This document shows, piece after piece, positions 1-64,000 of a stretch of 64,000 nt of DNA. Under the pieces are notes generated by a model. It had not been told where the DNA came from, did no database searches, and saw only the letters and a list, made by a program, of their open reading frames with translations. Each line of letters opens with the position of its first letter. The stretch's first letter is position 1. A program made the translations under genes and the position numbers. The stretch is from Bacteroidota bacterium (lineage in GTDB: Bacteria > Bacteroidota > Bacteroidia > Chitinophagales > Chitinophagaceae): NCBI GenBank assembly GCA_013287475.1, contig JABDDT010000001.1, forward strand, positions 35,339-99,338. The letters run 5' to 3'.

Positions 1-316
1 ACCACGGCACCTGGGCGTACGTGCCATTCTGGTCCGATCCTTTGCACGTATTCACGAAACCAATTTAAAAAAACAGGGGATGCTCGCTCTGACTTTTGCA
101 GATAAAGCAGACTATGATAAAATTTTGGAGGATGATGTAATTGATATTGACGGATTGACGGAATTCACTCCTGGCCACCCGCTGACCCTTGTTCTTCATC
201 ACCTGGAAGGTGAGCCGGAAGAAATTCTTGCGAATCATACTTATAATGAATCCCAGATTGAATGGTTTAAGGCTGGTGGTGCACTAAATGTAATCAGGGC
301 CGAATTTGCCAAATGA
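1..316 (+). CDS. acn: Aconitate hydratase, C-terminal end (5' truncated by window)
   Basis: This is the last part of an aconitase, the TCA-cycle enzyme that interconverts citrate and isocitrate through an Fe-S cluster. The ORF track begins at an internal Met, but the same frame is open to the window edge. It reads [20 protein letters not shown], the conserved aconitase swivel-domain segment with the substrate-binding SFARIHETN stretch. It then continues [20 protein letters not shown] and ends in EFAK. This matches the mitochondrial-type aconitase C terminus; the [4Fe-4S] cysteines lie upstream of the window. Its stop overlaps the start of the next gene (ATGA), so the two may be translationally coupled although their functions are unrelated. 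Confidence 0.93.
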
Positions 317-1812
317 TCAAGCCTAATGCCCTCGATTTAATTAAAAAGTCTCATTTCGGATCCGGACTGAAATCAATTGTCATTGCATGTATACTTCTCT
401 TCGGAATCCGATTCATTTTTATTGCCATCATGGGCATTATGCCTCAGGATGCCTATTATGATTTCTATGCCCAACATCTGGATCTTTCTTATTATGATCA
501 TCCCCCGTTAATAGGTTATCTTCTTCGGTTTTTCACCAGTCTTTTTGGAAAAAAAGTTTACGTTTTAAAACTGGCAGATACTTTTGTTACACTTCTGACG
601 ATTATCGCTTTTTACAATCTGGCAAGAAAATTTCTTAGTGAAAACAAAACCCAGATAGCAACGGCTCTCCTTCTTTCTACATTAATGATCAGCATACTCT
701 CCCTAGTATCTACTCCAGATGTTCCCCTGATGCTTTGCTGGACGATAAGTTTAAATTTTCTGCATGAGGCCATTTTTAAGAGAAAAAATATTTACTGGAT
801 TTGGGCAGGGATCTTTACCGGGCTCAGTTTTGATTCAAAATATACCGCCATTTTTCTTATCATCGGACTGATCGGATTTTTACTTATTTCAAATTCATTT
901 AGGAAACTGATTATTTCCAGATGGCTCTTCTTATATCTGACATGTTTCGCGATTACTATTCTACCTGTTGTTATTTGGAATGCACTCAACGGATTTGCTT
1001 CATTCAAATTTCAATCTGAAGGACGTGCTCAGGAAGGGTTTCATATTGATATTATGGGATTTGCCGGGGTAATCGGTCACCAGTCCGCCATTTTGCTCCC
1101 GCTTCTGTTTTTTTCACTAGTATATTTTATATTTCGTTTTTGCAGAAAATATGGAACCCGGTTTACCCGAATACCGGCTGATCAACTATTTCTTTTGTCC
1201 TTTTTTATACCACTATTTCTTGGGTTTTTTTTTATTTCATTTTTTTACTGGGTAAAATTAAACTGGATGATGCCGGCTTATATTACAGGAATTATTTGGG
1301 TATCCAGATTCTGGAATAAAAAATGGACCCGCTTTCAGTTGATTTCTTCTCTTGTTCTTCACCTCTTGCTGGCTGTTGAAATTATATTCTATGTGGTTCC
1401 AATCCGATCTGATGATACCTGGTATGGCTGGTCAGAATTTTCCAATAAAGTTGAAACTTTACGGAAAAAATACCGGGATGCATTCATCTTTTCATCTGAC
1501 GATTATAAAACTTCGGCCATTCTTAATTTCTATTTGAATGAAACAGTTTATTCAAGGAATATCGTTGGCGAAAGAGCTTTGCAATTTGATTTTGTCGGAA
1601 CAAATCTGAATACATTAAAAGGAAAGAACGCCATTTATATTGATTCTAATCCACGTTTCTCTGATCTGAAAAATGAGAACAAAGCAGTGCCAGTATCCTA
1701 TTATTCTTATTTCGACAGTATCCTTCCTCTGGATCCAATTTTGATTGAAAAAAATGGCAGAACTGAAAGAAAGTTTTCCGTTTTCCTCTGCATCAATTAT
1801 CATCCCAAATAG
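313..1812 (+). CDS. GT39-like integral membrane glycosyltransferase (PMT_2/ArnT family)
   Basis: A polytopic membrane protein of 499 residues, probably a lipid-phosphate-sugar-dependent glycosyltransferase of the ArnT/PMT_2 type. After a first membrane helix (about 20-40) comes a periplasmic loop with the acidic motif PQDAYYDFY (44-52) and SYYDHPP (59-65). These correspond to the catalytic Asp loop and the (Y/F)DHPP motif of GT39 enzymes. TPDVPLML and many hydrophobic helices follow, then a soluble C-terminal domain of about 120 residues. The acceptor (glycan, lipid A or protein) cannot be told from the sequence. The start codon overlaps the aconitase stop. Family assignment is solid; substrate is unknown. 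Confidence 0.82.
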
Positions 1813-1943
1813 TATTAGACAAAATACCCGACATATTGTTACAAAGGAAAGTTCAAGCACATTCAACCCGTTGAGTATGCCATAATCCGAAAACTTCTGA
1901 ATTAAAGCCCAAAAAGCTTCCTGCATCCCATATGGAATATTAT

Positions 1944-1968
1944 ATTCGTTTTCGGTATGAAAACGAAT
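1944..1968 (+). promoter_or_regulatory. 10-bp perfect hairpin over the start of the DUF4403 gene
   Basis: ATTCGTTTTC and GAAAACGAAT form a perfect 10-bp stem around a 5-nt loop (ggtat). The first possible ATG of the downstream gene begins in this loop, and the second ATG at 1972 sits 3 nt after the stem. There is no T-run, so it does not look like a terminator. It could modulate translation initiation, or simply indicate that 1972 is the true start. Confidence 0.35.
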
Positions 1969-3366
1969 CCAATGAAACACCTGGTTTATTTGCCTTTATT
2001 GATGATGTTCCTGTCTTGTTCTACTTCTAAAAAACTCACTACTTCCAAAGAAGAACAACAAACACTACCTGACCTGCCACTTTCAGAATTGGATATTCCG
2101 ATTAAAATAGCAGCTGCTCCGATATTTGCGAAAGCCGAGAATTTGGTTCCCTCAGAATTCACTTCTGAAGGATGGCCCGATTTTATGCATCCCTCCTGTG
2201 ACTTCCGTTATAAATATCGTTTTGTGAGAACAAGCCTTCAGATTTCCTGTGCCAATAATATAATTAATATTCGATTTGGAGGTAATTACCAGATTAGTGG
2301 CAGTAAATGCCTTTGCACGGCTGGTATTCCGGTAACCCCCTGGATTTCCGGTAATTGTGGATTTCTGCCCCAACCTCTTCGCAAAGTAAATATGTCTCTT
2401 AATACCAACTTACAATTTCTTCCGAACTATCAGCTCCATTCAACCACAACAGTTATCCAGATACAACCCGTTGATAAATGTTCCGTTTCAGTTTTTGCAA
2501 ATGATATCACACAGTTGGTAATGGATAGCATCCGTTCTTCACTACTAACTTTTTCAACAACAATGGATCAAAACATTGCAGGATTAAATTTTGAAAAATT
2601 TAAGATGCAGCTGAAAGACAGTAGTTATAGAAAGATTGTTATTGGCAAATATGGCTATTTTCTGTTAAACCCGACTTCAGTCCGCATCGGGCAGATAAAT
2701 TATGTAAAAGACAGCTTTTCAATTTCACTGGGCTTATCCTGCAGGCCTCAGTTCAGTTCTGATCCGGTGAATCATATTCCTGAACCAGTAACCCTGCCAG
2801 CATTAATACAAACAGACAACCGAAACGGGATTCGTCTTTACATGAACATGAATTATGATTATGATTTTCTAAATAATATCTTGCGGGATAGTCTCCATAA
2901 TAAAGTTTTTGAAATTAAAGGAAGAACGATTGTTATAAAAGATGCAACGGTACACGGTATTGGAAATCACCAGTTGGAACTTCAAATTGATTTTGCTGGA
3001 AGCAACCATGGAAGTATTTTCCTGCGGGGAACACCTGTACTTGATACTGCAAAACAAACATTGAGTATACCGGATATTCAATATTCTCTTGAAGGAGAAG
3101 ATTTGGCGTTGAAAATAGCAAGAAGTTTATTCAGAAATAAAATACGTAAATCCATACAGGGCAAATCTTATCTGGACATCGAAGCACTTTTAAATGCAAA
3201 TAAATCGATGATTGATCAGCTTTTAAACAGGGAATGGATGCAGGGAATTCATTCAGTTGGTGCTTTGAAAGAAGCTAAAATCATTGGTATGTTAGTGACT
3301 CCTCAAAACATTCAGTTTCAGGTTTTTATAGCGGGTGAACTAAAATTATTGGGTGGCAACCTTTAA
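1957..3366 (+). CDS. DUF4403 family lipoprotein
   Basis: Predicted envelope lipoprotein of 469 residues. The N terminus carries a hydrophobic signal ending in MMFLSC, giving a lipidation Cys at about residue 21. The mature part (SELDIPIKIAAAPI, then DFRYKYRFVRTSLQISCANN, and a long beta-rich body) matches my recollection of the DUF4403 family, which is common in Bacteroidota. No enzymatic motif is visible. Two in-frame ATGs (1957 and 1972) both give an acceptable signal peptide; the first lies in a hairpin loop, so 1972 is a real alternative. It is separated from the glycosyltransferase by about 145 bp and is probably its own unit. Confidence 0.75.
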   Translation: MKTNPMKHLVYLPLLMMFLSCSTSKKLTTSKEEQQTLPDLPLSELDIPIKIAAAPIFAKAENLVPSEFTSEGWPDFMHPSCDFRYKYRFVRTSLQISCANNIINIRFGGNYQISGSKCLCTAGIPVTPWISGNCGFLPQPLRKVNMSLNTNLQFLPNYQLHSTTTVIQIQPVDKCSVSVFANDITQLVMDSIRSSLLTFSTTMDQNIAGLNFEKFKMQLKDSSYRKIVIGKYGYFLLNPTSVRIGQINYVKDSFSISLGLSCRPQFSSDPVNHIPEPVTLPALIQTDNRNGIRLYMNMNYDYDFLNNILRDSLHNKVFEIKGRTIVIKDATVHGIGNHQLELQIDFAGSNHGSIFLRGTPVLDTAKQTLSIPDIQYSLEGEDLALKIARSLFRNKIRKSIQGKSYLDIEALLNANKSMIDQLLNREWMQGIHSVGALKEAKIIGMLVTPQNIQFQVFIAGELKLLGGNL

Positions 3367-3397
3367 CATAAGATTTACGTAATTTAATAAAGATGAA

Positions 3398-4033
3398 GTG
3401 GTTGCGCTATTAACTTCACCTTGGGAAAAGGCCTTAAAACCATTGATAAACGGTAACCATCAAATTAGCGCATTAATAGCTGGATGCAGGCAAAATGACC
3501 GGGCCAGTCAGAAGGAATTGTATGAATTCCTGAAGGGGTATGCCATGAAAATATGCTATCGTTATCAACATAATCAATACCAGGTAGAAGAAATTGTTAA
3601 TGAAGGGTTCACGAAATTTTTTAAAAATATTCATCAGTTTGACGAAAATCGTCACCTCGAAACTTCCATGGCCCTGAAAGGCTGGTTTAAGAGGATCCTG
3701 GTTAATACCTGCATTGATTATTACCGTAAAAATTCAGCTTATCTCCGTGGACAAATGCTTTCTGAAGAATCAGAAAAAATAGCAGATCATGGGGAAACCG
3801 GGATCGATAAACTGTCGTATAAAGAAATCATCGAAGCAATCCGTTTATTATCACCCGCCTACAGGACAGTTTTTAATCTATTTGTAATTGAAGGTATGTC
3901 GCACGAGGAAATTGGGAAACATTTAGGAATTTCTGTAGGTGCGTCCAAATCGAATTTATCAAAAGCGAGAGAAAATCTTAGAAAAATCTTGACAAAAAAA
4001 GCTGATGTGAAAACATATGTCGAACCTATCTGA
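3398..4033 (+). CDS. RNA polymerase ECF-type sigma factor
   Basis: A 211-residue sigma-70 family factor. Region 2 is seen in QVEEIVNEGFTKFFKNIHQF and GWFKRILVNTCIDYYRK. Region 4 is seen in LLSPAYRTVFNLFVIEGMSH followed by EEIGKHLGISVGASKSNLSK, a helix-turn-helix for the -35 element. The ORF begins with GTG at 3398; no ATG in this frame precedes region 2, so GTG is the best start. The 3' end overlaps the next gene by 17 nt, and that gene carries an anti-sigma-like N terminus. The pair is therefore probably a cell-surface or stress-responsive sigma system. The regulon is unknown. Confidence 0.88.
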   Translation: MVALLTSPWEKALKPLINGNHQISALIAGCRQNDRASQKELYEFLKGYAMKICYRYQHNQYQVEEIVNEGFTKFFKNIHQFDENRHLETSMALKGWFKRILVNTCIDYYRKNSAYLRGQMLSEESEKIADHGETGIDKLSYKEIIEAIRLLSPAYRTVFNLFVIEGMSHEEIGKHLGISVGASKSNLSKARENLRKILTKKADVKTYVEPI

Positions 4034-5498
4034 TAAAGATATTGACAGGTTGAGTAGAGAAGCGGCGGATTTTTATGAACCCGATCATTCTTCTTTATCC
4101 TGGACTAAGCTCGAGCAGAAGCTTGTAGAGCAAATTCCTGAGCGACCGCCTGATGGTTTTCGCTTTGACCGAATCAATCCATATATGTGGGGATCGGCTA
4201 TCGTATTGATTACAGGGATCTCTTTTTTCGCAATTAAAAACATTTATTATAGCAAACATTCTACACGAACAAATCAGCCGATAGTCCAGGACGTCTCAAC
4301 TTCATTATCTGATATTAAACGTGCAAATACAAGCACGATTCATTTGGATAGTGTTTCAGCCATTCATATTACTAATGCATCTCACAAAAAAAATAAAAAT
4401 TTACCAGAACAGAAAAACGGATTAGCTGATGCAGGAGTGATTTCTGGTTCTGCAGTTGAAAATAATTCAGGTACTGGAAAGGATACTTATAAAACCGAAT
4501 CAGCAAACACTAAAAATCATAATCTTAATATTACCAGGTCCAAAATAAATCCGGAAGATAATTATTCAAAAACAAAACGCAGGAATTTTAAAGCATTAGC
4601 TTCATCCGGAGTAATTGTTTCCAATGGATCAGATCTGATAAATGCTTCAAAAGACAAACCGGCGAAAAATAAGAATACACCGGAAAGTTCGAGCACTTCA
4701 AGAATTTCATCTATATCCAACGGATCTGATGATAAAAGCAGCCCCGAAAGAGTCAGAAAACAACTCAGTTTACCCTCCGTCGTTTCTTCGACGACAGCCC
4801 TGGGTAATGTGACAGGGAACGATTCACTTTTGAACCAGCTCTCTCACACAAAGGCGCCTATACCATATAGAGCCCTTCGAATAAACCGTTCTCTAAATTT
4901 TGGTTTAACGTTCGGACCAGATTATACAGATGCAGGGGGAATTTCGAATGACCAGCTTGGAAATAATATCGGAATTACGATTGGTTATTACCTTACAAAT
5001 AAATTGTCAGTAAATTCCGGTATGATATATACTAATAAATTTTATTGGGCACCCGGAAACAGTACCGGGAGAACAACTAATGGAAGAATGGCAGCATCTC
5101 CTCCGCCTATTGAATATATAAACGGCTCAGCTAATATGTGGGAACTCCCGCTGACCCTTCGATATGATTTTGCAAAAAATGAAAAAACAAAATTTTTCGT
5201 GAATGCAGGTTTCTCTTCCTATTTCATGATGAAACAAACCTATATTTATTTCTTTCATAATGGTTTGAGACCACTGGCGTATAAAATAGAAAATGATGAA
5301 CAGGTAAATTACTGGTTTAAAGTAGCTAACTTTTCATTAGGCATGGAATCTGAAATTGGAAAAGGATTTTCATTTCAGGCAGAACCTTTCCTCAAACTTC
5401 CACTCAAAAACATGGGTATTGATAATCTGAAGCTTAATAGTTATGGATTCCTATTATCTTTCCGATATTCACCGATTTTAAACAGGACAAAAAAATAA
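4017..5498 (+). CDS. Sigma-linked membrane protein: cytoplasmic N terminus, TM helix, low-complexity linker, beta-barrel-like C terminus
   Basis: A 493-residue protein that starts inside the sigma gene. Residues 1-50 are charged and cytoplasmic-looking (SLSWTKLEQKLVEQIPERPP). Residues 56-74 form a single membrane helix (WGSAIVLITGISFFAIKNIY). A Ser/Asn/Lys-rich linker of about 200 residues follows. From about residue 290 the sequence has the alternating pattern of a PorT-like outer-membrane beta-barrel (LNFGLTFGPDYTDAGGIS, LPLTLRYDFAKNEKTKFFVN, SYGFLLSFRYSP). This would be an odd span of both membranes. It may act as the anti-sigma partner of the upstream factor; that is inference from order and overlap. 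Confidence 0.7.
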   Translation: MSNLSDKDIDRLSREAADFYEPDHSSLSWTKLEQKLVEQIPERPPDGFRFDRINPYMWGSAIVLITGISFFAIKNIYYSKHSTRTNQPIVQDVSTSLSDIKRANTSTIHLDSVSAIHITNASHKKNKNLPEQKNGLADAGVISGSAVENNSGTGKDTYKTESANTKNHNLNITRSKINPEDNYSKTKRRNFKALASSGVIVSNGSDLINASKDKPAKNKNTPESSSTSRISSISNGSDDKSSPERVRKQLSLPSVVSSTTALGNVTGNDSLLNQLSHTKAPIPYRALRINRSLNFGLTFGPDYTDAGGISNDQLGNNIGITIGYYLTNKLSVNSGMIYTNKFYWAPGNSTGRTTNGRMAASPPPIEYINGSANMWELPLTLRYDFAKNEKTKFFVNAGFSSYFMMKQTYIYFFHNGLRPLAYKIENDEQVNYWFKVANFSLGMESEIGKGFSFQAEPFLKLPLKNMGIDNLKLNSYGFLLSFRYSPILNRTKK

Positions 5499-5501
5499 TA
5501 A

Positions 5502-5897
5502 TTATTTAAAATCCTTAACCGGATCGAACCAGAGTGGCTTGCTATCATTCCAGGATCCATTATAATTAATAAAAATTTCCTCAGCTTTCTTAATATTACG
5601 AACGGTTTTTATCCGGATTACTGATTGTTCAAAATCCATTTCATATTCGGCATTTGAATGAAAATCGTGGTTGTAGATAGATAAATAACCCAACCCTAAA
5701 CAGCATTCCGTCTCAGTCTTACCCCATAAAAAAATATAATCGTGAAGGAGGGTCTGATCCAGGAGTTTTCTTTCTTCACTATTCATGATTATGACGGGTG
5801 AAATTTCAATTAGTTTTCCGGCATCGAGGTCTTCGTTCGTAAAAACACCCCTTCCGCGCCCAGGTGAATCAGTAATAAATAAACAAGATAAAATCAT
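5502..5897 (-). CDS. Small SET-domain protein
   Basis: A 131-residue protein consisting almost only of a SET domain, the fold of protein-lysine methyltransferases using S-adenosylmethionine. Visible motifs are GRGRGVFTNEDLDAG near the N terminus (SAM-binding GxG), SIYNHDFHSNAEY (the NH motif region) and EEIFINYNGSW (the motif with the catalytic Tyr). It ends 3 nt from the convergent beta-barrel gene and has no obvious operon partner. The target protein is unknown. Family call is good; enzymatic activity is inferred. Confidence 0.8.
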   Translation of the reverse strand: MILSCLFITDSPGRGRGVFTNEDLDAGKLIEISPVIIMNSEERKLLDQTLLHDYIFLWGKTETECCLGLGYLSIYNHDFHSNAEYEMDFEQSVIRIKTVRNIKKAEEIFINYNGSWNDSKPLWFDPVKDFK

Positions 5898-5966
5898 AAT
5901 GTAATATAAACTACCGGAATCCTATAAAGTGGGCCGTTTCAAACGCAATTTATCAAGGCTTCGCTG

Positions 5967-5974
5967 TAAATTTG
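5967..5974 (+). promoter_or_regulatory. Putative -7 box of mgtE, possible leaderless start
   Basis: TAAATTTG matches the Bacteroidota -7 consensus TAnnTTTG and lies only 4 nt (acga) before the mgtE ATG. Transcription would start at or next to the start codon. No good -33 TTG is seen at the usual distance. Confidence 0.4.
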
Positions 5975-5978
5975 ACGA

Positions 5979-7385
5979 ATGACCGTCGAAATCGAAAATA
6001 CCCCGCTTAAATATCAATTTTTGGAGGCTCTCCAATCAAACGATCTGGAATCATTACACAAGTTTCTGGATAACCAGAATATTAGTGATGTGGCGGAACT
6101 TATTTATGAATTTCCGGAGCATGAAGGTGAAATACTTGGCAACCTGAGTATTCATCGGGCAATAAGCACATTTAAAATTTTGGATTTCGCTATACAGAAA
6201 CGCATTATCCAGGAACTCTCTCCATCAAAAACTGCTGAATTACTCAACGGGCTTCCAGCAGATGACCGCACTTCCTTTTTAGAAGACCTGCCTAACGAAG
6301 TGGTCAAAGAGCTTATAAAAATGCTTGATCCTGAAGAACGCAAGATTACCTTATCTCTTTTGGGTTATCCGGAAAGCAGTGTAGGAAGATTAATGACACC
6401 TGATTATATAGCAGTTCAAAAAGATTGGACTATACGACAGGTTATCCGACATATCCGCGATGTTGGCAAAGACAGTGAAACCATCGATGTCATTTATGTA
6501 GTGGACGAAAAGGGTATTTTCATTGATGATATTAAAATCCGTGAAATCATTCTTGCTGATCCGGATAAGAAAGTCGAGGATGTTATCGACAACAGGTTTA
6601 TTTATCTTAATGTAAATGATGATCAGGAGACTGCCAACCAGGCTTTTAAAATGAATAATCGAATGGCATTGCCGGTGCTTGATAACAACAAACTTCTGCT
6701 GGGCATTGTAACCATTGATGATGTATTGTGGGTTGCGACTGAAGAATTTACGGAGGACATTCAGAAAATTGGTGGAACAGAAGCACTTGATCATCCATAT
6801 CTTGAAACCCCATTTTTTCAGTTAATCAGAAAAAGAGTGGGCTGGCTGATTATACTTTTCTTAAGTGAAATGCTGACAGCGACAGCCATGGCTTATTATA
6901 ACGACGAGCTGGCTAAATGGATTATCCTGACCAATTTCATTCCGTTAATCATGTCAAGTGGCGGTAACAGTGGCTCGCAGGCATCTACCCTCATAATTCA
7001 GGCTATGGCTCTTGGAGAAGTGACCCTTAAAGACTGGTGGCGGGTTATGCGAAGGGAAATTCTTTCCGGTTTTATGCTGGGTGCAATACTTGGTCTTATC
7101 GGATTTATAAGGATTTTTGTATGGCACTTATTAATGATCCGCGGCGTTTTTAAAGATATATACGGATTTCACTGGGATGCAATCGGTCTCTCCGTTAGCT
7201 TTTCATTGGTCGGTGTAGTTCTTTGGGGCACACTTGCGGGCAGTATGTTACCGATTATATTAAAAAAACTAGGTGCCGATCCCGCCTCTTCATCAGCCCC
7301 CTTTGTGGCAACATTGGTGGACGTCACCGGTCTCATTATATACTTTACTGTGGCCTCAATATTTATGATGAATATTTTATTATAA
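5979..7385 (+). CDS. mgtE: Magnesium transporter MgtE
   Basis: A 468-residue Mg2+ channel/transporter of the MgtE family. The order is the family's usual one: an N domain of helical repeats (about 1-130, with LNGLPADDRTSFLEDLPNEV), a pair of CBS domains (about 135-260) that sense cytosolic Mg2+, a plug helix, and a C-terminal membrane domain of about five helices. The pore signature IMSSGGNSGSQASTLIIQA and the last-helix motif DPASSSAPFVATLVDVTG, which holds the Mg2+-coordinating Asp, are intact. Length is normal. The gene stands alone between the SET gene and glmS and has its own promoter-like box. Confidence 0.95.
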   Translation: MTVEIENTPLKYQFLEALQSNDLESLHKFLDNQNISDVAELIYEFPEHEGEILGNLSIHRAISTFKILDFAIQKRIIQELSPSKTAELLNGLPADDRTSFLEDLPNEVVKELIKMLDPEERKITLSLLGYPESSVGRLMTPDYIAVQKDWTIRQVIRHIRDVGKDSETIDVIYVVDEKGIFIDDIKIREIILADPDKKVEDVIDNRFIYLNVNDDQETANQAFKMNNRMALPVLDNNKLLLGIVTIDDVLWVATEEFTEDIQKIGGTEALDHPYLETPFFQLIRKRVGWLIILFLSEMLTATAMAYYNDELAKWIILTNFIPLIMSSGGNSGSQASTLIIQAMALGEVTLKDWWRVMRREILSGFMLGAILGLIGFIRIFVWHLLMIRGVFKDIYGFHWDAIGLSVSFSLVGVVLWGTLAGSMLPIILKKLGADPASSSAPFVATLVDVTGLIIYFTVASIFMMNILL

Positions 7386-7434
7386 ACCCCGAACCGATAA
7401 AAGTGATTTTATAAAATAACTTTAAAAGGTCATT

Positions 7435-9270
7435 ATGTGTGGAATTGTAGCTTATATCGGTCCAAGAGAGGCATATCCGGTTATCATGAAGGGCCTGAAA
7501 AGACTCGAATACCGGGGTTATGACAGTGCCGGAGTTGCATTGTTGGAAAAAGATCTGAGGGTTTATAAAAAACAAGGACGCGTAGCCGCTTTGGAAGAAA
7601 GTATCATAGGTCAAGACTTACATGCACACACAGGCATCGGACATACACGTTGGGCCACCCATGGTGAACCCAGCGATCGAAATGCCCATCCCCATCTTTC
7701 AGCAAGCGGGAGACTGGCAATGATTCATAACGGTATTATTGAAAATTATACCCAGCTGAAAAAAGAACTCACAAAAAAGGGATATAGTTTTAAAAGCGAT
7801 ACGGACACCGAAGTACTACTTAATTTTATTGAAGACATTCAGGAAAATAATAACTGCAGTCTTGAAGAATCATTACGCATTGCACTTAAGAGGGTGACCG
7901 GCGCGTATGTAATCGTTCTGTTGGACCGCAATCACCCAGACACTATCATTGCAGCAAGGAAGGGAAGTCCGCTGGTAATAGGCATTGGCAAAGGAGAACA
8001 TTTTTTAGCTTCCGATGCATCTCCAATCATTGAATACACCAAAGAAGTAGTGTATGTAAATGACTACGAACTTGCAATAATAAAATGTGATGAACTGATA
8101 TTAAAAAATCTGGGAAATGAAAAGATTACACCATTTGTGCAGAAACTCGATCTCGAACTGACAGCTATTGAAAAAGGTGGATATGAACATTTCATGCTTA
8201 AAGAAATATTTGAACAGCCTGAAACGATTTTCGATTGCCTTCGGGGACGATTGGATGTAACAAAAGGAACCATCACAATGGCTGGTGTTCAAAATAATAT
8301 TGACAAACTGACCAACGCAAAAAGAATTATAATAGTAGCCTGCGGGACCAGTTGGCATGCAGGCCTTATAGCGGAATATATTATTGAGGAAATTTGCAGA
8401 ATACCTGTAGAAGTGGAATATGCTTCAGAGTTCAGGTACCGTAATCCCGTGATTAATCATGGGGATGTTATTTTTGCAATTTCACAAAGTGGTGAAACAG
8501 CTGATACCATTGTAGCCATTGAGAAAGCTAAGGAACAGGGTGCTTTTATTTTTGGTATTGTAAATGTAGTCGGCTCTTCTATTGCCCGCATTTCACATGC
8601 AGGCGCTTATACTCATGCAGGGCCGGAAATTGGAGTTGCCAGTACAAAAGCATTTACCGCACAGATGGTGGTCCTGATTATGATAGCATTGAAAATAGCA
8701 TATGAAAAACAAACCTTAACAGAAGACAGGTATATTCAACTGCTTACTGAACTTCAGGCTATTCCTGAGAAAGTAAAAGAATTATTAAGGACATCCGAAC
8801 ATATCCGTAATCTGGCATTGAAATATAAAAATGTCAAAGATGCATTATACCTGGGCCGTGGTAATAATTTCCCTGTTGCATTGGAAGGAGCTCTCAAATT
8901 AAAAGAGATTTCATATATCCATGCCGAGGGTTATCCCGCTGCTGAAATGAAACATGGACCGATTGCACTGGTAGATGAGAATCTGCCTGTGATTTTTTCA
9001 GCACCAAAGAGCTTTTATCATGAAAAACTCGTCAGTAATATCCAGGAAATTAAAGCCAGGAAAGGAAAGGTTCTTGCAGTCATTAGTGAAGGGGACGAAG
9101 TAATTGAAAAAATGGCTGATGATATAATGACTGTACCTTTAGCCGATGAGTTGATTTCTCCCCTTCTTTCAGTGATTCCTTTGCAGCTATTTGCATGCTA
9201 CCTGGGAATGGCAAAAGGATATGACGTTGATAAACCTCGTAACCTGGCCAAAAGCGTAACCGTAGAATAA
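7435..9270 (+). CDS. glmS: Glutamine--fructose-6-phosphate aminotransferase (isomerizing)
   Basis: Makes glucosamine-6-phosphate from fructose-6-phosphate and glutamine, the first step to UDP-GlcNAc for peptidoglycan and LPS. At 611 residues it is full length. MCGIVAYIG carries the nucleophilic Cys2 of the class II glutaminase domain, with TRWATHGEPSDRNAHPH downstream. Two SIS sugar-binding domains follow (CGTSWHAGL, SQSGETADT, GRGNNFPVALEGALKLKEIS). The C terminus ends DKPRNLAKSVTVE, the conserved tail forming the ammonia channel. There is no glmS-ribozyme-like element in the short upstream gap. DUF4954 follows within 5 nt, suggesting an operon. Confidence 0.97.
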   Translation: MCGIVAYIGPREAYPVIMKGLKRLEYRGYDSAGVALLEKDLRVYKKQGRVAALEESIIGQDLHAHTGIGHTRWATHGEPSDRNAHPHLSASGRLAMIHNGIIENYTQLKKELTKKGYSFKSDTDTEVLLNFIEDIQENNNCSLEESLRIALKRVTGAYVIVLLDRNHPDTIIAARKGSPLVIGIGKGEHFLASDASPIIEYTKEVVYVNDYELAIIKCDELILKNLGNEKITPFVQKLDLELTAIEKGGYEHFMLKEIFEQPETIFDCLRGRLDVTKGTITMAGVQNNIDKLTNAKRIIIVACGTSWHAGLIAEYIIEEICRIPVEVEYASEFRYRNPVINHGDVIFAISQSGETADTIVAIEKAKEQGAFIFGIVNVVGSSIARISHAGAYTHAGPEIGVASTKAFTAQMVVLIMIALKIAYEKQTLTEDRYIQLLTELQAIPEKVKELLRTSEHIRNLALKYKNVKDALYLGRGNNFPVALEGALKLKEISYIHAEGYPAAEMKHGPIALVDENLPVIFSAPKSFYHEKLVSNIQEIKARKGKVLAVISEGDEVIEKMADDIMTVPLADELISPLLSVIPLQLFACYLGMAKGYDVDKPRNLAKSVTVE

Positions 9271-9275
9271 ATTTC

Positions 9276-11528
9276 ATGAATCAGATTACAAAAACACCGC
9301 TTCGCAATCTAGGATATGATTTTATACCTGCCGAATATCTTCCCGAGGGAAAAGATGAATACTATTTGCGGAATGAACAGAATAAACCCTCTACGGTATA
9401 CCGGCATCTTAAGCTGGATGAAGTAGAGGAATTAAAAAAAAATGGAAACAATTCCGACGACTGGAGTCTCGTTATGGTCTCTGGCAATTTCCTACCAGAA
9501 CTTATTCATAACTGTAATTTCTACGGATTGGTCCGGATCGGGATCCTTGAGCCCTATTACCTTGAATTTCACAACCTCCGGAGACCTGTCGGATTTTATA
9601 ACAGCACAATAATTAGTTGCGATATTGGAAATAATGTGGTAATTGATAACGTGAGTTATTTATCTCACTATATTATCGGCAACGATGTAATCCTTATCAA
9701 CGTAAATGAAATAGAAACGACTGACCATGCCAAATTCGGAAATGGAATTTTGAAAGAAGGAGAACCTGAATCAATCCGTATAGAATTGGAAGTATGTAAT
9801 GAAAATGGCGGCCGCAGTATAATTCCATTCGATGGAATGCTTCCGGGAGATGCCTGGTTATTCAGCAGATACCGAGATGACAAGGTTCTGCAGGAAAAAC
9901 TCCGGTTTTTTAGTAATAAACAATTTGACAGCCGCCGGGGATTTTATGGTACAATCGGCGATCGTACAGTAATCAAAAATTGCAAAATAGTTAAAGACGT
10001 CAGAATAGGAACCGATGCCTATCTGAAAGGAGCAAACAAACTGAAAAACCTTACTATTAACTCTTCGGCTGAATCTAAAACACAAATTGGGGAAGGCTGT
10101 GAACTTGTGAACGGAATCATAGGTCATGGTTGCAGGATTTTTTATGGAGTGAAGGCAGTTCGATTTATACTGGCTTCCAATTCCCAGTTGAAATATGGAG
10201 CGCGGCTCATTAATTCTTATCTCGGAAACAATTCTACCATTTCCTGCTGCGAAGTATTGAATTCCCTTATTTTTCCGGCACATGAACAGCATCACAATAA
10301 TTCATTTTTATGCGCTTCCATGTTGAGGGGACAAACTAATATGGCTGCAGGTGCAACTATTGGATCCAATCATAATTCAAGAGGTGCTGACGGGGAACTG
10401 ATAGCAGGCCGTGGATTCTGGCCGGGACTCTGTGTCAGTGTAAAACATAATTCACGATTTGCTTCATTTATAATTATGGCCAAAGGAGATTACCCTGCAG
10501 AACTGGATATTCCACTACCTTTTTCCCTGGTAAGTAATGATAATTCAAAGGACGAATTATTGGTTATGCCAGCCTACTGGTTCCTTCACAATATGTATGC
10601 TCTTGCCAGAAATGCCTGGAAATATGCTGACCGTGATAAAAGACTTGAAAAAATTCAATTACTTGAATATGATTATCTGGCACCCGATAGTTTACAGGAA
10701 CTTGCAACTGCTATAGATAAACTTCAAGTGATCGTAGCCAGATCCTGGTTGAGACATAAAAATCAGGTTTCAGATAATCAAGGAAAAGGAAATGACTCTT
10801 TGAATTTATATTCAGATGATGAAGCATTAAAAATGCACGGTAAACAATTATTAGAAAACAAAGATGATACACTTAACTCTATTACATTCTTAGCTGAAGG
10901 ATTTGAAAACAGTTCACGTAAAGTGCGTATACTTAAACTCGTTAAGGGATATTCGATTTACAAGGAATTAATTATTCATTATGCGCTTGAACAAATACTG
11001 GTTAATATAAAATCCGGGAAATTTAATAATCTGGCTGATTTACAGGAATCACTGCCAGAAAATAAAATTCCTGTGACCTGGGTAAACGTCGGCGGACAGC
11101 TCATTAAAAAAACGGCTCTGGATAAAATGCTTGTCGATATTCGCAAGAACCGGCTTGACGGCTGGAAAGATATTCATCAGTTTTATTTAAATGAAGGTAA
11201 AAATTATATAACCGATAAATTGCATCATGCACTTGACATTCTATGGAAAGTGAATGATATATCCATTAAAAAAATTAAACCGGATGAATTCAAAGAACTA
11301 CTGTTTCAAAGCATGCAGACTGCAAAATGGATTACCAAAGGTATTTATACTTCAAGAGAAAAAGACTATCTGAATCCATTCCGTAAAATGGTCTATGAAA
11401 ACCAAGCCGAAATGGACCAGGTAATCGGGAAACTTGACGAAAACAGTTTTATTAAAAATCAGGATATGGCTTATCAGGAATATCAGTCCACGATTCTAAA
11501 CATTGTTGAAAAATGGAAACTTAACTAA
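9276..11528 (+). CDS. DUF4954 family protein (left-handed beta-helix type)
   Basis: A 750-residue protein recognisable as the DUF4954 family found mainly in Bacteroidota. The first 450 residues have hexapeptide-like repeats such as VVIDNVSYLSHYIIGNDVIL and GEGCELVNGIIGHGCRI, typical of a left-handed parallel beta-helix as in sugar acyltransferases and nucleotidyltransferases. The C-terminal third is helical. No signal peptide is present, so it is cytoplasmic. It sits 5 nt after glmS; the GlmU-like repeat fold next to GlmS suggests an amino-sugar link, but that is inference only. No catalytic residues can be assigned. Confidence 0.8.
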   Translation: MNQITKTPLRNLGYDFIPAEYLPEGKDEYYLRNEQNKPSTVYRHLKLDEVEELKKNGNNSDDWSLVMVSGNFLPELIHNCNFYGLVRIGILEPYYLEFHNLRRPVGFYNSTIISCDIGNNVVIDNVSYLSHYIIGNDVILINVNEIETTDHAKFGNGILKEGEPESIRIELEVCNENGGRSIIPFDGMLPGDAWLFSRYRDDKVLQEKLRFFSNKQFDSRRGFYGTIGDRTVIKNCKIVKDVRIGTDAYLKGANKLKNLTINSSAESKTQIGEGCELVNGIIGHGCRIFYGVKAVRFILASNSQLKYGARLINSYLGNNSTISCCEVLNSLIFPAHEQHHNNSFLCASMLRGQTNMAAGATIGSNHNSRGADGELIAGRGFWPGLCVSVKHNSRFASFIIMAKGDYPAELDIPLPFSLVSNDNSKDELLVMPAYWFLHNMYALARNAWKYADRDKRLEKIQLLEYDYLAPDSLQELATAIDKLQVIVARSWLRHKNQVSDNQGKGNDSLNLYSDDEALKMHGKQLLENKDDTLNSITFLAEGFENSSRKVRILKLVKGYSIYKELIIHYALEQILVNIKSGKFNNLADLQESLPENKIPVTWVNVGGQLIKKTALDKMLVDIRKNRLDGWKDIHQFYLNEGKNYITDKLHHALDILWKVNDISIKKIKPDEFKELLFQSMQTAKWITKGIYTSREKDYLNPFRKMVYENQAEMDQVIGKLDENSFIKNQDMAYQEYQSTILNIVEKWKLN

Positions 11529-11532
11529 CCTG

Positions 11533-13605
11533 TCATTCCTTTTTGAACAATAATGAATAATGATTCCCTGTTATATTTATAGCATGAAAAATATATACAC
11601 CCCTTGATATTATTTCTCCCAGGGTTAGATAATTCCCGCCTTCCACAAGTTTCATGACACCTATTTTAATGATCTGACCTTGAACCGAACAGATCTCATA
11701 TTTCAATTCATCCGGTCGGTCAGATTGGATTAGTAACTGCCTGCAACCCGGAGAATTACTCATTCCAAGCAAATTCAGCCGGATATTCCTTCCATTCATT
11801 TTAAAAAAAACTATGTTTCCTTCATATTCATTTCCGCGAATATCTACCATTCTGATTCTAAAATAATGATCCCCCCTGACCATGAGATCGCTATAAGTCC
11901 AGCTATATTTCTTTTGCTGATTTATTGCCATGATATTTGCGAAAAGGACGGGATGGCCACTGGTTTCTTCATATATATCAAAATGGTCAGGTATTGCCGG
12001 GCTTTCTATTGTCCAGCTAAATACCGGTTTTTCTGATATTTCTTTCACATCCATTTTAATGATAGTCAAGGGTAATGGATTTTCCAGATTCAGCGTGCTT
12101 GCCAAAGTATAATCAATGGCCGTAAAATCAATATCATTGCTAATAACAGAACCCTGAATAAAATTTCCAGTGCTTGTTTCATGTCCGGCATCCTCCCATT
12201 TTCCGGATTGGAATTTTGCTATATTTAAATGTTCCGGATCAGTAACACCCCCGCTTTGTACCGAGGTAAAGGATAATTCAATTTTCGCTTTGTCGTTTAT
12301 TTCTCCATGTGCAATAACCTCCCAATATTCAAGTTTTGAAATATGATCAAGCCCGTTTCCTAACGCAGTACCAATAGAATCAGGATCCCGATGAAAATAT
12401 TCAACTGTATAATTTCCACTAGGATATTTTAGTTCAAGCCAGCGAAGGTTTTTATCCTTTCCCACTGGAAACAAAAAATGATCCTGTTGATTCATACCCA
12501 ATTTTCGCAACGGCCCTGCAACATATGATTCAGAAAGGCGGGAACTGTCGATAATAATACTGCATACCGTATCCAGTGTCAGCATTGCATCTGTTGTACT
12601 TATAATCTCTCCTTTATTCAATTCAAGTTTCCAGGGAAGTGTAAGTGGAAGACGAAGTACAGACCCGGCTGAATTATTAATGCGAAATCCAACCTGGTTA
12701 AGTATGAGGCCCGACATAGCTATTTCCTGCATTCGTTTGCCATTCAATTCCAGCCATGGATTGCCATTGGAAGATTCTGTGATGATTGCAGAGGGAGACT
12801 GATACAAATCTCCTTGTATGCGAAGAACAGAATTATCACCATTTCCGGTTGCAAGATTCAGACGGCCTCCTTCCTGAATAAAATCACCCATTACCTGAAT
12901 ATTTCCACTTATTCCACTCAGATCCATGCTCATACTAACGTTTGCACCTATGCGCAGATTTCCGCGGATTAGAAGAGGATTTGCCCCTGTACAGGTATAA
13001 TTTACCGAATTACCATAAGCAGTAGCATGCAATTCGAGACAACCATAAGTTCTGTTACTGACTGAAATAGTATAAGATGCTCTGGGCACATCAAAATCAA
13101 ATATTCCCCGTTCTGTGCCAGATGCTGTTGATAAATATTTTAATATATTGTTTGCATGGGACCCCCGGGTCTGGTGAATATAGCGTCCTCCGTCATAAAT
13201 GATAATCGAATCTGCAATTTGAAGAGACTCACCAGACGAAATTCCTGATGCGTTTCTAAAAATGGCACCGTTATGCAATTCTATACCATAACCCGGACCA
13301 GTAACCGTAAATGCACTGGCATTAATATTCGAAGAAGGCAATAAAAGCTCAATATTTCGACCAGGTGAAGGATTTATAACAAGAGTTCTTACGATAACCG
13401 CGTCGTCAGGCAACTTTACAGTGAATGAAAGCGGTACATTACTGTTATCAAGTAAAACATCATCAGTAGATCGGGGTAGACTCATGCCGGACCAATTCAA
13501 AGGATCTGACCAATTGGTATCCCCGCCAAAACCCGTCCAGTTCTTGATTTCAGCTTTAAGAAGCCCCGGAATAAATAAGGCTAAAATTATAAACCTTGTG
13601 ATCAT
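11533..13605 (-). CDS. Secreted protein with type IX secretion-like C-terminal tail
   Basis: A secreted protein of about 690 residues. The ORF opens further upstream, but the ATG at 13605 gives a clean signal peptide (ITRFIILALFIPGLLKA), so I place the start there. The body begins NWTGFGGDTNWSDPLNWSG, a pattern seen in many Bacteroidota beta-helix surface proteins, followed by beta-rich, Asn/Ser/Gly-rich sequence. The last 80 residues (ELKYEICSVQGQIIKIGVMK, then SRGVYIFHAI and SLLFKKE) resemble a T9SS type A sorting domain. The protein is probably exported through the type IX system. Function is unknown. It is convergent with DUF4954. Confidence 0.72.
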   Translation of the reverse strand: MITRFIILALFIPGLLKAEIKNWTGFGGDTNWSDPLNWSGMSLPRSTDDVLLDNSNVPLSFTVKLPDDAVIVRTLVINPSPGRNIELLLPSSNINASAFTVTGPGYGIELHNGAIFRNASGISSGESLQIADSIIIYDGGRYIHQTRGSHANNILKYLSTASGTERGIFDFDVPRASYTISVSNRTYGCLELHATAYGNSVNYTCTGANPLLIRGNLRIGANVSMSMDLSGISGNIQVMGDFIQEGGRLNLATGNGDNSVLRIQGDLYQSPSAIITESSNGNPWLELNGKRMQEIAMSGLILNQVGFRINNSAGSVLRLPLTLPWKLELNKGEIISTTDAMLTLDTVCSIIIDSSRLSESYVAGPLRKLGMNQQDHFLFPVGKDKNLRWLELKYPSGNYTVEYFHRDPDSIGTALGNGLDHISKLEYWEVIAHGEINDKAKIELSFTSVQSGGVTDPEHLNIAKFQSGKWEDAGHETSTGNFIQGSVISNDIDFTAIDYTLASTLNLENPLPLTIIKMDVKEISEKPVFSWTIESPAIPDHFDIYEETSGHPVLFANIMAINQQKKYSWTYSDLMVRGDHYFRIRMVDIRGNEYEGNIVFFKMNGRNIRLNLLGMSNSPGCRQLLIQSDRPDELKYEICSVQGQIIKIGVMKLVEGGNYLTLGEIISRGVYIFHAINITGNHYSLLFKKE

Positions 13606-13689
13606 TGCTTTACATTGATGGTCCGTCGAACACATCATGCAAAATAATCTGGCCGGATATTGAAGTCAATACCACTTTGTGGTAGGCAA

Positions 13690-13723
13690 ACAAAAATCCC
13701 CCCTGGTTTTAGCAGGAGGGATT
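13690..13723 (-). terminator. Intrinsic terminator of the small lipoprotein gene
   Basis: AAATCCCCCCTG and CAGGAGGGATTT pair over 12 positions with one mismatch, around the loop GTTTTAG. On the minus strand the stem is followed by ATTTTTGTTTG. It sits directly downstream of the 85-codon gene and upstream of the T9SS-tailed protein. Confidence 0.65.
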
Positions 13724-13740
13724 TAAATCAGATATATTCA

Positions 13741-13974
13741 TTATTTCTTCACGGCTTTCTTAGCACTATCTGCCACCGCGCCAATTTTAGTTTTCGCAGT
13801 ATCTGCGACTGCTTTTATTGTAGAATCAACTTTTACCGCAGTTGAATCAACCATTTTTTTCGCAGTATCAGCGGTATTTGTTGCTGCGGAATCAACTTTG
13901 GCAGCGGCATCACCACTTCCACTGCATGAGGTCATTGCAGCAGCGATAACAAGAACTGAAAGTAATTTTTTCAT
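13741..13974 (-). CDS. Small Ala/Lys/Asp-rich lipoprotein
   Basis: A 77-residue predicted lipoprotein starting at the inner ATG (KKLLSVLVIAAAMTSC), where the lipobox MTSC gives the lipidated Cys; the longer ORF start would add residues before the signal peptide. The mature part is a low-complexity repeat of units like KVDSA, DTAKK, KVDST and ADTAKTK. It is probably an amphipathic helix or an extended coiled peptide anchored in a membrane, reminiscent of small Lpp-like or LEA-like lipoproteins. No known domain is recognised. It is followed by a clear terminator, so it is likely a monocistronic and possibly abundant product. Confidence 0.7.
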   Translation of the reverse strand: MKKLLSVLVIAAAMTSCSGSGDAAAKVDSAATNTADTAKKMVDSTAVKVDSTIKAVADTAKTKIGAVADSAKKAVKK

Positions 13975-14052
13975 TGAGGTTATTTTTATTGGCGGCAAAG
14001 CTACTATTTTCCACTAATAATTCAAAGCATCAAGCTTTATTAATAGCAGACT

Positions 14053-15366
14053 TTATTTCTTACGGAAGTAGATTCGTATGGGTACCCCTTCTAATGGAAA
14101 GCTCTTTCGCATTTGGTTTTCCAGATAATTTCGGTAAGGTTGTTTGATATCATCGGGATAATTACTGAAAAAAGCAAATGAAGGAACGGGCGTTGGTAAT
14201 TGGGAAACATATTTTATTTTAATTGCATTGCCGCGAACCACGGGTGCGTGATAGCTTTCGACTGCTTTCAGCATCACATCATTAAGTTTAGAAGTCGGTA
14301 TTTTCCTGCTCCGGTTTTCAAATACTTCTAAAGCCGTTTCAATAACTTTGAAAATTCGGGTCTTCTCTTTAGCGGAAATAAAGATAATCGGGAGGTCAGT
14401 AAATGGAGCAAAACGTTCTTTGAGCTTGGCCTCATAATCCCTGGAAGTATTGGTTTCCTTATCGACGAGGTCCCATTTATTCACTACTATAACAACTCCC
14501 TTTCCTTTTTTAACAGCCAGGCTGAAGATATTAAGGTCCTGAGCGGTCAGACCTTTTTCTGCATCCAGAAGTAAAAGGCATACATCGGCTTCATCCATAG
14601 CTTTGATAGCGCGGATTACAGAATAAAATTCAAGATCCTCATGCACTTTTGTTTTCCTTCTTATTCCGGCAGTATCTATTAATACAAATTCTTTATTATA
14701 CAGATTATAATGAGTATGTATACTATCACGGGTGGTACCGGCGATTTCACTTACTATAGTTCTTTCGCTTCCCACAAGAGCATTAAGCAGGGAAGATTTT
14801 CCCACATTCGGCTGCCCTATAATAGCAAATTTTGGAAGGGATTTTCCTGATTCTTCTTCATCTTCAGCTTTGGGGATGAGTTCCGCAATTGCATCCAGCA
14901 ATTCGCCGGTACCGCTTCCGCTCATGGCAGAGATAAAATAAATATTGTCGAATCCAAGGCTATAAAATTCTGCGGCCTCCAGCAGTCGATCACTGTTATC
15001 AACTTTATTCACAACGAGAAATACCGGTTTTACAGAACGGCGCAACAGGTCGGCCATTGATTCATCAAGAGTGGTAATACCCGTAACTGTGTCGGTCATG
15101 AAAATGACAGCATTGGCTTCCTCCACCGCAATCAAAACCTGCTTTTTTATTTCCTGTTCGAATACGTCGTCACTTTCAGGAACAAACCCCCCGGTATCAA
15201 TGATATTAAAATTTTTACCGTTCCAGTCTGCCACTCCATATTGTCTGTCCCTTGTTACACCACTCTGGTTATCCACAATGGCTTTGCGTTGTTCAAGCAA
15301 ACGGTTAAAAAGTGTGCTCTTACCCACATTGGGTCTCCCTGTTATTGCTACCGTAAATCCGGACAT
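14053..15366 (-). CDS. der: Ribosome biogenesis GTPase Der (EngA)
   Basis: Double GTPase required for 50S subunit assembly. At 437 residues it is normal length. The first G domain shows GRPNVGKSTLFNRLLEQ, the switch sequence GVTRDRQYG, DTGGF and NKVD. The second shows GQPNVGKSSLLNALVG, GTTRDSIHTH, DTAGIRRK and NKWDLVDK. The C-terminal KH-like domain ends GVPIRIYFRKK, as in the family. It lies 26 nt downstream of era on the same strand, so two ribosome-assembly GTPases appear to be co-transcribed. Confidence 0.97.
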   Translation of the reverse strand: MSGFTVAITGRPNVGKSTLFNRLLEQRKAIVDNQSGVTRDRQYGVADWNGKNFNIIDTGGFVPESDDVFEQEIKKQVLIAVEEANAVIFMTDTVTGITTLDESMADLLRRSVKPVFLVVNKVDNSDRLLEAAEFYSLGFDNIYFISAMSGSGTGELLDAIAELIPKAEDEEESGKSLPKFAIIGQPNVGKSSLLNALVGSERTIVSEIAGTTRDSIHTHYNLYNKEFVLIDTAGIRRKTKVHEDLEFYSVIRAIKAMDEADVCLLLLDAEKGLTAQDLNIFSLAVKKGKGVVIVVNKWDLVDKETNTSRDYEAKLKERFAPFTDLPIIFISAKEKTRIFKVIETALEVFENRSRKIPTSKLNDVMLKAVESYHAPVVRGNAIKIKYVSQLPTPVPSFAFFSNYPDDIKQPYRNYLENQMRKSFPLEGVPIRIYFRKK

Positions 15367-15392
15367 GTATGAAAAATATTAAAATGCAAAAA

Positions 15393-16259
15393 TTAATAGC
15401 CGTATTCCCTCAATTGCCATTCGTTGTCGCGCCATTTAGGCCTGACTTTCACAAAAAGCTCAAGAAAAACCTTTCTTCCGATAAAAGCTTCAATCTCTTT
15501 ACGAGCATCCGTTCCTAACTGCCGGATCATCTTCCCTCCTTCTCCAAGTAAGATGCCTTTTTGCGTTTCACGCTGCACAATGATGTCTGCCTGTATCTTG
15601 GTGAGTGTATCTTTTTCCTTGTATTCCTGAACTATAACTGCTGTATGATATGGAATTTCATCGCTATACAAACCGAAGATTCTCTCCCTGATTATTTCAC
15701 TTACAAAAAATTTTACAGGACGATCAGTCAAATCATCTCCATCAAAAAAAGGTTCACCTTCCGGCAGAAATTGAATGATTCGTTCCAACAAAAGATCTGT
15801 GTTGATTCTTTTAAGTGCTGATATTGCCAATACGCCATTGGTATATTTTTTATCCTTAAAAAATTCAGTTGCTAAAGCTATTTCCGGCTCAGCCATACGT
15901 TCTGTTTTATTTATCAGAACCAAGGCTGGTACTTTCAGGTTCAAACCGGAAAAAATCGTGTCGTTCTCTTCCAGGTTATCCTTTCCATCCAGCATTAACA
16001 AGGCCAGGTCTGAATCAAGAACAGCCTGCCTCACTGAATCCATCATTTTTTCATGAAGTTTATATCTGGGATCTATTATACCTGGTGTATCTGAGAGAAT
16101 CATCTGATATCCCGGAGCGGTCAGGATACCTTTGATACGGTGACGGGTAGTTTGAACCTTATGAGAAACGATAGCCAGTTTTTCACCCATTAGGGTATTT
16201 AACAATGTACTCTTGCCTGCGTTGGGCTTTCCAAACAAATTGACAAATCCTGATTTCAT
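15393..16259 (-). CDS. era: GTPase Era
   Basis: A GTPase that binds the 3' end of 16S rRNA and acts in 30S maturation. At 288 residues it shows GKPNAGKSTLLNTLMGEK (G1), the switch HKVQTTRHRIKGIL (G2), DTPGI (G3) and NKTE (G4). A KH domain follows (QRETQKGILLGEGGKMIRQL) and the protein ends in KVRPKWRDNEWQLREYGY. Several Era-typical residues are present throughout. It is the upstream member of an era-der pair, with a promoter-like box just before it. Confidence 0.96.
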   Translation of the reverse strand: MKSGFVNLFGKPNAGKSTLLNTLMGEKLAIVSHKVQTTRHRIKGILTAPGYQMILSDTPGIIDPRYKLHEKMMDSVRQAVLDSDLALLMLDGKDNLEENDTIFSGLNLKVPALVLINKTERMAEPEIALATEFFKDKKYTNGVLAISALKRINTDLLLERIIQFLPEGEPFFDGDDLTDRPVKFFVSEIIRERIFGLYSDEIPYHTAVIVQEYKEKDTLTKIQADIIVQRETQKGILLGEGGKMIRQLGTDARKEIEAFIGRKVFLELFVKVRPKWRDNEWQLREYGY

Positions 16260-16269
16260 AAAACGGCTG

Positions 16270-16277
16270 CAAAGTTA
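16270..16277 (-). promoter_or_regulatory. Putative -7 box of era-der
   Basis: On the minus strand TAACTTTG matches TAnnTTTG, 10 nt before the era ATG. No clear -33 TTG is seen at the preferred spacing, so this is a moderate call. Confidence 0.35.
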
Positions 16278-16367
16278 ACCATTCACAAACCAATTGACTA
16301 CTATAATAACCACTTTATGGCAGTGTTAAGGAAATGAAGATTTATCTGAATTACCGTTAAAATATAT

Positions 16368-16375
16368 TAGCTTTG
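16368..16375 (+). promoter_or_regulatory. Putative -7 box of the YceI gene
   Basis: TAGCTTTG fits TAnnTTTG and lies 27 nt before the ATG of the YceI protein. A weak -33-like CTG lies about 19 nt upstream. Confidence 0.4.
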
Positions 16376-16402
16376 ATGTTTAAACATTAAATATACAATC
16401 AC

Positions 16403-16939
16403 ATGGCAAATACGAAATGGATTATAGATCCCACGCATTCAGAAATTCAATTTAAGATACGTCACCTTATGATTACCAATGTAACAGGTTTTTTTGGAAA
16501 GTTCAAAGCTGAAATCGAAGGAGGGGGAGATCAGGACTTTTCGTCTTCAAAAATCAGTTTCACAGCTGATGTTGATTCTATTTCCACAAATAACGAACAA
16601 CGTGATGGTCACTTGAAAAGTTCAGACTTTTTTGATATAGCAAAAAACCCTACCCTGACTTTTGTCAGCACAAAACTGGAAAAGATTTCAGATGAAGAAT
16701 ACACCCTTTTTGGCAATCTGACAATGCACGGTGTGACAAAACCTGTTAAATTAAACGTTGAACACGGCGGTGTTATTACTGACCCCTGGGGTAAGACAAG
16801 AACCGGTTTTACAATCGAGGGAAAGATCAACCGTAAGGAATTCGGTCTTGAATGGAATTCTCCCACTGAAACCGGAGGATTTGTATTAGGAGAAGAAGTT
16901 AAACTCCACGCAAATGCCGAATTTGTAAAACAGGTATAA
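16403..16939 (+). CDS. YceI family protein (lipocalin-like, isoprenoid-binding type)
   Basis: A 178-residue YceI-domain protein, whose fold binds polyisoprenoids or similar amphiphiles in an extended beta-barrel. Family hallmarks are WIIDPTHSEIQFKIRHLMI at the start, GFFGKFKAEIEGG, FTADVDSISTNNEQRDGHLK (conserved H-L region), the FDIAKNPTLTF motif and the GxLTMHGVTKPV motif. There is no signal peptide, so this copy is probably cytoplasmic, whereas many homologues are periplasmic. The biological ligand is not known. Confidence 0.9.
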   Translation: MANTKWIIDPTHSEIQFKIRHLMITNVTGFFGKFKAEIEGGGDQDFSSSKISFTADVDSISTNNEQRDGHLKSSDFFDIAKNPTLTFVSTKLEKISDEEYTLFGNLTMHGVTKPVKLNVEHGGVITDPWGKTRTGFTIEGKINRKEFGLEWNSPTETGGFVLGEEVKLHANAEFVKQV

Positions 16940-16962
16940 TTGATTTATTCGGCGGGACCTGA

Positions 16963-16970
16963 TATATTTG
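16963..16970 (+). promoter_or_regulatory. Putative -7 box of the M28 peptidase gene, possible leaderless start
   Basis: TATATTTG matches TAnnTTTG and is separated from the ATG at 16976 by only 5 nt (accac). This supports the inner ATG as start and suggests a very short or absent 5' leader. Confidence 0.4.
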
Positions 16971-16975
16971 ACCAC

Positions 16976-18490
16976 ATGAAAATATTTTTAGGCCTGTTAT
17001 TATCCGGATCAGTAATTTTTTGTTACGGACAGAAAAAAACCGATCCATTAGTTTTTGGAAACAGTATTAAAAGAGAAAATCTTCAAAAACATTTATATGA
17101 AATTGCAGGACCCGCCTACGAAGGAAGGGAAACTGCCACAGCCGGTCAACGCAAAGCTGCTGCTTACATTGAAAATTATTTTATAAGTCTGGGATTGAAA
17201 CCAGGTAATAAAGACAGTTTTCAGATGGCCTACCCGGTATACCAGGATAGCATCTTGTCTTCCGGAATTGCTATAAACGGAATCTCCTACACGATAAATA
17301 AAGATTTTGATACACGAATTTCCAGCGCATATTCAACTTCATTTGGTACATCAGATATTGTTTTTGCTGGATTTGGAATATCTGATTCCCTCCGCGATGA
17401 TTATAAAGGTTTACAGGTAGCAGGTAAAATTGTACTCGTTTTAAATTCTTATCCTCCGGGCCTGATACAGGCTCAAACAAAAAGAAGGGCTTTTAATCCG
17501 TACGCTAAACAGGATGCAGCCCAGGCGCATGGCGCGGTAGCTGTTTTCATTATTCAGGAAGATTTTCCGCATCTGGGTATTTCGGATAAAGGAATGATGT
17601 ACCGAAATTATTACCGTTCGAAGGTACGTCCTAATAGTTTCTACATTTCCGTTGCTATGGCGAGAAGTATTATGGGTCAGGATTATGATTTGGCAAAGAC
17701 CGGATCGTTGGGACACAAAACCTATTCTGCAAATATTTGGTTATCTATCCTGAAAGAAACGAAAATGCTCCAAAGCACGGACGTTTTGGGGTATTTGGAA
17801 GGAACTGATCTCAAAGAACAGTTACTCGTAATATCGGCGCATTATGATCACCTGGGTAAAAAAGATTCCATTATTTATTTTGGAGCGGATGATGATGGTT
17901 CCGGTACGGTTAGTCTGCTTGAACTGGCAGCGGCTTTTTCAAAAGCAAAAGCTTCCGGCAAGGGACCACGCAGGAGTATTCTTTTTCTTGCAAACTCCGG
18001 TGAAGAAAAAGGATTATGGGGATCTGAATATTATACCGACAATCCTGTTTATCCGTTGGATAAAACCACTGCGGATCTTAACATAGATATGATTGGAAGA
18101 AAAGATCCAGGGAAAAAACAGGGGGATTCGAATAATTATGTTTACATCGTAGGCGACAATAAACTAAGTACCGACCTTCATAAGATTAGTAATGACATGA
18201 ATAAAAAATATACTGGACTAGAACTTGATTATAAATTTAACGATCCGAAAGATCCGGAAAGGATATATTACCGGAGTGATCATTACAATTTTGCGCGTAA
18301 AGGAGTTCCTATTATATTCTATTTTGATGGGATTCACCCTGATTACCATAAGCCTTCCGATACGCCTGATAAAATTAATTATGACCTGATGACAAAAAGA
18401 GCAAAACTGGTTTTTTATACTGCATGGGAAATGGCCAATCGTGACGATATGCTTAAACGTGACCTTCCTTCGGTTATAGCCGAACGTTAG
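16976..18490 (+). CDS. Secreted M28 family zinc aminopeptidase
   Basis: An exported metallopeptidase of about 504 residues. The ORF track opens at a TTG right after the YceI stop, but the ATG at 16976 starts a good signal peptide (KIFLGLLLSGSVIFCYG). After a PA-like region (about 120-230), the M28 zinc ligands are all present: HYDHLGK, GADDDGSGT, NSGEEKGLWGSEYY (catalytic Glu plus metal Glu), NIDMIGR and SDHYNFARKGVP. This gives a two-zinc aminopeptidase that probably trims peptides in the periplasm or outside. Substrate preference is unknown. Confidence 0.92.
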   Translation: MKIFLGLLLSGSVIFCYGQKKTDPLVFGNSIKRENLQKHLYEIAGPAYEGRETATAGQRKAAAYIENYFISLGLKPGNKDSFQMAYPVYQDSILSSGIAINGISYTINKDFDTRISSAYSTSFGTSDIVFAGFGISDSLRDDYKGLQVAGKIVLVLNSYPPGLIQAQTKRRAFNPYAKQDAAQAHGAVAVFIIQEDFPHLGISDKGMMYRNYYRSKVRPNSFYISVAMARSIMGQDYDLAKTGSLGHKTYSANIWLSILKETKMLQSTDVLGYLEGTDLKEQLLVISAHYDHLGKKDSIIYFGADDDGSGTVSLLELAAAFSKAKASGKGPRRSILFLANSGEEKGLWGSEYYTDNPVYPLDKTTADLNIDMIGRKDPGKKQGDSNNYVYIVGDNKLSTDLHKISNDMNKKYTGLELDYKFNDPKDPERIYYRSDHYNFARKGVPIIFYFDGIHPDYHKPSDTPDKINYDLMTKRAKLVFYTAWEMANRDDMLKRDLPSVIAER

Positions 18491-18510
18491 GTATTAAATG
18501 TTACTTATTT

Positions 18511-18738
18511 TTAATTTTTAGTCTCAGGGGCAGAAACAGGTTTTTGAGGTTCATTGAGACCACTTTCAAATTCTTGTTTTACATTATTCTTTGCATCATT
18601 GAATTCACGCATTCCTTTTCCGAGTCCTTTCATGAATTCCGGAATTTTTTTACCTCCAAATAAAACAAGTACTGCAATTACGATCAGAATCCATTCGCTG
18701 CCTCCAGGCATTGATAATAAAAACAAATGATTTGTCAT
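18511..18738 (-). CDS. tatA: Sec-independent protein translocase subunit TatA/TatE
   Basis: A 75-residue Tat pore component. It shows a short periplasmic N terminus, one membrane helix ([19 protein letters not shown]), the conserved [20 protein letters not shown] hinge and amphipathic helix, and a charged tail. It exports folded, often cofactor-bearing proteins together with TatC, which is not in this window. Its ATG overlaps the TGA of a decayed-looking upstream frame (ATGA). Confidence 0.93.
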
Positions 18739-18956
18739 GTTAATTCCGGTTTTAATCGATAAAAGTACTCCTTAATCATCACCCTGGCAAATCCATCAAT
18801 CCCGAATCCGTTTATCTGGAAATTCAAGCCATTATTCTGATCTTTCAGACTGTTTCTTTACTCAGTCCTCAAATTAGACACCTGAAAATGATCATAACCA
18901 TTGATTCTCACATCATTGAAACCAAAATTGCGCATCCTCATGGTAAGGAAATACCC
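18735..18956 (-). pseudogene. Possible decayed coding fragment immediately upstream of tatA
   Basis: On the minus strand one frame is open for about 73 codons apart from a single in-frame TAA, and it ends in a TGA that overlaps the tatA ATG. It reads MRMRNFGFNDVRINGYDHFQ before the stop and [20 protein letters not shown] after it. The composition looks protein-like, but I recognise no family, and the complementary strand is also fairly open. It may be a remnant of a gene once coupled to tatA, or chance. This is most of what the 18739-19046 gap contains. Confidence 0.25.
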
Positions 18957-19046
18957 TTAGCCAAAGCAAGTTCCGATTTCAAAGACTGATTATCAGATAA
19001 TTATTTGTAATTTACCTGAAACGATTGCTCACTTAAATTGGCCGGA

Positions 19047-19481
19047 ATGAAAAAAGTATCAGATATTTTTCTTCATAAAGAAAGGAAAATAACCGCTGTC
19101 TCCCCCACGACTTCAGTTTTGGAAGCTCTAAGAATTATGTCTATCCAGAATATAGGTTCGGTGATGGTTATGGAGAATCAGGACTACCTGGGAATTATGA
19201 CTGAAAGGGATTATTCGAGAAAAGTGATTTTGAAAGGTAAATCATCAACTGACACACCCGTGTCGGAAATTATGTCGAACGACTTGCCAGCTGTTAATCT
19301 CCATGATAGTATTGAACATTGTATGCAATTGATGGCAGATAAAAATATACGATATCTCCCGGTTTTCGAACAGGATAGAATTTACGGAGTTGTTTCTATT
19401 CATGATCTGATCCGTGAAACAATCCAGCACCAGCAGGAAACAATTTCCCAATTAAAAGATTACCTGCATGCAAGCATGTAG
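19047..19481 (+). CDS. Stand-alone CBS-pair protein
   Basis: A 144-residue protein made of two CBS motifs (a Bateman module), starting at ATG 19047 rather than the TTG at 19038. Motifs are VSPTTSVLEALRIMSIQNIG with GIMTERDYSRKVI for the first, and LPAVNLHDSIEHCMQLMADK with GVVSIHDLIRE for the second. Such modules bind adenosyl ligands (AMP, ATP, NADH, SAM) and act as energy or redox sensors. It closely resembles the single-module CBS proteins common in bacteria. The partner protein is unknown; neighbours give no hint. Confidence 0.88.
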   Translation: MKKVSDIFLHKERKITAVSPTTSVLEALRIMSIQNIGSVMVMENQDYLGIMTERDYSRKVILKGKSSTDTPVSEIMSNDLPAVNLHDSIEHCMQLMADKNIRYLPVFEQDRIYGVVSIHDLIRETIQHQQETISQLKDYLHASM

Positions 19482-19507
19482 TAAAAAATTAAGACTTCGT
19501 AAACATT

Positions 19508-20179
19508 TTATCTACTGATGACCCGGGTTTCGCCATTATTAAATCCGAGAACAAGTTTGCTGGCTATTCGAATAAATAAACCATTATCCACAACACCGGT
19601 AATGGCATTTACAGCTTCGTGTAGAGCAGGAGGATCTGTAATTTCATTGAAAGAGCAATCGACAATATAGTTCCCATTATCGGTAATATAAGGCTCATTT
19701 TCCTGCATTCTTCTTTTTGTTTCACACCCCAGCAGTTGCAATTTCTCAAAAGTTCGTTGCCATCCGAAATGGACTACTTCTACAGGTAATGGAAAACTCC
19801 CTAAGGTCTTAACCCATTTAGATTCATCAGCCACTACAATCATCTGGTTACTATTGGAAGCGACTATTTTTTCTCTGAGAAGTGCACCTCCTCCTCCTTT
19901 GATTAATTGCAATTGTGCGTCCACCTCATCTGCACCATCAATCGTTACGTCGATGGTACTGATTGTTGAAAAATCGAATATAGGTATGCCCAGGCTCCTT
20001 GCGTGTTCCTCAGAACGTATGGAAGTTGCGATTGCCCTGATTTTCCAATTTTCATTTTTTACTTTTTCGCCTATTTTTTCAATTGCCCAATAAGCCGTTG
20101 AACCAGTACCCAGTCCAATCGTCATACCGTTTTCCAGAAATGAAACAGCTTTTTCAGCTGCCAGTTGTTTTGGATTCAT
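19508..20179 (-). CDS. rpiA: Ribose-5-phosphate isomerase A
   Basis: Interconverts ribose-5-phosphate and ribulose-5-phosphate in the non-oxidative pentose phosphate pathway. At 223 residues it has the family landmarks GLGTGSTAYWAIEKIG (phosphate-binding loop), IDGADEVDAQLQLIKGGGGA with the catalytic Asp and Lys, and EKIVASNS and ADESKWV. The ATG at 20179 is chosen; the ORF track begins two codons earlier at a TTG. It follows the broken 3' end of mutS2 on the same strand, overlapping the shifted mutS2 frame by about 26 nt. Confidence 0.96.
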   Translation of the reverse strand: MNPKQLAAEKAVSFLENGMTIGLGTGSTAYWAIEKIGEKVKNENWKIRAIATSIRSEEHARSLGIPIFDFSTISTIDVTIDGADEVDAQLQLIKGGGGALLREKIVASNSNQMIVVADESKWVKTLGSFPLPVEVVHFGWQRTFEKLQLLGCETKRRMQENEPYITDNGNYIVDCSFNEITDPPALHEAVNAITGVVDNGLFIRIASKLVLGFNNGETRVISR

Positions 20180-20445
20180 AAGCAATTTTTGGTGATTCAG
20201 ATTTAGTTTTTTCCTGGATTAGCACGAGATCGGAAATATTGATGGTGATAGGAATCAGTCCCATTTTTACAATGGCTTTCCTGCCACGTAATTCTATTAT
20301 CGTACCTGTCTGGTGACTATTTTTCATTTTTACCTGAGAACCAGGCTGAATATTTCCTTCAACCTCAATATATTTTGCATCAAATTTCTTTTTTACTTTT
20401 TCAGCTGCCGGCTTCTCTTTTCTGATTAAACAAAAGAGCCTGCAT
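20154..20445 (-). pseudogene. mutS2: Out-of-frame C-terminal segment of MutS2
   Basis: Beyond the TGA that ends the mutS2 ORF, the +1 frame continues with clear MutS2 tail sequence: KKKFDAKYIEVEGNIQPGSQ, then VKMKNSHQTGTIIELRGRKA and IVKMGLIPITINISDLVLIQ. This is the small beta-barrel-like domain found after the coiled coil in Bacteroidota MutS2 proteins. It ends at a TGA inside the start of rpiA. Both frames are open over roughly 40 nt around an AAAAGAG tract, which is where a 1-nt insertion or 2-nt deletion would restore a protein of about 710 residues. A sequencing or assembly error is possible. Confidence 0.75.
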
Positions 20446-22302
20446 TTGTTTAATTACTTCCTCCTTATTCTCCGTTTTGCGCCAGTCGAATATGATTTGC
20501 TTCAATTTTCTTTCCATTTCTTTCAAATAACCATAGCGTTCGGCAGAGATTTTATTTTGTTCCTGAAGGATTTGCAATTGCTGTTGATGTTTTTCCTTTT
20601 CAAGGGTCTTTTGAAGTTCCAATTTCAACTTGGCATTTTCTTTAAGCATCTGTTGTAATTCCTTATCCCTTTTTTCAATGTTGCGCAGGTCCTGTTCTGT
20701 ACGGTTAAGTAATTTATCTAGTTTAAAATGTTCTTCATCCACAAGTTTGCGTGCATTGCTGATAAGGTCAGGATGAAGGCCTATCCGTTCAGCGATGGAA
20801 AATGTATATGAACTGCCAGGTTTTCCCAAAATCAACTGGTACAATGGCTGTAAGCTTTGTTCATCAAATGCCATAGCGCCATTAATAATTCCCGGTGTCT
20901 TATTGGCCATCACTTTCAAATTTAGATAATGAGTCGTTACAATTCCGAATGCATGTTTTTTCAAAAGTTCCAGCAGAATAACTTCTGCAAAAGCCCCCCC
21001 AAGATTTGGATCGCTGCCACTCCCAAGCTCATCAATAAAAAACAAAGTGCGTCCATTGGACTGCTCCATGAAATATTTCATATTGATAAGGTGTGAACTA
21101 TAGGTGCTCAGTTCAAATTCAAGGCTTTGAGTATCCCCTATATGGATCATAATCTGCTTAAAGATGCCAATAGTTGAATTTGGATGTACCGGAATCAACA
21201 AACCTGCCTGCACCATAAGTTGTAGTAAACCTACGGTTTTCATTGTAACAGTCTTACCTCCTGCATTCGGACCAGAAATAACAAGTATCCGGTTATTATC
21301 TTCCAGTTTTATATTTACAGGGACAGTTGGCTTATGAGACTTTTTATGATAGAGGAATAAAAGAGGATGAAAAGCCTGAATCAGGTGAATATAAGATCCA
21401 TCCTTCAGATTTGGATGAATTCCATTCATATCAATAGCCAGCTTGGCTTTACCAGAAATAAAATCATATTCTCCAATGATTTCATAATAAGTTTTTAATA
21501 AGGGAGCATAAACGGAAAGAATGCCAGTAAGTTCTTTAAGAATTCTGTTTACTTCACGGCCTTCTTCATGTTCAAGAGAGAAGATTTCATTATTGTGCCC
21601 AATAGTTTCCTCTGGCTCAATAAATGAGGTTTTCCGGCTGTCACTTTCTCCATGAAGGATGCCTTTTACCTGCCTTTTATGTTCGGCAAAAAGTGCCACC
21701 ACGCGGCGTCCATTAAGAAAGGCTTCTTCCGTTTCAGCAACATAACCGGCTTTGTTTAGTCTGGCAACGATCCGCTCAAATAGTCTTCGTAGTTCATTTC
21801 GTTTTCTGAACAATGAAAGTCTGATCCTTGCCAGCTCGGGTGATGCTTTATCTTTTACCTGGCCGTTTTCCTCAAGAACTTCATCTATAGACTGGATGAT
21901 TGCCTTTTCGTAATAACTGTCTTTAATAACTGTAGTAAGAGCCGGATAAGCCAGTCTTCTTTCCCGGTCGAACCAATGAAAGATCAGTCGTAACGTATCG
22001 GCCATTTTGCGAATCTGGAGAAACTGATCACCACTCAGTATAGCACCAGATAACCCCAGTAATTTAATTTCCCTGGTGAGATTAAGGTTTTCCTCATTTG
22101 GAAAATACAGATCCTTATCCAGTAAATCCTTAAATTCACTGGTTCTTTTCAGTTCAATTTCTATGAATTCAAGACGTGTATGAATCCGCAGAGAGACCGC
22201 CTTTTCTTTGGCATAAACAGATTTACATTTTTCGGCAAGTAAGTCCCTGATTTTATCGAATTCAAGCTGTCCCAGGGCGGATTCCGGGAAATATCGTATC
22301 AT
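20401..22302 (-). CDS. mutS2: MutS2 family DNA-binding ATPase (C-terminally frameshifted)
   Basis: A 633-residue ORF covering the clamp/lever region, ATPase and coiled coil of MutS2. MutS2 has been linked to suppression of recombination and to rescue of collided ribosomes. The Walker A is ISGPNAGGKTVTMKTVGLLQ; FFIDELGSGSDPNLGGAFAE (Walker B and signature) and the His-switch TTHYLNLK are intact. A long charged coiled coil follows (about 520-620). The last domain is displaced into another frame (see the adjacent entry). No Smr endonuclease domain is seen in either frame. A TAnnTTTG box lies 6 nt before the ATG. Confidence 0.92.
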   Translation of the reverse strand: MIRYFPESALGQLEFDKIRDLLAEKCKSVYAKEKAVSLRIHTRLEFIEIELKRTSEFKDLLDKDLYFPNEENLNLTREIKLLGLSGAILSGDQFLQIRKMADTLRLIFHWFDRERRLAYPALTTVIKDSYYEKAIIQSIDEVLEENGQVKDKASPELARIRLSLFRKRNELRRLFERIVARLNKAGYVAETEEAFLNGRRVVALFAEHKRQVKGILHGESDSRKTSFIEPEETIGHNNEIFSLEHEEGREVNRILKELTGILSVYAPLLKTYYEIIGEYDFISGKAKLAIDMNGIHPNLKDGSYIHLIQAFHPLLFLYHKKSHKPTVPVNIKLEDNNRILVISGPNAGGKTVTMKTVGLLQLMVQAGLLIPVHPNSTIGIFKQIMIHIGDTQSLEFELSTYSSHLINMKYFMEQSNGRTLFFIDELGSGSDPNLGGAFAEVILLELLKKHAFGIVTTHYLNLKVMANKTPGIINGAMAFDEQSLQPLYQLILGKPGSSYTFSIAERIGLHPDLISNARKLVDEEHFKLDKLLNRTEQDLRNIEKRDKELQQMLKENAKLKLELQKTLEKEKHQQQLQILQEQNKISAERYGYLKEMERKLKQIIFDWRKTENKEEVIKQMQALLFNQKREAGS

Positions 22303-22308
22303 TCAAAG

Positions 22309-22316
22309 CAAAGTTA
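22309..22316 (-). promoter_or_regulatory. Putative -7 box of mutS2, possible leaderless start
   Basis: On the minus strand TAACTTTG matches TAnnTTTG and lies 6 nt (ctttga) before the mutS2 ATG. Confidence 0.38.
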
Positions 22317-22403
22317 AGTTAACGAACATTTAAAAGGCATCAATTGTCATATATCTTGCAATCCGGCAAATTAAATCTGCCGTATATTGATAAAGAGATA
22401 AGA

Positions 22404-23063
22404 ATGAAATTCATTATGTTAGCATCCATTTTGTTTAGCGCAATTTCGCTGGTTTCGTGTAATTCCTCATCGACGCAAAGTATGACTATGAACGAAGTAA
22501 TTATTCCTTCAGGAATAAAAACTGATACTGCTACATTCGGAACCGGGTGCTTCTGGTGTACTGAAGCTGTCTTCCAGGAATTAAAAGGCGTTTATAAAGT
22601 GACTTCGGGATATTCCGGAGGAACCGTAAAAAACCCCTCATATGAGGATGTTTGTACTGGCAGCACGGGTCACGCCGAATGCCTTCAAATAATTTATGAT
22701 CCAAAAGTGATAAGTTTTGACGAATTACTGGAAGTATTTTGGGAATCGCATGATCCTACCACGCTGAACCGTCAGGGAAATGATGTGGGGACACAATATC
22801 GAAGTGTGATTTTTTATCACAACGAAGAACAAAAGAAAAAAGCTGAAGAGTATAAAATTAAACTTGATAAGAGCGGAGCTTACAGTAATCCTATTGTGAC
22901 TGAGATTACACCGTTTGGTCATTTTTATGCTGCAGAGAACTATCATCAGGATTATTACCGCCTTCACGGTTCTCAACCCTATTGCACTTTTGTGATCAGA
23001 CCCAAAGTGGAAAAATTCGAAAAAGTGTTTAAAACCAAATTGAAGTCTACCTCACAGCCATAA
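22404..23063 (+). CDS. msrA: Peptide-methionine (S)-S-oxide reductase MsrA, lipoprotein form
   Basis: Repairs methionine-S-sulfoxide in proteins. The catalytic motif [20 protein letters not shown], with the active-site Cys in GCFWC, is intact, as are [32 protein letters not shown] and [12 protein letters not shown]. The start at 22404 gives a lipoprotein signal ([13 protein letters not shown] followed by NSSS), so this copy should be membrane-anchored and face the periplasm, unlike the usual cytosolic MsrA. A strong terminator follows. Confidence 0.93.
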
Positions 23064-23083
23064 CGATTATTTCCTGATGAATA

Positions 23084-23111
23084 AAATACCCCAGTACAGG
23101 GGTATTTTTTT
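23084..23111 (+). terminator. Intrinsic terminator of msrA
   Basis: AAATACCCC and GGGGTATTT form a perfect 9-bp stem around the loop agtaca, running into a T-tract (TATTTTTTT). It is 20 nt after the msrA stop. Confidence 0.85.
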
Positions 23112-23268
23112 GCAATATTAGATTATTAAACCCCTTTAATGCTCTGTTTTAGGTCTATGTAAAAATGACCGGAAAACAAAAAAAAATGAATATTAAGTAT
23201 AGGATTTTCCAAAATCCCTACATTTGATTATGCTAACCACTTTATTAACCTATTAATTATCATTTTTT

Positions 23269-23691
23269 ATGGCAAAGTCCGCTAAGAAATCAGCTAAAAA
23301 AGCAACTAAAAAAGCACCCAAAAAAGTTGCAAAAAAAGCAGCTAAAAAAGCCGCACCTAAAAAAGCTGCAAAGAAAGCAACTGGAAAAAAAGCTGCACCT
23401 AAAAAAGCCGCAAAGAAAAAAGTTGCTAAGAAAAAATCAACTCGCAAACCAAATGCAGCATTTATGGCACCACTGACTCTCAGTGAAGCATTATCTAAAG
23501 TAGTTGGTAGTAAGTCCCTTCCCAGAACTGAGATCATTAAGAAAATATGGGTTTATATTAAGAAAAATGACCTTCAGGATAAAACGAACAAACGTATGAT
23601 CAATGCTGATGCAGCGCTGAAACCCATTTTTGTAAAAGATCAGATTTCCATGTTTGAAATGGCAGGTGCTTTAAATAAACATGTAAAATAA
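23269..23691 (+). CDS. Histone-H1-like Lys/Ala tail fused to a SWIB/MDM2 domain
   Basis: A 140-residue probable chromatin-associated protein. Residues 1-60 are a run of KKA, AKK and KKAA units (MAKSAKKSAKKATKKAPKK) like the tail of eukaryotic H1 or chlamydial Hc proteins, and should bind DNA through charge. Residues 65-140 are a SWIB domain: MAPLTLSEALSKVVGSKSLP, then IIKKIWVYIKKNDLQD and NADAALKPIF. The long AT-rich upstream region may hold its promoter. The antisense Ala/Phe-rich ORF over the tail is a shadow. Confidence 0.9.
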   Translation: MAKSAKKSAKKATKKAPKKVAKKAAKKAAPKKAAKKATGKKAAPKKAAKKKVAKKKSTRKPNAAFMAPLTLSEALSKVVGSKSLPRTEIIKKIWVYIKKNDLQDKTNKRMINADAALKPIFVKDQISMFEMAGALNKHVK

Positions 23692-23766
23692 ATTTTATTT
23701 ACCGTCGGAATTCCTGACTTCACCGCCATTATAAGGGTGGTTACCTAAGAGGTTTGCTCTATCTTT

Positions 23767-23814
23767 TAACATATCTCTATTTTTGATTTCCAAAAATAAA
23801 ATAGAGATATGTTA
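23767..23814. repeat. 17-bp perfect inverted repeat
   Basis: TAACATATCTCTATTTT and AAAATAGAGATATGTTA are perfect complements around a 14-nt spacer. There is no U-run after either arm. It is too long for most operators and is AT-rich, so it could be a relic of a small palindromic element or a structured 3' UTR end for the SWIB gene. Confidence 0.6.
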
Positions 23815-24049
23815 CTGGATATTACACTTCCTCAGTCAATTGCGGCTTGGTTTTTCCAACTTCTCAGGACGGCTAGAACCTGGATTATGCAGGAAAAAAA
23901 CAGAAAAAACGAGAATTATTTTCTAATTAACTGAATTCCACTACAGGATCATTCCGGTGATAATATTGAAATTTATTCACCCACCTTTTTAAAAGGGGCA
24001 GTTTCATCCGGTAATCGACGTATACTTCACGATGCTTTGTTTGTATATT

Positions 24050-24082
24050 GTTCGTACATCGTTCGTATTTCGTTCGGTAAGC
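24050..24082. repeat. Three GTTCG units with 11-bp period upstream of sucC
   Basis: GTTCGTACATC, GTTCGTATTTC and GTTCGGTAAGC follow one another without gaps. The one-helical-turn period places the GTTCG core on one face of the DNA, as in multi-site operators. They lie about 145 bp before the sucC ATG. Confidence 0.45.
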
Positions 24083-24226
24083 GGCGAATAAATAACAGTC
24101 GGAATACGAAAAATGTGTTTATGTATATAAGTCATGACTGCTCAGATATTGGTTTAAGGCCATATCTGCTATCGTAAGAAATGAATATAGATATTTATCG
24201 CTTAAATTCGCTTAAATTTTTCCTCC

Positions 24227-25438
24227 ATGAATCTGCATGAGTACCAGGCTAAAGAACTTTTAAAAAAATATAATGTACCAGTACAGGAAGGAATTCCTGT
24301 AGATACCGCAAATGCAGCTGAAGAGGCTTACAAACAGATCAAAGTTAATACCGGCAATTCATTTGCAGTTGTAAAGGCCCAGATTCATGCCGGAGGACGT
24401 GGCAAGGGTAAAATAAAGGGAACTGAACAGCGTGGAGTGGCTGTAGCCAAAAACGCCGAGGATGTCCGCAATTTCGCATCTAATATGCTGGGCGGTACGC
24501 TGGTAACTATTCAGACTGGAGAAGGAGGCAGAGTAGTTCACAAGATCCTTGTTGCACAGGATGTTTATTATCCGGGGGCAAATCCAGTAAAAGAATTTTA
24601 CCTCTCAATTCTGTTGGATCGTGCGAAAGGTCAGAATGTATTTATGTATAGTACAGAAGGAGGTATGGATATTGAAGAAGTTGCACACAATACCCCAGAT
24701 AAAATATTTAAGGAATGGGTATTCCCCGGCTCAGCATTGCAGGCATTTCAGGCAAGGAAAATAGCTTTTAACCTTGGACTTTCCGGAGAAGCATTCAAAA
24801 ATTGCGTGAGGTTTGTCACAAATCTTTATAACGCTTATGTAGGTCTTGATTGCAGTATGCTTGAGATCAATCCTCTCTTTAAAACCAGTGACGAGAAAAT
24901 CATTGCAGTTGACTGTAAGATGAATTTAGATGATAATTCCCTCATGCGACACCCGGATCTTGAAGGGATGCGCGATATTGGTGAAGAAGATCCAACGGAA
25001 GTAGAAGCGGGAAAATATAATCTCAATTTCGTAAAACTTGATGGAAATGTGGGTTGTATGGTGAACGGGGCAGGTCTTGCCATGGCTACTATGGATATGA
25101 TAAAACTAAGTGGTGGTGAACCAGCAAATTTTCTGGACGTTGGAGGAAGCGCCAATGCTCAAACAGTGGAAGCAGGATTTCGTATTATTTTAAAAGATCC
25201 TAAAGTCAAGGCCATTCTTATTAATATTTTTGGCGGAATTGTACGCTGCGACCGTGTTGCACAGGGTGTGATAGATGCATATCATTCTATTGGTACGATC
25301 CATGTACCAATCATTGTACGTCTGCAGGGCACCAATGCAGAAGAAGCAAAAAAATTGATTGAAGAAAGTGGTTTGAAAGTACAATCCGCTATTTTGCTCA
25401 GCGAGGCAGCAGCACTTGTGAATAAAGCAGTGGCATAA
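24227..25438 (+). CDS. sucC: Succinyl-CoA ligase, beta subunit (ADP-forming type)
   Basis: Beta subunit of the TCA-cycle enzyme that makes ATP (or GTP) from succinyl-CoA. At 403 residues it is of usual length. The ATP-grasp domain begins MNLHEYQAKELLKKYNVPVQ. It includes VVKAQIHAGGRGKGKIKGTE, LEINPLF and FLDVGGSANAQTVEAGFRII, with the ligase domain motif NIFGGIVRCDRVAQGVIDA. The alpha subunit sucD is not adjacent, which is common in this phylum. Confidence 0.96.
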   Translation: MNLHEYQAKELLKKYNVPVQEGIPVDTANAAEEAYKQIKVNTGNSFAVVKAQIHAGGRGKGKIKGTEQRGVAVAKNAEDVRNFASNMLGGTLVTIQTGEGGRVVHKILVAQDVYYPGANPVKEFYLSILLDRAKGQNVFMYSTEGGMDIEEVAHNTPDKIFKEWVFPGSALQAFQARKIAFNLGLSGEAFKNCVRFVTNLYNAYVGLDCSMLEINPLFKTSDEKIIAVDCKMNLDDNSLMRHPDLEGMRDIGEEDPTEVEAGKYNLNFVKLDGNVGCMVNGAGLAMATMDMIKLSGGEPANFLDVGGSANAQTVEAGFRIILKDPKVKAILINIFGGIVRCDRVAQGVIDAYHSIGTIHVPIIVRLQGTNAEEAKKLIEESGLKVQSAILLSEAAALVNKAVA

Positions 25439-25466
25439 TCAAATAACCCAATGGATTGTTGATTAT
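25435..25466. terminator. Possible bidirectional terminator between sucC and rlpA
   Basis: ATAATCAA and TTGATTAT pair perfectly (8 bp) around a 16-nt loop that can pair further internally (CAAT with ATTG). It spans the stop codons of the two convergent genes. The stem is AT-rich and T-runs are short, so this is tentative. Confidence 0.35.
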
Positions 25467-25918
25467 CCACGTTGAATTCCTTCAGGCAGCTTTTTACCCA
25501 ATACTTCTACCCTTACATGAGCAAGTCCATAACCAGTGTATTTCAATTTCTTTGCTGCTGATTTGCTAAGGTCGATCAACCTTTTATTATTTTTATACAT
25601 TCTGTCGGTAATACGCAAAACTACAGTAAGATGGTTCTGCATATTCGTAACCCGTACCCATTGGTTCAGTGGAAGTATATTGCTCGCGCCCGTTAATTTC
25701 TTCTGACTGAAAACCTCTCCATTTGCTGTTCTTCTGCCTTCAAATTTATTAGCATAAAAACTTGCCGTTCCATAATGAATTTTTTGATTACTTACTACTC
25801 GTTTCGATTTTTTTGCTTTCTGATGTTTAGATACAGTTAAGGAATTTCCCTCAGCATCCTGCGCTTTTGATCCAAGCACTGATATTAGAAAAAAAAGGAA
25901 GATGAGCGATTTTTTCAC
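25463..25918 (-). CDS. rlpA: RlpA-like double-psi beta-barrel protein
   Basis: A 151-residue secreted septal-ring RlpA family member, related to lytic transglycosylases that cut peptidoglycan strands lacking stem peptides. It starts at GTG (KKSLIFLFFLISVLGSKAQ signal peptide). The double-psi barrel shows YGTASFYANKFEGRRTANGE, LPLNQWVRVTNMQNHLTVVL, RITDRMYKNNKRLIDLSKSA with the catalytic-type Asp, and GYGLAHVRVEVL. No SPOR domain is present. It is 49 nt downstream of an L,D-transpeptidase gene on the same strand. Confidence 0.88.
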   Translation of the reverse strand: MKKSLIFLFFLISVLGSKAQDAEGNSLTVSKHQKAKKSKRVVSNQKIHYGTASFYANKFEGRRTANGEVFSQKKLTGASNILPLNQWVRVTNMQNHLTVVLRITDRMYKNNKRLIDLSKSAAKKLKYTGYGLAHVRVEVLGKKLPEGIQRG

Positions 25919-25967
25919 ATCGGTCGCTTTAAATGTTAGTCAGTACGCGCCAGGTCCTGTTCTGAGA

Positions 25968-27644
25968 TTAAAAAACGTTTTTATTTGCAAAATATTTTTG
26001 GATCAGAGTCCTGTCTTCATCATAAATATCTTCAAAAAAGACGATTTTACCATTTTTCCCTTCACACGTATAATAGCGAATATAAAGAGGCAGCTTATGG
26101 AATCCACTAAACATGTGCTTTTCCCCTCTGGCTATATATGCTTTAATAGTATCCGGAGGAATCCGAAGAGAATCATTCCTGACAAGGTAATTTGCGAGTT
26201 TATCCCATTCTTTTACGCGTACGCAGCCATGACTGATAGCGCGGTATGAATTTCCAAACCTCCATCGTACATTAGTATCGTGCAGGTAAACACTATATTT
26301 ATTTCTGAAATTAAATTTAATAACCCCAAGTGAATTATCATCTCCTTCACGTTGTTTAATCTGATACGGAAAATTCTTTTTGTTTAATCTTTTCCAATTG
26401 ATGGTATGCGGGTCCAATACGCTGTCGTTATTGTCAACAACCATTAGATTTTCCTTTTTAAGAAAATTAGAGTCCTTAATTATATTGGGTAGCATCTCTT
26501 TAAATATAATACTGAAAGGAACCGTCCATTGAGGCATAGTAATAAAATTCGATATTTCTCCGGTTAACACCGGGGATCGCGTTAACGGCCCGCCTACAAT
26601 TATTTTGGAAGTAAAAACTATTGTATCATGATCGATGACACGAAGATTATATCCAGGCAGATTCACCCAGACATAAGTGTCAGGAAGGGAATCAGGTAAT
26701 TGTTTATACCTGTCAAGTGTAACTGCTATCCGTTTAAATTTTTCCAGATCAGTATTGTTAAGTCTGTCAACCAGTGAATTGGATGTATACCCGGTGACTT
26801 TATATTCATATTTCTTTTGAAATCGAATAATGGCCGACCTGAATTTACCTGAACTCATGGGCGGAACTGTATCAGAAAGATTCCCCGTTTCCACCAAACG
26901 CTTCTGAAGCAAATGAAAAAAACTGATTGAATCAGTATATGGATAAGGCAGATAGGTATATGGAGCGAAAGAAGCCGAGTCAAGGAAAGCACCAATATAG
27001 GCTTTGAGCGAATCGTAACCTTTCCACTTGGGCTCGAGGTTATGAAGTACCTGTGAAACATTTCCGGACTGAAGAGCCTGATTTAAAACACCGGCATAAA
27101 AACTATCCGTCAAAACAGTATCTGTACGAAGTGTAACACTATCATAAGGAATTCGTCCCTGCTTTAGGTGCCTGGCCATAATAAAAAAAGCATCAGTAAG
27201 CAGTAGATCCTTCCGGGCCCATAAAGCAGCATTTCTGGCAGCATTCGTATCAAGTGAAAATGCTCGGTCAATAAATGCCAATATGTAATAATGATAATCA
27301 TTGGGAAATAGTCCCCATAACCGGCTGTTTTGAATAAGATTTATAAATGAATAACCCTCTGGAATCGTCCTGTTTCCTCTAAGCCAGATCGGTTGGTATT
27401 GATTAACACTGTAAAGACTATCAATAAGATCAGTATAGCTAATCTCAACCGTATCGTTAAGCTGGTGCTGGTGAACTTTCAGGTAATCTAATGTATGATG
27501 AATATCTTCAGCAGTGCTTTCAACCAATTTGACCGGATTAATTATTATATGTTTTTCAGGTATATGGTCCCGGTTATTCTTGCATTGAATGAATAAACAA
27601 CCAGTAGTCAGTAAAATCAAAAAATACGATCTACGATGTTTCAT
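25968..27644 (-). CDS. L,D-transpeptidase, YcbB/LdtD type
   Basis: A 558-residue murein L,D-transpeptidase that forms 3-3 cross-links or anchors proteins. The N terminus is hydrophobic (SYFLILLTTGCLFIQC), likely a lipoprotein signal or membrane anchor. A scaffold region with a peptidoglycan-binding-like segment precedes the YkuD catalytic domain. The active-site motif is SYRAISHGCVRVKEWDKLAN at about residues 465-485, with the catalytic Cys and His intact. VWVNLPGYNLRV starts the YkuD domain and ITMPQWTVPFSI is also typical. It sits in a small cell-wall group with RlpA and a VanX-type dipeptidase. Confidence 0.9.
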   Translation of the reverse strand: MKHRRSYFLILLTTGCLFIQCKNNRDHIPEKHIIINPVKLVESTAEDIHHTLDYLKVHQHQLNDTVEISYTDLIDSLYSVNQYQPIWLRGNRTIPEGYSFINLIQNSRLWGLFPNDYHYYILAFIDRAFSLDTNAARNAALWARKDLLLTDAFFIMARHLKQGRIPYDSVTLRTDTVLTDSFYAGVLNQALQSGNVSQVLHNLEPKWKGYDSLKAYIGAFLDSASFAPYTYLPYPYTDSISFFHLLQKRLVETGNLSDTVPPMSSGKFRSAIIRFQKKYEYKVTGYTSNSLVDRLNNTDLEKFKRIAVTLDRYKQLPDSLPDTYVWVNLPGYNLRVIDHDTIVFTSKIIVGGPLTRSPVLTGEISNFITMPQWTVPFSIIFKEMLPNIIKDSNFLKKENLMVVDNNDSVLDPHTINWKRLNKKNFPYQIKQREGDDNSLGVIKFNFRNKYSVYLHDTNVRWRFGNSYRAISHGCVRVKEWDKLANYLVRNDSLRIPPDTIKAYIARGEKHMFSGFHKLPLYIRYYTCEGKNGKIVFFEDIYDEDRTLIQKYFANKNVF

Positions 27645-27762
27645 CTATTGAACCGGGTTTGTATAAATATTTTTGGTTATGCCCTGGCTCCAAAAATGAT
27701 ATAAGTTTGATGAACAAATCATGCATTGGCGGCCGAAAGCCTTTAAAGAAACAACTAATTAG

Positions 27763-28485
27763 ATGAAAAACAAAATAATGAAAGGAGGCTTTGAACGGGT
27801 TGTGTTTATAAGCTTTTTTTGGGCTAAAATTTCTCAGGTTGATGCTCAAAGCCTTCCAGTAAGTTCGTATGGTCTACCCTATATTAATAGTATTTCCTTG
27901 TATAAAGAAAGTCTAATAAATCATCCTGAGAAACAAATGATTTCGCTGGCAAATATTTCCGGAATTATCTTGAATTTGGTTTATGCATCCAATAATAATT
28001 TCATGCATAAGAAAATGTATGAAGGGAATGTAAAAACAACCTTTATGAGAAAACCAGCCTATGATGCCCTGGATAGTGCAAGCAGATTTCTGGCCAAACG
28101 CGGACTGGTTTTGGTTATCTATGATGCTTATCGGCCTTATTCAGTCACAGAAAAATTATGGGATAATGTTAATGATGAAAGGTATGCAGCGAATCCATCA
28201 AAAGGAAGCGGACATAACCGTGGCATTGCTGTAGACCTGACACTGGCAGAATTGAAAACGCATAAGTTATTACCCATGCCAACCGGATTCGATAATTTTT
28301 CAGATTCAGCTCATCAGGATTTTAAGATACTAGATATTCATGTCAATGCAAATCGCAATTTATTAAAGCAGGTGATGGAAAAATATGGATTCATCCAACT
28401 GCCCACGGAATGGTGGCATTTCACCTGGCCTGACAATGGTTTTGAAGTTCTTGATCTGGATTTCGACCAATTGAATACATTTTGA
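27763..28485 (+). CDS. ddpX: D-alanyl-D-alanine dipeptidase (VanX/DdpX type, M15)
   Basis: A zinc dipeptidase that hydrolyses free D-Ala-D-Ala, 240 residues. It has a signal-like N terminus (VVFISFFWAKISQVDAQ), so it probably acts in the periplasm. The metal and catalytic motifs SGHNRGIAVDLTL (His and Asp ligands) and LPTEWWHFTWP (Glu base and His ligand) are intact, as is LVIYDAYRPYSVTEKLW. With no vanA or vanH nearby, it is more likely used for D-Ala recycling or wall turnover than for glycopeptide resistance. It is divergent from the L,D-transpeptidase. Confidence 0.9.
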   Translation: MKNKIMKGGFERVVFISFFWAKISQVDAQSLPVSSYGLPYINSISLYKESLINHPEKQMISLANISGIILNLVYASNNNFMHKKMYEGNVKTTFMRKPAYDALDSASRFLAKRGLVLVIYDAYRPYSVTEKLWDNVNDERYAANPSKGSGHNRGIAVDLTLAELKTHKLLPMPTGFDNFSDSAHQDFKILDIHVNANRNLLKQVMEKYGFIQLPTEWWHFTWPDNGFEVLDLDFDQLNTF

Positions 28486-28538
28486 ATAATAAACCCATTT
28501 CAAAATCAGGACCTATTACAGAAGGGTTAACTGGAAGA

Positions 28539-29546
28539 TTATTGTTCTTTCAATACGCGCGGGATTTTTTGTTCCATTAATAACAGATCAGCTAAAACCA
28601 GCGCTGTTACGGCTTCCAGAACAACAGGAACACGAAGTGCGATACATAGATCATGCCTGCCTTTTACTGAAAATAATTCTCTGGTTCCAGTTTCTCTATT
28701 ATAAGTCTCCTGTTCCTTTGGTGTAGATGAAGTGGGTTTTACGGCAATTCTGAATACCAGTTCATTCCCATTGGTAATTCCACCTACAACACCGCCGGCA
28801 TGATTCGTAACAGTTCTTCCTGTTTTATCTGCGATTGCATCATTATGTTGCGATCCAAACATCCTGGCCGCAGCAAATCCGGTTCCAAATTCTATTGCTC
28901 GGATAGCTGGTATTGAGAAAACAGCATGTGAAATCAATGATTCCACACTGTCGAAAAATGGCTCTCCCAGCGAAGCCGGAAGGTTTTTAACCCGACATTC
29001 AAGAATCCCACCTACGGAATCTTTAGCTTCAATGGCTTTTTGAAGCCCTGCTTCGAGATCCTCCAGACCTGCAATTTCTTTTATCTCTGCACGGATCTCT
29101 GTTTGTACAATGTGTAATAATTTTTTAGCAATCACTCCAGCAGCTACCAGGGCAACTGTAAGCCTGCCGCTGAAATGACCGCCACCACGGTAATCTTCAA
29201 AACCCCCGAATTTTTCATGTGCCACAAAATCCGCATGACCTGGTCTTGGTATGGCTCTTAGTTTTTCATAATCACCAGAGCGTGTATTATTATTTTCAAA
29301 CAGTATGGTAATGGGTGCTCCAGTTGTTATATTGTTGAAAATTCCTGTTTTGAAAATTGGCAGATCAGACTCCTGTCTTGGTGTTGTGCCTTTTTGGATC
29401 CCCCCTTTTCTTCTTTCTATATCCGAAATAAAATCTTCCTGAGTTAGTGCCAGACCAGCAGGGCAACCATCCAGGACGAGACCAACTGCCACTCCGTGTG
29501 ATTCACCAAATATGGTCATCCTGAATAATCGTCCAAATGAATTCAT
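28539..29546 (-). CDS. aroC: Chorismate synthase
   Basis: Last shikimate-pathway step, EPSP to chorismate, FMN-dependent. At 335 residues it is slightly short but has the family motifs: FGESHGVAVGLVLDGCPAGL, RPGHADFVAHEKFGGFEDYR followed by GGGHFSGRLT, and the C-terminal signature around GRHDLCIALRVPVVLEAVTA. It is the last gene of the minus-strand aromatic cluster, 1 nt after aroA, so very likely co-transcribed. Confidence 0.96.
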   Translation of the reverse strand: MNSFGRLFRMTIFGESHGVAVGLVLDGCPAGLALTQEDFISDIERRKGGIQKGTTPRQESDLPIFKTGIFNNITTGAPITILFENNNTRSGDYEKLRAIPRPGHADFVAHEKFGGFEDYRGGGHFSGRLTVALVAAGVIAKKLLHIVQTEIRAEIKEIAGLEDLEAGLQKAIEAKDSVGGILECRVKNLPASLGEPFFDSVESLISHAVFSIPAIRAIEFGTGFAAARMFGSQHNDAIADKTGRTVTNHAGGVVGGITNGNELVFRIAVKPTSSTPKEQETYNRETGTRELFSVKGRHDLCIALRVPVVLEAVTALVLADLLLMEQKIPRVLKEQ

Positions 29547-29547
29547 A

Positions 29548-30846
29548 CTAAAATATCTTATCTAATATATGAACAGAAACACCGAGACTTGTAAGATCAT
29601 TAAAAAAATCAGGATAGGATTTATTTATGGCATCAGCTTTTTCAATTTGGACCGGTCCTGCAGCCCTTAAAGCGGCAACGGATGTTGCCATAGCTATCCG
29701 GTGATCGTGCCTTGAATGAACTGTAGCGGATTTTAATTCTTCGACCCCCTTTATCCCCATTATATCATCATTGATCAGGATTTCAATTCCCAGTTTACCA
29801 AATTCCTCCTGAAGAGTATGGGCCCGGTCGCTTTCCTTATGTGCAAGCCTGCTAACTCCTCTAATAAAACTGGAACCATGACATACCGAAGCCAGAGCAA
29901 CCAACGGTGGAAAAAGGTCGGGACAATCAGTTGCATCAAAATGGAATGGCTTCAATTTTTTTCGACGGCCGTCACCTATTTGAATTTCATCGTTTCCAAT
30001 TGACATGGAAATACCTGTATCCTGTAATGCCATTAATATCGCTTTATCAGCCTGAGTTGAACCAGAATCCAAACCATGAAACACCGCCGTTCCTGCAATG
30101 GCTGCTGCCACTAAGAGGAAAGCAGTTCCACTCCAATCACCTTCTACACTATATTCTATAGTACCAGTCGGCTTTATCCAGGTTTCGGAAGAAAAATAAA
30201 ATGAATTATAGTTCCGGTTAACAGGAACCTTTAAACTAAAAGCACGCATAACCGATAACGTGAGATCGATGTAAGGCCGGCTTTTCAGATTACTCACTTC
30301 AATGGTAATATTTTTTGCATCAGAAGCTGCATAGGCCATCAAAAGACCTGTAAGAAATTGAGAGCTAAGTGAACCGTCAGTTTGAATATTTGAAGGGACC
30401 AAAGGACCCTTGATTTGAATTGGCAACCTGCCCATATTTGACCAGACTTCTACACCAAGTTTTGGGAAGACTTCATCAAAAAAATCCATTGGTCTGTTTA
30501 GAAGACTTCCTTCTCCTTCAATGGTAATCCTCGTAGGATTTAATGCAACCAATGGTGCAAACATCCGAATGCCGAGTCCGCTTTCGCCACAGTTTACAAA
30601 ATCATTTACAGGTTTTATGCCTCTGCTTTCAATGAGCAGGGAACCATCGGAAAGATTTTCAATATTTGCTCCTAATGCCCGAATAACACGGAGAGCTGCC
30701 AGGTCATCGTTGGAATGACCCGGGTTGAAAATATGGGTTTTTGCCTGGGAAATCAAAGCAGCCGCACAAGCCCTTTGCATGGAACTTTTGGAAGAAGGCG
30801 CCTGAAGGCTTCCTTTTATTTCAGATGGAAAAATAGTAACGTTCAT
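29548..30846 (-). CDS. aroA: 3-phosphoshikimate 1-carboxyvinyltransferase (EPSP synthase)
   Basis: Joins shikimate-3-phosphate and PEP. The 432-residue protein has KGSLQAPSSKSSMQRACAAA with the substrate-binding Lys/Ser, NCGESGLGIRMFAPL, the DGSLSSQFLTGLLMA loop, FDATDCPDLFPPLVALASVC and the SHKESDRAHTL-like stretch (LAHKESDRAHTLQEEF), then DHRIAMATSVAAL. The usual NAGTA motif near the N terminus reads NCGESGLGIR, as in other Bacteroidota and class-II-like variants. It lies between aroB (6 nt) and aroC (1 nt). Confidence 0.94.
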   Translation of the reverse strand: MNVTIFPSEIKGSLQAPSSKSSMQRACAAALISQAKTHIFNPGHSNDDLAALRVIRALGANIENLSDGSLLIESRGIKPVNDFVNCGESGLGIRMFAPLVALNPTRITIEGEGSLLNRPMDFFDEVFPKLGVEVWSNMGRLPIQIKGPLVPSNIQTDGSLSSQFLTGLLMAYAASDAKNITIEVSNLKSRPYIDLTLSVMRAFSLKVPVNRNYNSFYFSSETWIKPTGTIEYSVEGDWSGTAFLLVAAAIAGTAVFHGLDSGSTQADKAILMALQDTGISMSIGNDEIQIGDGRRKKLKPFHFDATDCPDLFPPLVALASVCHGSSFIRGVSRLAHKESDRAHTLQEEFGKLGIEILINDDIMGIKGVEELKSATVHSRHDHRIAMATSVAALRAAGPVQIEKADAINKSYPDFFNDLTSLGVSVHILDKIF

Positions 30847-30852
30847 TATAAA

Positions 30853-31884
30853 TTATCTGGCGCGGGCAATTGAATAGAGTAATTTTTCCAGGTGAGACAT
30901 GGGGATCGGTTTAATCACTGCTTTACCTAATTTTTCCAGCAATACATAATTCATAATATCCCTTGTCTTTTTTTTATCCATACGCATAATCTCAATTACT
31001 TTCCCGAAATCGACCGGAATATCAATAGGTAACCCATATTGCTGCAACAGTCCCGTTACTCGGGCTGTTTCTTTAAAATTCAGCATTTCTTCAGAAATAA
31101 GACATGCTGCTTTAATTCCAATGGATATTGCATGTCCGTGTGGTAAATGATAAACATTTTCAACTGCATGTCCAAGGGTGTGGCCAAAATTCAAAAGACG
31201 GCGTTCATTCCCTTCAAATTCATCTTGCTTTACGATAGCCGTCTTAATCATTACGTTTTTTCGAATAAGTTCGCTTAACGCTTTTTTATTTTTTCTGTAA
31301 CTGTGAATGGAATTTTTTTCGAGTTCATGAAATAACGAAGCATCTTTAATTGCAGCATGTTTGATAACTTCTGCATATCCGTTTACCCATTCCTCCACAG
31401 GGAGGGATTGTAAAAGTGACACATCATAAAATAGGAATCCCGGCTGGCGTATCACCCCGATCATATTTTTATAATTGCCAATATCTATTCCATTTTTACC
31501 GCCAATGGACGCATCCACCATTCCAAGAATAGAAGTAGGTACAAATCCAAAAGGAACGCCGCGCATATAAATAGAAGCGACATAACCTGTAATATCGGTT
31601 ACTACACCTCCTCCTACTCCTATGATGGTTGTCTGCCGGTCTGCACCAAAGCTTATAAGCTGGTCAATAATCTGATCAACAATGTATTGAACCTTGAATG
31701 ACTCCCCTGCAGGAATCTGGATGAATTTTAATCCCTTAAAATACTTTTTGTGATGATCGTAAATATGCTGGTCTGTTATAAAAATAGACCTGTCTTTCTC
31801 TACAAGGTTACCAATATTCGCAAAAGATGCATCAAAATAGCAGGTAGTTCTGGAAGCAGAAAATGAAAAAGTCTTTTTCAGCAT
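30853..31884 (-). CDS. aroB: 3-dehydroquinate synthase
   Basis: Second shikimate-pathway step, converting DAHP to dehydroquinate with NAD+ and a metal. At 343 residues it shows GVGGGVVTDITGYVASIYMR, GFVPTSILGMVDASIGGKNG, IGVIRQPGFLFYD, NGYAEVIKHAAI and the metal-ligand region RRLLNFGHTLGHAVENVYHL with PHGHAISIGI. All catalytic motifs are present. It lies 15 nt after the DAHP synthase gene and 6 nt before aroA. Confidence 0.96.
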   Translation of the reverse strand: MLKKTFSFSASRTTCYFDASFANIGNLVEKDRSIFITDQHIYDHHKKYFKGLKFIQIPAGESFKVQYIVDQIIDQLISFGADRQTTIIGVGGGVVTDITGYVASIYMRGVPFGFVPTSILGMVDASIGGKNGIDIGNYKNMIGVIRQPGFLFYDVSLLQSLPVEEWVNGYAEVIKHAAIKDASLFHELEKNSIHSYRKNKKALSELIRKNVMIKTAIVKQDEFEGNERRLLNFGHTLGHAVENVYHLPHGHAISIGIKAACLISEEMLNFKETARVTGLLQQYGLPIDIPVDFGKVIEIMRMDKKKTRDIMNYVLLEKLGKAVIKPIPMSHLEKLLYSIARAR

Positions 31885-31899
31885 ACAATGATATATTAC

Positions 31900-32985
31900 T
31901 TAAGAATTCATCACTTTATTCTGGTGATTAATACTTTCCATGTGTACTGCGTCAAAATATTTTGTAATGAATTCCTGGCTTAGACCAAGTTTATCTCCTT
32001 TCCTGAAGGCTCTTTCCAGGATAGCGTTCCAGCGGTTTGTTTGCAGGATCGTAATATTATTATCCTTTTTATATTGTCCGATTTTTTCAGAAATCTTCAT
32101 CCTTTCACTGATGATCTGCATAAGTTCGTCATCGAGCTGGTTAATCTGCTGTCTTAATTTTTCAAGAGCCGCATGATATTCTTCTGAAGCCACATCCTCA
32201 TTACGCCAGCGTATACTGCTGACCAGTTCGCCGAGTTTGGCAGGTGTGATTTGTTGTTTGGCGTCGCTCCATGCTTTATCGGGATCGATATGACTTTCGA
32301 TAATCAGTCCGTCGAAATCCAGGTCTATCGCTGTTTGGGCAACTTCCTGAAGAATATCCCGGCGTCCGCATATATGGGATGGATCATTTATGAATAACAT
32401 TCCCGGATGACGTCGTTTCATTTCAATTGCCAGATGCCACATGGGTGCATTTCGGTATTCTGTGTTTCCGTAAGAGCTAAAACCCCTGTGAATGAGACCT
32501 ATTTGTTTTATGCCGGCTTTGGAAACACGCTCAACAGCACCAATCCAAAGTTCAAGATCGGGATTGATTGGATTCTTGATAAGCACCGGAACATCAACTC
32601 CTCTCAGGGCGTCTGCAACATCCTGTACGCTAAAAGGATTTACTGTGGTTCTGGCACCGATCCAAAGTACATCCACGTCAAAATGCAGAGCGTCTTCGAC
32701 CTGTTTGGCCGTGGCAACTTCCACAGCTACAGGAATACCCGTGATGTCCCGGGCCTTTTGCAGCCAGGCCAGTCCTTTGGTTCCTATACCTTCAAAACTT
32801 CCAGGACGGGTTCTGGGTTTCCATATGCCTGCACGCATAATATCTACTTTGCCGGTTTCCTGCAACTGTACAGCTGTTTGGATTACCTGCACTTCCGTTT
32901 CTGCACTGCAGGGACCTGAAATAATCAGCGGACGCTTTGCCCACGCTGCCTGGGTTATTTCTTTCATTGATTTTGATGCTACCAT
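31900..32985 (-). CDS. Bifunctional DAHP synthase / chorismate mutase (type II, AroQ)
   Basis: Controls entry into the pathway (PEP plus erythrose-4-phosphate to DAHP) and also commits chorismate to Phe/Tyr. Residues 1-260 are a type I-beta DAHP synthase (RPLIISGPCSAETEVQVIQT, AGIWKPRTRPGSFEGIGTKG, WIGARTTVNPFSVQ, LIHRGFSSYGN). Residues 265-361 are an AroQ chorismate mutase (KLRQQINQLDDELMQIISER, KISEKIGQYKKDNNI). This fused form is frequent in Bacteroidota. PheA and TyrA here lack their own mutase domain, so this enzyme should supply prephenate to both. Confidence 0.94.
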   Translation of the reverse strand: MVASKSMKEITQAAWAKRPLIISGPCSAETEVQVIQTAVQLQETGKVDIMRAGIWKPRTRPGSFEGIGTKGLAWLQKARDITGIPVAVEVATAKQVEDALHFDVDVLWIGARTTVNPFSVQDVADALRGVDVPVLIKNPINPDLELWIGAVERVSKAGIKQIGLIHRGFSSYGNTEYRNAPMWHLAIEMKRRHPGMLFINDPSHICGRRDILQEVAQTAIDLDFDGLIIESHIDPDKAWSDAKQQITPAKLGELVSSIRWRNEDVASEEYHAALEKLRQQINQLDDELMQIISERMKISEKIGQYKKDNNITILQTNRWNAILERAFRKGDKLGLSQEFITKYFDAVHMESINHQNKVMNS

Positions 32986-33027
32986 GAGTATTGGTTTGTA
33001 TATCTTTTCTTAATGTGGCAAAAGAAA

Positions 33028-34692
33028 CTATCTTGTATTCGCATCATTCATACGAATCCTTCTCCCCTTGTAATTCTTGCCATCTATAGCTCTGATCATC
33101 TGGGGAGCCGATTTTCTGTCAATCTCGATCCAGCTGTTCATTTCCTTCATATCAATTTTCCCCAACACGTCTTTTCTCAGGTCGCTCATATCCAATACAA
33201 ACTGAAGAAAGCTGGCTTTATAGAAACCATCCTTAGTTCCAAGATTCACAAATAATTTTACAAAATCACCGTTTCCGGGAGAAAATGAGGGGCGCGGTGA
33301 TCTGACTGCTCCAATAGGTATACGTTCTCTTGGTCCGCGTGAAGGTGCCTCTCTTTCTCTTTGTACACGCACATTCAGGTCTTCCGCATTTTCATAATAT
33401 TTTAGAAATCGCGTAAATTCCTGAGCTGCTACTCTTTTCAATACATCCTCTTTGCTCACATCTGCAAATTTTTCTTCCATCATGGGAACATATGATTCAT
33501 AGTCCCCGTGACTGATATCTGCATTCAGTAATTTATCCATAAAATGAAAAAACTGCTTGCGACAAACATCTTTTCCGGTCGGTACTTCCACTTTATGAAA
33601 AGGTACTTGTACAATGCGTTCTATCTGACGGAGTTTTCCGATTTCTCTTGAATGGATAATCGACAAACAAACTCCAGTATTTCCAGCCCTTCCTGTCCTA
33701 CCACTTCTGTGGGTGTAGATTTCCACATCATCCGGCAACTCATAATTAATAACATGGGTAATTCCCTGCACGTCAATTCCGCGGGCCGCTACATCTGTAG
33801 CAATGAGCAGCTGCAATGATTTCTCCCTGAATTCGCCCATAACTTTATCCCGTTGCTGCTGGGTCAGATCACCATGCAATGCATCGATATCGTATCCTTC
33901 CCGTGTAAGTTTTTCAGAAATATTTTGCGCATCTGCTTTGGTGCGCGTAAAAATAATTCCGTAAATACCCGGGTTAAAATCAATCAATCGTTTTAGCGCT
34001 TCATAACGATGATGCGCATTTGTGACAAAAAACTGGTGATCTATATTTTTGTTGGCTGTATTCTTGGTACCAACAGTTATTTCCATTGGATCCTTCATAT
34101 ACTTTCGGCTTACCCTTTTAATTTCAGCAGGCATTGTTGCACTAAATAACCAGGTAGCATCCCGTTTGGGCGTATTCTGAAGAATAAATTCGATATCATC
34201 CTGAAATCCCATATTCAGCATTTCATCTGCTTCATCAAGCACCACATATTTTATCTCTTCCAGATTGATGGCTTTCCTTTCGATCAGGTCAATGAGCCTG
34301 CCTGGTGTTGCAACGACAATTTGAACACCCCTTCTTAAATCCCGGATCTGCATACCAATTGAAGCACCGCCATATACAGCCAAAACCTGAACAGCAGCCA
34401 TATATTTTTTGAAAAGTTCCAGTTCACTTACAATCTGCATACAGAGTTCTCTTGTCGGACAAACAATAAGTGCCTGGGGAAATCTTTGTTCAGCTTTCAA
34501 TAGTTGCAACAATGGCAGCCCAAAAGCTGCAGTTTTACCGGTTCCGGTTTGTGCAAGACCGACCAGGTCCTTGGTGCCACTCAATAAAACCGGAATTGCT
34601 TTTTCCTGTATGGGGGTGGGTTGGGTATACCCTAAAGAGGTTATAGCCTTCAGAAGGTTCTCCTGTAACCCAAGCCCTTCAAATGTACTCAT
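33028..34692 (-). CDS. DEAD-box RNA helicase with DbpA-type C-terminal RNA-binding domain
   Basis: A 554-residue RNA helicase of the DeaD/CsdA group. Motifs in order: Q motif GYTQPTPIQEKAIP, AQTGTGKTAAFGLP (I), PTRELCMQIVSE (Ia), VATPGRLIDL (Ib), VLDEADEMLNMGF (II), FSATMP (III), IIFTRTKADAQ (IV) and THRSGRTGRAGNTG (VI). A basic linker and a DbpA RNA-binding domain follow (DFVKLFVNLGTKDGFYKASF to GKNYKGRRIRM). It interrupts the aromatic amino acid cluster and has its own TAnnTTTG box, so it may be transcribed separately. DeaD-type enzymes act in ribosome assembly and mRNA decay in the cold. Confidence 0.95.
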   Translation of the reverse strand: MSTFEGLGLQENLLKAITSLGYTQPTPIQEKAIPVLLSGTKDLVGLAQTGTGKTAAFGLPLLQLLKAEQRFPQALIVCPTRELCMQIVSELELFKKYMAAVQVLAVYGGASIGMQIRDLRRGVQIVVATPGRLIDLIERKAINLEEIKYVVLDEADEMLNMGFQDDIEFILQNTPKRDATWLFSATMPAEIKRVSRKYMKDPMEITVGTKNTANKNIDHQFFVTNAHHRYEALKRLIDFNPGIYGIIFTRTKADAQNISEKLTREGYDIDALHGDLTQQQRDKVMGEFREKSLQLLIATDVAARGIDVQGITHVINYELPDDVEIYTHRSGRTGRAGNTGVCLSIIHSREIGKLRQIERIVQVPFHKVEVPTGKDVCRKQFFHFMDKLLNADISHGDYESYVPMMEEKFADVSKEDVLKRVAAQEFTRFLKYYENAEDLNVRVQREREAPSRGPRERIPIGAVRSPRPSFSPGNGDFVKLFVNLGTKDGFYKASFLQFVLDMSDLRKDVLGKIDMKEMNSWIEIDRKSAPQMIRAIDGKNYKGRRIRMNDANTR

Positions 34693-34711
34693 ACGGTTCT
34701 AAAATTTTGCG

Positions 34712-34719
34712 CAAAGGTA
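34712..34719 (-). promoter_or_regulatory. Putative -7 box of the DEAD-box helicase gene
   Basis: On the minus strand TACCTTTG fits TAnnTTTG, 19 nt before the helicase ATG. It suggests the helicase (and possibly the genes after it) can be transcribed independently of the pheA attenuator. Confidence 0.42.
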
Positions 34720-34723
34720 ATCT

Positions 34724-34762
34724 ATTAAGCTTAAAGCCTAAGGCTTAAGGCTCAATGCTTAA
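34724..34762. repeat. AAGCCT/AGGCTT palindromic repeat patch
   Basis: TTAAGCTTAAAGCCTAAGGC continues as TTAAGGCTCAATGCTTAA. It holds the perfect palindrome AAGCCT-A-AGGCTT (34734-34746) and several half-sites. It lies between tyrA and the helicase promoter box. A related AAGCTTTAGCCTTTAAGC patch lies at 48254-48283. Confidence 0.4.
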
Positions 34763-34814
34763 CGATAATCTGGAAATACGTCTTTTACAACAACCCTGCT
34801 AATTATTAAGTGTT

Positions 34815-35663
34815 TCATTTTAAAATTCTCCGGATTTTATTTGCATTTTCCATCAGTTGAAGTAAGTAATCATAGTTTTCCTTTTCGAGGCAACTTTTGA
34901 ATTTACGTAACTGTGTTATATGTTCATTTAAAACATCCAATACATTATCGCGATTTTGCATAAAAATAGGTCCCCACATAGCCGGGCTACTTTTCGCCAG
35001 CCTGACCGTACTTTCAAAACCACCACCTGCAAGTTCAAAAATAGCATCCTCTTCTTTTTCTTTTTCCAAGACAGTATTGGCCAGCGCAAAGGAAGTGATA
35101 TGGGAAATATGACTCACATAGGCTGCATGAACATCATGACTTTCCGCTTCCATATTCACAAGGGACATTCCCAAAATGGTATAAATATTTTCAATCAGCG
35201 CCAGGGCTTCCGGGTCAGATTTTTCTCTTTCACAGATCACACAGGAACGGCCCTTAAATGCATCGTGAACAGCTGCTTCAGGGCCACTATATTCAGTTCC
35301 CCACATCGGATGAGTTGCAACAAACCGATTTCTGTTAGGATGATCGGATACGAATTTGCAAAGGGCATATTTAGTTGATCCGGCATCAGCCACAATTTGC
35401 TTTGAAGTAACAAGGTCCAGGATAGTCTTCATTACAGGCAGTGTTACATCAACCGGAATAGCTACATATATTAAATCACTTTGTTTAACTGCCTCCTCCA
35501 ATGGTAATACTTCGTCAATGATTCCAAGTTCCAGCGCTTTGAGGGCCGAAGTGCCGCTTCGGCTCACCCCAATAACCTTTTTGACCATGGCATGATCTTT
35601 CAAACCGAGACTAAAAGATCCGCCGATCAAACCAACCCCAACTACAGTGACCGTATTAAACAT
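34815..35663 (-). CDS. tyrA: Prephenate dehydrogenase
   Basis: NAD(P)-dependent conversion of prephenate to 4-hydroxyphenylpyruvate for tyrosine. The 282-residue protein starts with a Rossmann motif (VTVVGVGLIGGSFSLGLKDH) and has IYVAIPVDVTLPVM, the VADAGSTKYALC segment and ATHPMWGTEYSGPEAA with the catalytic-type His region. A helical dimerisation domain with ISHITSFALANTVLEKEKEE follows. There is no ACT or chorismate mutase domain. It overlaps the end of the aminotransferase gene by 8 nt, supporting one mRNA. Confidence 0.94.
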   Translation of the reverse strand: MFNTVTVVGVGLIGGSFSLGLKDHAMVKKVIGVSRSGTSALKALELGIIDEVLPLEEAVKQSDLIYVAIPVDVTLPVMKTILDLVTSKQIVADAGSTKYALCKFVSDHPNRNRFVATHPMWGTEYSGPEAAVHDAFKGRSCVICEREKSDPEALALIENIYTILGMSLVNMEAESHDVHAAYVSHISHITSFALANTVLEKEKEEDAIFELAGGGFESTVRLAKSSPAMWGPIFMQNRDNVLDVLNEHITQLRKFKSCLEKENYDYLLQLMENANKIRRILK

Positions 35664-36849
35664 GTTGAATTGGTTTTATAAATCCAGCTTTTTTTATTCT
35701 TTCCAAACTTTCAAGAATTTTTTCTTCTGGAGCACATAGACTTACCCTGATATACTTGTTACCGGCAGTCCCAAAAATGCCGCCCGGTGTTACAAATACA
35801 TTGGCATTATATAATAAAAGATCGCTCAGTGAATACCCATCAGCAATTCCATCGGGGACTTTTGCCCAAACAAAAAGTCCCCCCTGTTTTTTAGAAAACC
35901 GGCACCCCAATCCTTCAAGTAATGTTTCCACAGCTGATTTTCGAATACGGTATAATTTATTTACTTCTTCATACCAGGATGCTGGGAGAGACAAGGCTTT
36001 TGCTGCTGCAAGTTGCAGGGGAAGAAACATTCCACTGTCCATATTACTTTTAAACCGAAGTACATTTTCGATATGCTTTGATTTGGCTATCATCATACCA
36101 ACGCGCCATCCGGCCATATTGTGCGATTTACTGAGTGAGTTAAGTTCAATAACGTAATCGCAGACTCCTTCGGACTGCAATATGCTCATAGGTTCATCAT
36201 TTAGAATAAAACTATAAGGATTATCATGAACGAGCAGGACATGATTCTCTTTTGCAAATGAAAGCAATTCTTCAAAAAGATCTTTTGTTGGCATTTGTCC
36301 CGTTGGCATTTGCGGATAATTCACAAACATCAATACTGATTCCTGGCTAGTCTGTTTTTTCATGACCAATTGCTTCAATTCTTTGAAATCAGGCAACCAG
36401 TTATTCTCTTCCTTTAATTCATAAGCAACCAGATTGGCACCGGCCAGTTTTGCGGCACTCTGGTAAGTTGGATAACCCGGATTGGGAATTAATACAAGGT
36501 CCCCTTTATCCACATAAGTCATACAAATATGCATAATCCCCTCTTTGGATCCCGCCAGCGGGAGAATTTCCAGATCAGGATTTAGGTTTACATCATACCA
36601 TTCCTTGTACCAACCTGCCATCGCCTTTCTCAAAATAGGTGACCCTCTATAACTTTGATATGCATGGGTATTTGGTTTATTGCTCTCTTCATTCAATATT
36701 CTGATCACATCAGGATGAGGAGCCTGGTCAGGGCTGCCGATGCCAAGGCTTATAATATTTTTACCTTCCCTGTTGAGATCGTCTATCTCCCGTAATTTTT
36801 TAGAAAAATAGTACTCCCCAATTCCCTCGAGTCTTTGTGCTGTCCTCAT
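35656..36849 (-). CDS. PLP-dependent class I aminotransferase, probably aromatic
   Basis: A 397-residue fold-type I aminotransferase. ISLGIGSPDQAPHPDVIRIL opens the family pattern. PLAGSKEGIMHICMTYVDKG, PNPGYPTYQSAAKLAGANLV and the PLP-lysine motif ELNSLSKSHNMAGWRVGMMI are intact. Closest general types are aspartate/aromatic and LL-diaminopimelate-like aminotransferases. Because it sits between pheA and tyrA, overlapping tyrA, it likely does the final transamination of phenylpyruvate and 4-hydroxyphenylpyruvate. That specificity is inferred from context. Confidence 0.9.
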   Translation of the reverse strand: MRTAQRLEGIGEYYFSKKLREIDDLNREGKNIISLGIGSPDQAPHPDVIRILNEESNKPNTHAYQSYRGSPILRKAMAGWYKEWYDVNLNPDLEILPLAGSKEGIMHICMTYVDKGDLVLIPNPGYPTYQSAAKLAGANLVAYELKEENNWLPDFKELKQLVMKKQTSQESVLMFVNYPQMPTGQMPTKDLFEELLSFAKENHVLLVHDNPYSFILNDEPMSILQSEGVCDYVIELNSLSKSHNMAGWRVGMMIAKSKHIENVLRFKSNMDSGMFLPLQLAAAKALSLPASWYEEVNKLYRIRKSAVETLLEGLGCRFSKKQGGLFVWAKVPDGIADGYSLSDLLLYNANVFVTPGGIFGTAGNKYIRVSLCAPEEKILESLERIKKAGFIKPIQHV

Positions 36850-36947
36850 TGTTGAAAGCTTTTATAATATTTTCGATGTTAAATACTTTTAAAAATCATT
36901 ATAAACATTAAAACATATTCAGCCTGGCAGAATTTTAATTTTGCAAA

Positions 36948-37787
36948 TTATGTCTGTATTCCTTTTTTGTAAATTCCATAAATTTTTAAATCAGATATTG
37001 CAGGTTTAATAATCTCGATCACATTTTCAAATTCGTTCGTATTTTCAAATTCCATATCAGCATGAAAACTATATTTCCAGTCACTGCCGGGTATCGGATA
37101 GGATTGCAATTTGCTCAGGTTAATACCAGCATTCGCAATGAGAGTAAGCACTTTTGCGAGGCTTCCACGTGAATGATCAGTATGAAAAGTAACAGAAGCT
37201 TTATTTGCATCTTTTACAGGTTCTGAATTTTCTTTACGTTGTAATACTAAAAATCTTGTATAGTTATTTTTCATGGTATGAATATCGGGGGCGATCATCT
37301 CCAATTGAAATAAACTGGCTGCCAGGTTACTGGCGATGCCAGCGATATGCTTGCTTTTACGCTGATGAATATGTTTTGCACTCAGGGCAGTATCTTCCGT
37401 TTCAATCAGTTTCCAATCGAATTGGTTTAGATAATCCAGACATTGCAGTATGGCCATCGGATGGGAATGTACTTCCTTTATGTCTTTAAGTGTTATGCCC
37501 GGATTCACTACCAGATTCTGTCGGATCTGCAAATAAATTTCACCCGAAATCACCAGGTCACTATTCCGAAGCAGTGAATAGTTGGGAAGAATGCTACCTG
37601 CAATGGAATTTTCTATAGCCATTACCGCAGCATCACAAAGGCTTGGATCAGTTACTGATTTCACTACTTCCTGGAAGCGGGCACATGCCAGAATATTGGT
37701 CTTTTCGCCAAAAAAAATTCTGACTGCTTCCTGATGAAAACTTCCTTCATATCCCTGAATGGCTACACGTTGAATAGGTTGCTGCAT
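36948..37787 (-). CDS. pheA: Prephenate dehydratase with ACT domain
   Basis: Converts prephenate to phenylpyruvate for phenylalanine. The 279-residue protein begins VAIQGYEGSFHQEAVRIFFG. It has AVMAIENSIAGSILPNYSLL, the HSHPMAILQC region and NNYTRFLVLQ with the conserved T-R-F catalytic motif. The C-terminal ACT domain (VTFHTDHSRGSLAKVLTLIA, then KLQSYPIPGSDWKYSFH) normally binds Phe for feedback inhibition. No chorismate mutase domain. It is the first structural gene behind a Phe/Tyr attenuator, so it should be controlled at both enzyme and transcription level. Confidence 0.95.
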   Translation of the reverse strand: MQQPIQRVAIQGYEGSFHQEAVRIFFGEKTNILACARFQEVVKSVTDPSLCDAAVMAIENSIAGSILPNYSLLRNSDLVISGEIYLQIRQNLVVNPGITLKDIKEVHSHPMAILQCLDYLNQFDWKLIETEDTALSAKHIHQRKSKHIAGIASNLAASLFQLEMIAPDIHTMKNNYTRFLVLQRKENSEPVKDANKASVTFHTDHSRGSLAKVLTLIANAGINLSKLQSYPIPGSDWKYSFHADMEFENTNEFENVIEIIKPAISDLKIYGIYKKGIQT

Positions 37788-37792
37788 ATGAT

Positions 37793-37822
37793 AAAAAAAA
37801 ATCCCGGCTTTTGACCGGGATT
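37793..37822 (-). terminator. Attenuator terminator directly upstream of pheA
   Basis: On the minus strand AATCCCGG and CCGGGATT form a perfect 8-bp GC-rich stem with a 7-nt loop (tcaaaag). It runs into nine Ts, two of them in the stem. The T-run ends 5 nt before the pheA ATG, so a terminator here would stop transcription before the gene. This location makes sense only as a conditional terminator. Confidence 0.92.
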
Positions 37823-37873
37823 CTATTGTTAAGTTCTAAAAATTACCTGTTGATTAACAAAAGCATGCCCGGT
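37814..37873 (-). promoter_or_regulatory. Alternative antiterminator fold of the pheA leader
   Basis: Two nested pairings are possible upstream of the terminator. ACCGGG inside the leader ORF (37868-37873) pairs with CCCGGT of the terminator 5' arm (37814-37819). TTGTTAA at the end of the leader ORF (37854-37860) pairs with TTAACAA (37826-37832). Both cannot coexist with the terminator. A ribosome completing the leader ORF would cover the upstream strands and allow termination; a ribosome stalled in the Phe/Tyr run would leave them free. Confidence 0.8.
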
Positions 37874-37935
37874 TTGCTTCTAAAGTAGAAGAAAAAATAA
37901 AAACCAAAATAACGGTATGCTTTTCTGTTGACCAT
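37843..37935 (-). CDS. Phe/Tyr-rich attenuation leader peptide of the pheA operon
   Basis: A 30-codon ORF, too short for the ORF track. It begins MVNRK, contains AYRYFGFYFFFYF, and ends LLLINR before TAA. It has six Phe and four Tyr codons, and residues 7-18 hold 10 of these aromatics. The stop codon lies 20 nt before the terminator 5' arm, the usual spacing for ribosome-controlled attenuation. It functions as a sensor of charged tRNA-Phe and tRNA-Tyr rather than as a protein. Its content matches the downstream genes for both amino acids. Confidence 0.9.
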   Translation of the reverse strand: MVNRKAYRYFGFYFFFYFRSKPGMLLLINR

Positions 37936-37944
37936 ATATCTCTT

Positions 37945-37972
37945 CAAAAATAAATCATTCCAGTGATACAAA
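37945..37972 (-). promoter_or_regulatory. Putative promoter of the pheA attenuator leader
   Basis: On the minus strand TATTTTTG fits the TAnnTTTG -7 consensus and ends 9 nt before the leader ATG. A TTTG lies 16 nt further upstream, slightly closer than the usual -33 spacing. The transcript would begin with only a few nucleotides before the leader ORF. Confidence 0.5.
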
Positions 37973-37999
37973 AAATTTATTTTCAGGGCCTGGATGGTA

Positions 38000-38575
38000 T
38001 TATAAGTTGTTTAATCTTTTCTCCTGCAAGGAACTTACCAGTTTAAAAAGATGAAAGGGCTTATAAATTCTCCAGTCAGGCTGCTCTATGAGACTGATGT
38101 AACGATCCAGTTTGGCCCTGCGAAAATCATACTGGGTCGGTTCTGGCATATTAATGCAGACAACCCAACCTTGCCTGTCTTCCACGTCTTCTCTCCATTC
38201 TTCATAATAATCTTTATCGCCGCTATGGAAATTCAGTACGTTTTCTGCGATTAGAATAAATTTAAAAATTCCTTCTGCCATGAATTTATCAGCTACTTCT
38301 CTTTTGAGGCTCATTATATCATTTTCAATTGCGTCATTCCATTCACCGATCAGTTCAATAATTACATATTTTTCTTCATAATCGGCTAATAACACTTTTA
38401 AATAAAGCGTTCGTGAGCCAAATTCATCCCATTGAGGATGAATTAAATAATTATAGATCGCCTGAGTAAATTCAAATTCTGAATAAATACGTCCGAAGAA
38501 GGGTGAACGTTCGTCTTCCTCACTAATATAAATGTGTCGCCAGTTATAATATGGTTCAATATCATGCATATTCAA
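38000..38575 (-). CDS. Conserved-looking hypothetical protein
   Basis: A 191-residue acidic, aromatic-rich protein with no signal peptide or membrane helix. Sequence landmarks are YYNWRHIYISEEDERSPFFG, TQAIYNYLIHPQWDEFGSRT, KYVIIELIGEWNDAIENDIM and GWVVCINMPEPTQYDFRRAK. I do not recognise the family; it has the look of a Bacteroidota-specific cytoplasmic protein. It lies upstream of the pheA attenuator on the same strand but about 65 nt separate it from the leader, where the attenuator promoter is placed, so a shared function is not implied. Confidence 0.7.
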   Translation of the reverse strand: MNMHDIEPYYNWRHIYISEEDERSPFFGRIYSEFEFTQAIYNYLIHPQWDEFGSRTLYLKVLLADYEEKYVIIELIGEWNDAIENDIMSLKREVADKFMAEGIFKFILIAENVLNFHSGDKDYYEEWREDVEDRQGWVVCINMPEPTQYDFRRAKLDRYISLIEQPDWRIYKPFHLFKLVSSLQEKRLNNL

Positions 38576-38621
38576 ATTCCTGATACATTTGCAAATTCCT
38601 ATTTATTTTTTAATGTACTTC

Positions 38622-38667
38622 ACTCCCATACTCCCACACTCCCATACTCCCATACTCCCATACTTTC
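38622..38667. repeat. GGGAGTAT tandem repeat, locus A
   Basis: Five consecutive 8-bp units read ACTCCCAT, ACTCCCAC, then three ACTCCCAT, followed by ACTTTC. The minus strand reads GGGAGTATGGGAGTATGGGA, giving five G3 tracts with 5-nt loops, enough for a G-quadruplex. It lies between murQ and the 191-residue unknown gene. The same motif recurs at 42546-42575 and 55432-55532. Confidence 0.75.
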
Positions 38668-38670
38668 AGT

Positions 38671-39489
38671 TTACTTCCTTCTGCTTTCAGCTGCTTTTTT
38701 AACACTCCCGAATTGAAGCAAAAGTTTTTTTGCTGTTTGATAATCGGTAATTCCTGTCTGATTCATAAGCATACTTGTACCTCTTTCTATTAGTTTGGTA
38801 TTGGTGAGCTGCATATTGACCATCCGCGTATCTTCCACCCTTCCTATTCGGATCATCACAGTTGTAGAAATCATATTCAGAACAAGTTTCTGCGCAGTGC
38901 CGCTTTTCATCCGGGTGCTGCCGGTAACAAACTCCGGACCTACTATCACTTCCACAGGATAATCAGATGCTGCTGCCAGCGGTGTACCCGGATTACAAGT
39001 TACACACCCAGTAGTTATACCTTTCTGCCGGCATTTTTCCAGTGCACCGATAACATAAGGGGTTGTACCGCTGGCGGCTATTCCAATGACCACATCTTTT
39101 TCATTTACTTCAAATTCGGAGAGATCAAGCCATCCCTGCTCACGGTCATCTTCGGCATTTTCTACAGGTGTACGAATTGCTTTTTCTCCTCCTGCAATCA
39201 GTCCGATGATCAAACCATAAGGCATCCCATAAGTAGGCGGAATTTCACTGGCATCAAGAATACCCAATCGGCCACTTGTACCGGCTCCAAGATAAAATAA
39301 GCGGCCGCCGCTGAGCATTTTATCGGTGACGATTTCTGTAAGTTTTTCAATCTGAGGTATAGACTGGGAGACCGCCAGGGGCACCTGTTGATCTTCCCTA
39401 TTAATAAAAGTGAGAAGCTCACGTGTGCTCATTTTTTCCAGATGTCGGTAAGGACCCTGCTCTTCTGTTATCTTTTCAAAGTCCATCAT
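38671..39489 (-). CDS. murQ: N-acetylmuramic acid 6-phosphate etherase
   Basis: Cleaves the lactyl ether of MurNAc-6-P to GlcNAc-6-P and D-lactate in peptidoglycan recycling. The 272-residue SIS-domain protein shows RLFYLGAGTSGRLGILDASE, the signature IPPTYG, the catalytic-type ENAEDDREQGW, VIGIAASGTTPYVIGALE and VGPEFVTGSTRMKSGTAQKL. Family length is about 270-300. It overlaps the upstream kinase gene by 4 nt, forming a recycling pair. Confidence 0.95.
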   Translation of the reverse strand: MMDFEKITEEQGPYRHLEKMSTRELLTFINREDQQVPLAVSQSIPQIEKLTEIVTDKMLSGGRLFYLGAGTSGRLGILDASEIPPTYGMPYGLIIGLIAGGEKAIRTPVENAEDDREQGWLDLSEFEVNEKDVVIGIAASGTTPYVIGALEKCRQKGITTGCVTCNPGTPLAAASDYPVEVIVGPEFVTGSTRMKSGTAQKLVLNMISTTVMIRIGRVEDTRMVNMQLTNTKLIERGTSMLMNQTGITDYQTAKKLLLQFGSVKKAAESRRK

Positions 39490-40328
39490 TTATTTTTATG
39501 ATAAGCAATCAATCCATCCATTGGCTTTCTTAAAAACTTACCAATTTCCCAGCCAAATGATTTACAAAGTTCTTTCAGAATATCCTGAAACCCAAAAGCA
39601 ACACTTCCTGTAAAATAAATTGGTATTTTCCCGGCTTCAGGATAACGAGCCAGATGTATAGAAAAAAAATCAAAAAGTCCGTCCTCAATAATATTTTCTA
39701 TCATATAATGTCCGCGGTTTTCAGCCAGAAATATCGTGAAAGAAGCAATATACCGATTGGGCAATGGTTTTTTATAAACTGAGTCGAGTATATCTGAAAC
39801 TGTTACACTATATTTTTTACGAAATTTATTATGCAATTCAGCATCGAAAATTTTGTATAATAAATATTGAAGCACTTTTTTCCCGAGATAGGCCCCGCTG
39901 CCTTCATCTCCCAATACATAACCAAGTCCAGGGCTATTACGAATAATTTTCTTTCCATTATAATAGCCAGAATTACTGCCCGTTCCCAATATTGCAACGA
40001 GGCCTTTGTTTTTTCCGCAGAGTGCTCTCGCAGCGCCTGTCAGATCATGTTCAATTTCAATCCATGCTTTCGGGAACACTTTTTTAATGGCTCTTCGCAC
40101 CAGAGCCCTGTTTGAAGCAGAAGCACAACCAGTTCCGTAAAAATATATATGAGTAGGCTTATTTTTATTTAATGCCGGTAAAAGTTCATTCTGCATCAAT
40201 GCCACAAGTTGCAATTCATTTAGGAAATAAGGGCTTGCACCCTGGGTATTTATGAATTGTTTCCGGCCATTTGATATAAAACACCATTCACATTTGGTAG
40301 AACCACTATCCGCAATCAGTATAGGCAT
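39486..40328 (-). CDS. BadF/BadG-type N-acetylhexosamine kinase
   Basis: A 280-residue sugar kinase of the ASKHA fold, similar to N-acetylglucosamine/N-acetylmuramic acid kinases. The phosphate-1 motif is LIADSGSTKCEWCFI, the phosphate-2 region is LVAILGTGSNSGYYNGK, and GLGYVLGDEGSGAYLGKKVL is the adenosine/hinge signature of this group. Overlap with murQ makes MurNAc and/or GlcNAc the likely substrate, producing the MurQ substrate MurNAc-6-P. That specificity is inferred. Confidence 0.87.
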   Translation of the reverse strand: MPILIADSGSTKCEWCFISNGRKQFINTQGASPYFLNELQLVALMQNELLPALNKNKPTHIYFYGTGCASASNRALVRRAIKKVFPKAWIEIEHDLTGAARALCGKNKGLVAILGTGSNSGYYNGKKIIRNSPGLGYVLGDEGSGAYLGKKVLQYLLYKIFDAELHNKFRKKYSVTVSDILDSVYKKPLPNRYIASFTIFLAENRGHYMIENIIEDGLFDFFSIHLARYPEAGKIPIYFTGSVAFGFQDILKELCKSFGWEIGKFLRKPMDGLIAYHKNK

Positions 40329-40413
40329 ATTAACTTTTTAAAGTTTTCGGGGCGAAGGTATATTGTTTATGGTGTAAGGTAAATATACCATCAGTTACAG
40401 ATCATTTCTTTGC

Positions 40414-40421
40414 TAAATTTG
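40414..40421 (+). promoter_or_regulatory. Putative -7 box of the S41 protease gene
   Basis: TAAATTTG matches TAnnTTTG and lies 25 nt before the ATG. A clear -33 element is not seen. Confidence 0.4.
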
Positions 40422-40446
40422 CAGCACATCAGGTGAAATCAAATAC

Positions 40447-42063
40447 ATGAAAAAACTGAACTTCTGGCTGCCCCTTTTATTCGCTGTGGTTATGATTCTG
40501 GGAATGTTAATCGGATTCAGACTTTATCCAAGTACCAGTACCGGAGGATTTTTTAAAACAGGAAAACTGAGTCCCGTCCAGGAAGTGCTGGATATCATCA
40601 ATGATAAGTATGTGGATTCTGTTCAGGAAGATTCATTGAGCGAAGAAGCAATCCAGGGTTTACTTTCCCACCTGGATCCGCATTCCTATTATATTCCGGC
40701 TGTTGACCAGGTAGAAATGAATGAAGACCTGCAGGGCAATTTCCAGGGAATTGGCGTGGAATTTCAAATATTAAATGACACCGTAAATGTAACCAATGTG
40801 ATCAGCGGGGGGCCCAGTGATAAAGCAGGACTCCAGGTTGGGGACCAGATCATCCGGGTAAATGATTCCGTTGTCGCAGGTAATGGTATTACTGCAGAAA
40901 AGATAAAAAAATTGCTGCGTGGGCCTGGAGCAAGCATGGTAAATCTGACTATGTTTCGGGATCATGTTCCCAAACAATTCACGATCCTGCGTGGGGTGAT
41001 TCCCTTGCCTGCTTTAGATGCAGCGTATATGATTGACAAAGAATCGGGTTATATCAGGATCAACAAGTTTTCCAGAACCACTTACCAAGAATTTATGGAG
41101 GCCTTAGAGCCATTAGAAAAACAAGGTATGAAAAAACTTGTTTTAGACATCCGGGGAAATGGTGGTGGTATCGTGGATGAAGCTGTGAATATGGCTGATG
41201 AGTTTCTTGGTAATGATGAATTGATAGTTTATACGGAAGGAAGGAAAAGCCCAAGAAAAGAATATCATGCCCAAAGACCCGGAAGTTTTGAAACCGGGAA
41301 ACTCATACTCCTGGTGGATGAAGGAACAGCATCAGCCAGTGAAATCCTTGCAGGTGCCTTGCAGGACTGGGATAGGGCAAGTATAGTTGGCCGCCGGACT
41401 TTTGGCAAGGGTTTGGTACAGGAGCCTTTCGAATTGAATGACGGAAGCGAACTTCGTCTGACAATTGCCCGATATTATACTCCATTGGGGCGAAGTATCC
41501 AAAAACCATATAATAAAGGCCGTGAAGCTTATAATGAAGAAGTGATCGATCGTTTTCACAATGGTGAGGTAATTCATGGAGATACTTCCAATATTCACTC
41601 CGGGCCTGTTTTCAAAACGCCATCAGGCAGACTGGTTTACGGAGGTGGAGGAATCACTCCCGACTTTTTTGTGGCCCTTGATACAACACAAATTTCAAGG
41701 AATGTAAGCGCACTATATATCAGCGGAGATTTGAATAACTTTATTTACGAATATTTTATTCGTCACCAGGCCGAGTTAAAACAGTTCCAATCACCTGCGG
41801 CATTTTATACCGGTTTCAAAAAAGATGCTGAAGTATGGAATGAACTTCTTGCTTATACAAAAAAGGATTCTATCAATCTGGAGGGTATTGATCCTGTGAA
41901 CCGAAGCCAGGTGGAAATAAGAGTGAAGGCCTTTCTCGCGAGATTTATCTGGCGTACTCAGGGCTATTTTTATATAATGAACCAAACAGACCCTGTTTTA
42001 ATAAAAGCAATGGAGTTATTGGAAGCCAACAACTCCATTCCAACAGCAGTGAAGACCAATTAA
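40447..42063 (+). CDS. S41 family C-terminal processing protease
   Basis: A 538-residue periplasmic serine protease. One N-terminal membrane helix (FWLPLLFAVVMILGMLIGF) anchors it. A PDZ domain at about 95-180 (GIGVEFQILNDTVNVTNVIS, DKAGLQVGDQIIRVNDSVV) binds substrate C termini. The catalytic core has LVLDIRGNGGGIVDEA, DEGTASASEILAGALQDWDR with Ser296 as likely nucleophile, and TFGKGLVQEPFELNDGS with Lys321 as general base. It resembles Prc/CtpA proteases that trim or degrade envelope proteins. Its stop codon overlaps the convergent DUF6249 gene by 4 nt. Confidence 0.94.
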   Translation: MKKLNFWLPLLFAVVMILGMLIGFRLYPSTSTGGFFKTGKLSPVQEVLDIINDKYVDSVQEDSLSEEAIQGLLSHLDPHSYYIPAVDQVEMNEDLQGNFQGIGVEFQILNDTVNVTNVISGGPSDKAGLQVGDQIIRVNDSVVAGNGITAEKIKKLLRGPGASMVNLTMFRDHVPKQFTILRGVIPLPALDAAYMIDKESGYIRINKFSRTTYQEFMEALEPLEKQGMKKLVLDIRGNGGGIVDEAVNMADEFLGNDELIVYTEGRKSPRKEYHAQRPGSFETGKLILLVDEGTASASEILAGALQDWDRASIVGRRTFGKGLVQEPFELNDGSELRLTIARYYTPLGRSIQKPYNKGREAYNEEVIDRFHNGEVIHGDTSNIHSGPVFKTPSGRLVYGGGGITPDFFVALDTTQISRNVSALYISGDLNNFIYEYFIRHQAELKQFQSPAAFYTGFKKDAEVWNELLAYTKKDSINLEGIDPVNRSQVEIRVKAFLARFIWRTQGYFYIMNQTDPVLIKAMELLEANNSIPTAVKTN

Positions 42064-42455
42064 AGCACTTGATTGTCCGGCAATTGTTTTCTTTCAATCT
42101 TATAAGACATGATTAGACCGATTCCTCCCCCAATGGCAATCAGGGCAAAGTAAATAGGTACATTGGCGTCATCGTTCCCAAAACCATGTGCTGCATGTAT
42201 TCGAACGCTATATAAAAAGAAATTGTCCATGAGATAAGCAATAAATAACCCGATACCGGACCCCACCAGTAACAGACCCCACTTGAGATTACGGAAAGGG
42301 GCCGGACGTCTTTCCAGTTTCAATTTCGGATCGAGGCCCTTCTCAATCATGGCCATATTTTCCTTGTTATTGATATACCTGATGCCGAAAATCAATGCAC
42401 AAATAGAAAGACTGCTAAGAATAAGCCAAAAAAATACCAGTTGATCGGGTCCCAT
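42060..42455 (-). CDS. DUF6249-like membrane protein
   Basis: A 131-residue integral membrane protein with three hydrophobic segments (about 5-25, 58-78 and 100-120). Motifs include GIRYINNKENMAMIEKGLDP, which resembles the conserved short loop of DUF6249 proteins seen next to ECF sigma genes in Bacteroidota. It is divergent from the sigma factor at 42629 and may belong to the same regulon. Function unknown; family assignment is from recollection. Confidence 0.72.
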   Translation of the reverse strand: MGPDQLVFFWLILSSLSICALIFGIRYINNKENMAMIEKGLDPKLKLERRPAPFRNLKWGLLLVGSGIGLFIAYLMDNFFLYSVRIHAAHGFGNDDANVPIYFALIAIGGGIGLIMSYKIERKQLPDNQVL

Positions 42456-42545
42456 ATACTTTTTATTTAATTTTTATCAATTGTTTTCTACCCCTATCAG
42501 ACTACACCATTTGGGCTTAGGTTACAAGAACTGACAGTTTTTTAC

Positions 42546-42575
42546 ACTCCCACACTCCCATACTCCCATACTTTC
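42546..42575. repeat. GGGAGTAT tandem repeat, locus B
   Basis: Three units (ACTCCCAC, ACTCCCAT, ACTCCCAT) followed by ACTTTC, in the same orientation as locus A. It lies in the shared upstream region of the divergent DUF6249 and sigma genes. Confidence 0.7.
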
Positions 42576-42628
42576 TTTAAATGTACCTTAGCCTGTAACC
42601 ATGATCTAATATATAACGTCTTATCCTT

Positions 42629-43219
42629 GTGGTAATAAGCGGGCAACCAGATGACCAGATCATTGACAGGATCCTTAAAGGGGAGCAGTCTGTGTTTGCT
42701 TTGTTGGTAGAAAAGTACAAAAATTATGTCTTCACCCTTGTTCTAAGGTTTACTGAGAACAGGGAAGATGCTGAAGAAATTGCCCAGGATGTTTTTGTAA
42801 AAGCATATCGCTCATTGGCTGATTTTCGCGGGGACTCAAAATTCAGTACCTGGTTATTTACCATTACCCGCACAACCTGTCTTAGTTTTTTAAGAAAGAA
42901 AAAACTGGATATTATTTCTCTTGACAATGAAAGAAACGGCATCCAGGCAGAAAACAGGGAATCAGGTTTCAGTGCCAATGGAATTGAACAAAAATCAAAG
43001 CATACCATGCTGAATCAGGCCATTTCAATGCTTAGCCCTGACGACGCCCAGGTACTCAATCTTTTTTATAAAGGTGATCAGACTCTTGAGGAAATAGGTA
43101 AAATAATGCGCCTGGATCCTAATACTGTAAAAGTGAAACTTCACAGGGCAAGACAACGTCTAAAGGAAAAGATGGAAAAACATTTTTCTCATGAAGTACG
43201 GGAAATATATGCGGATTAA
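42629..43219 (+). CDS. RNA polymerase ECF-type sigma factor
   Basis: A 196-residue ECF sigma factor. Region 2: DRILKGEQSVFALLVEKYKN, then ENREDAEEIAQDVFVKAYRS and DSKFSTWLFTITRTTCLSFL. Region 4: LSPDDAQVLNLFYKGDQTLE and MRLDPNTVKVKLHRARQRLK. The best available start is GTG at 42629. It is followed by a gene with anti-sigma features, forming a standard pair. Its targets could include the divergent DUF6249 gene. Confidence 0.92.
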   Translation: MVISGQPDDQIIDRILKGEQSVFALLVEKYKNYVFTLVLRFTENREDAEEIAQDVFVKAYRSLADFRGDSKFSTWLFTITRTTCLSFLRKKKLDIISLDNERNGIQAENRESGFSANGIEQKSKHTMLNQAISMLSPDDAQVLNLFYKGDQTLEEIGKIMRLDPNTVKVKLHRARQRLKEKMEKHFSHEVREIYAD

Positions 43220-43268
43220 GGGAGAATTAAAACATTCTTATGGATATTTTATTATTAAAAGAAATGAT

Positions 43269-43805
43269 ATGGAGCAAGAAATGGAAAAACTTATTTGGGA
43301 ATATATTGACGGACTTGCCGATGCAACCTTGAAAGCGGACATTTCAAAGCATATTGCGGAAGATCCGGTCTGGCACAATAAATATATCGAGCTGATGAAC
43401 ATTCATGAAATGCTTCAGAAAGAAGATCTTGAAATGCCCTCTCTTCGCTTTACTAAAAATATTATGGAAGAAATCGCTCATTTACATGTAGCGCCTGCAA
43501 CAAAAAATTATATCAATAAAAATGTGATCCGCGGGTTTATGGCTTTTTTCCTGGTCATGATCGGAGGATTATTTATCTATTTTATCGGACAGATTCATTG
43601 GAGCAGTAATTCAACAGGTAATCTGATACCTGCATATAGTCTTAATGCCAATAAAGTAAACTGGAGCCTTCTATTAAATAATACTTATGTAAATATTTTT
43701 ATTGGCATCAACGTTATGCTTGGTCTTATACTTGTTGATAAATATATGCAGGGAAAGAAAAATTCCAGGGATGCTGGTCGCCTGACCAAAGGGGACAGTG
43801 CCTAA
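43269..43805 (+). CDS. Probable anti-sigma factor (membrane)
   Basis: A 178-residue membrane protein if started at ATG 43269 (MEQEMEKLIWEYIDGLADAT); the ORF extends upstream to 43191 and overlaps the sigma gene, so a coupled upstream start is possible. The N-terminal 75 residues are helical and resemble the short zinc-free anti-sigma domains of Bacteroidota (WEYIDGLADATLKADISKHI). Two membrane helices follow (GFMAFFLVMIGGLFIYFIG and NIFIGINVMLGLILV). It should hold the upstream sigma factor at the membrane. Role inferred from context and topology. Confidence 0.75.
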   Translation: MEQEMEKLIWEYIDGLADATLKADISKHIAEDPVWHNKYIELMNIHEMLQKEDLEMPSLRFTKNIMEEIAHLHVAPATKNYINKNVIRGFMAFFLVMIGGLFIYFIGQIHWSSNSTGNLIPAYSLNANKVNWSLLLNNTYVNIFIGINVMLGLILVDKYMQGKKNSRDAGRLTKGDSA

Positions 43806-43812
43806 TCATTTG

Positions 43813-43820
43813 TACATTTG
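43813..43820 (+). promoter_or_regulatory. Putative -7 box of the cystathionine beta-synthase gene, possible leaderless start
   Basis: TACATTTG fits TAnnTTTG and lies 4 nt (cttc) before the ATG at 43825, just after the anti-sigma stop. Confidence 0.4.
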
Positions 43821-43824
43821 CTTC

Positions 43825-45192
43825 ATGGATATAAAAAATAATATTCTTGAAACGATCGGCAATACGCCACTTATCCGCTTAAATAAAATTACACGGGATA
43901 TTCCTGGTATCGTCGTAGCCAAAGTTGATTATTTCAATCCCGGTAATTCCATTAAAGACCGGATGGCTGTAAAGATGATTGAAGTAGCCGAACAGGAAGG
44001 CAAACTTAAACCTGGTGGAACTATTATTGAATGCACCAGTGGAAATACAGGAATGGGTTTGGCTTTGGCAGCCATCGTAAAAGGATATAAATGTATTTTT
44101 ACCACGACAGATAAACAATCGAAAGAAAAATCCGATATTCTTAAAGCCGTGGGTGCTGAGGTAATTGTTTGCCCAACAAATGTCGAACCAGATGATCCAC
44201 GAAGTTATTATTCGATTGCCCGGAGACTAGCCAAAGAAATTCCAAATTCCTTTCATTGCAATCAATACGATAATCTTGCAAACCGGCTTGCTCATTATGA
44301 AACCACAGGCCCTGAAATCTGGAAACAAACAGAAGGAAAAATCACACACCTTGTTTGTACCGCGGGAACTGGTGGTACAATTACAGGAACTGCGATGTTT
44401 TTAAAGGAGAAAAATCCCGCCATTCAGATATGGGCAATAGATGTTTTCGGATCACTGCTTACAAAATATTTCAATACGGGAGAGATTGATATGAATGAAG
44501 TTCATCCATACGTGTCAGAAGGCTTCGGAGAAGATTTTATTCCAGAGAACTATGATATGTCTGTAATCGACCATTTCGAGCAGGTTACCGATAAAGCCGG
44601 CGCAATAATGGCCCGTCGTCTCGCTAAAGATGAAGGATTATTTTGTGGATACAGTGCTGGTAGTTGTTTGCAGGGATTAATTCAATTAAAAAATAAATTA
44701 AAAAAGGATGATCTGGTCGTTTGTATTTTTCATGATCATGGCAGCCGATATGTCGCAAAAATCTATAATGATCAATGGATGATGGAACGGGGATTTCTTG
44801 ACGTTAAAACTTTTCGAGATATAGTCAATTCGCGTGGTATTAGCACACTGGTAACAATTAATCCTGAACAAACAGTTGGCGAAGCTTTTGACAGAATGAA
44901 GGAATTGCATATCGAAAATATTCCTGTTGTAAAGGAAGGCATTCCAATAGGCGCTGTAAGTGAAAGTGGATTATTCAATATCATCATAAGCAATGGATCC
45001 GATATCAGACATAAAAAAATTCACGAAGTAATCGAAGCTCCATATCCAGTAGTTTCTTATGATACACCAGTTGAAAGAATCAACTCACTCATAAGTAAAG
45101 AGAATGGCGCCGTGCTCGCAAAAGATGATAGTGGTAATTTTCATATAGTTACAAAGTATGATGTGCTCCAGTCTTTTACTAACAAGGCATAA
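43825..45192 (+). CDS. Cystathionine beta-synthase-like PLP enzyme with C-terminal CBS pair
   Basis: A 455-residue fold-type II PLP enzyme of the cysteine synthase/cystathionine beta-synthase family. The PLP lysine lies in NPGNSIKDRMAVKMI. SGNTGMGLALAAIVKGYKC and the phosphate loop TAGTGGTITGTAMFLKEKNP are intact. Residues about 340-455 form two CBS domains (STLVTINPEQTVGEAFDRMK and YPVVSYDTPVERINSLI), the arrangement of eukaryotic-type CBS. It makes cystathionine from serine and homocysteine, or cysteine from O-acetylserine; which is preferred cannot be read from sequence. ATG 43825 is preferred over the GTG at 43798. Confidence 0.9.
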   Translation: MDIKNNILETIGNTPLIRLNKITRDIPGIVVAKVDYFNPGNSIKDRMAVKMIEVAEQEGKLKPGGTIIECTSGNTGMGLALAAIVKGYKCIFTTTDKQSKEKSDILKAVGAEVIVCPTNVEPDDPRSYYSIARRLAKEIPNSFHCNQYDNLANRLAHYETTGPEIWKQTEGKITHLVCTAGTGGTITGTAMFLKEKNPAIQIWAIDVFGSLLTKYFNTGEIDMNEVHPYVSEGFGEDFIPENYDMSVIDHFEQVTDKAGAIMARRLAKDEGLFCGYSAGSCLQGLIQLKNKLKKDDLVVCIFHDHGSRYVAKIYNDQWMMERGFLDVKTFRDIVNSRGISTLVTINPEQTVGEAFDRMKELHIENIPVVKEGIPIGAVSESGLFNIIISNGSDIRHKKIHEVIEAPYPVVSYDTPVERINSLISKENGAVLAKDDSGNFHIVTKYDVLQSFTNKA

Positions 45193-45420
45193 ATTTCGAT
45201 ACTGCACGTAAATCTACGATTCGGAGAATTCGTTAAACTACCAGCTTCAGTGTAAATCATGAACTGTTAAAATCAGGCAAAAAGGCTATTGTTGTTAATA
45301 TGTGTATAAGTTAATTTTGATAGTGAAGTTGATTGATAAATACTCAATCCCGACATATCCAAAAACCGACCAAAGTTCTTATATCCAATATCCGACAGAA
45401 TTTCCAAGTAAAATCCGATA

Positions 45421-45660
45421 TCAGTCAACTTCTTTTTTTCTTACCCTGAGAAACCGAATCCGATCCTATTTGAAAGACCCTGATCCTATTTTGAAAACCT
45501 GTCCTGTAAGAAAAACCTGAACCCTTCCCAAGAAATCAAACCTGTCCTGTAGAAACCATTTCCTATTCCGAAGCGGAGATCCAAATCCTGTAAAAACCTG
45601 ATCCCGGCTCTGGAACCGACCTTATTCCTTAAATCTGATCCTTGAAACAACCACCCTGAA
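45421..45660. repeat. Degenerate minisatellite (CCTGATCCTATTTTGAAAA-like units)
   Basis: Units such as GATCCTATTTGAAAGACCCT, GATCCTATTTTGAAAACCT, GTCCTGTAAGAAAAACCT, and later GATCCTTGAAACAACCACCC recur with a spacing near 18-25 nt. One 14-mer, AAACCTGTCCTGTA, is present twice exactly (45495 and 45538). The units have diverged strongly, so the array is old or under loose selection. Confidence 0.5.
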
Positions 45661-45729
45661 GTCCAATTCCATGGGGAAACCGGTAACAGTTCCAGTACTC
45701 GATTTTAAAACAAACTGTTTATCCCGCGT

Positions 45730-45765
45730 CCTCCTGCTAAGTTTTTTATATAATTTAGCAGGAGG
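45730..45765 (+). other. 11-bp perfect hairpin CCTCCTGCTAA/TTAGCAGGAGG
   Basis: The stem closes a 14-nt AT-rich loop. The right arm has an AGGAGG-like tract, but the gene start is about 60 nt away and Bacteroidota rarely use such sites. The 12-mer TTTAGCAGGAGG also occurs in the terminator at 13690-13723. Confidence 0.45.
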
Positions 45766-45828
45766 TACCCATAGGAGGCTAAAGGCAGTAGCTTTTAGTT
45801 TAAATAAATGATCTTTGTCCAAAGATTA

Positions 45829-46938
45829 ATGATGAATTTTTCATTCGACGTTAACACGCCGGATAATAATCAATCTAATAAGCCTTCCCGGAAGAAACCC
45901 ATTTTCCCAGTAAATGATTTACTTCGGAATTATCTCCAGCTCCATGGTCGTGAAGTGAAATTACCCGTTTCATATAATGACCTGCTGCATGTTGCTTACG
46001 CAGTTCCTTTAAAAGATAAAAATGGTAAAGACAGTTTATGGGAAACCGTTTCATATGACATGCAACACTGGCAATATATCCGGTCAGGACTCGTAAAAAT
46101 GTATGCTATATTAAAAACTGAAGGTGACCTGACTTTCAGTAAACATCTTGATGTAGCCCGTGTGGATTTCTGCAGTTTTGCCAACTCAAGTCCTTTCAGG
46201 ATACGAATCGTTAATAAATTTAACGACAACTACGATCATTTTTATATCAAACAGGCAGATTCATCTCGAGTATACGGCCTCGAACTGGAGCATTTGTTGT
46301 CTCCAAACCGTATCAGCTTTTTCACTCATCAGCAAACATTGATAGAAGACCATATACCCGGAATCCCTGGTGATATCTTTATTATGCATTATTTAAATGA
46401 GCCAATAACCAACAGGATCCGGTTTGCTAAAGAGTTTGTGAAATTCAACGAACGTTGTTTTGTGCGTTTACTGGGTGATATGCGATCTTATAATTTCGTT
46501 GTAGATATCACTCCGGATATTGAAGATTTCCAATATCGTATCCGGGCCATAGATTTTGACCAGCAGTCTTATGAAGGAAGAAAAAATATTTATCTGCCAC
46601 AATTTTTTAAAGAGAATAAATCTCTGGTTGAAATCTGTATTAAATATTTAAACCAGGATTCCATTACCCAGTATCAAACAGAAGAAAGGACAATGATGGC
46701 ATTTCGTGTTGCTTCTTCAAGATTCAGATTAATGCACCTGCTTAATATTATGTCGACCGATAATATTTCAACACAGGAAAAGCTTATACAATTACGTGAA
46801 GAGCTTGCATCGGAATTCCATGCCCCTGTATTTCTAAAATGCCGATCAATGGGCCAGCTGGTTAAAAGGCAGTTAAAACAAACTCTCCAAAAAAATCTCG
46901 CACTGATCCAAAAAAACCTGGGAAAATTCCAGGACTGA
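45829..46938 (+). CDS. Unknown protein with kinase-like catalytic-loop pattern
   Basis: A protein of about 369 residues; three close ATGs (45808, 45829, 45832) are possible and I use the middle one. It has no signal peptide. The region FVRLLGDMRSYNFVVDITPD followed 10-15 residues later by IRAIDFDQQSYEG resembles the HGDxxxxN...IDFD catalytic and metal-binding loops of aminoglycoside phosphotransferase-like kinases. A GDIFIMHYLNEPITNRIRFA segment and a helical C terminus complete it. I do not recognise the family. It follows the long repeat region and precedes fructose-bisphosphate aldolase. The kinase suggestion is inference from one motif pair. Confidence 0.65.
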   Translation: MMNFSFDVNTPDNNQSNKPSRKKPIFPVNDLLRNYLQLHGREVKLPVSYNDLLHVAYAVPLKDKNGKDSLWETVSYDMQHWQYIRSGLVKMYAILKTEGDLTFSKHLDVARVDFCSFANSSPFRIRIVNKFNDNYDHFYIKQADSSRVYGLELEHLLSPNRISFFTHQQTLIEDHIPGIPGDIFIMHYLNEPITNRIRFAKEFVKFNERCFVRLLGDMRSYNFVVDITPDIEDFQYRIRAIDFDQQSYEGRKNIYLPQFFKENKSLVEICIKYLNQDSITQYQTEERTMMAFRVASSRFRLMHLLNIMSTDNISTQEKLIQLREELASEFHAPVFLKCRSMGQLVKRQLKQTLQKNLALIQKNLGKFQD

Positions 46939-47023
46939 AAGATTTCTAAGATTCAGATTACGTATAGATTAAATTTTAGATGATTTTCAACGAATCCGCC
47001 CTGCTGGTGCGGGCCGGAACCCG

Positions 47024-47031
47024 TATCTTTG
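47024..47031 (+). promoter_or_regulatory. Putative -7 box of the aldolase gene
   Basis: TATCTTTG fits TAnnTTTG, 27 nt before the ATG at 47059. A CTG-like -33 half-site is about 19 nt upstream. Confidence 0.42.
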
Positions 47032-47058
47032 CATCCTTAAAACTTGAAATACAATCTC

Positions 47059-48126
47059 ATGGCAAAATTCAAAGCCGGTGTTTTATTTGGCGAAGAGCTG
47101 GAAGCTCTTTATCAGGATGCAAAAGAAAATGAATTTGCCATACCTGCAGTAAATGTTACCGGAACCGACACCATCAATGCAGCACTGGAAGGGGCAGCAA
47201 AAGTAAACTCCCCCATCATCATTCAATTTTCAAACGGAGGCGCCCAGTTTGTTGCAGGAAAAGGAATGCCTAACGATAAATTACAAGCAAATATTTATGG
47301 AGGCGTTTCAGGCGCTCTGCATATACATACAGTAGCAAAATATTACGGAGTTCCGGTTATCGTACATACCGATCATGCTGCTAAAAAATGGCTTCCCTGG
47401 ATAAGCGGATTACTGGACGCGGGCGAAGCATATTATAAAGAAAATAAACAACCTCTTTTCAGCTCACACATGCTGGATCTTTCGGAAGAGCCTCTGGAGG
47501 AAAATATTCATACTTCTGTTGAATTCTTTAAACGTATGAAGCCCCTCGGCATGGCAATAGAAATAGAACTCGGTGTGACGGGAGGAGAAGAAGATGGAGT
47601 AGATAACAGCGGAGTAGAGAATGATAAGTTATATACACAACCAGAACATGTTGCATATGCTTTTTCAGAATTAAGTAAAGTTGGAAACTTATTTGGGGTT
47701 GCTGCCGCATTCGGGAATGTGCATGGAGTATACAGCCCGGGGAATGTGGAACTTCGTCCGGTAATTCTCAAAAACAGCCAGGATTATATTGAGAAAAAAT
47801 TAAAAACAAAACCAAAACCTGTTTATTTCGTTTTTCATGGTGGTAGCGGTTCACCTCAAAATCAAATTCGCGAAGCTATCAGTTATGGTGCCATTAAAAT
47901 GAACCTTGATACAGATTTGCAATGGGCTTTCTGGGAAGGCGTTCAAAAATACTATAAGAAAAATGAAGCATACCTTCAGGGTCAGCTGGGTAATCCGGAA
48001 GGCGAACAAAAGCCCAATAAAAAATATTATGATCCACGAGTCTGGCTTCGTAAAGGGGAGGAAAGTTTCATAAATCGATTACAAACTGCTTTTGAAGATC
48101 TGAATTGCATAAATCGTAATGCATAA
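47059..48126 (+). CDS. fbaA: Class II fructose-bisphosphate aldolase
   Basis: Zinc-dependent glycolytic and gluconeogenic enzyme splitting fructose-1,6-bisphosphate. About 355 residues from ATG 47059; the TTG used in the ORF track adds five unlikely residues. Landmarks are AIPAVNVTGTDTINAALEGA, VIVHTDHAAKKWLPWI with the catalytic Asp and Zn His, MAIEIELGVTGGEEDGVDN, YFVFHGGSGSPQNQIREAIS (Zn and phosphate site) and YGAIKMNLDTDLQWAFWEGV. It resembles the longer E. coli-type class IIA enzyme. A hairpin terminator follows. Confidence 0.95.
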   Translation: MAKFKAGVLFGEELEALYQDAKENEFAIPAVNVTGTDTINAALEGAAKVNSPIIIQFSNGGAQFVAGKGMPNDKLQANIYGGVSGALHIHTVAKYYGVPVIVHTDHAAKKWLPWISGLLDAGEAYYKENKQPLFSSHMLDLSEEPLEENIHTSVEFFKRMKPLGMAIEIELGVTGGEEDGVDNSGVENDKLYTQPEHVAYAFSELSKVGNLFGVAAAFGNVHGVYSPGNVELRPVILKNSQDYIEKKLKTKPKPVYFVFHGGSGSPQNQIREAISYGAIKMNLDTDLQWAFWEGVQKYYKKNEAYLQGQLGNPEGEQKPNKKYYDPRVWLRKGEESFINRLQTAFEDLNCINRNA

Positions 48127-48147
48127 ATTCTAAATCTTCTTTTTAGA

Positions 48148-48190
48148 ATGGTGAAGGTGGGATTTCTACCGCTTTCACCATTATTATTTT
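48148..48190 (+). terminator. Terminator after fbaA
   Basis: ATGGTGAA and TTCACCAT pair perfectly, with an inner GTGG/TACC-type extension around a short loop, followed by TATTATTTT. It starts 22 nt after the aldolase stop. Confidence 0.65.
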
Positions 48191-48302
48191 GGCACCTTCC
48201 ATCGCTTGTAATCCAACGACCATTCACCCTGCGGCACAACCTTACATCAAAGCTTTAGCCTTTAAGCTTTTAGCTTTAGTCTTATTTCCATATTTTCAGC
48301 GA

Positions 48303-50846
48303 ATGAAATCAATCATAGCCTTGTTTATAAGCATGACATTCGCCGGTATTTGTTTTTCTCAACAAACCCCCGCCAACCCTGTTGTTAAAAAACCTGTTAC
48401 GGTTACAGGCACCATAATTTCACCTCTGCCTAAAACCAATCCCAAACCTTATAAAGAAGTAATCACAGAAAAAGCGGTAACACAATACGGACTGTTCACG
48501 GTACATAAAGTGGAGGATAAATGGTATTTCGAAATTCAGGATTCACTATTCAATCGTGAGATCCTGGCTATTACGAGGTTTGGCAAGTCTCCTGCCGGCA
48601 GCCGTTCTTATGGTGGCGAGAAAGTAAATGAGCAGACCATTCGCTGGGAAAAAGGTCCTTCAGATAATGTTTTTTTACGCGTTATGACCATCGTAAGTGT
48701 GGCTCCGGATTCTACTCAGCCCATCGCAATGGCAGTAAGGAACTCAAATGTTGATCCGATTGCAGCTGCTTTTGATATCAAGGCTTATGGGAAAGATTCG
48801 AATAGTGTAGTGATTGACGTTACAGATTTTTTTAAACTGGATAATCAGCCGGTTAGCCTGAGTCCGGATCTTAAGAGAAGATATAACCTGGGCGGAATTT
48901 CTTCTGAACGCTCTTATATTTCCTATATGCACAGTTACCCCCTCAATACTGAAGTGCGGTCTGTTAAAACGTTCAGTTCTTCATCCGGACCCGGTAATCT
49001 TAATACGGGAATTCCTTCCAGCAGTTTACCGGCAGCAGATGTTGCAGGTGCCGTAACAATGGAACTTAATAACTCATTCATCATGTTGCCTTCTATTCCT
49101 ATGCGGAAAAGGATTTTCGATCCCAGGGTCGGATATTTTGCAAGTGAATATTCTGTTTACAGTGACACTTCACAGAAAACTGAAACAAGAACTTTTATTC
49201 ACCGTTGGCGGCTGGAACCAAGGGAAGAAGATATGGTGCGTTGGAAAAAAGGTGAACTTGTGGAGCCAAAGAAACCCATCGTTTTTTATATTGATCCCGC
49301 AACACCAAAACAATGGAGACCTTACCTGATAGCCGGGATCAATGACTGGCAATCTGCTTTTGAAAAAGCAGGATTCAAAAATGCAATTGTGGGAAAGGAA
49401 TGGCCTGAACAAGATACTACGATGAATCTTGAAGATGCACGATTTTCTGTTATCCGGTATTTCGCATCTGACATTGAAAATGCTTATGGTCCCAATGAAG
49501 CGGATCCAAGGACTGGTGAAATCCTCACAAGTAATATCGGCTGGTATCACAACGTAATGAAGCTTTTGCACGACTGGTATATGATCCAGACCGGCGCGGT
49601 AGATCCACGAGCGCGCAGAATGATTTTTGACGACAGCCTGATGGGAACATTAATACGTTTTGTTTCTTCTCATGAAATCGGGCATACACTTGGACTACGC
49701 CACAATATGGGCAGCAGTAGTCAAACCCCGGTTGAAAAGCTGAGAGATAAGGCCTGGGTGGAAGCCAACGGACATACTGCTTCTATCATGGATTACGCAC
49801 GTTTTAACTATGTAGCGCAACCAGAAGATCGTATAGGACCAAAAGGATTATATCCGCGAATCGGCCCTTATGATAAATGGGCAATTCAATGGGGATATAA
49901 ATTAATACCAGATACCAAAACCGATGAAGAAGACAGAAAAGTACTAAACCACTGGATCATAGACAGCCTGAAAACTAATCCCAGATTATGGTTTGGCGGT
50001 GAAGCCCAGAATTTTGATCCAAGATCTCAAACAGAAGACCTCAGCGATAATAGTGTAAAAGCCAGTGAATACGGAATTCTCAATCTTAAAAAAATCATCA
50101 CAAAGTTGCCTGAATGGACAAAAGAAGAAGCAGACACTTATGATAATCTGGAAGACATGTATACACAACTCATTGGACAATTTAGCCGGTATATGAATCA
50201 CGTTGCAAAAAATGTTGGAGGAATTTATGAAACATTCAAAAGTGTTGAACAACCGGGAGACGTTTATGAACCAACCCCAAAATCTGTTCAGCAGCAGGCT
50301 GTGATTTTTCTTCAGAATCAATTATTCGATACACCTTACTGGCTTCTTGATAAAAATATTTTGAATAAAATCAGCAGTCCTTCTTCTTCTGAAATGATTG
50401 CAAATACCCAAAGCAGTGTATTGAATTCGCTGCTTTCTTCTTCCCGGTTGTTCAGAATGGAAGCCGTTTCTGATCGATTTGGTAAAGCTACAGTATACGA
50501 TCCGGAAGACCTTGTAACCGATCTGGAAAAAGGTCTTTGGAATGAACTTAATAGCACAAAAGCTATAGAGCCTTTAAGGAGAAATTTGCAAAAACAATAT
50601 GTGGAAATAATGATATCCCTAATGAATCCTTCGGCACCCGTTATACCTGCCGGAATACCCCGAGGATTGATTATTTTTTTCGGCGCAGATATCAAAAATA
50701 CAGATATCCCATCCATTGCCCGGGGGCATCTGGCTGCATTAAACAAACGAATATTAACAGCAGCAAATTTATCTACTGATAAACTAACCAAATATCATTT
50801 ACAGGATATCGCGGAAAGAATCAGACAGGCTCTTTATCCTAAGTAA
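48303..50846 (+). CDS. Secreted zinc-dependent metalloprotease (DUF5117/DUF5118 type)
   Basis: A large exported protease of 847 residues starting at ATG 48303, which gives the signal peptide KSIIALFISMTFAGICFS; the longer ORF start lacks one. An N-terminal DUF5118-like segment (NPKPYKEVITEKAVTQYGLF) is followed by a DUF5117-like region and a metzincin-type catalytic site, SSHEIGHTLGLRHNMGSSSQ (HExGHxxGxxH, about residues 456-467). MDYARFNYVAQPED downstream may be the Met-turn region. The family is common in Bacteroidota, and substrates are not known. Confidence 0.9.
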   Translation: MKSIIALFISMTFAGICFSQQTPANPVVKKPVTVTGTIISPLPKTNPKPYKEVITEKAVTQYGLFTVHKVEDKWYFEIQDSLFNREILAITRFGKSPAGSRSYGGEKVNEQTIRWEKGPSDNVFLRVMTIVSVAPDSTQPIAMAVRNSNVDPIAAAFDIKAYGKDSNSVVIDVTDFFKLDNQPVSLSPDLKRRYNLGGISSERSYISYMHSYPLNTEVRSVKTFSSSSGPGNLNTGIPSSSLPAADVAGAVTMELNNSFIMLPSIPMRKRIFDPRVGYFASEYSVYSDTSQKTETRTFIHRWRLEPREEDMVRWKKGELVEPKKPIVFYIDPATPKQWRPYLIAGINDWQSAFEKAGFKNAIVGKEWPEQDTTMNLEDARFSVIRYFASDIENAYGPNEADPRTGEILTSNIGWYHNVMKLLHDWYMIQTGAVDPRARRMIFDDSLMGTLIRFVSSHEIGHTLGLRHNMGSSSQTPVEKLRDKAWVEANGHTASIMDYARFNYVAQPEDRIGPKGLYPRIGPYDKWAIQWGYKLIPDTKTDEEDRKVLNHWIIDSLKTNPRLWFGGEAQNFDPRSQTEDLSDNSVKASEYGILNLKKIITKLPEWTKEEADTYDNLEDMYTQLIGQFSRYMNHVAKNVGGIYETFKSVEQPGDVYEPTPKSVQQQAVIFLQNQLFDTPYWLLDKNILNKISSPSSSEMIANTQSSVLNSLLSSSRLFRMEAVSDRFGKATVYDPEDLVTDLEKGLWNELNSTKAIEPLRRNLQKQYVEIMISLMNPSAPVIPAGIPRGLIIFFGADIKNTDIPSIARGHLAALNKRILTAANLSTDKLTKYHLQDIAERIRQALYPK

Positions 50847-50996
50847 TCCGGATTGAACCTTTACTTTACGAGTAGGTCTTGGTCCGATGGGTTTGTGATT
50901 GACTACTGTTTCATACATACATCCACCAATAAGCCCGATCAGAACAAGTATGAAAAGGATCAGCCAAATTTTTTCGCTACGAGAAAACTTTTGCAT
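50799..50996 (-). CDS. Small single-pass membrane protein
   Basis: A 65-residue ORF with a strong membrane helix (IWLILFILVLIGLIGGCMY) and a basic, Pro-rich tail (NHKPIGPRPTRKVKVQ). It lies 50 nt downstream of pafA on the same strand, and its last 16 codons overlap the end of the convergent metalloprotease gene. The sequence is protein-like, so I think it is real, but no family is recognised and the overlapping 3' end weakens the case. Confidence 0.5.
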   Translation of the reverse strand: MQKFSRSEKIWLILFILVLIGLIGGCMYETVVNHKPIGPRPTRKVKVQSGLLRIKSLSDSFRDIL

Positions 50997-51045
50997 ATTT
51001 AAACTATTATAAAATATTATTGATTAATTATTTAATCTTTAATAT

Positions 51046-52689
51046 TTATCTGGTGAGCAAATCCATGATCGGTGTGCCAATGTTACCATCAGGTGTCTGG
51101 ATATGCAAAAGAGTAGCAAGGGTTGGCGCTATATCTGTCATGTTAACACGGGCTGCTGATGCGCCAGAATGAATATCCCATCCCATAAAAATCAGCGGGA
51201 TATGTGTGTCATAAGGGTTCCATGTGCCATGAGTTGATCCCGTCCTGGCATAAGATTCAAGCCATCCAGGTTGAAAAATAACCTGAACCTGTCCGCTTCT
51301 TTTAAAATTATATCCGTTGATGATCATGGTTTTGACAAGTTCCGGTATGGGAGCATCCTGGATCTTTTCAATATCCACTACATAAGCCACACCGGGCTGC
51401 TTTTTCAAATAATCCACAACTAGTTTTTTGATAGCGTCGAAGTCAGCATTATAAGCGGCAATTTTTTCCATATCGAAATTGATTTGGTAATTACCACCGG
51501 AACGGATTACTTTAAAATAACCAAGTTTCTGCTGTATGAGCTGGTCAAGGCTATTCAGGATATTCATGTTTGCAAAATAATCAGCGGGCATCCGGTTCGC
51601 CTGCGAATATCCCACTGCGTGAGATACTCCATGATCCGCTGTCAGAAAAACTAAATATTCACCTTTCCCTACTTTCTTATCGAGATAAGAAAAAAATGTC
51701 GCAAGATCAAGATCCAGCCGCAAATAGGTATCCTCGATCTCCACTGAATTGGGTCCGAATAAATGTCCAACATAATCTGTCGATGCACAGTTAATTGTCA
51801 GGAAATCCGTTGCTGTACCCTGCCCCAGCTGATAGGCATCCAAAATGGTTTTTGCAAAATCAAGCGTTAAAGAATTTCCGAAGGGAGTTGAACGAAAAGA
51901 TGCATGATTTTTTGCATAAGCAGACTTAATATTATGCGGAAATACAGGCAATAATTCACCCGTCAGTTTTCCCTCGTATGATTTATTGTCAGAATCGCTT
52001 TCTATATATGTATTGATCGGATAAAGCGTGTTCCATTCACTGTTTGTGAAATGCTCAATATTTTTCTGCTTATTGAAATTTTCAACAGCTTCAGGAAGTC
52101 TTTTCATATAATACGAGCTGCTGATAAAATTACCACTGGAATCGTCCATCCAGAATGCAGCGTTGGCAGTATGTCCTGCAGGCAGAATAGCGGCCCTGTC
52201 TTTCAAAGAGATGCCAACCACACGCGACTGATAATTTGTTGCCATACGCAATTCATCAGTAATGGTTGAAACAAGCAGATTTCGGGGAGACATTTTTCCA
52301 TCGGGCGCATATTCAACACCGACCGATTGCACAGTACTATCTTCTGTGCAATAAACATGAGCACCCGTTAATTGATCCACCCAGTCATTACCCGTTATAC
52401 CTGAAATGGATGGCACAGAACCAGTAAAAATACAGGTATGACCAACGGCGGTAAAAGATGGTAAATAATTTATGTATGTATTCTCGCAGGAAAAGCCTTC
52501 TTTCAACATCCTTTTAAAGCCATCTTCACTGTACCTGTTATAATAACGGTAAAGAAAATCCCAGCGCATCTGATCTACAACAATGCCTACAACCAGCTTA
52601 GGCCTTGCAATTGATGAATTTGCCGGTTGTGCCCAAACATGAAATACCTGGCATATACCGAGCGCAATAAAAAAAAAGAATTTCCTCAT
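51046..52689 (-). CDS. pafA: PafA-type alkaline phosphatase
   Basis: A secreted phosphate-irrepressible alkaline phosphatase of about 547 residues, releasing phosphate from monoesters. Start set at the inner ATG 52689, which gives the signal peptide RKFFFFIALGICQVFHVWAQ and lies downstream of a TACCTTTG promoter-like box. The PafA active-site elements are visible: VVGIVVDQMRWDFLYRYYNR (metal Asp), AVGHTCIFTGSVPSISGITG with the nucleophilic Thr, GNDW, SLKDRAAILPAGH with the phosphate-binding Lys and Arg, STDYVGHLFGPNSVEIEDTY, and TADHGVSH. Confidence 0.93.
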   Translation of the reverse strand: MRKFFFFIALGICQVFHVWAQPANSSIARPKLVVGIVVDQMRWDFLYRYYNRYSEDGFKRMLKEGFSCENTYINYLPSFTAVGHTCIFTGSVPSISGITGNDWVDQLTGAHVYCTEDSTVQSVGVEYAPDGKMSPRNLLVSTITDELRMATNYQSRVVGISLKDRAAILPAGHTANAAFWMDDSSGNFISSSYYMKRLPEAVENFNKQKNIEHFTNSEWNTLYPINTYIESDSDNKSYEGKLTGELLPVFPHNIKSAYAKNHASFRSTPFGNSLTLDFAKTILDAYQLGQGTATDFLTINCASTDYVGHLFGPNSVEIEDTYLRLDLDLATFFSYLDKKVGKGEYLVFLTADHGVSHAVGYSQANRMPADYFANMNILNSLDQLIQQKLGYFKVIRSGGNYQINFDMEKIAAYNADFDAIKKLVVDYLKKQPGVAYVVDIEKIQDAPIPELVKTMIINGYNFKRSGQVQVIFQPGWLESYARTGSTHGTWNPYDTHIPLIFMGWDIHSGASAARVNMTDIAPTLATLLHIQTPDGNIGTPIMDLLTR

Positions 52690-52707
52690 ATTCAATAAAG
52701 CTTTAAA

Positions 52708-52715
52708 CAAAGGTA
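52708..52715 (-). promoter_or_regulatory. Putative -7 box of pafA
   Basis: On the minus strand TACCTTTG fits TAnnTTTG, 18 nt before the ATG at 52689. It lies downstream of the longer ORF start, so it argues for the shorter protein. Confidence 0.42.
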
Positions 52716-52729
52716 TCTTCATTTGCATA

Positions 52730-52759
52730 TTGTCCGGTTACGTAAATGCATTATTTTTG
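52730..52759 (+). promoter_or_regulatory. Putative promoter of the Spt-like gene
   Basis: TTG, then exactly 19 nt, then TATTTTTG, which is the best-spaced Bacteroidota -33/-7 pair I see in the window. It leaves a 5' leader of about 25 nt before the ATG at 52790. Confidence 0.55.
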
Positions 52760-52789
52760 CATCAATTTTAACCAATTGTAGTTTAACAT

Positions 52790-54046
52790 ATGGCAGATAT
52801 TTTTGAAAAGCTGACAAGACACAAAGGACCAATCGGACAGCATCGGGACAGAGCGCATGGTTATTTTGCATTTCCAAAACTGGAAGGTGAAATTGGTAGC
52901 AGAATGAATTTTCGTGGAAAAGAAATGATCGTGTGGAGTCTGAATAATTATCTGGGACTTGCTAACCATCCGGAAGTAAGAAAAGCGGATGCGGAAGGTG
53001 CAGTTGTATATGGTCTTGCTTCACCTATGGGTGCCCGTATGATGAGTGGAAACAGTAACCAGCATGAACAGCTTGAAAAAGAACTTTCTGAATTTGTTGG
53101 AAAGGAGGACACCGCACTGCTGAATTACGGTTACCAGGGTATGGTAAGTATTATCGATGTGTTATGCGGGAGACATGACGTGATAGTTTATGATGCAGAA
53201 TGTCATGCTTGTATTATCGATGGTCTTCGTTTACATGCAGGCCATCGTTATGTTTTCAAACATAATGACCTCAACGATTTTGAAAAGCAGATTCAACGGG
53301 CAAATGCACTTGTTGAAAAACAAGGTGGAGGCGGAGTTCTGGTAATTACTGAAGGAGTATTCGGAATGGCAGGAGATCAGGGAAAACTAAAAGAAATTAC
53401 AGCGTTGAAATCTAAATACAAATTCAGGTTGTTGGTAGACGATGCACATGGTTTTGGAACACTTGGGAAAAAAGGCGCAGGAGCGGGAGAAGAACAGGGT
53501 GTTCAGGATGATATTGATTTATATTTTTCGACTTTTGCAAAATCCATGGCCTCGATAGGCGCTTTTGTATCTGGTGAAAGACCGATTGTAGACTATATCA
53601 GGTACAATATCAGGAGTCAGATTTTTGCTAAAAGTTTACCAATGGCAGTCGTACTTGGTAATCTCAAAAGACTGGAATTATTGAGGAATAATCCATCGTT
53701 GAAAGAAAAGCTGTGGAGTAACGCACTGAAACTGCAGGCTGGACTCCGCAAAAAGGGATTCGATATAGGAAAGACGGATTCTGTTGTTACACCAATTTAT
53801 ATGAAAGGGGACGTTCCGGAAGCAACCGCTATGGTAATGGATCTTCGGGAGAATTACGGCATTTTCTGCTCTATAGTAGTCTATCCCGTTATTCCTAAGG
53901 GCCATATCATTTATCGTCTGATACCTACTGCCTTGCATACGGATCTGGATATTGAGGTTACCCTGGCTGCATTTGAAGCCACAAAAAAGAAGCTGGATAT
54001 AGGGGATTATAAAGTAGAGGCTATTCCAGATATGGCTGAAGCTTAA
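52790..54046 (+). CDS. spt: Serine palmitoyltransferase-like alpha-oxoamine synthase
   Basis: A 418-residue PLP enzyme of the alpha-oxoamine synthase family. The family motifs are WSLNNYLGLANHPEVRKADA, SPMGARMMSGNSNQHEQLEK, LLVDDAHGFGTLGKKGAGAG and the PLP lysine in YFSTFAKSMASIGAFVSGER. In Bacteroidota the closest enzymes condense serine or cysteate with acyl-CoA to start sphingolipid or sulfonolipid synthesis, so this is a plausible sphingolipid-type gene. Substrates are inferred. 2-amino-3-ketobutyrate CoA ligase is the main alternative. It ends in a strong terminator. Confidence 0.85.
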   Translation: MADIFEKLTRHKGPIGQHRDRAHGYFAFPKLEGEIGSRMNFRGKEMIVWSLNNYLGLANHPEVRKADAEGAVVYGLASPMGARMMSGNSNQHEQLEKELSEFVGKEDTALLNYGYQGMVSIIDVLCGRHDVIVYDAECHACIIDGLRLHAGHRYVFKHNDLNDFEKQIQRANALVEKQGGGGVLVITEGVFGMAGDQGKLKEITALKSKYKFRLLVDDAHGFGTLGKKGAGAGEEQGVQDDIDLYFSTFAKSMASIGAFVSGERPIVDYIRYNIRSQIFAKSLPMAVVLGNLKRLELLRNNPSLKEKLWSNALKLQAGLRKKGFDIGKTDSVVTPIYMKGDVPEATAMVMDLRENYGIFCSIVVYPVIPKGHIIYRLIPTALHTDLDIEVTLAAFEATKKKLDIGDYKVEAIPDMAEA

Positions 54047-54064
54047 TGAGTTATAAATAAATTT

Positions 54065-54095
54065 AAGCAGGTTGAACATAAAAACCTGCTTTTTT
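54065..54095 (+). terminator. Intrinsic terminator of the Spt-like gene
   Basis: AAGCAGGTT and AACCTGCTT form a perfect 9-bp stem around a 9-nt loop, followed by TTTT. It is 18 nt after the stop codon. Confidence 0.88.
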
Positions 54096-54197
54096 CGTTT
54101 TTATACTTGATAACTGCGGTTTTTAAGGTCATTTTGTATTTTAGTAAATACTGACAGAGCATTGTTTAATACCCGCTCCTATTAGATTCTAAACCAA

Positions 54198-54644
54198 ATG
54201 CTCCCGCGAAAAACTATATTCAGTTTGCTTATAATGGCATACTGCCATTGTTACGGTATTGATCAAAAGCCAGCCAAAGATTCCAGTACGGTTACCATTA
54301 CCCTGCAAAATGCTTCGGATAAACTTTCAAAAATTGATTCTGTTTTTGTGATATTTGATCGCTATGATTTGCGGGGAGCAGGTGTAATAAAAAAAGTTTT
54401 TTATCCCAACATAGATAACAAGATCCAGGTCAGTATACCCAAAGGAAAATATTATATAAATATATTTTGTCTCGGAATTTATAACAAGGAAAGTTTTGAC
54501 CGTGTGGTGTATGCAAAATCTAACAAAAATCATAATATCTTCCTCAGGCTACAGGCTTCTGCATTATTCCATCAGGGAGGGGCTCATATTCCTGCAGATC
54601 ATTTTGATCCCTCACATCTGGCAATTCTTAATTTTGCCAAATAG
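54198..54644 (+). CDS. Hypothetical secreted protein
   Basis: A 148-residue protein with a short signal-like N terminus (KTIFSLLIMAYCHCYGIDQ). The mature part has a beta-sandwich look: STVTITLQNASDKLSKIDSV, FVIFDRYDLRGAGVIKKVFY and VSIPKGKYYINIFCLGIYNK. This pattern of a domain ending in a solvent-exposed turn is seen in carboxypeptidase-regulatory-like folds, but I do not recognise the family. It stands alone between two terminators. Confidence 0.65.
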   Translation: MLPRKTIFSLLIMAYCHCYGIDQKPAKDSSTVTITLQNASDKLSKIDSVFVIFDRYDLRGAGVIKKVFYPNIDNKIQVSIPKGKYYINIFCLGIYNKESFDRVVYAKSNKNHNIFLRLQASALFHQGGAHIPADHFDPSHLAILNFAK

Positions 54645-54673
54645 TTTAACACACCCTGAATAGTCAAATAATA

Positions 54674-54694
54674 AAGCCTCCTTATTGAAGGGAG
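54674..54694 (+). terminator. Weak GCCTCC/GGAGGC hairpin after the secreted protein gene
   Basis: GCCTCCTT, loop attga, AGGGAGGC: a strong stem with one mismatch but no T-run after it on the plus strand. On the minus strand it is followed by TTTATTATTT, so it may act in reverse. Confidence 0.35.
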
Positions 54695-54865
54695 GCCGCA
54701 CTAATCAAATACCATTAACCATTAAACCTTATCCTATGAAAAGTCAAATATAAAATATTAGGGGTAGAAACTGTGTTTCACCAATTAAAAAAATTTATTT
54801 ACGAGGCTTATATTGATGCATATCAACTTAATTCATCTACTTTGTAAATTCAACCAAAACACAGG

Positions 54866-55426
54866 ATGCGAAAAGTAGTTGTAGCTATAACAGGTGCCAG
54901 TGGCTCATTGTATGCGAGTATTCTCATAGAAAAATTATTGGCTATCCGTTCCCAGTGGGAGACTGTTTCCATCGTAATGACTAAAAATGCACGCGAAGTT
55001 TGGGAAACTGAACTGGGCAATCAATCTTATAAGGATTTACCCTTAGATATCTTTGAACCTGATAATTTCAAAGCCCCGTTCGCTTCCGGATCAGCCAGGT
55101 TTGATACGATGATTATTATTCCCTGTTCTATGGGTAGTTTGGGAAGAATTGCTGCTGGTATATCCAGCGATCTGATCTCCAGAGCGGCAGACGTGATCTT
55201 AAAAGAAAGAAGAAAATTGATTTGTGTGATCAGGGATAATCCCTATAATCTTATCCATATACGAAATATGGAGACAATCACGCTGGCGGGGGGGATTATA
55301 TGTCCGGCTTCACCTTCATTTTACAGTAAGCCGGCTTCTATTGAAGAAGTCGTTTCCACAGTAGTCGATCGCGTCATTGACCTGGCGGGTTTTGAACTTA
55401 AAAGCTTTAGATGGGGAGAGAGATGA
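54866..55426 (+). CDS. ubiX: UbiX family flavin prenyltransferase
   Basis: A 186-residue flavoprotein that joins dimethylallyl phosphate to FMN to make prenylated FMN, the cofactor of UbiD decarboxylases. It starts RKVVVAITGASGSLYASILI, a typical nucleotide-binding start. SARFDTMIIIPCSMGSLGRI carries the FMN-binding part and RAADVILKERRKLICVIRDN the conserved segment after it. No ubiD is in view. In the absence of ubiquinone genes it may serve menaquinone or other decarboxylation. Confidence 0.93.
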   Translation: MRKVVVAITGASGSLYASILIEKLLAIRSQWETVSIVMTKNAREVWETELGNQSYKDLPLDIFEPDNFKAPFASGSARFDTMIIIPCSMGSLGRIAAGISSDLISRAADVILKERRKLICVIRDNPYNLIHIRNMETITLAGGIICPASPSFYSKPASIEEVVSTVVDRVIDLAGFELKSFRWGER

Positions 55427-55431
55427 AGTAA

Positions 55432-55455
55432 GGGAGTATGGGAGTATGGGAGTGT
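55432..55455 (+). repeat. GGGAGTAT tandem repeat, locus C left arm
   Basis: Three units GGGAGTAT, GGGAGTAT, GGGAGTGT in the orientation opposite to loci A and B. Together with the right arm it forms an inverted pair between the convergent ubiX and lolA-like genes. Confidence 0.7.
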
Positions 55456-55509
55456 TCAATAATTTATTAGTCCTTTTTCGACTATAGCTACTCGTTAGTA
55501 AAAATCTCT

Positions 55510-55532
55510 CATTCCCATACTCCCATACTTTC
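55510..55532 (+). repeat. GGGAGTAT tandem repeat, locus C right arm
   Basis: CATTCCCATACTCCCATACT continuing TTC. Nineteen bases pair with the left arm (55436-55454) with one G-U, around a loop of about 55 nt. The stem lies between the convergent ubiX and lolA-like genes and could stop transcription from both sides. Confidence 0.65.
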
Positions 55533-55541
55533 TTCATGTCG

Positions 55542-56192
55542 CTATTGAGTCAAATTTACTTCCTCCACTCCCGGATGTTTGGATTTATCGAATACAAAAC
55601 TGGCATCAGAGATATTCAGGTTACCGCTCAGGCTATCGATATTATAAATATAACGGCTATTACTTTTGTCCAGGAATTTGCCCGAGCTGACCAGGTGGGA
55701 TTTCTTATCTACATATAAGTAAATCTTATGAAAATTCTGTGTTTTATCAGTAGGTGTCATTTCGATTTCCACTACCGTCTTAGTTCCCATTTTCTGTTCG
55801 CCATTCACCTTATAAATGAAATCTTTGTCATAAAAATTGGTCAGCAGTTTTTGAGGTGAAATCGTGCTGGAACCGGGGTCAACCTTAGTTATTGTTACTT
55901 CGTTAGCTGATTTATCGTAAGTCCAAATTGTTTTACCATCAGAATAAATCTCCTGACCTGTAATTTGAACATAATATTTGTTTCCTTTCATCAAAACCGT
56001 CCCTTTCTTAGTACCCTGTGGAGTACCCTGTGCATCCTGTAACTGAAGTGTAAATACAGCCTTTATAGTTTTATATGATTTTATTTTAGCCGAAGCCTGA
56101 TCCAAAATCATTTTTGCGTCAGGGTCATTATTCTGGGAATAGCAGGTTGATAATGCAAAAAAGCCATTTAAGAAAACAAGCAACATTTTCAT
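55542..56192 (-). CDS. LolA-like outer-membrane lipoprotein carrier family protein
   Basis: A 216-residue periplasmic protein of the LolA/LolB fold, starting at ATG 56192 with signal KMLLVFLNGFFALSTCYSQ. The core shows ILDQASAKIKSYKTIKAVFT, KKGTVLMKGNKYYVQITGQE, YSDGKTIWTYDKSANEVTIT and YLYVDKKSHLVSSGKFLDKS, the pattern of LolA-type beta-sheets. It should shuttle lipoproteins from the Lol ABC exporter to the outer membrane. It follows ftsK on the same strand. Confidence 0.9.
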   Translation of the reverse strand: MKMLLVFLNGFFALSTCYSQNNDPDAKMILDQASAKIKSYKTIKAVFTLQLQDAQGTPQGTKKGTVLMKGNKYYVQITGQEIYSDGKTIWTYDKSANEVTITKVDPGSSTISPQKLLTNFYDKDFIYKVNGEQKMGTKTVVEIEMTPTDKTQNFHKIYLYVDKKSHLVSSGKFLDKSNSRYIYNIDSLSGNLNISDASFVFDKSKHPGVEEVNLTQ

Positions 56193-56276
56193 ACATGAAA
56201 ATTGATAATAAAGGGGTGCAAGATATGTCATTCAAATTGCAATCGTTATGCCATCCATGTTAAAAGTACCTGACGG

Positions 56277-58757
56277 CTATCCGTTCATATGTGCAAGAAA
56301 TATTGAAAGTTCAGCATCCGTTTTTATTATTACTTCCCTTGCCTTGCTTCCCTGATTTGGTCCAACCACACCAGCAGCCTCCAGCTGATCCATCAATCGC
56401 CCAGCCCTGTTATAACCAAGTTTCATCCTGCGCTGTATCAAAGAAGTTGAACCCACCTGATTCTGAACAATAAGGCGGGCAGCATCCTCAAATAGCGGAT
56501 CACGGCTATTGGCATCAAAATCTCTGGCATCCAAATCCTTCTCATCCACATATTCAGGTAGTAAAAAAGCTTGAGGATAGCCCTGTTGTTTCCCGATAAA
56601 ATCTGCAATTTCCTCTACTTCAGGGGTATCAACAAAAGCGCATTGCAGGCGTGTTATTTCGCCATTATAAGATACCAACATGTCCCCTTTGCCAATGAGC
56701 TGTTCTGCACCACCGGTATCAAGGATGGTCCTTGAATCTATTTTTGAAGAAACTTTAAATGCAATTCGAGCAGGGAAATTAGCCTTTATAGTTCCGGTAA
56801 TTATATTGACCGATGGTCTCTGTGTTGCAATGATCAGGTGTATACCAACAGCTCTTGCCAATTGTGCCAGTCGCGCTATGGGCATTTCAATTTCTTTTCC
56901 TGCAGTCATAATGAGGTCGGCAAATTCATCTATAACAAGGACTATAAAAGGTAGATACTGGTGCCCCTTTTGCGGACTCAGTTTTCGTTTTGTAAATTTA
57001 TCATTGTACTCCCTGATATTTCGGGTACCCGCTTCTTTCAGCAAATCGTAACGGTTGTCCATTTCTATGCAAAGTGCATTTAAAGTATAAACCACTTTTT
57101 TTGTATCAGTAATAATGGGTTCTTCCTCTCCTGGCAATTTAGCTAAAAAGTGTTTTTCAATTACCCTGTATAAACTGAGTTCTACTTTTTTTGGATCTAC
57201 CAGAACAAGTTTCAGTTGTGAAGGATGTTTTTTATATAAAAGTGAAACCAGGATAGCATTTACTCCGACAGATTTACCCTGGCCGGTCGCTCCGGCCATC
57301 AAAAGATGCGGCATAGTTGACAAATCGACTATAAAATTCTCATTATTGATCGTTTTTCCAATAGCAATCGGAAGGTTAAAGGTGCTATACTGGAATTTAT
57401 CTGAAGCCAGTAAAGTGCGCATACTCACAAGAGTTTTCTTAACATTCGGCACTTCTATTCCGATGGTCCCCTTACCCGGAATCGGAGCGATAATTCGAAT
57501 ACCCAGGGCAGACAGGTTTAATGCAATATCGTCTTCCAGGTTTTTAATCCTTGATATTCTGACACCGGGTGCCGGTACAATTTCATATAAAGTTACTGTC
57601 GGACCAACGGTTGCACTGATCTTATGAATATCTATATCATAATTTTTCAGTGTACTGATGATCTGGTTTTTATTATTTTCCAATTCCGCAGGATCCTGAA
57701 TTATGCGATCGTTACCATGAGCCTGTAACAGATCCAGGGGTGGAAATTTATAGGATCTTAAATCCAGAGTAGGTTCATAATCCGGCATGGCATCGGATTT
57801 AATTATATTTCCATCTTCGTTTATTTCATCAGGAATCGTTTCAGGAACTTTTTTAATTTCCAGTTCGAGTGGGTTAGTTTCTGGAATATTTTTTTTCAGG
57901 GGTTTCAGTGCTGCAGGAACGAGGGGAAATTCTTTCTTAACAGGTTCTTCCCTTATGAAAACTGAGTTGGAATCGGTAAATGATTCTTCTTTAGCAATAA
58001 TTAAAGGAAAATCTTCCTCGTTTTTTAATCTATTTTTTTTATCTCTTAAAAAAGGTTCTTCAATAAAAAGTGCAGCACCTGATTCTTTATCAGGTTCCTG
58101 TTCAGGAATAAAATCCGCATTCTTATTCTTTAGGGCTGATTCGGGCAATTTGAATTCAGGATTAAAACGCCAGATGAAATATGCCAGAAAGCAGGCAAAT
58201 AATACGCAGGCTGTCCCAATTTTGCCCAGGAAACGTATCATCCATTCACAGGTCATGTCGCCAAATGCACCCCCCCATGGAAAAGAGGCTCCATGAAAAA
58301 TAAAAGCCAGTGTAGTGGATAAATAAATAAGTCCGATCAATACATAGCGCAGATTGCGTTTGATAGAAAAATATTTCTTCGCAAACAACCAGTTAATCCC
58401 GGCAATAAAAAAAAACGAACAGATAAAATAACTTGCCAAACCGAAACCTTTATAAAAAAACAAATGTGAAATATAAGCGCCGAGATTTCCGAGCAAATTT
58501 GCCACTTTAATGTCACGTGATGGAGCGAGGATCGAAATGCCACGGAATACCTTATCCTGGTCTTCCCGCCAGGTAAACAAATAAGAAGTAAAAGAAATAA
58601 ATAAAAATATGGATATTAATAAAAATGCAGCTCCGGTGATCTTATGCGTCCGCTCATCACGGATTACCTGAGAAACAGTAAGTTTGGCTTCCTTTTCTGT
58701 TTTCAGGGAAGACGGACCGGAAGAATGGTTTTTCTTTGATTTTGAACGCTGAGCCAT
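56277..58757 (-). CDS. ftsK: DNA translocase FtsK
   Basis: An 826-residue FtsK/SpoIIIE motor that clears chromosome ends from the division septum. The N terminus has four membrane helices (about 45-200). A variable linker follows, then the alpha/beta motor with Walker A GATGQGKSVGVNAILVSLLY near residue 490, LVLVDPKKVELSLYRVIEKH, VIDEFADLIM and IATQRPSVNIITGTIKANFP. The C-terminal gamma winged-helix domain (DAARLIVQNQVGSTSLIQRR, GYNRAGRLMDQLE) reads polar DNA motifs. A TAnnTTTG box is 5 nt before the ATG. Confidence 0.95.
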   Translation of the reverse strand: MAQRSKSKKNHSSGPSSLKTEKEAKLTVSQVIRDERTHKITGAAFLLISIFLFISFTSYLFTWREDQDKVFRGISILAPSRDIKVANLLGNLGAYISHLFFYKGFGLASYFICSFFFIAGINWLFAKKYFSIKRNLRYVLIGLIYLSTTLAFIFHGASFPWGGAFGDMTCEWMIRFLGKIGTACVLFACFLAYFIWRFNPEFKLPESALKNKNADFIPEQEPDKESGAALFIEEPFLRDKKNRLKNEEDFPLIIAKEESFTDSNSVFIREEPVKKEFPLVPAALKPLKKNIPETNPLELEIKKVPETIPDEINEDGNIIKSDAMPDYEPTLDLRSYKFPPLDLLQAHGNDRIIQDPAELENNKNQIISTLKNYDIDIHKISATVGPTVTLYEIVPAPGVRISRIKNLEDDIALNLSALGIRIIAPIPGKGTIGIEVPNVKKTLVSMRTLLASDKFQYSTFNLPIAIGKTINNENFIVDLSTMPHLLMAGATGQGKSVGVNAILVSLLYKKHPSQLKLVLVDPKKVELSLYRVIEKHFLAKLPGEEEPIITDTKKVVYTLNALCIEMDNRYDLLKEAGTRNIREYNDKFTKRKLSPQKGHQYLPFIVLVIDEFADLIMTAGKEIEMPIARLAQLARAVGIHLIIATQRPSVNIITGTIKANFPARIAFKVSSKIDSRTILDTGGAEQLIGKGDMLVSYNGEITRLQCAFVDTPEVEEIADFIGKQQGYPQAFLLPEYVDEKDLDARDFDANSRDPLFEDAARLIVQNQVGSTSLIQRRMKLGYNRAGRLMDQLEAAGVVGPNQGSKAREVIIKTDAELSIFLAHMNG

Positions 58758-58762
58758 GACGA

Positions 58763-58770
58763 CAAAGATA
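58763..58770 (-). promoter_or_regulatory. Putative -7 box of ftsK, possible leaderless start
   Basis: On the minus strand TATCTTTG fits TAnnTTTG and lies 5 nt (tcgtc) before the ftsK ATG, between it and the end of the upstream DUF423 gene. Confidence 0.38.
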
Positions 58771-58772
58771 TG

Positions 58773-59168
58773 TTAAGTAGATCTTCTCCTCCTAACAGCC
58801 AAAGCTAAAAAAATCCATCCGAGGATAAATCCAACACCGCCTACCGGTGTCAGAATTCCCAGAAAAACGGGGATGGTGCTTCCGTTGGTTAACAGTACGG
58901 ATATAATATATAAAGAGCCACTGAAAAGAAGTATACCTGCTATAAAACAAAAGCCTGCACGGTTTATCTGGTAACCCGGAAACTTTTCACCAAGAATTCC
59001 TGCAGCCAACAATGCAAATACGTGGTAAAACTGATAACGAACTGCTGTATCATAAATTTCAAGTGCCGGATCCGGCATCAGATGTTTCAATTGGTGGGCA
59101 AGCATCGCACCTGCTACAACTGCCAGGGCACCAAAAATGGAAGCCAGTACAAGAAATAGTTTATTCAC
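58773..59168 (-). CDS. DUF423 membrane protein
   Basis: A 131-residue DUF423 family protein with four membrane helices. The N-terminal signature LVLASIFGALAVVAGAMLAH, the YDTAVRYQFYHVFALLAAGI segment, LFSGSLYIISVL and TPVGGVGFILGWIFLA are all family-like. Function is unknown in general. It starts at GTG and lies 21 nt downstream of the shikimate kinase gene. Confidence 0.88.
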   Translation of the reverse strand: MNKLFLVLASIFGALAVVAGAMLAHQLKHLMPDPALEIYDTAVRYQFYHVFALLAAGILGEKFPGYQINRAGFCFIAGILLFSGSLYIISVLLTNGSTIPVFLGILTPVGGVGFILGWIFLALAVRRRRST

Positions 59169-59189
59169 AAAAAGATATTTAGAAAAATT

Positions 59190-59690
59190 TTATTGTAATA
59201 AACTAATAAAAGATTCAAGCTCTGTGTTTTCTTCAAGTACCATCAGGTCTGCCTGCTCATAATACATTTTACGTTCACCCAGTTTCCGAATAATATATGC
59301 TCGAAGTCCGGCTTCAGTTATTCCCTTTAATAGAGGCCTGGACATTTTTTCGTTAAGAAGCCGCTGGTTTAATGCTTCCAGTGAAGTATTCAGCCAAAGC
59401 ACTTTCCCACTCTTTTTCATAAAATCTATATTATTAAAAAAACAAGGAGTACCACCTCCGGCTGACAAAACAAAATTTTCTTCCCGGTTTATCAAATCCT
59501 CCAGCGTTTGTTTTTCCATATAACGAAAATATTCTTCACCCTTGATTGCAAAAATTTCAGAAATACTCATGCCTTCATTATTTACAATCACAGCATCAAG
59601 GTCATAAAACGGAATTTGTAATTTCGCGGCAATCCTGGTACCCCAATGTGTTTTACCTGAACCCATAAACCCAATCAAAAATATTCTCAT
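59190..59690 (-). CDS. aroK: Shikimate kinase
   Basis: Phosphorylates shikimate at the 3-hydroxyl, ahead of AroA. The 166-residue P-loop protein has IFLIGFMGSGKTHWGTRIAA, the shikimate-binding FYDLDAVI and EEYFRYMEKQTLEDL segments, LSAGGGTPCFFNN, and the lid MSRPLLKG. It is 30 kb from the rest of the pathway genes and is not preceded by an attenuator, so this step is under separate control. Confidence 0.95.
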   Translation of the reverse strand: MRIFLIGFMGSGKTHWGTRIAAKLQIPFYDLDAVIVNNEGMSISEIFAIKGEEYFRYMEKQTLEDLINREENFVLSAGGGTPCFFNNIDFMKKSGKVLWLNTSLEALNQRLLNEKMSRPLLKGITEAGLRAYIIRKLGERKMYYEQADLMVLEENTELESFISLLQ

Positions 59691-59776
59691 AATTATTTAA
59701 TAAAATTCAACCTGTTTAAAAAACGCCGGTTACATATCCTACATTGATAATCGATGACCAATACACAGTCTGCGAT

Positions 59777-60961
59777 TTACGTAAATGCATTAAAACCGGT
59801 TACATCCATTCCCGTAATCAACAAATGAACATCATGTGTTCCTTCATAAGTCAGAACACTTTCCATATTCATAAGATGCCGCATGATCGGATATTCACCG
59901 GTAATACCCATTCCACCCAGCATCTGCCTTGCTTCCCTCGCTATATTTGTTGCAATTTCGCACCCGTTCCTTTTCGCCATGGACACCTGCGCCGGAGTAG
60001 CTCTTTTTTCGTTCATCAGCATTCCCAGTCTCCAATTCAATAATTGAGCCTTAGTGATTTCAGTAATCATTTCTGCCAACTTCTTTTGTTGCAGCTGGAA
60101 ACCACCAATAGGTCTTCCGAATTGAATTCTTTCTTTACTATACCTCAGAGCCGTATCATAACAGTCCATGGCAGCACCTACTGATCCCCATGCAATACCG
60201 TATCGCGCTTTCGTTAAACAGCTTAACGGGCCTTTTAATCCGTGGATATCAGGAAACAGGTTTGTTTTGGGCACTTTGACGTTATCGAAAACCAGTTCCC
60301 CTGTGGCTGAAGCCCGCAGGCTCCATTTCCCATGGGTCACTGGTGTGGTAAAACCTTCCATTCCCCTTTCTACAACCAGACCCCGGATATCACCCTGCTC
60401 ATCCTTTGCCCAGACCACAGCAACCTGGGCAAATGGCGCATTACTTATCCACATCTTACTTCCATTTAATACCACATGATCACCCGCATCTTTAAAATTA
60501 GTCAGCATGCCTGCCGGATTAGAACCATGATCAGGTTCTGTAAGGCCAAAACAGCCCAGCCATTCGCCTGTTGCAAGTTTTGGTAATATCCTCTTCTTCA
60601 TTTGTTCCGGTCCGTAAGCATGAATAGGAAACATTACAAGAGATCCCTGCACTGAAGCTGTAGACCTGACACCACTGTCTCCTCTTTCAAGTTCCTGCAT
60701 CATCAGACCGTAGCTGATATAATCAAGACCTCCTCCTCCATAGGATTCAGGAATGGTAGGACCAAAACAGCCCAAATCGCCCAGTTGTTTCACAATCTGG
60801 GTGGGAAATGCCGCTTTTTGTGCATATTCTTCAATTATTGGACTAATTTCTTTCTTAACATAAGAACGTACAGATTCCCTGATCAATTTATGCTCCTCAG
60901 TAAGTAAGTCGTCCAACTGATAGTAATCGGGGCTTTGAAAAACATCGGTTTTGGCAGGCAT
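59777..60961 (-). CDS. Acyl-CoA dehydrogenase, glutaryl-CoA dehydrogenase-like
   Basis: A 394-residue FAD-dependent acyl-CoA dehydrogenase from ATG 60961 (PAKTDVFQSPDYYQLDDLLT). Key motifs are WLGCFGLTEPDHGSNPAGML (FAD/substrate), KMWISNAPFAQVAVVWAKDE, CYDTALRYSKERIQFGRPIG and the C-terminal MESVLTYEGTHDVHLLITGM, whose Glu is the expected catalytic base in the glutaryl-CoA group. It may act in lysine/tryptophan degradation or another short-chain substrate. Family is certain, substrate inferred. Confidence 0.88.
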   Translation of the reverse strand: MPAKTDVFQSPDYYQLDDLLTEEHKLIRESVRSYVKKEISPIIEEYAQKAAFPTQIVKQLGDLGCFGPTIPESYGGGGLDYISYGLMMQELERGDSGVRSTASVQGSLVMFPIHAYGPEQMKKRILPKLATGEWLGCFGLTEPDHGSNPAGMLTNFKDAGDHVVLNGSKMWISNAPFAQVAVVWAKDEQGDIRGLVVERGMEGFTTPVTHGKWSLRASATGELVFDNVKVPKTNLFPDIHGLKGPLSCLTKARYGIAWGSVGAAMDCYDTALRYSKERIQFGRPIGGFQLQQKKLAEMITEITKAQLLNWRLGMLMNEKRATPAQVSMAKRNGCEIATNIAREARQMLGGMGITGEYPIMRHLMNMESVLTYEGTHDVHLLITGMDVTGFNAFT

Positions 60962-61070
60962 GATGATAGAGTTGGATGCGAAAATACTCAAAAAGGCCAA
61001 AGCCGGGGCTTAAGGTGTATAGCCACTCCAGTCTTCCATCAGGCTCATAAAATTTAAACTCCGTTTTTGA

Positions 61071-61085
61071 GCACCGAAACGGTGC
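61071..61085. other. GCACCG-AAA-CGGTGC palindrome
   Basis: A perfect 6-bp-arm palindrome in the shared upstream region of the dehydrogenase and the third sigma gene. It may be an operator or a tight hairpin. No regulator is adjacent. Confidence 0.4.
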
Positions 61086-61203
61086 ACAACACATTCAACA
61101 TAACCCATTTATCCTTAATTAATTATTATTAGGACAGAGAATGTTAAAACCGGATGCAACATCCTGCTTTTCTTTGTGTACTTATAATAGTAACAAAATC
61201 CGG

Positions 61204-61764
61204 ATGTTGGAACTAACCAAAAGCATACAACATGACGAGCTGGTTGAACGGTGCAGGCAGGGCGACCGGCGAAGTTATGGTGAACTATATCAGAAATATT
61301 CCAAAGCCATGTATAATACCAGTCTCAGGATTGTGAATCATACAGCCGACGCAGAGGACGTGCTACAGGAATCATTTGTGGATGCGTTTGCAGCGATAGA
61401 AAGTTTTGCTTACAAATCAACATTCGGAGCCTGGCTGAAGAGAATTGTGATTAACAAATCCATTAACTCTCTCAGAAAAAGAAAAATGGAAATTATAGAT
61501 ATCGAAAAAACCAGTGCCTTGCATATACCAGAAGAAGATAGTTTCGATGAAGAAGGACTGAAATATAAAGTGGAAGAAATTAAAAAAGCAGTGAAAGAAT
61601 TGCCAAATGGATACAGGACAGTTATCAGTCTTCACTTATTCGAAGGATATGACCAGGAAGAGATTGCAGAAATACTTCAGATAACACATGCCACCGTCAG
61701 AACACAATATATGAGAGCAAAACAAAAATTATTATCACTCATTAAAGAAGGAGGCTTATCATGA
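61204..61764 (+). CDS. RNA polymerase ECF-type sigma factor
   Basis: A 186-residue ECF sigma factor started at ATG 61204 (LELTKSIQHDELVERCRQGD); an ORF extension to 61141 adds residues outside the domain. Region 2: DAEDVLQESFVDAFAAIESF and STFGAWLKRIVINKSINSLR. Region 4: ELPNGYRTVISLHLFEGYDQ and ITHATVRTQYMRAKQKLLSL. It overlaps the next gene by 4 nt (ATGA), and three genes in a row appear to form its operon. Confidence 0.92.
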   Translation: MLELTKSIQHDELVERCRQGDRRSYGELYQKYSKAMYNTSLRIVNHTADAEDVLQESFVDAFAAIESFAYKSTFGAWLKRIVINKSINSLRKRKMEIIDIEKTSALHIPEEDSFDEEGLKYKVEEIKKAVKELPNGYRTVISLHLFEGYDQEEIAEILQITHATVRTQYMRAKQKLLSLIKEGGLS

Positions 61765-62471
61765 GCAGCCCATTGGAAAAATTTATTCTTGAAAACCGGG
61801 ATAATTTTGATGCAGAATCACCGAATCCCAGGGTATGGGAGAAGATAAATGAAAGGATGAACCCGGAAACGGATAAACCCATACCCATTCGTACCATGTC
61901 TTTCAAGCGTTGGATGGCTGCTGCAGCCGCTGTCTTGCTGATTGCAATATCCGGTACTCTTTATTATTCATTACGTAAGAATAAAATTCAGCCATCTGTG
62001 GCTGGAATTAATGACCGTCGTAAAGAATCTTCGAATCGCCCGGCTGGTATAAATCCGCCACCAGATTCACCTGTACAGGTTACAGGAACAATTCCGGAAA
62101 GAAAAGTTCCCGATGCACAGGACCAGGTAATAACCAGTAAAACAGATAATACATCTCCTGATAATGGAGACAGTAAAGAAATGTATTACTACACAAAGCT
62201 GATTGAACTCAAACACGAAGAGCTCAAAACACTTGAAAAGGATGAGCCACTCCTATACAGACAGTTCTCTGGTGACGTGCAAAAACTTGACAGTGTATAC
62301 CATACCCTCAAAACCCAGTTACCGAACAATTCCAACCGGGAGCAGGTGATCGAAGCGATGATATCAAATCTTCAGCTTCAGATCGGATTATTGAATAAAC
62401 AGTTGGACATAATTAAAAAAATCAAACATTCTAAAAAAACAGCGTATGAAAATGCTTATAAATCCGTTTAA
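61761..62471 (+). CDS. Probable anti-sigma factor, single-pass membrane protein
   Basis: A 236-residue protein with a short cytoplasmic N terminus (NFDAESPNPRVWEKINERMN), a basic stretch and one membrane helix at about 51-69 (WMAAAAAVLLIAISGTLYY), then a periplasmic part with a Pro/Ser-rich linker and a helical C terminus (about 135-236). The N-terminal W..I/L.. pattern is like that of the beta-barrel protein beside the first sigma factor. It overlaps the sigma stop by 4 nt. Role inferred from position. Confidence 0.75.
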   Translation: MSSPLEKFILENRDNFDAESPNPRVWEKINERMNPETDKPIPIRTMSFKRWMAAAAAVLLIAISGTLYYSLRKNKIQPSVAGINDRRKESSNRPAGINPPPDSPVQVTGTIPERKVPDAQDQVITSKTDNTSPDNGDSKEMYYYTKLIELKHEELKTLEKDEPLLYRQFSGDVQKLDSVYHTLKTQLPNNSNREQVIEAMISNLQLQIGLLNKQLDIIKKIKHSKKTAYENAYKSV

Positions 62472-63462
62472 AGGTTTCGTTCTTCTGGCCTTTGCGCTGG
62501 CCCCTTTACTGAGTAAGGCCAATAATGGAGATGAAGTCGAAAAGAAAAGGACAATCTCCAAATCCTATAATGTAGGCCCTGAGGACAGGCTATCTATCGA
62601 AAATTCATTTGGTAATGTAACCGTTACTACCTGGGACAAAAACGAAATCCAGATCGATATTGAAATCGGTGTGCACGCTTCTTCCGAAGAAAAAGCGCAG
62701 AAAATGATGGGTCTGATCAACGTGAAAGATAACCAGGGCGGTCATGAAATCAGTTTTAAAACTGATATTGGACATATGTCAGGAAAAGATAACTGGAGTA
62801 AAAATGAGGATACAAGAAAATTTTATGTGGACTATAAAATAATTATGCCCTCCAAAAATCCCCTTCGAATTGAAAACAGCTTTGGAAAAACTATTATCCC
62901 GGATTTTGACGGAAGTGCCAGCATCACCAGTAAGTTTGGAGAACTATCAACCGGCAAATTGCCCAATGCAACACTTGTCCATGTGGAATTTGGCAAAGCG
63001 GAAATTGGTAGGTTAAATAATGCAGACGTCATATTGAAGTTCAATGGCAACTCAAATGTTGCGGGTATCGGAGGAACTTCAAAAGTAGATGTGCAATTCT
63101 GCAGTAAAGTAAATATCGCAGTAGATAATGCCCTCAGCTCATTGACCCTTTTTCAATCCTATTCAACCATCAATCTGAGAGTATCCAATAATTTATCTGC
63201 TCAGTTTGATGTATATACGAATTTCGGAAGTTTCAATAACAGAACGGAATACAATATTAATGAAGACAGGGATGATGAATCTTCAGGTCCCAAATTCGAT
63301 AAAACTTATACAGGTAAAGCCGGAAGCGGGGCTGCGAAAATTAAAATCAAAAGCAGTTTCGGAAGTGTCCGATTAGTAAATATGGGCGATAAATCTGTAG
63401 ACAAGGAAAACAATGACGAAGATGATGATAAGGATTCAGATAAATCAAAAGTGAATTTGTAA
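62446..63462 (+). CDS. DUF4097-like secreted protein of the third sigma operon
   Basis: A 338-residue exported protein with signal peptide (FVLLAFALAPLLSKA). The mature part starts RTISKSYNVGPEDRLSIENS, then has repeated short beta-strand units such as NSFGNVTVTTWDKNEIQIDI and SFGKTIIPDFDGSASITSKF, a DUF4097-like parallel beta pattern. An acidic tail (NNDEDDDKDSDKSK) ends it. It overlaps the preceding gene by 26 nt, so it likely belongs to the same mRNA. It may be the output of the sigma system, but its role is unknown. Confidence 0.78.
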   Translation: MKMLINPFKGFVLLAFALAPLLSKANNGDEVEKKRTISKSYNVGPEDRLSIENSFGNVTVTTWDKNEIQIDIEIGVHASSEEKAQKMMGLINVKDNQGGHEISFKTDIGHMSGKDNWSKNEDTRKFYVDYKIIMPSKNPLRIENSFGKTIIPDFDGSASITSKFGELSTGKLPNATLVHVEFGKAEIGRLNNADVILKFNGNSNVAGIGGTSKVDVQFCSKVNIAVDNALSSLTLFQSYSTINLRVSNNLSAQFDVYTNFGSFNNRTEYNINEDRDDESSGPKFDKTYTGKAGSGAAKIKIKSSFGSVRLVNMGDKSVDKENNDEDDDKDSDKSKVNL

Positions 63463-63479
63463 CGGATCGGGGAAAGTTG

Positions 63480-64000
63480 TTAGTGAAGATACCCGGCCAT
63501 TTCAGTGGCATATCCGGACGCAACCAGAGCAGCCTTTTCTGCAAAATCCTCTTCGGATCCTGCATAAATAATTCCCCGGCTTGCGTTCACCAATAAACCT
63601 GCGTCTTTATTTAATCCGTTTAAAGATATTTCTTTCAGGTTCCCGCCCTGTGCACCCACTCCGGGAACCAGATAAAAATGATCAGGAACGAGCATACGTA
63701 TATGAGCAAACCATTCTGCCTGTGTTGCACCGATTACGAACATCAAATTTTCGGTTGTACCCCACTGTGAGGCTTTGCGGATGACAGATTCAAAGAGCAT
63801 CCTGCCATCGCAGGATTGCAATTCAAAATCAGAAGCACCGGAATTGGAAGTGAGACCAAGCAGGATCGTCCACTTGTCTTTATATTCCAGAAAAGGTCTG
63901 ACACTGTCTTCTCCCATATAAGGGGCTACCGTAACTGCATCAAAAGATAGTGTTTCAAAAAAGGCACGGGCATAGAGCGAGGCGGTATTACCGATATCCC
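63480..64000 (-). CDS. pyrF: Orotidine-5'-phosphate decarboxylase, C-terminal part (truncated by window)
   Basis: The frame is open to the window edge and starts outside it, so the ORF-track Met is internal. The visible part reads DIGNTASLYARAFFE, then FDAVTVAPYMGEDSVRPFLE, NLMFVIGATQAEWFAHIRML, and FYLVPGVGAQGG, the motifs of the type 2 PyrF that makes UMP. It is convergent with the DUF4097-like gene, 17 nt apart. Confidence 0.94.
   Translation of the reverse strand, partial: DIGNTASLYARAFFETLSFDAVTVAPYMGEDSVRPFLEYKDKWTILLGLTSNSGASDFELQSCDGRMLFESVIRKASQWGTTENLMFVIGATQAEWFAHIRMLVPDHFYLVPGVGAQGGNLKEISLNGLNKDAGLLVNASRGIIYAGSEEDFAEKAALVASGYATEMAGYLH

Follow-up and report, generated by a model that had tools for sequence, protein, structure and literature searches.

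A predicted ribosome-mediated attenuator with a Phe/Tyr-rich leader upstream of the pheA operon in Chitinophagaceae

We consider it highly likely, on the basis of comparative sequence analysis, that a ribosome-mediated transcription attenuator of the trp/phe type controls the pheA-aminotransferase-tyrA-aro operon of a Chitinophagaceae bacterium and that this control responds to charged tRNA-Phe and tRNA-Tyr. All elements of the switch are located on the minus strand, upstream of the operon. Three of the features by which an attenuator is recognized are found together: a run of amino acid codons within a short ORF, a terminator before the first gene, and an evolutionarily supported antiterminator that excludes this terminator. 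Because about 100 related species keep the design, the switch is very probably real. This kind of switch is already known, and the leader described here is a further, well-supported case.

The pheA operon and its leader region

The first gene of the operon is pheA (36948-37787, minus strand), assigned to prephenate dehydratase by a protein family match. Further operon genes, also assigned by match, code for a class I/II aminotransferase, prephenate dehydrogenase (tyrA), a DEAD-box helicase, DAHP synthase/chorismate mutase, 3-dehydroquinate synthase (aroB), EPSP synthase (aroA), and chorismate synthase (aroC). The gene for the DEAD-box RNA helicase (33028-34692, minus strand) lies inside this aromatic operon, with tyrA on one side and the gene for DAHP synthase/chorismate mutase on the other.

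The leader ORF (37935-37843, minus strand) consists of 30 codons followed by a TAA stop codon. Its translation is MVNRKAYRYFGFYFFFYFRSKPGMLLLINR, with Phe or Tyr encoded by 10 of the 30 codons. The Phe/Tyr codon run extends over codons 7-18 (37917-37882) and contains the predicted stall sites. Upstream of the ORF, TATTTTTG at 37952-37945 matches the Bacteroidota -7 box consensus TAnnTTTG and is predicted to be part of the promoter, with TTTG at 37972-37969 as a possible -33 element. The box is enriched throughout the family: of 98 leaders, 73 have a perfect TAnnTTTG whose end lies 3-10 nt upstream of the ATG, against an expectation of 0.83. Its position so near to the leader ATG suggests that the 5′ UTR of the leader mRNA is very short, so that this mRNA may be nearly leaderless.

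An intrinsic terminator is predicted at 37824-37798 (minus strand), with the sequence AGAATCCCGGT-CAAAA-GCCGGGATTTT followed by a T-run and with a stem of 11 bp. Together with the leader ORF, this stem-loop can be described by four segments on the minus strand. Segment 1 is a protector arm at the start of the ORF (37934-37914), defined by pairing tests and folding. Segment 2 (37873-37854) follows the Phe/Tyr run within the ORF and comprises an outer part, ACCGGG (37873-37868), and an inner part, TTGTTAA (37860-37854). Segment 3 (37832-37814) comprises the corresponding inner part, TTAACAA (37832-37826), and outer part, CCCGGT (37819-37814), the latter being shared with the 5′ arm of the terminator. 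Segment 4 is the 3′ arm of the terminator (37808-37798) and pairs with segment 3. The outer parts are backed by shuffle tests, swap tests and folding, and the inner parts by shuffle tests, covariation and folding. Helices 1:2 and 3:4 are compatible with each other, while helix 2:3 excludes both.

The preliminary description had proposed the two segment 2:3 pairings as nested stems of an antiterminator. Both pairings are present with perfect complementarity on the minus strand, and the nested pairs would indeed unfold the terminator stem. It had also taken TTGTTAA for the end of the ORF, which has to be corrected: the frame continues through ATC AAC AGG TAA, so that the stop codon is found at 37845-37843. 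When this sequence is considered alone, the outer helix reaches p=0.010 against dinucleotide shuffles of the leader and the inner helix only p=0.07.

Conservation of the leader and selection on its pairings

A pheA protein search was positive in 105 of 150 genomes from the same family. With detection thresholds set for this analysis, a Phe/Tyr-rich leader ORF was found in 102 of these (three lack it), and a terminator is located downstream in 99 of the 102. The closest named relatives are Chitinophagaceae, and the matches include Chitinophaga, Niastella, Filimonas, and Sediminibacterium. For 80 named loci, which partly overlap with the 105-genome set, the ORF was detected in 78, the terminator in 73, and a strong antiterminator helix in 70 cases. 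The closest named relative, with a PheA that is 79% identical, retains GACCGGGA:TCCCGGTC as well as TTGTTAA:TTAACAA. Both Phe and Tyr are encoded in 97 of the 98 scored leaders. Comparable leaders are present before pheA outside the family too, both in the same order and elsewhere in the class.

At some loci, two Phe/Tyr-rich leader ORFs occur in series within at most about 400 nt upstream of pheA. This was observed for Chitinophaga-type loci (L094, L097, L217, L226), for Hymenobacter-type loci (L129, L130, L227, L228), and also for L114. In several cases each of the two ORFs has its own terminator, as if these were tandem attenuators.

The preliminary description had itself named the absence of covariation between the leader ORF and the terminator arm as the result that would speak against it. 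Such covariation was found, by complementarity against shuffles, by a swap test, and in the inner helix. For the outer 2:3 helix, complementarity exceeds that of dinucleotide shuffles in most leaders: p<=0.05 is reached in 89 and p<=0.01 in 64 of the 99 (kinship ignored). In the swap test, terminator arms were scored against the leader of their own genome and against leaders from other genomes. The summed score for own leaders is 1964.5, as compared to a mean of 1713 with a standard deviation of 21 from 60 permutations, and is thus about 12 standard deviations above the mean (kinship ignored). Fourteen terminator arms are divergent. For 11 of them, no more than 6% of the foreign arms match the leader in question better than its own arm does; two fail to fit (L070, L092) and one is intermediate (L077). 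Examples of divergent arms that match their own leader are GCGGGG:CCCCGC, GCCGGAG:CTCCGGC, GGATCGGGT:ACCCGATCT, and TAGCCCGG:CCGGGCTA. The CCGGG motif does not keep to a single reading frame of the leader ORF: it occupies frame 0 in 42 leaders, frame 2 in 19, and frame 1 in 7. As the motif occurs in three frames and divergent arms change together with the leader, these comparisons indicate that it is the RNA pairing that is conserved and not the leader peptide.

Covariation was analysed in MAFFT alignments that were computed from sequence only, with counts that ignore kinship. RNAalifold recovered the terminator alone from full-length alignments, presumably because the conformers are mutually exclusive, and for this reason the helices were tested singly. 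In the type-A alignment (n=39), the inner helix is 91% paired and has 8 compensatory cells, compared to a mean of 1.6 and a maximum of 6 in shuffles, and slid versions of this helix reach at most 49% pairing. The core of the outer helix is nearly invariant in the same alignment and shows little covariation, its support coming from the divergent arms. A pause hairpin formed by GCAUACC and GGGCAUGC had been suggested as well. Of this, the complementarity stands, helix 1:2 being significant at p<=0.05 against shuffles in 56 of 99 leaders, while covariation in the type-A alignment does not exceed that of shuffles.

We also considered that the hairpin might be a plain terminator of the gene upstream, with the short ORF and its complementarity being incidental. 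A co-directional ORF of 191 aa (38000-38575, minus strand), which gave no match when searched against Pfam and NCBIfam, is indeed located immediately upstream, with about 65 nt between its end and the leader ORF, and intrinsic terminators are commonplace after genes. However, the Phe/Tyr-rich ORF, the complementary arm and the terminator recur together before pheA in 99 of the 105 family genomes, changes in the leader and in the terminator arm are matched between genomes, and the -7 box just before the leader ATG points to a dedicated promoter. We thus regard this explanation as very improbable and interpret the hairpin as the terminator of an attenuator.

Ribosome position and the proposed mechanism

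Folding was modelled with a ribosome footprint that extends from -14 to +16 around the P-site. For an RNA that ends before segment 4, helix 2:3 forms with a probability of 0.96-0.98 while codons 7-17 are in the A site, and this value drops to 0.40 at codon 18 and to 0.00 at codon 19. This agrees with the earlier proposal that a ribosome in the Phe/Tyr run leaves the antiterminator free. The arrangement is general: in 95 of 98 leaders, 6-12 nt separate the last Phe/Tyr codon from the start of the outer 5′ arm, which is thus just outside of a stalled ribosome. In the model, a ribosome that occupies any of codons 19-26 prevents the outer stem from forming. It had been assumed, in addition, that a ribosome that reaches the UAA covers both segments, and this did not hold: such a ribosome masks the inner TTGTTAA but not the outer ACCGGG, which is about 28 nt upstream, and in the truncated RNA the outer helix can still form. 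In just 33 of 98 relatives would a ribosome at the UAA mask half of the outer arm or more.

Folding with a ribosome footprint, which had been suggested as a check, gave a divided result. In the truncated RNA, helix 2:3 tracks the position of the ribosome, but in full-length RNA at equilibrium the 3:4 terminator wins for nearly every ribosome position, stalled or not. Equilibrium folding was thus rejected as a proof of switching. Since the full-length equilibrium fold favours 3:4, any antitermination would, according to the model, have to be kinetic. Antitermination in the trp attenuator is likewise thought to be kinetic.

We propose the following mechanism, in which transcription-translation coupling, ribosome stalling, and the actual termination outcome are inferred. 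A shortage of Phe or Tyr would cause the ribosome to stall in the Phe/Tyr codons and to leave segment 2 free. The 2:3 antiterminator could then form before segment 4 has been made, and RNA polymerase would enter pheA. When Phe and Tyr are plentiful, the ribosome would cross segment 2, with the outer stem being lost while codons 19-26 are translated; helix 2:3 would not form and the 3:4 terminator would halt transcription. If the leader is not translated at all, segment 1 would sequester segment 2, and 3:4 would again be favoured. Sequence and comparative data establish the ORF and the terminator and show that helices 2:3 and 3:4 are conserved and covary.

The leader might act chiefly on translation or on mRNA stability, by re-initiation or by protection through a stalled ribosome, with premature termination being secondary. 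Leader ORFs near genes have been proposed to boost translation through re-initiation (PMC4833913), and transcription-translation coupling in this phylum is not established by the present findings. However, the gap between the stop codon and the terminator has a median of 25 nt among the family leaders, and a GC hairpin with a T-run is conserved between leader and gene. The distance is too large, and the arrangement too specific, for simple re-initiation. A role mainly in translation or stability is therefore considered very unlikely compared to transcription attenuation.

Comparison to known attenuators and wider occurrence

The E. coli trp attenuator consists of four segments, with the alternative helices 1:2, 2:3, and 3:4 being set by the position of the ribosome. 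The leader described here would share the four-segment layout with three alternative helices. It differs from the E. coli trp system in that segment 2 is entirely within the leader ORF, the outer arm starting about 28 nt ahead of the stop codon.

At gathering score, no Rfam family matches anywhere in the 64,000-nt window, this being the complete stretch of DNA that was analysed. The best match in a permissive Rfam scan is RF01859 (Phe_leader) with 28.0 bits (E=0.0063), far short of the 55 bits that the gathering score demands. The enterobacterial phe leader represented by this family (pheL-pheA) resembles the present one in that its leader peptide is rich in Phe, its antiterminator and terminator exclude each other, and the gene downstream codes for prephenate dehydratase. 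In contrast to the enterobacterial case, the run is a mixture of Phe and Tyr codons, the 5′ arm of the antiterminator is within the ORF, and tyrA and aro genes belong to the operon. The permissive scan also bears on the question of whether a T-box or an amino acid riboswitch, sensing tRNA or a ligand, is in place here, as these use the same terminator/antiterminator logic ahead of amino acid genes. Neither of them was found in that scan, and the Phe/Tyr run, which is encoded by the leader in 102 of 105 genomes, would be needless for a riboswitch. We consider such a sensor to be extremely improbable and retain ribosome-mediated attenuation.

Within the phylum, our literature search on leader-peptide attenuation gave brief reports only, and a prediction may already be contained in an earlier comparative survey of attenuation. 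Clues for leader-peptide attenuation at amino acid operons have been described for Flavobacterium psychrophilum, where pheA has a structured 5′ element that is found in other Flavobacteriaceae genera and has no Rfam hits (PMC9723704). That element shares phylum and gene with the present case from Chitinophagaceae; the passages of that report used for comparison contain neither a model of alternative pairings nor covariation for pheA. Bacteroid-trp RNA (RF01692) has been listed among the candidate cis-regulatory RNAs in Bacteroidetes (PMC2864571) and was not matched in the permissive Rfam scan even at E<=10. In Bacteroides thetaiotaomicron, sORFs that are reminiscent of leader peptides have been described (PMC7366714). 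The element analysed here is a predicted attenuator in Bacteroidota that is supported by covariation and is without an Rfam family.

If working, the switch would be a natural reporter of whether ribosomes closely trail RNA polymerase, in a phylum that has been described as lacking Shine-Dalgarno sequences. There is about an even chance that a joint Phe and Tyr attenuator on near-leaderless mRNAs is widespread in the class, which is described as lacking these sequences, and is doubled in series in Chitinophaga and Hymenobacter. If so, transcription-translation coupling in the phylum would be tight enough for attenuation.

The same genome was also searched for other attenuators. HisG and IlvD gave no match, but absences mean little as this genome is listed as 74% complete. 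A TrpE-type match is weak and below the threshold, and two matches were obtained for homoserine dehydrogenase.
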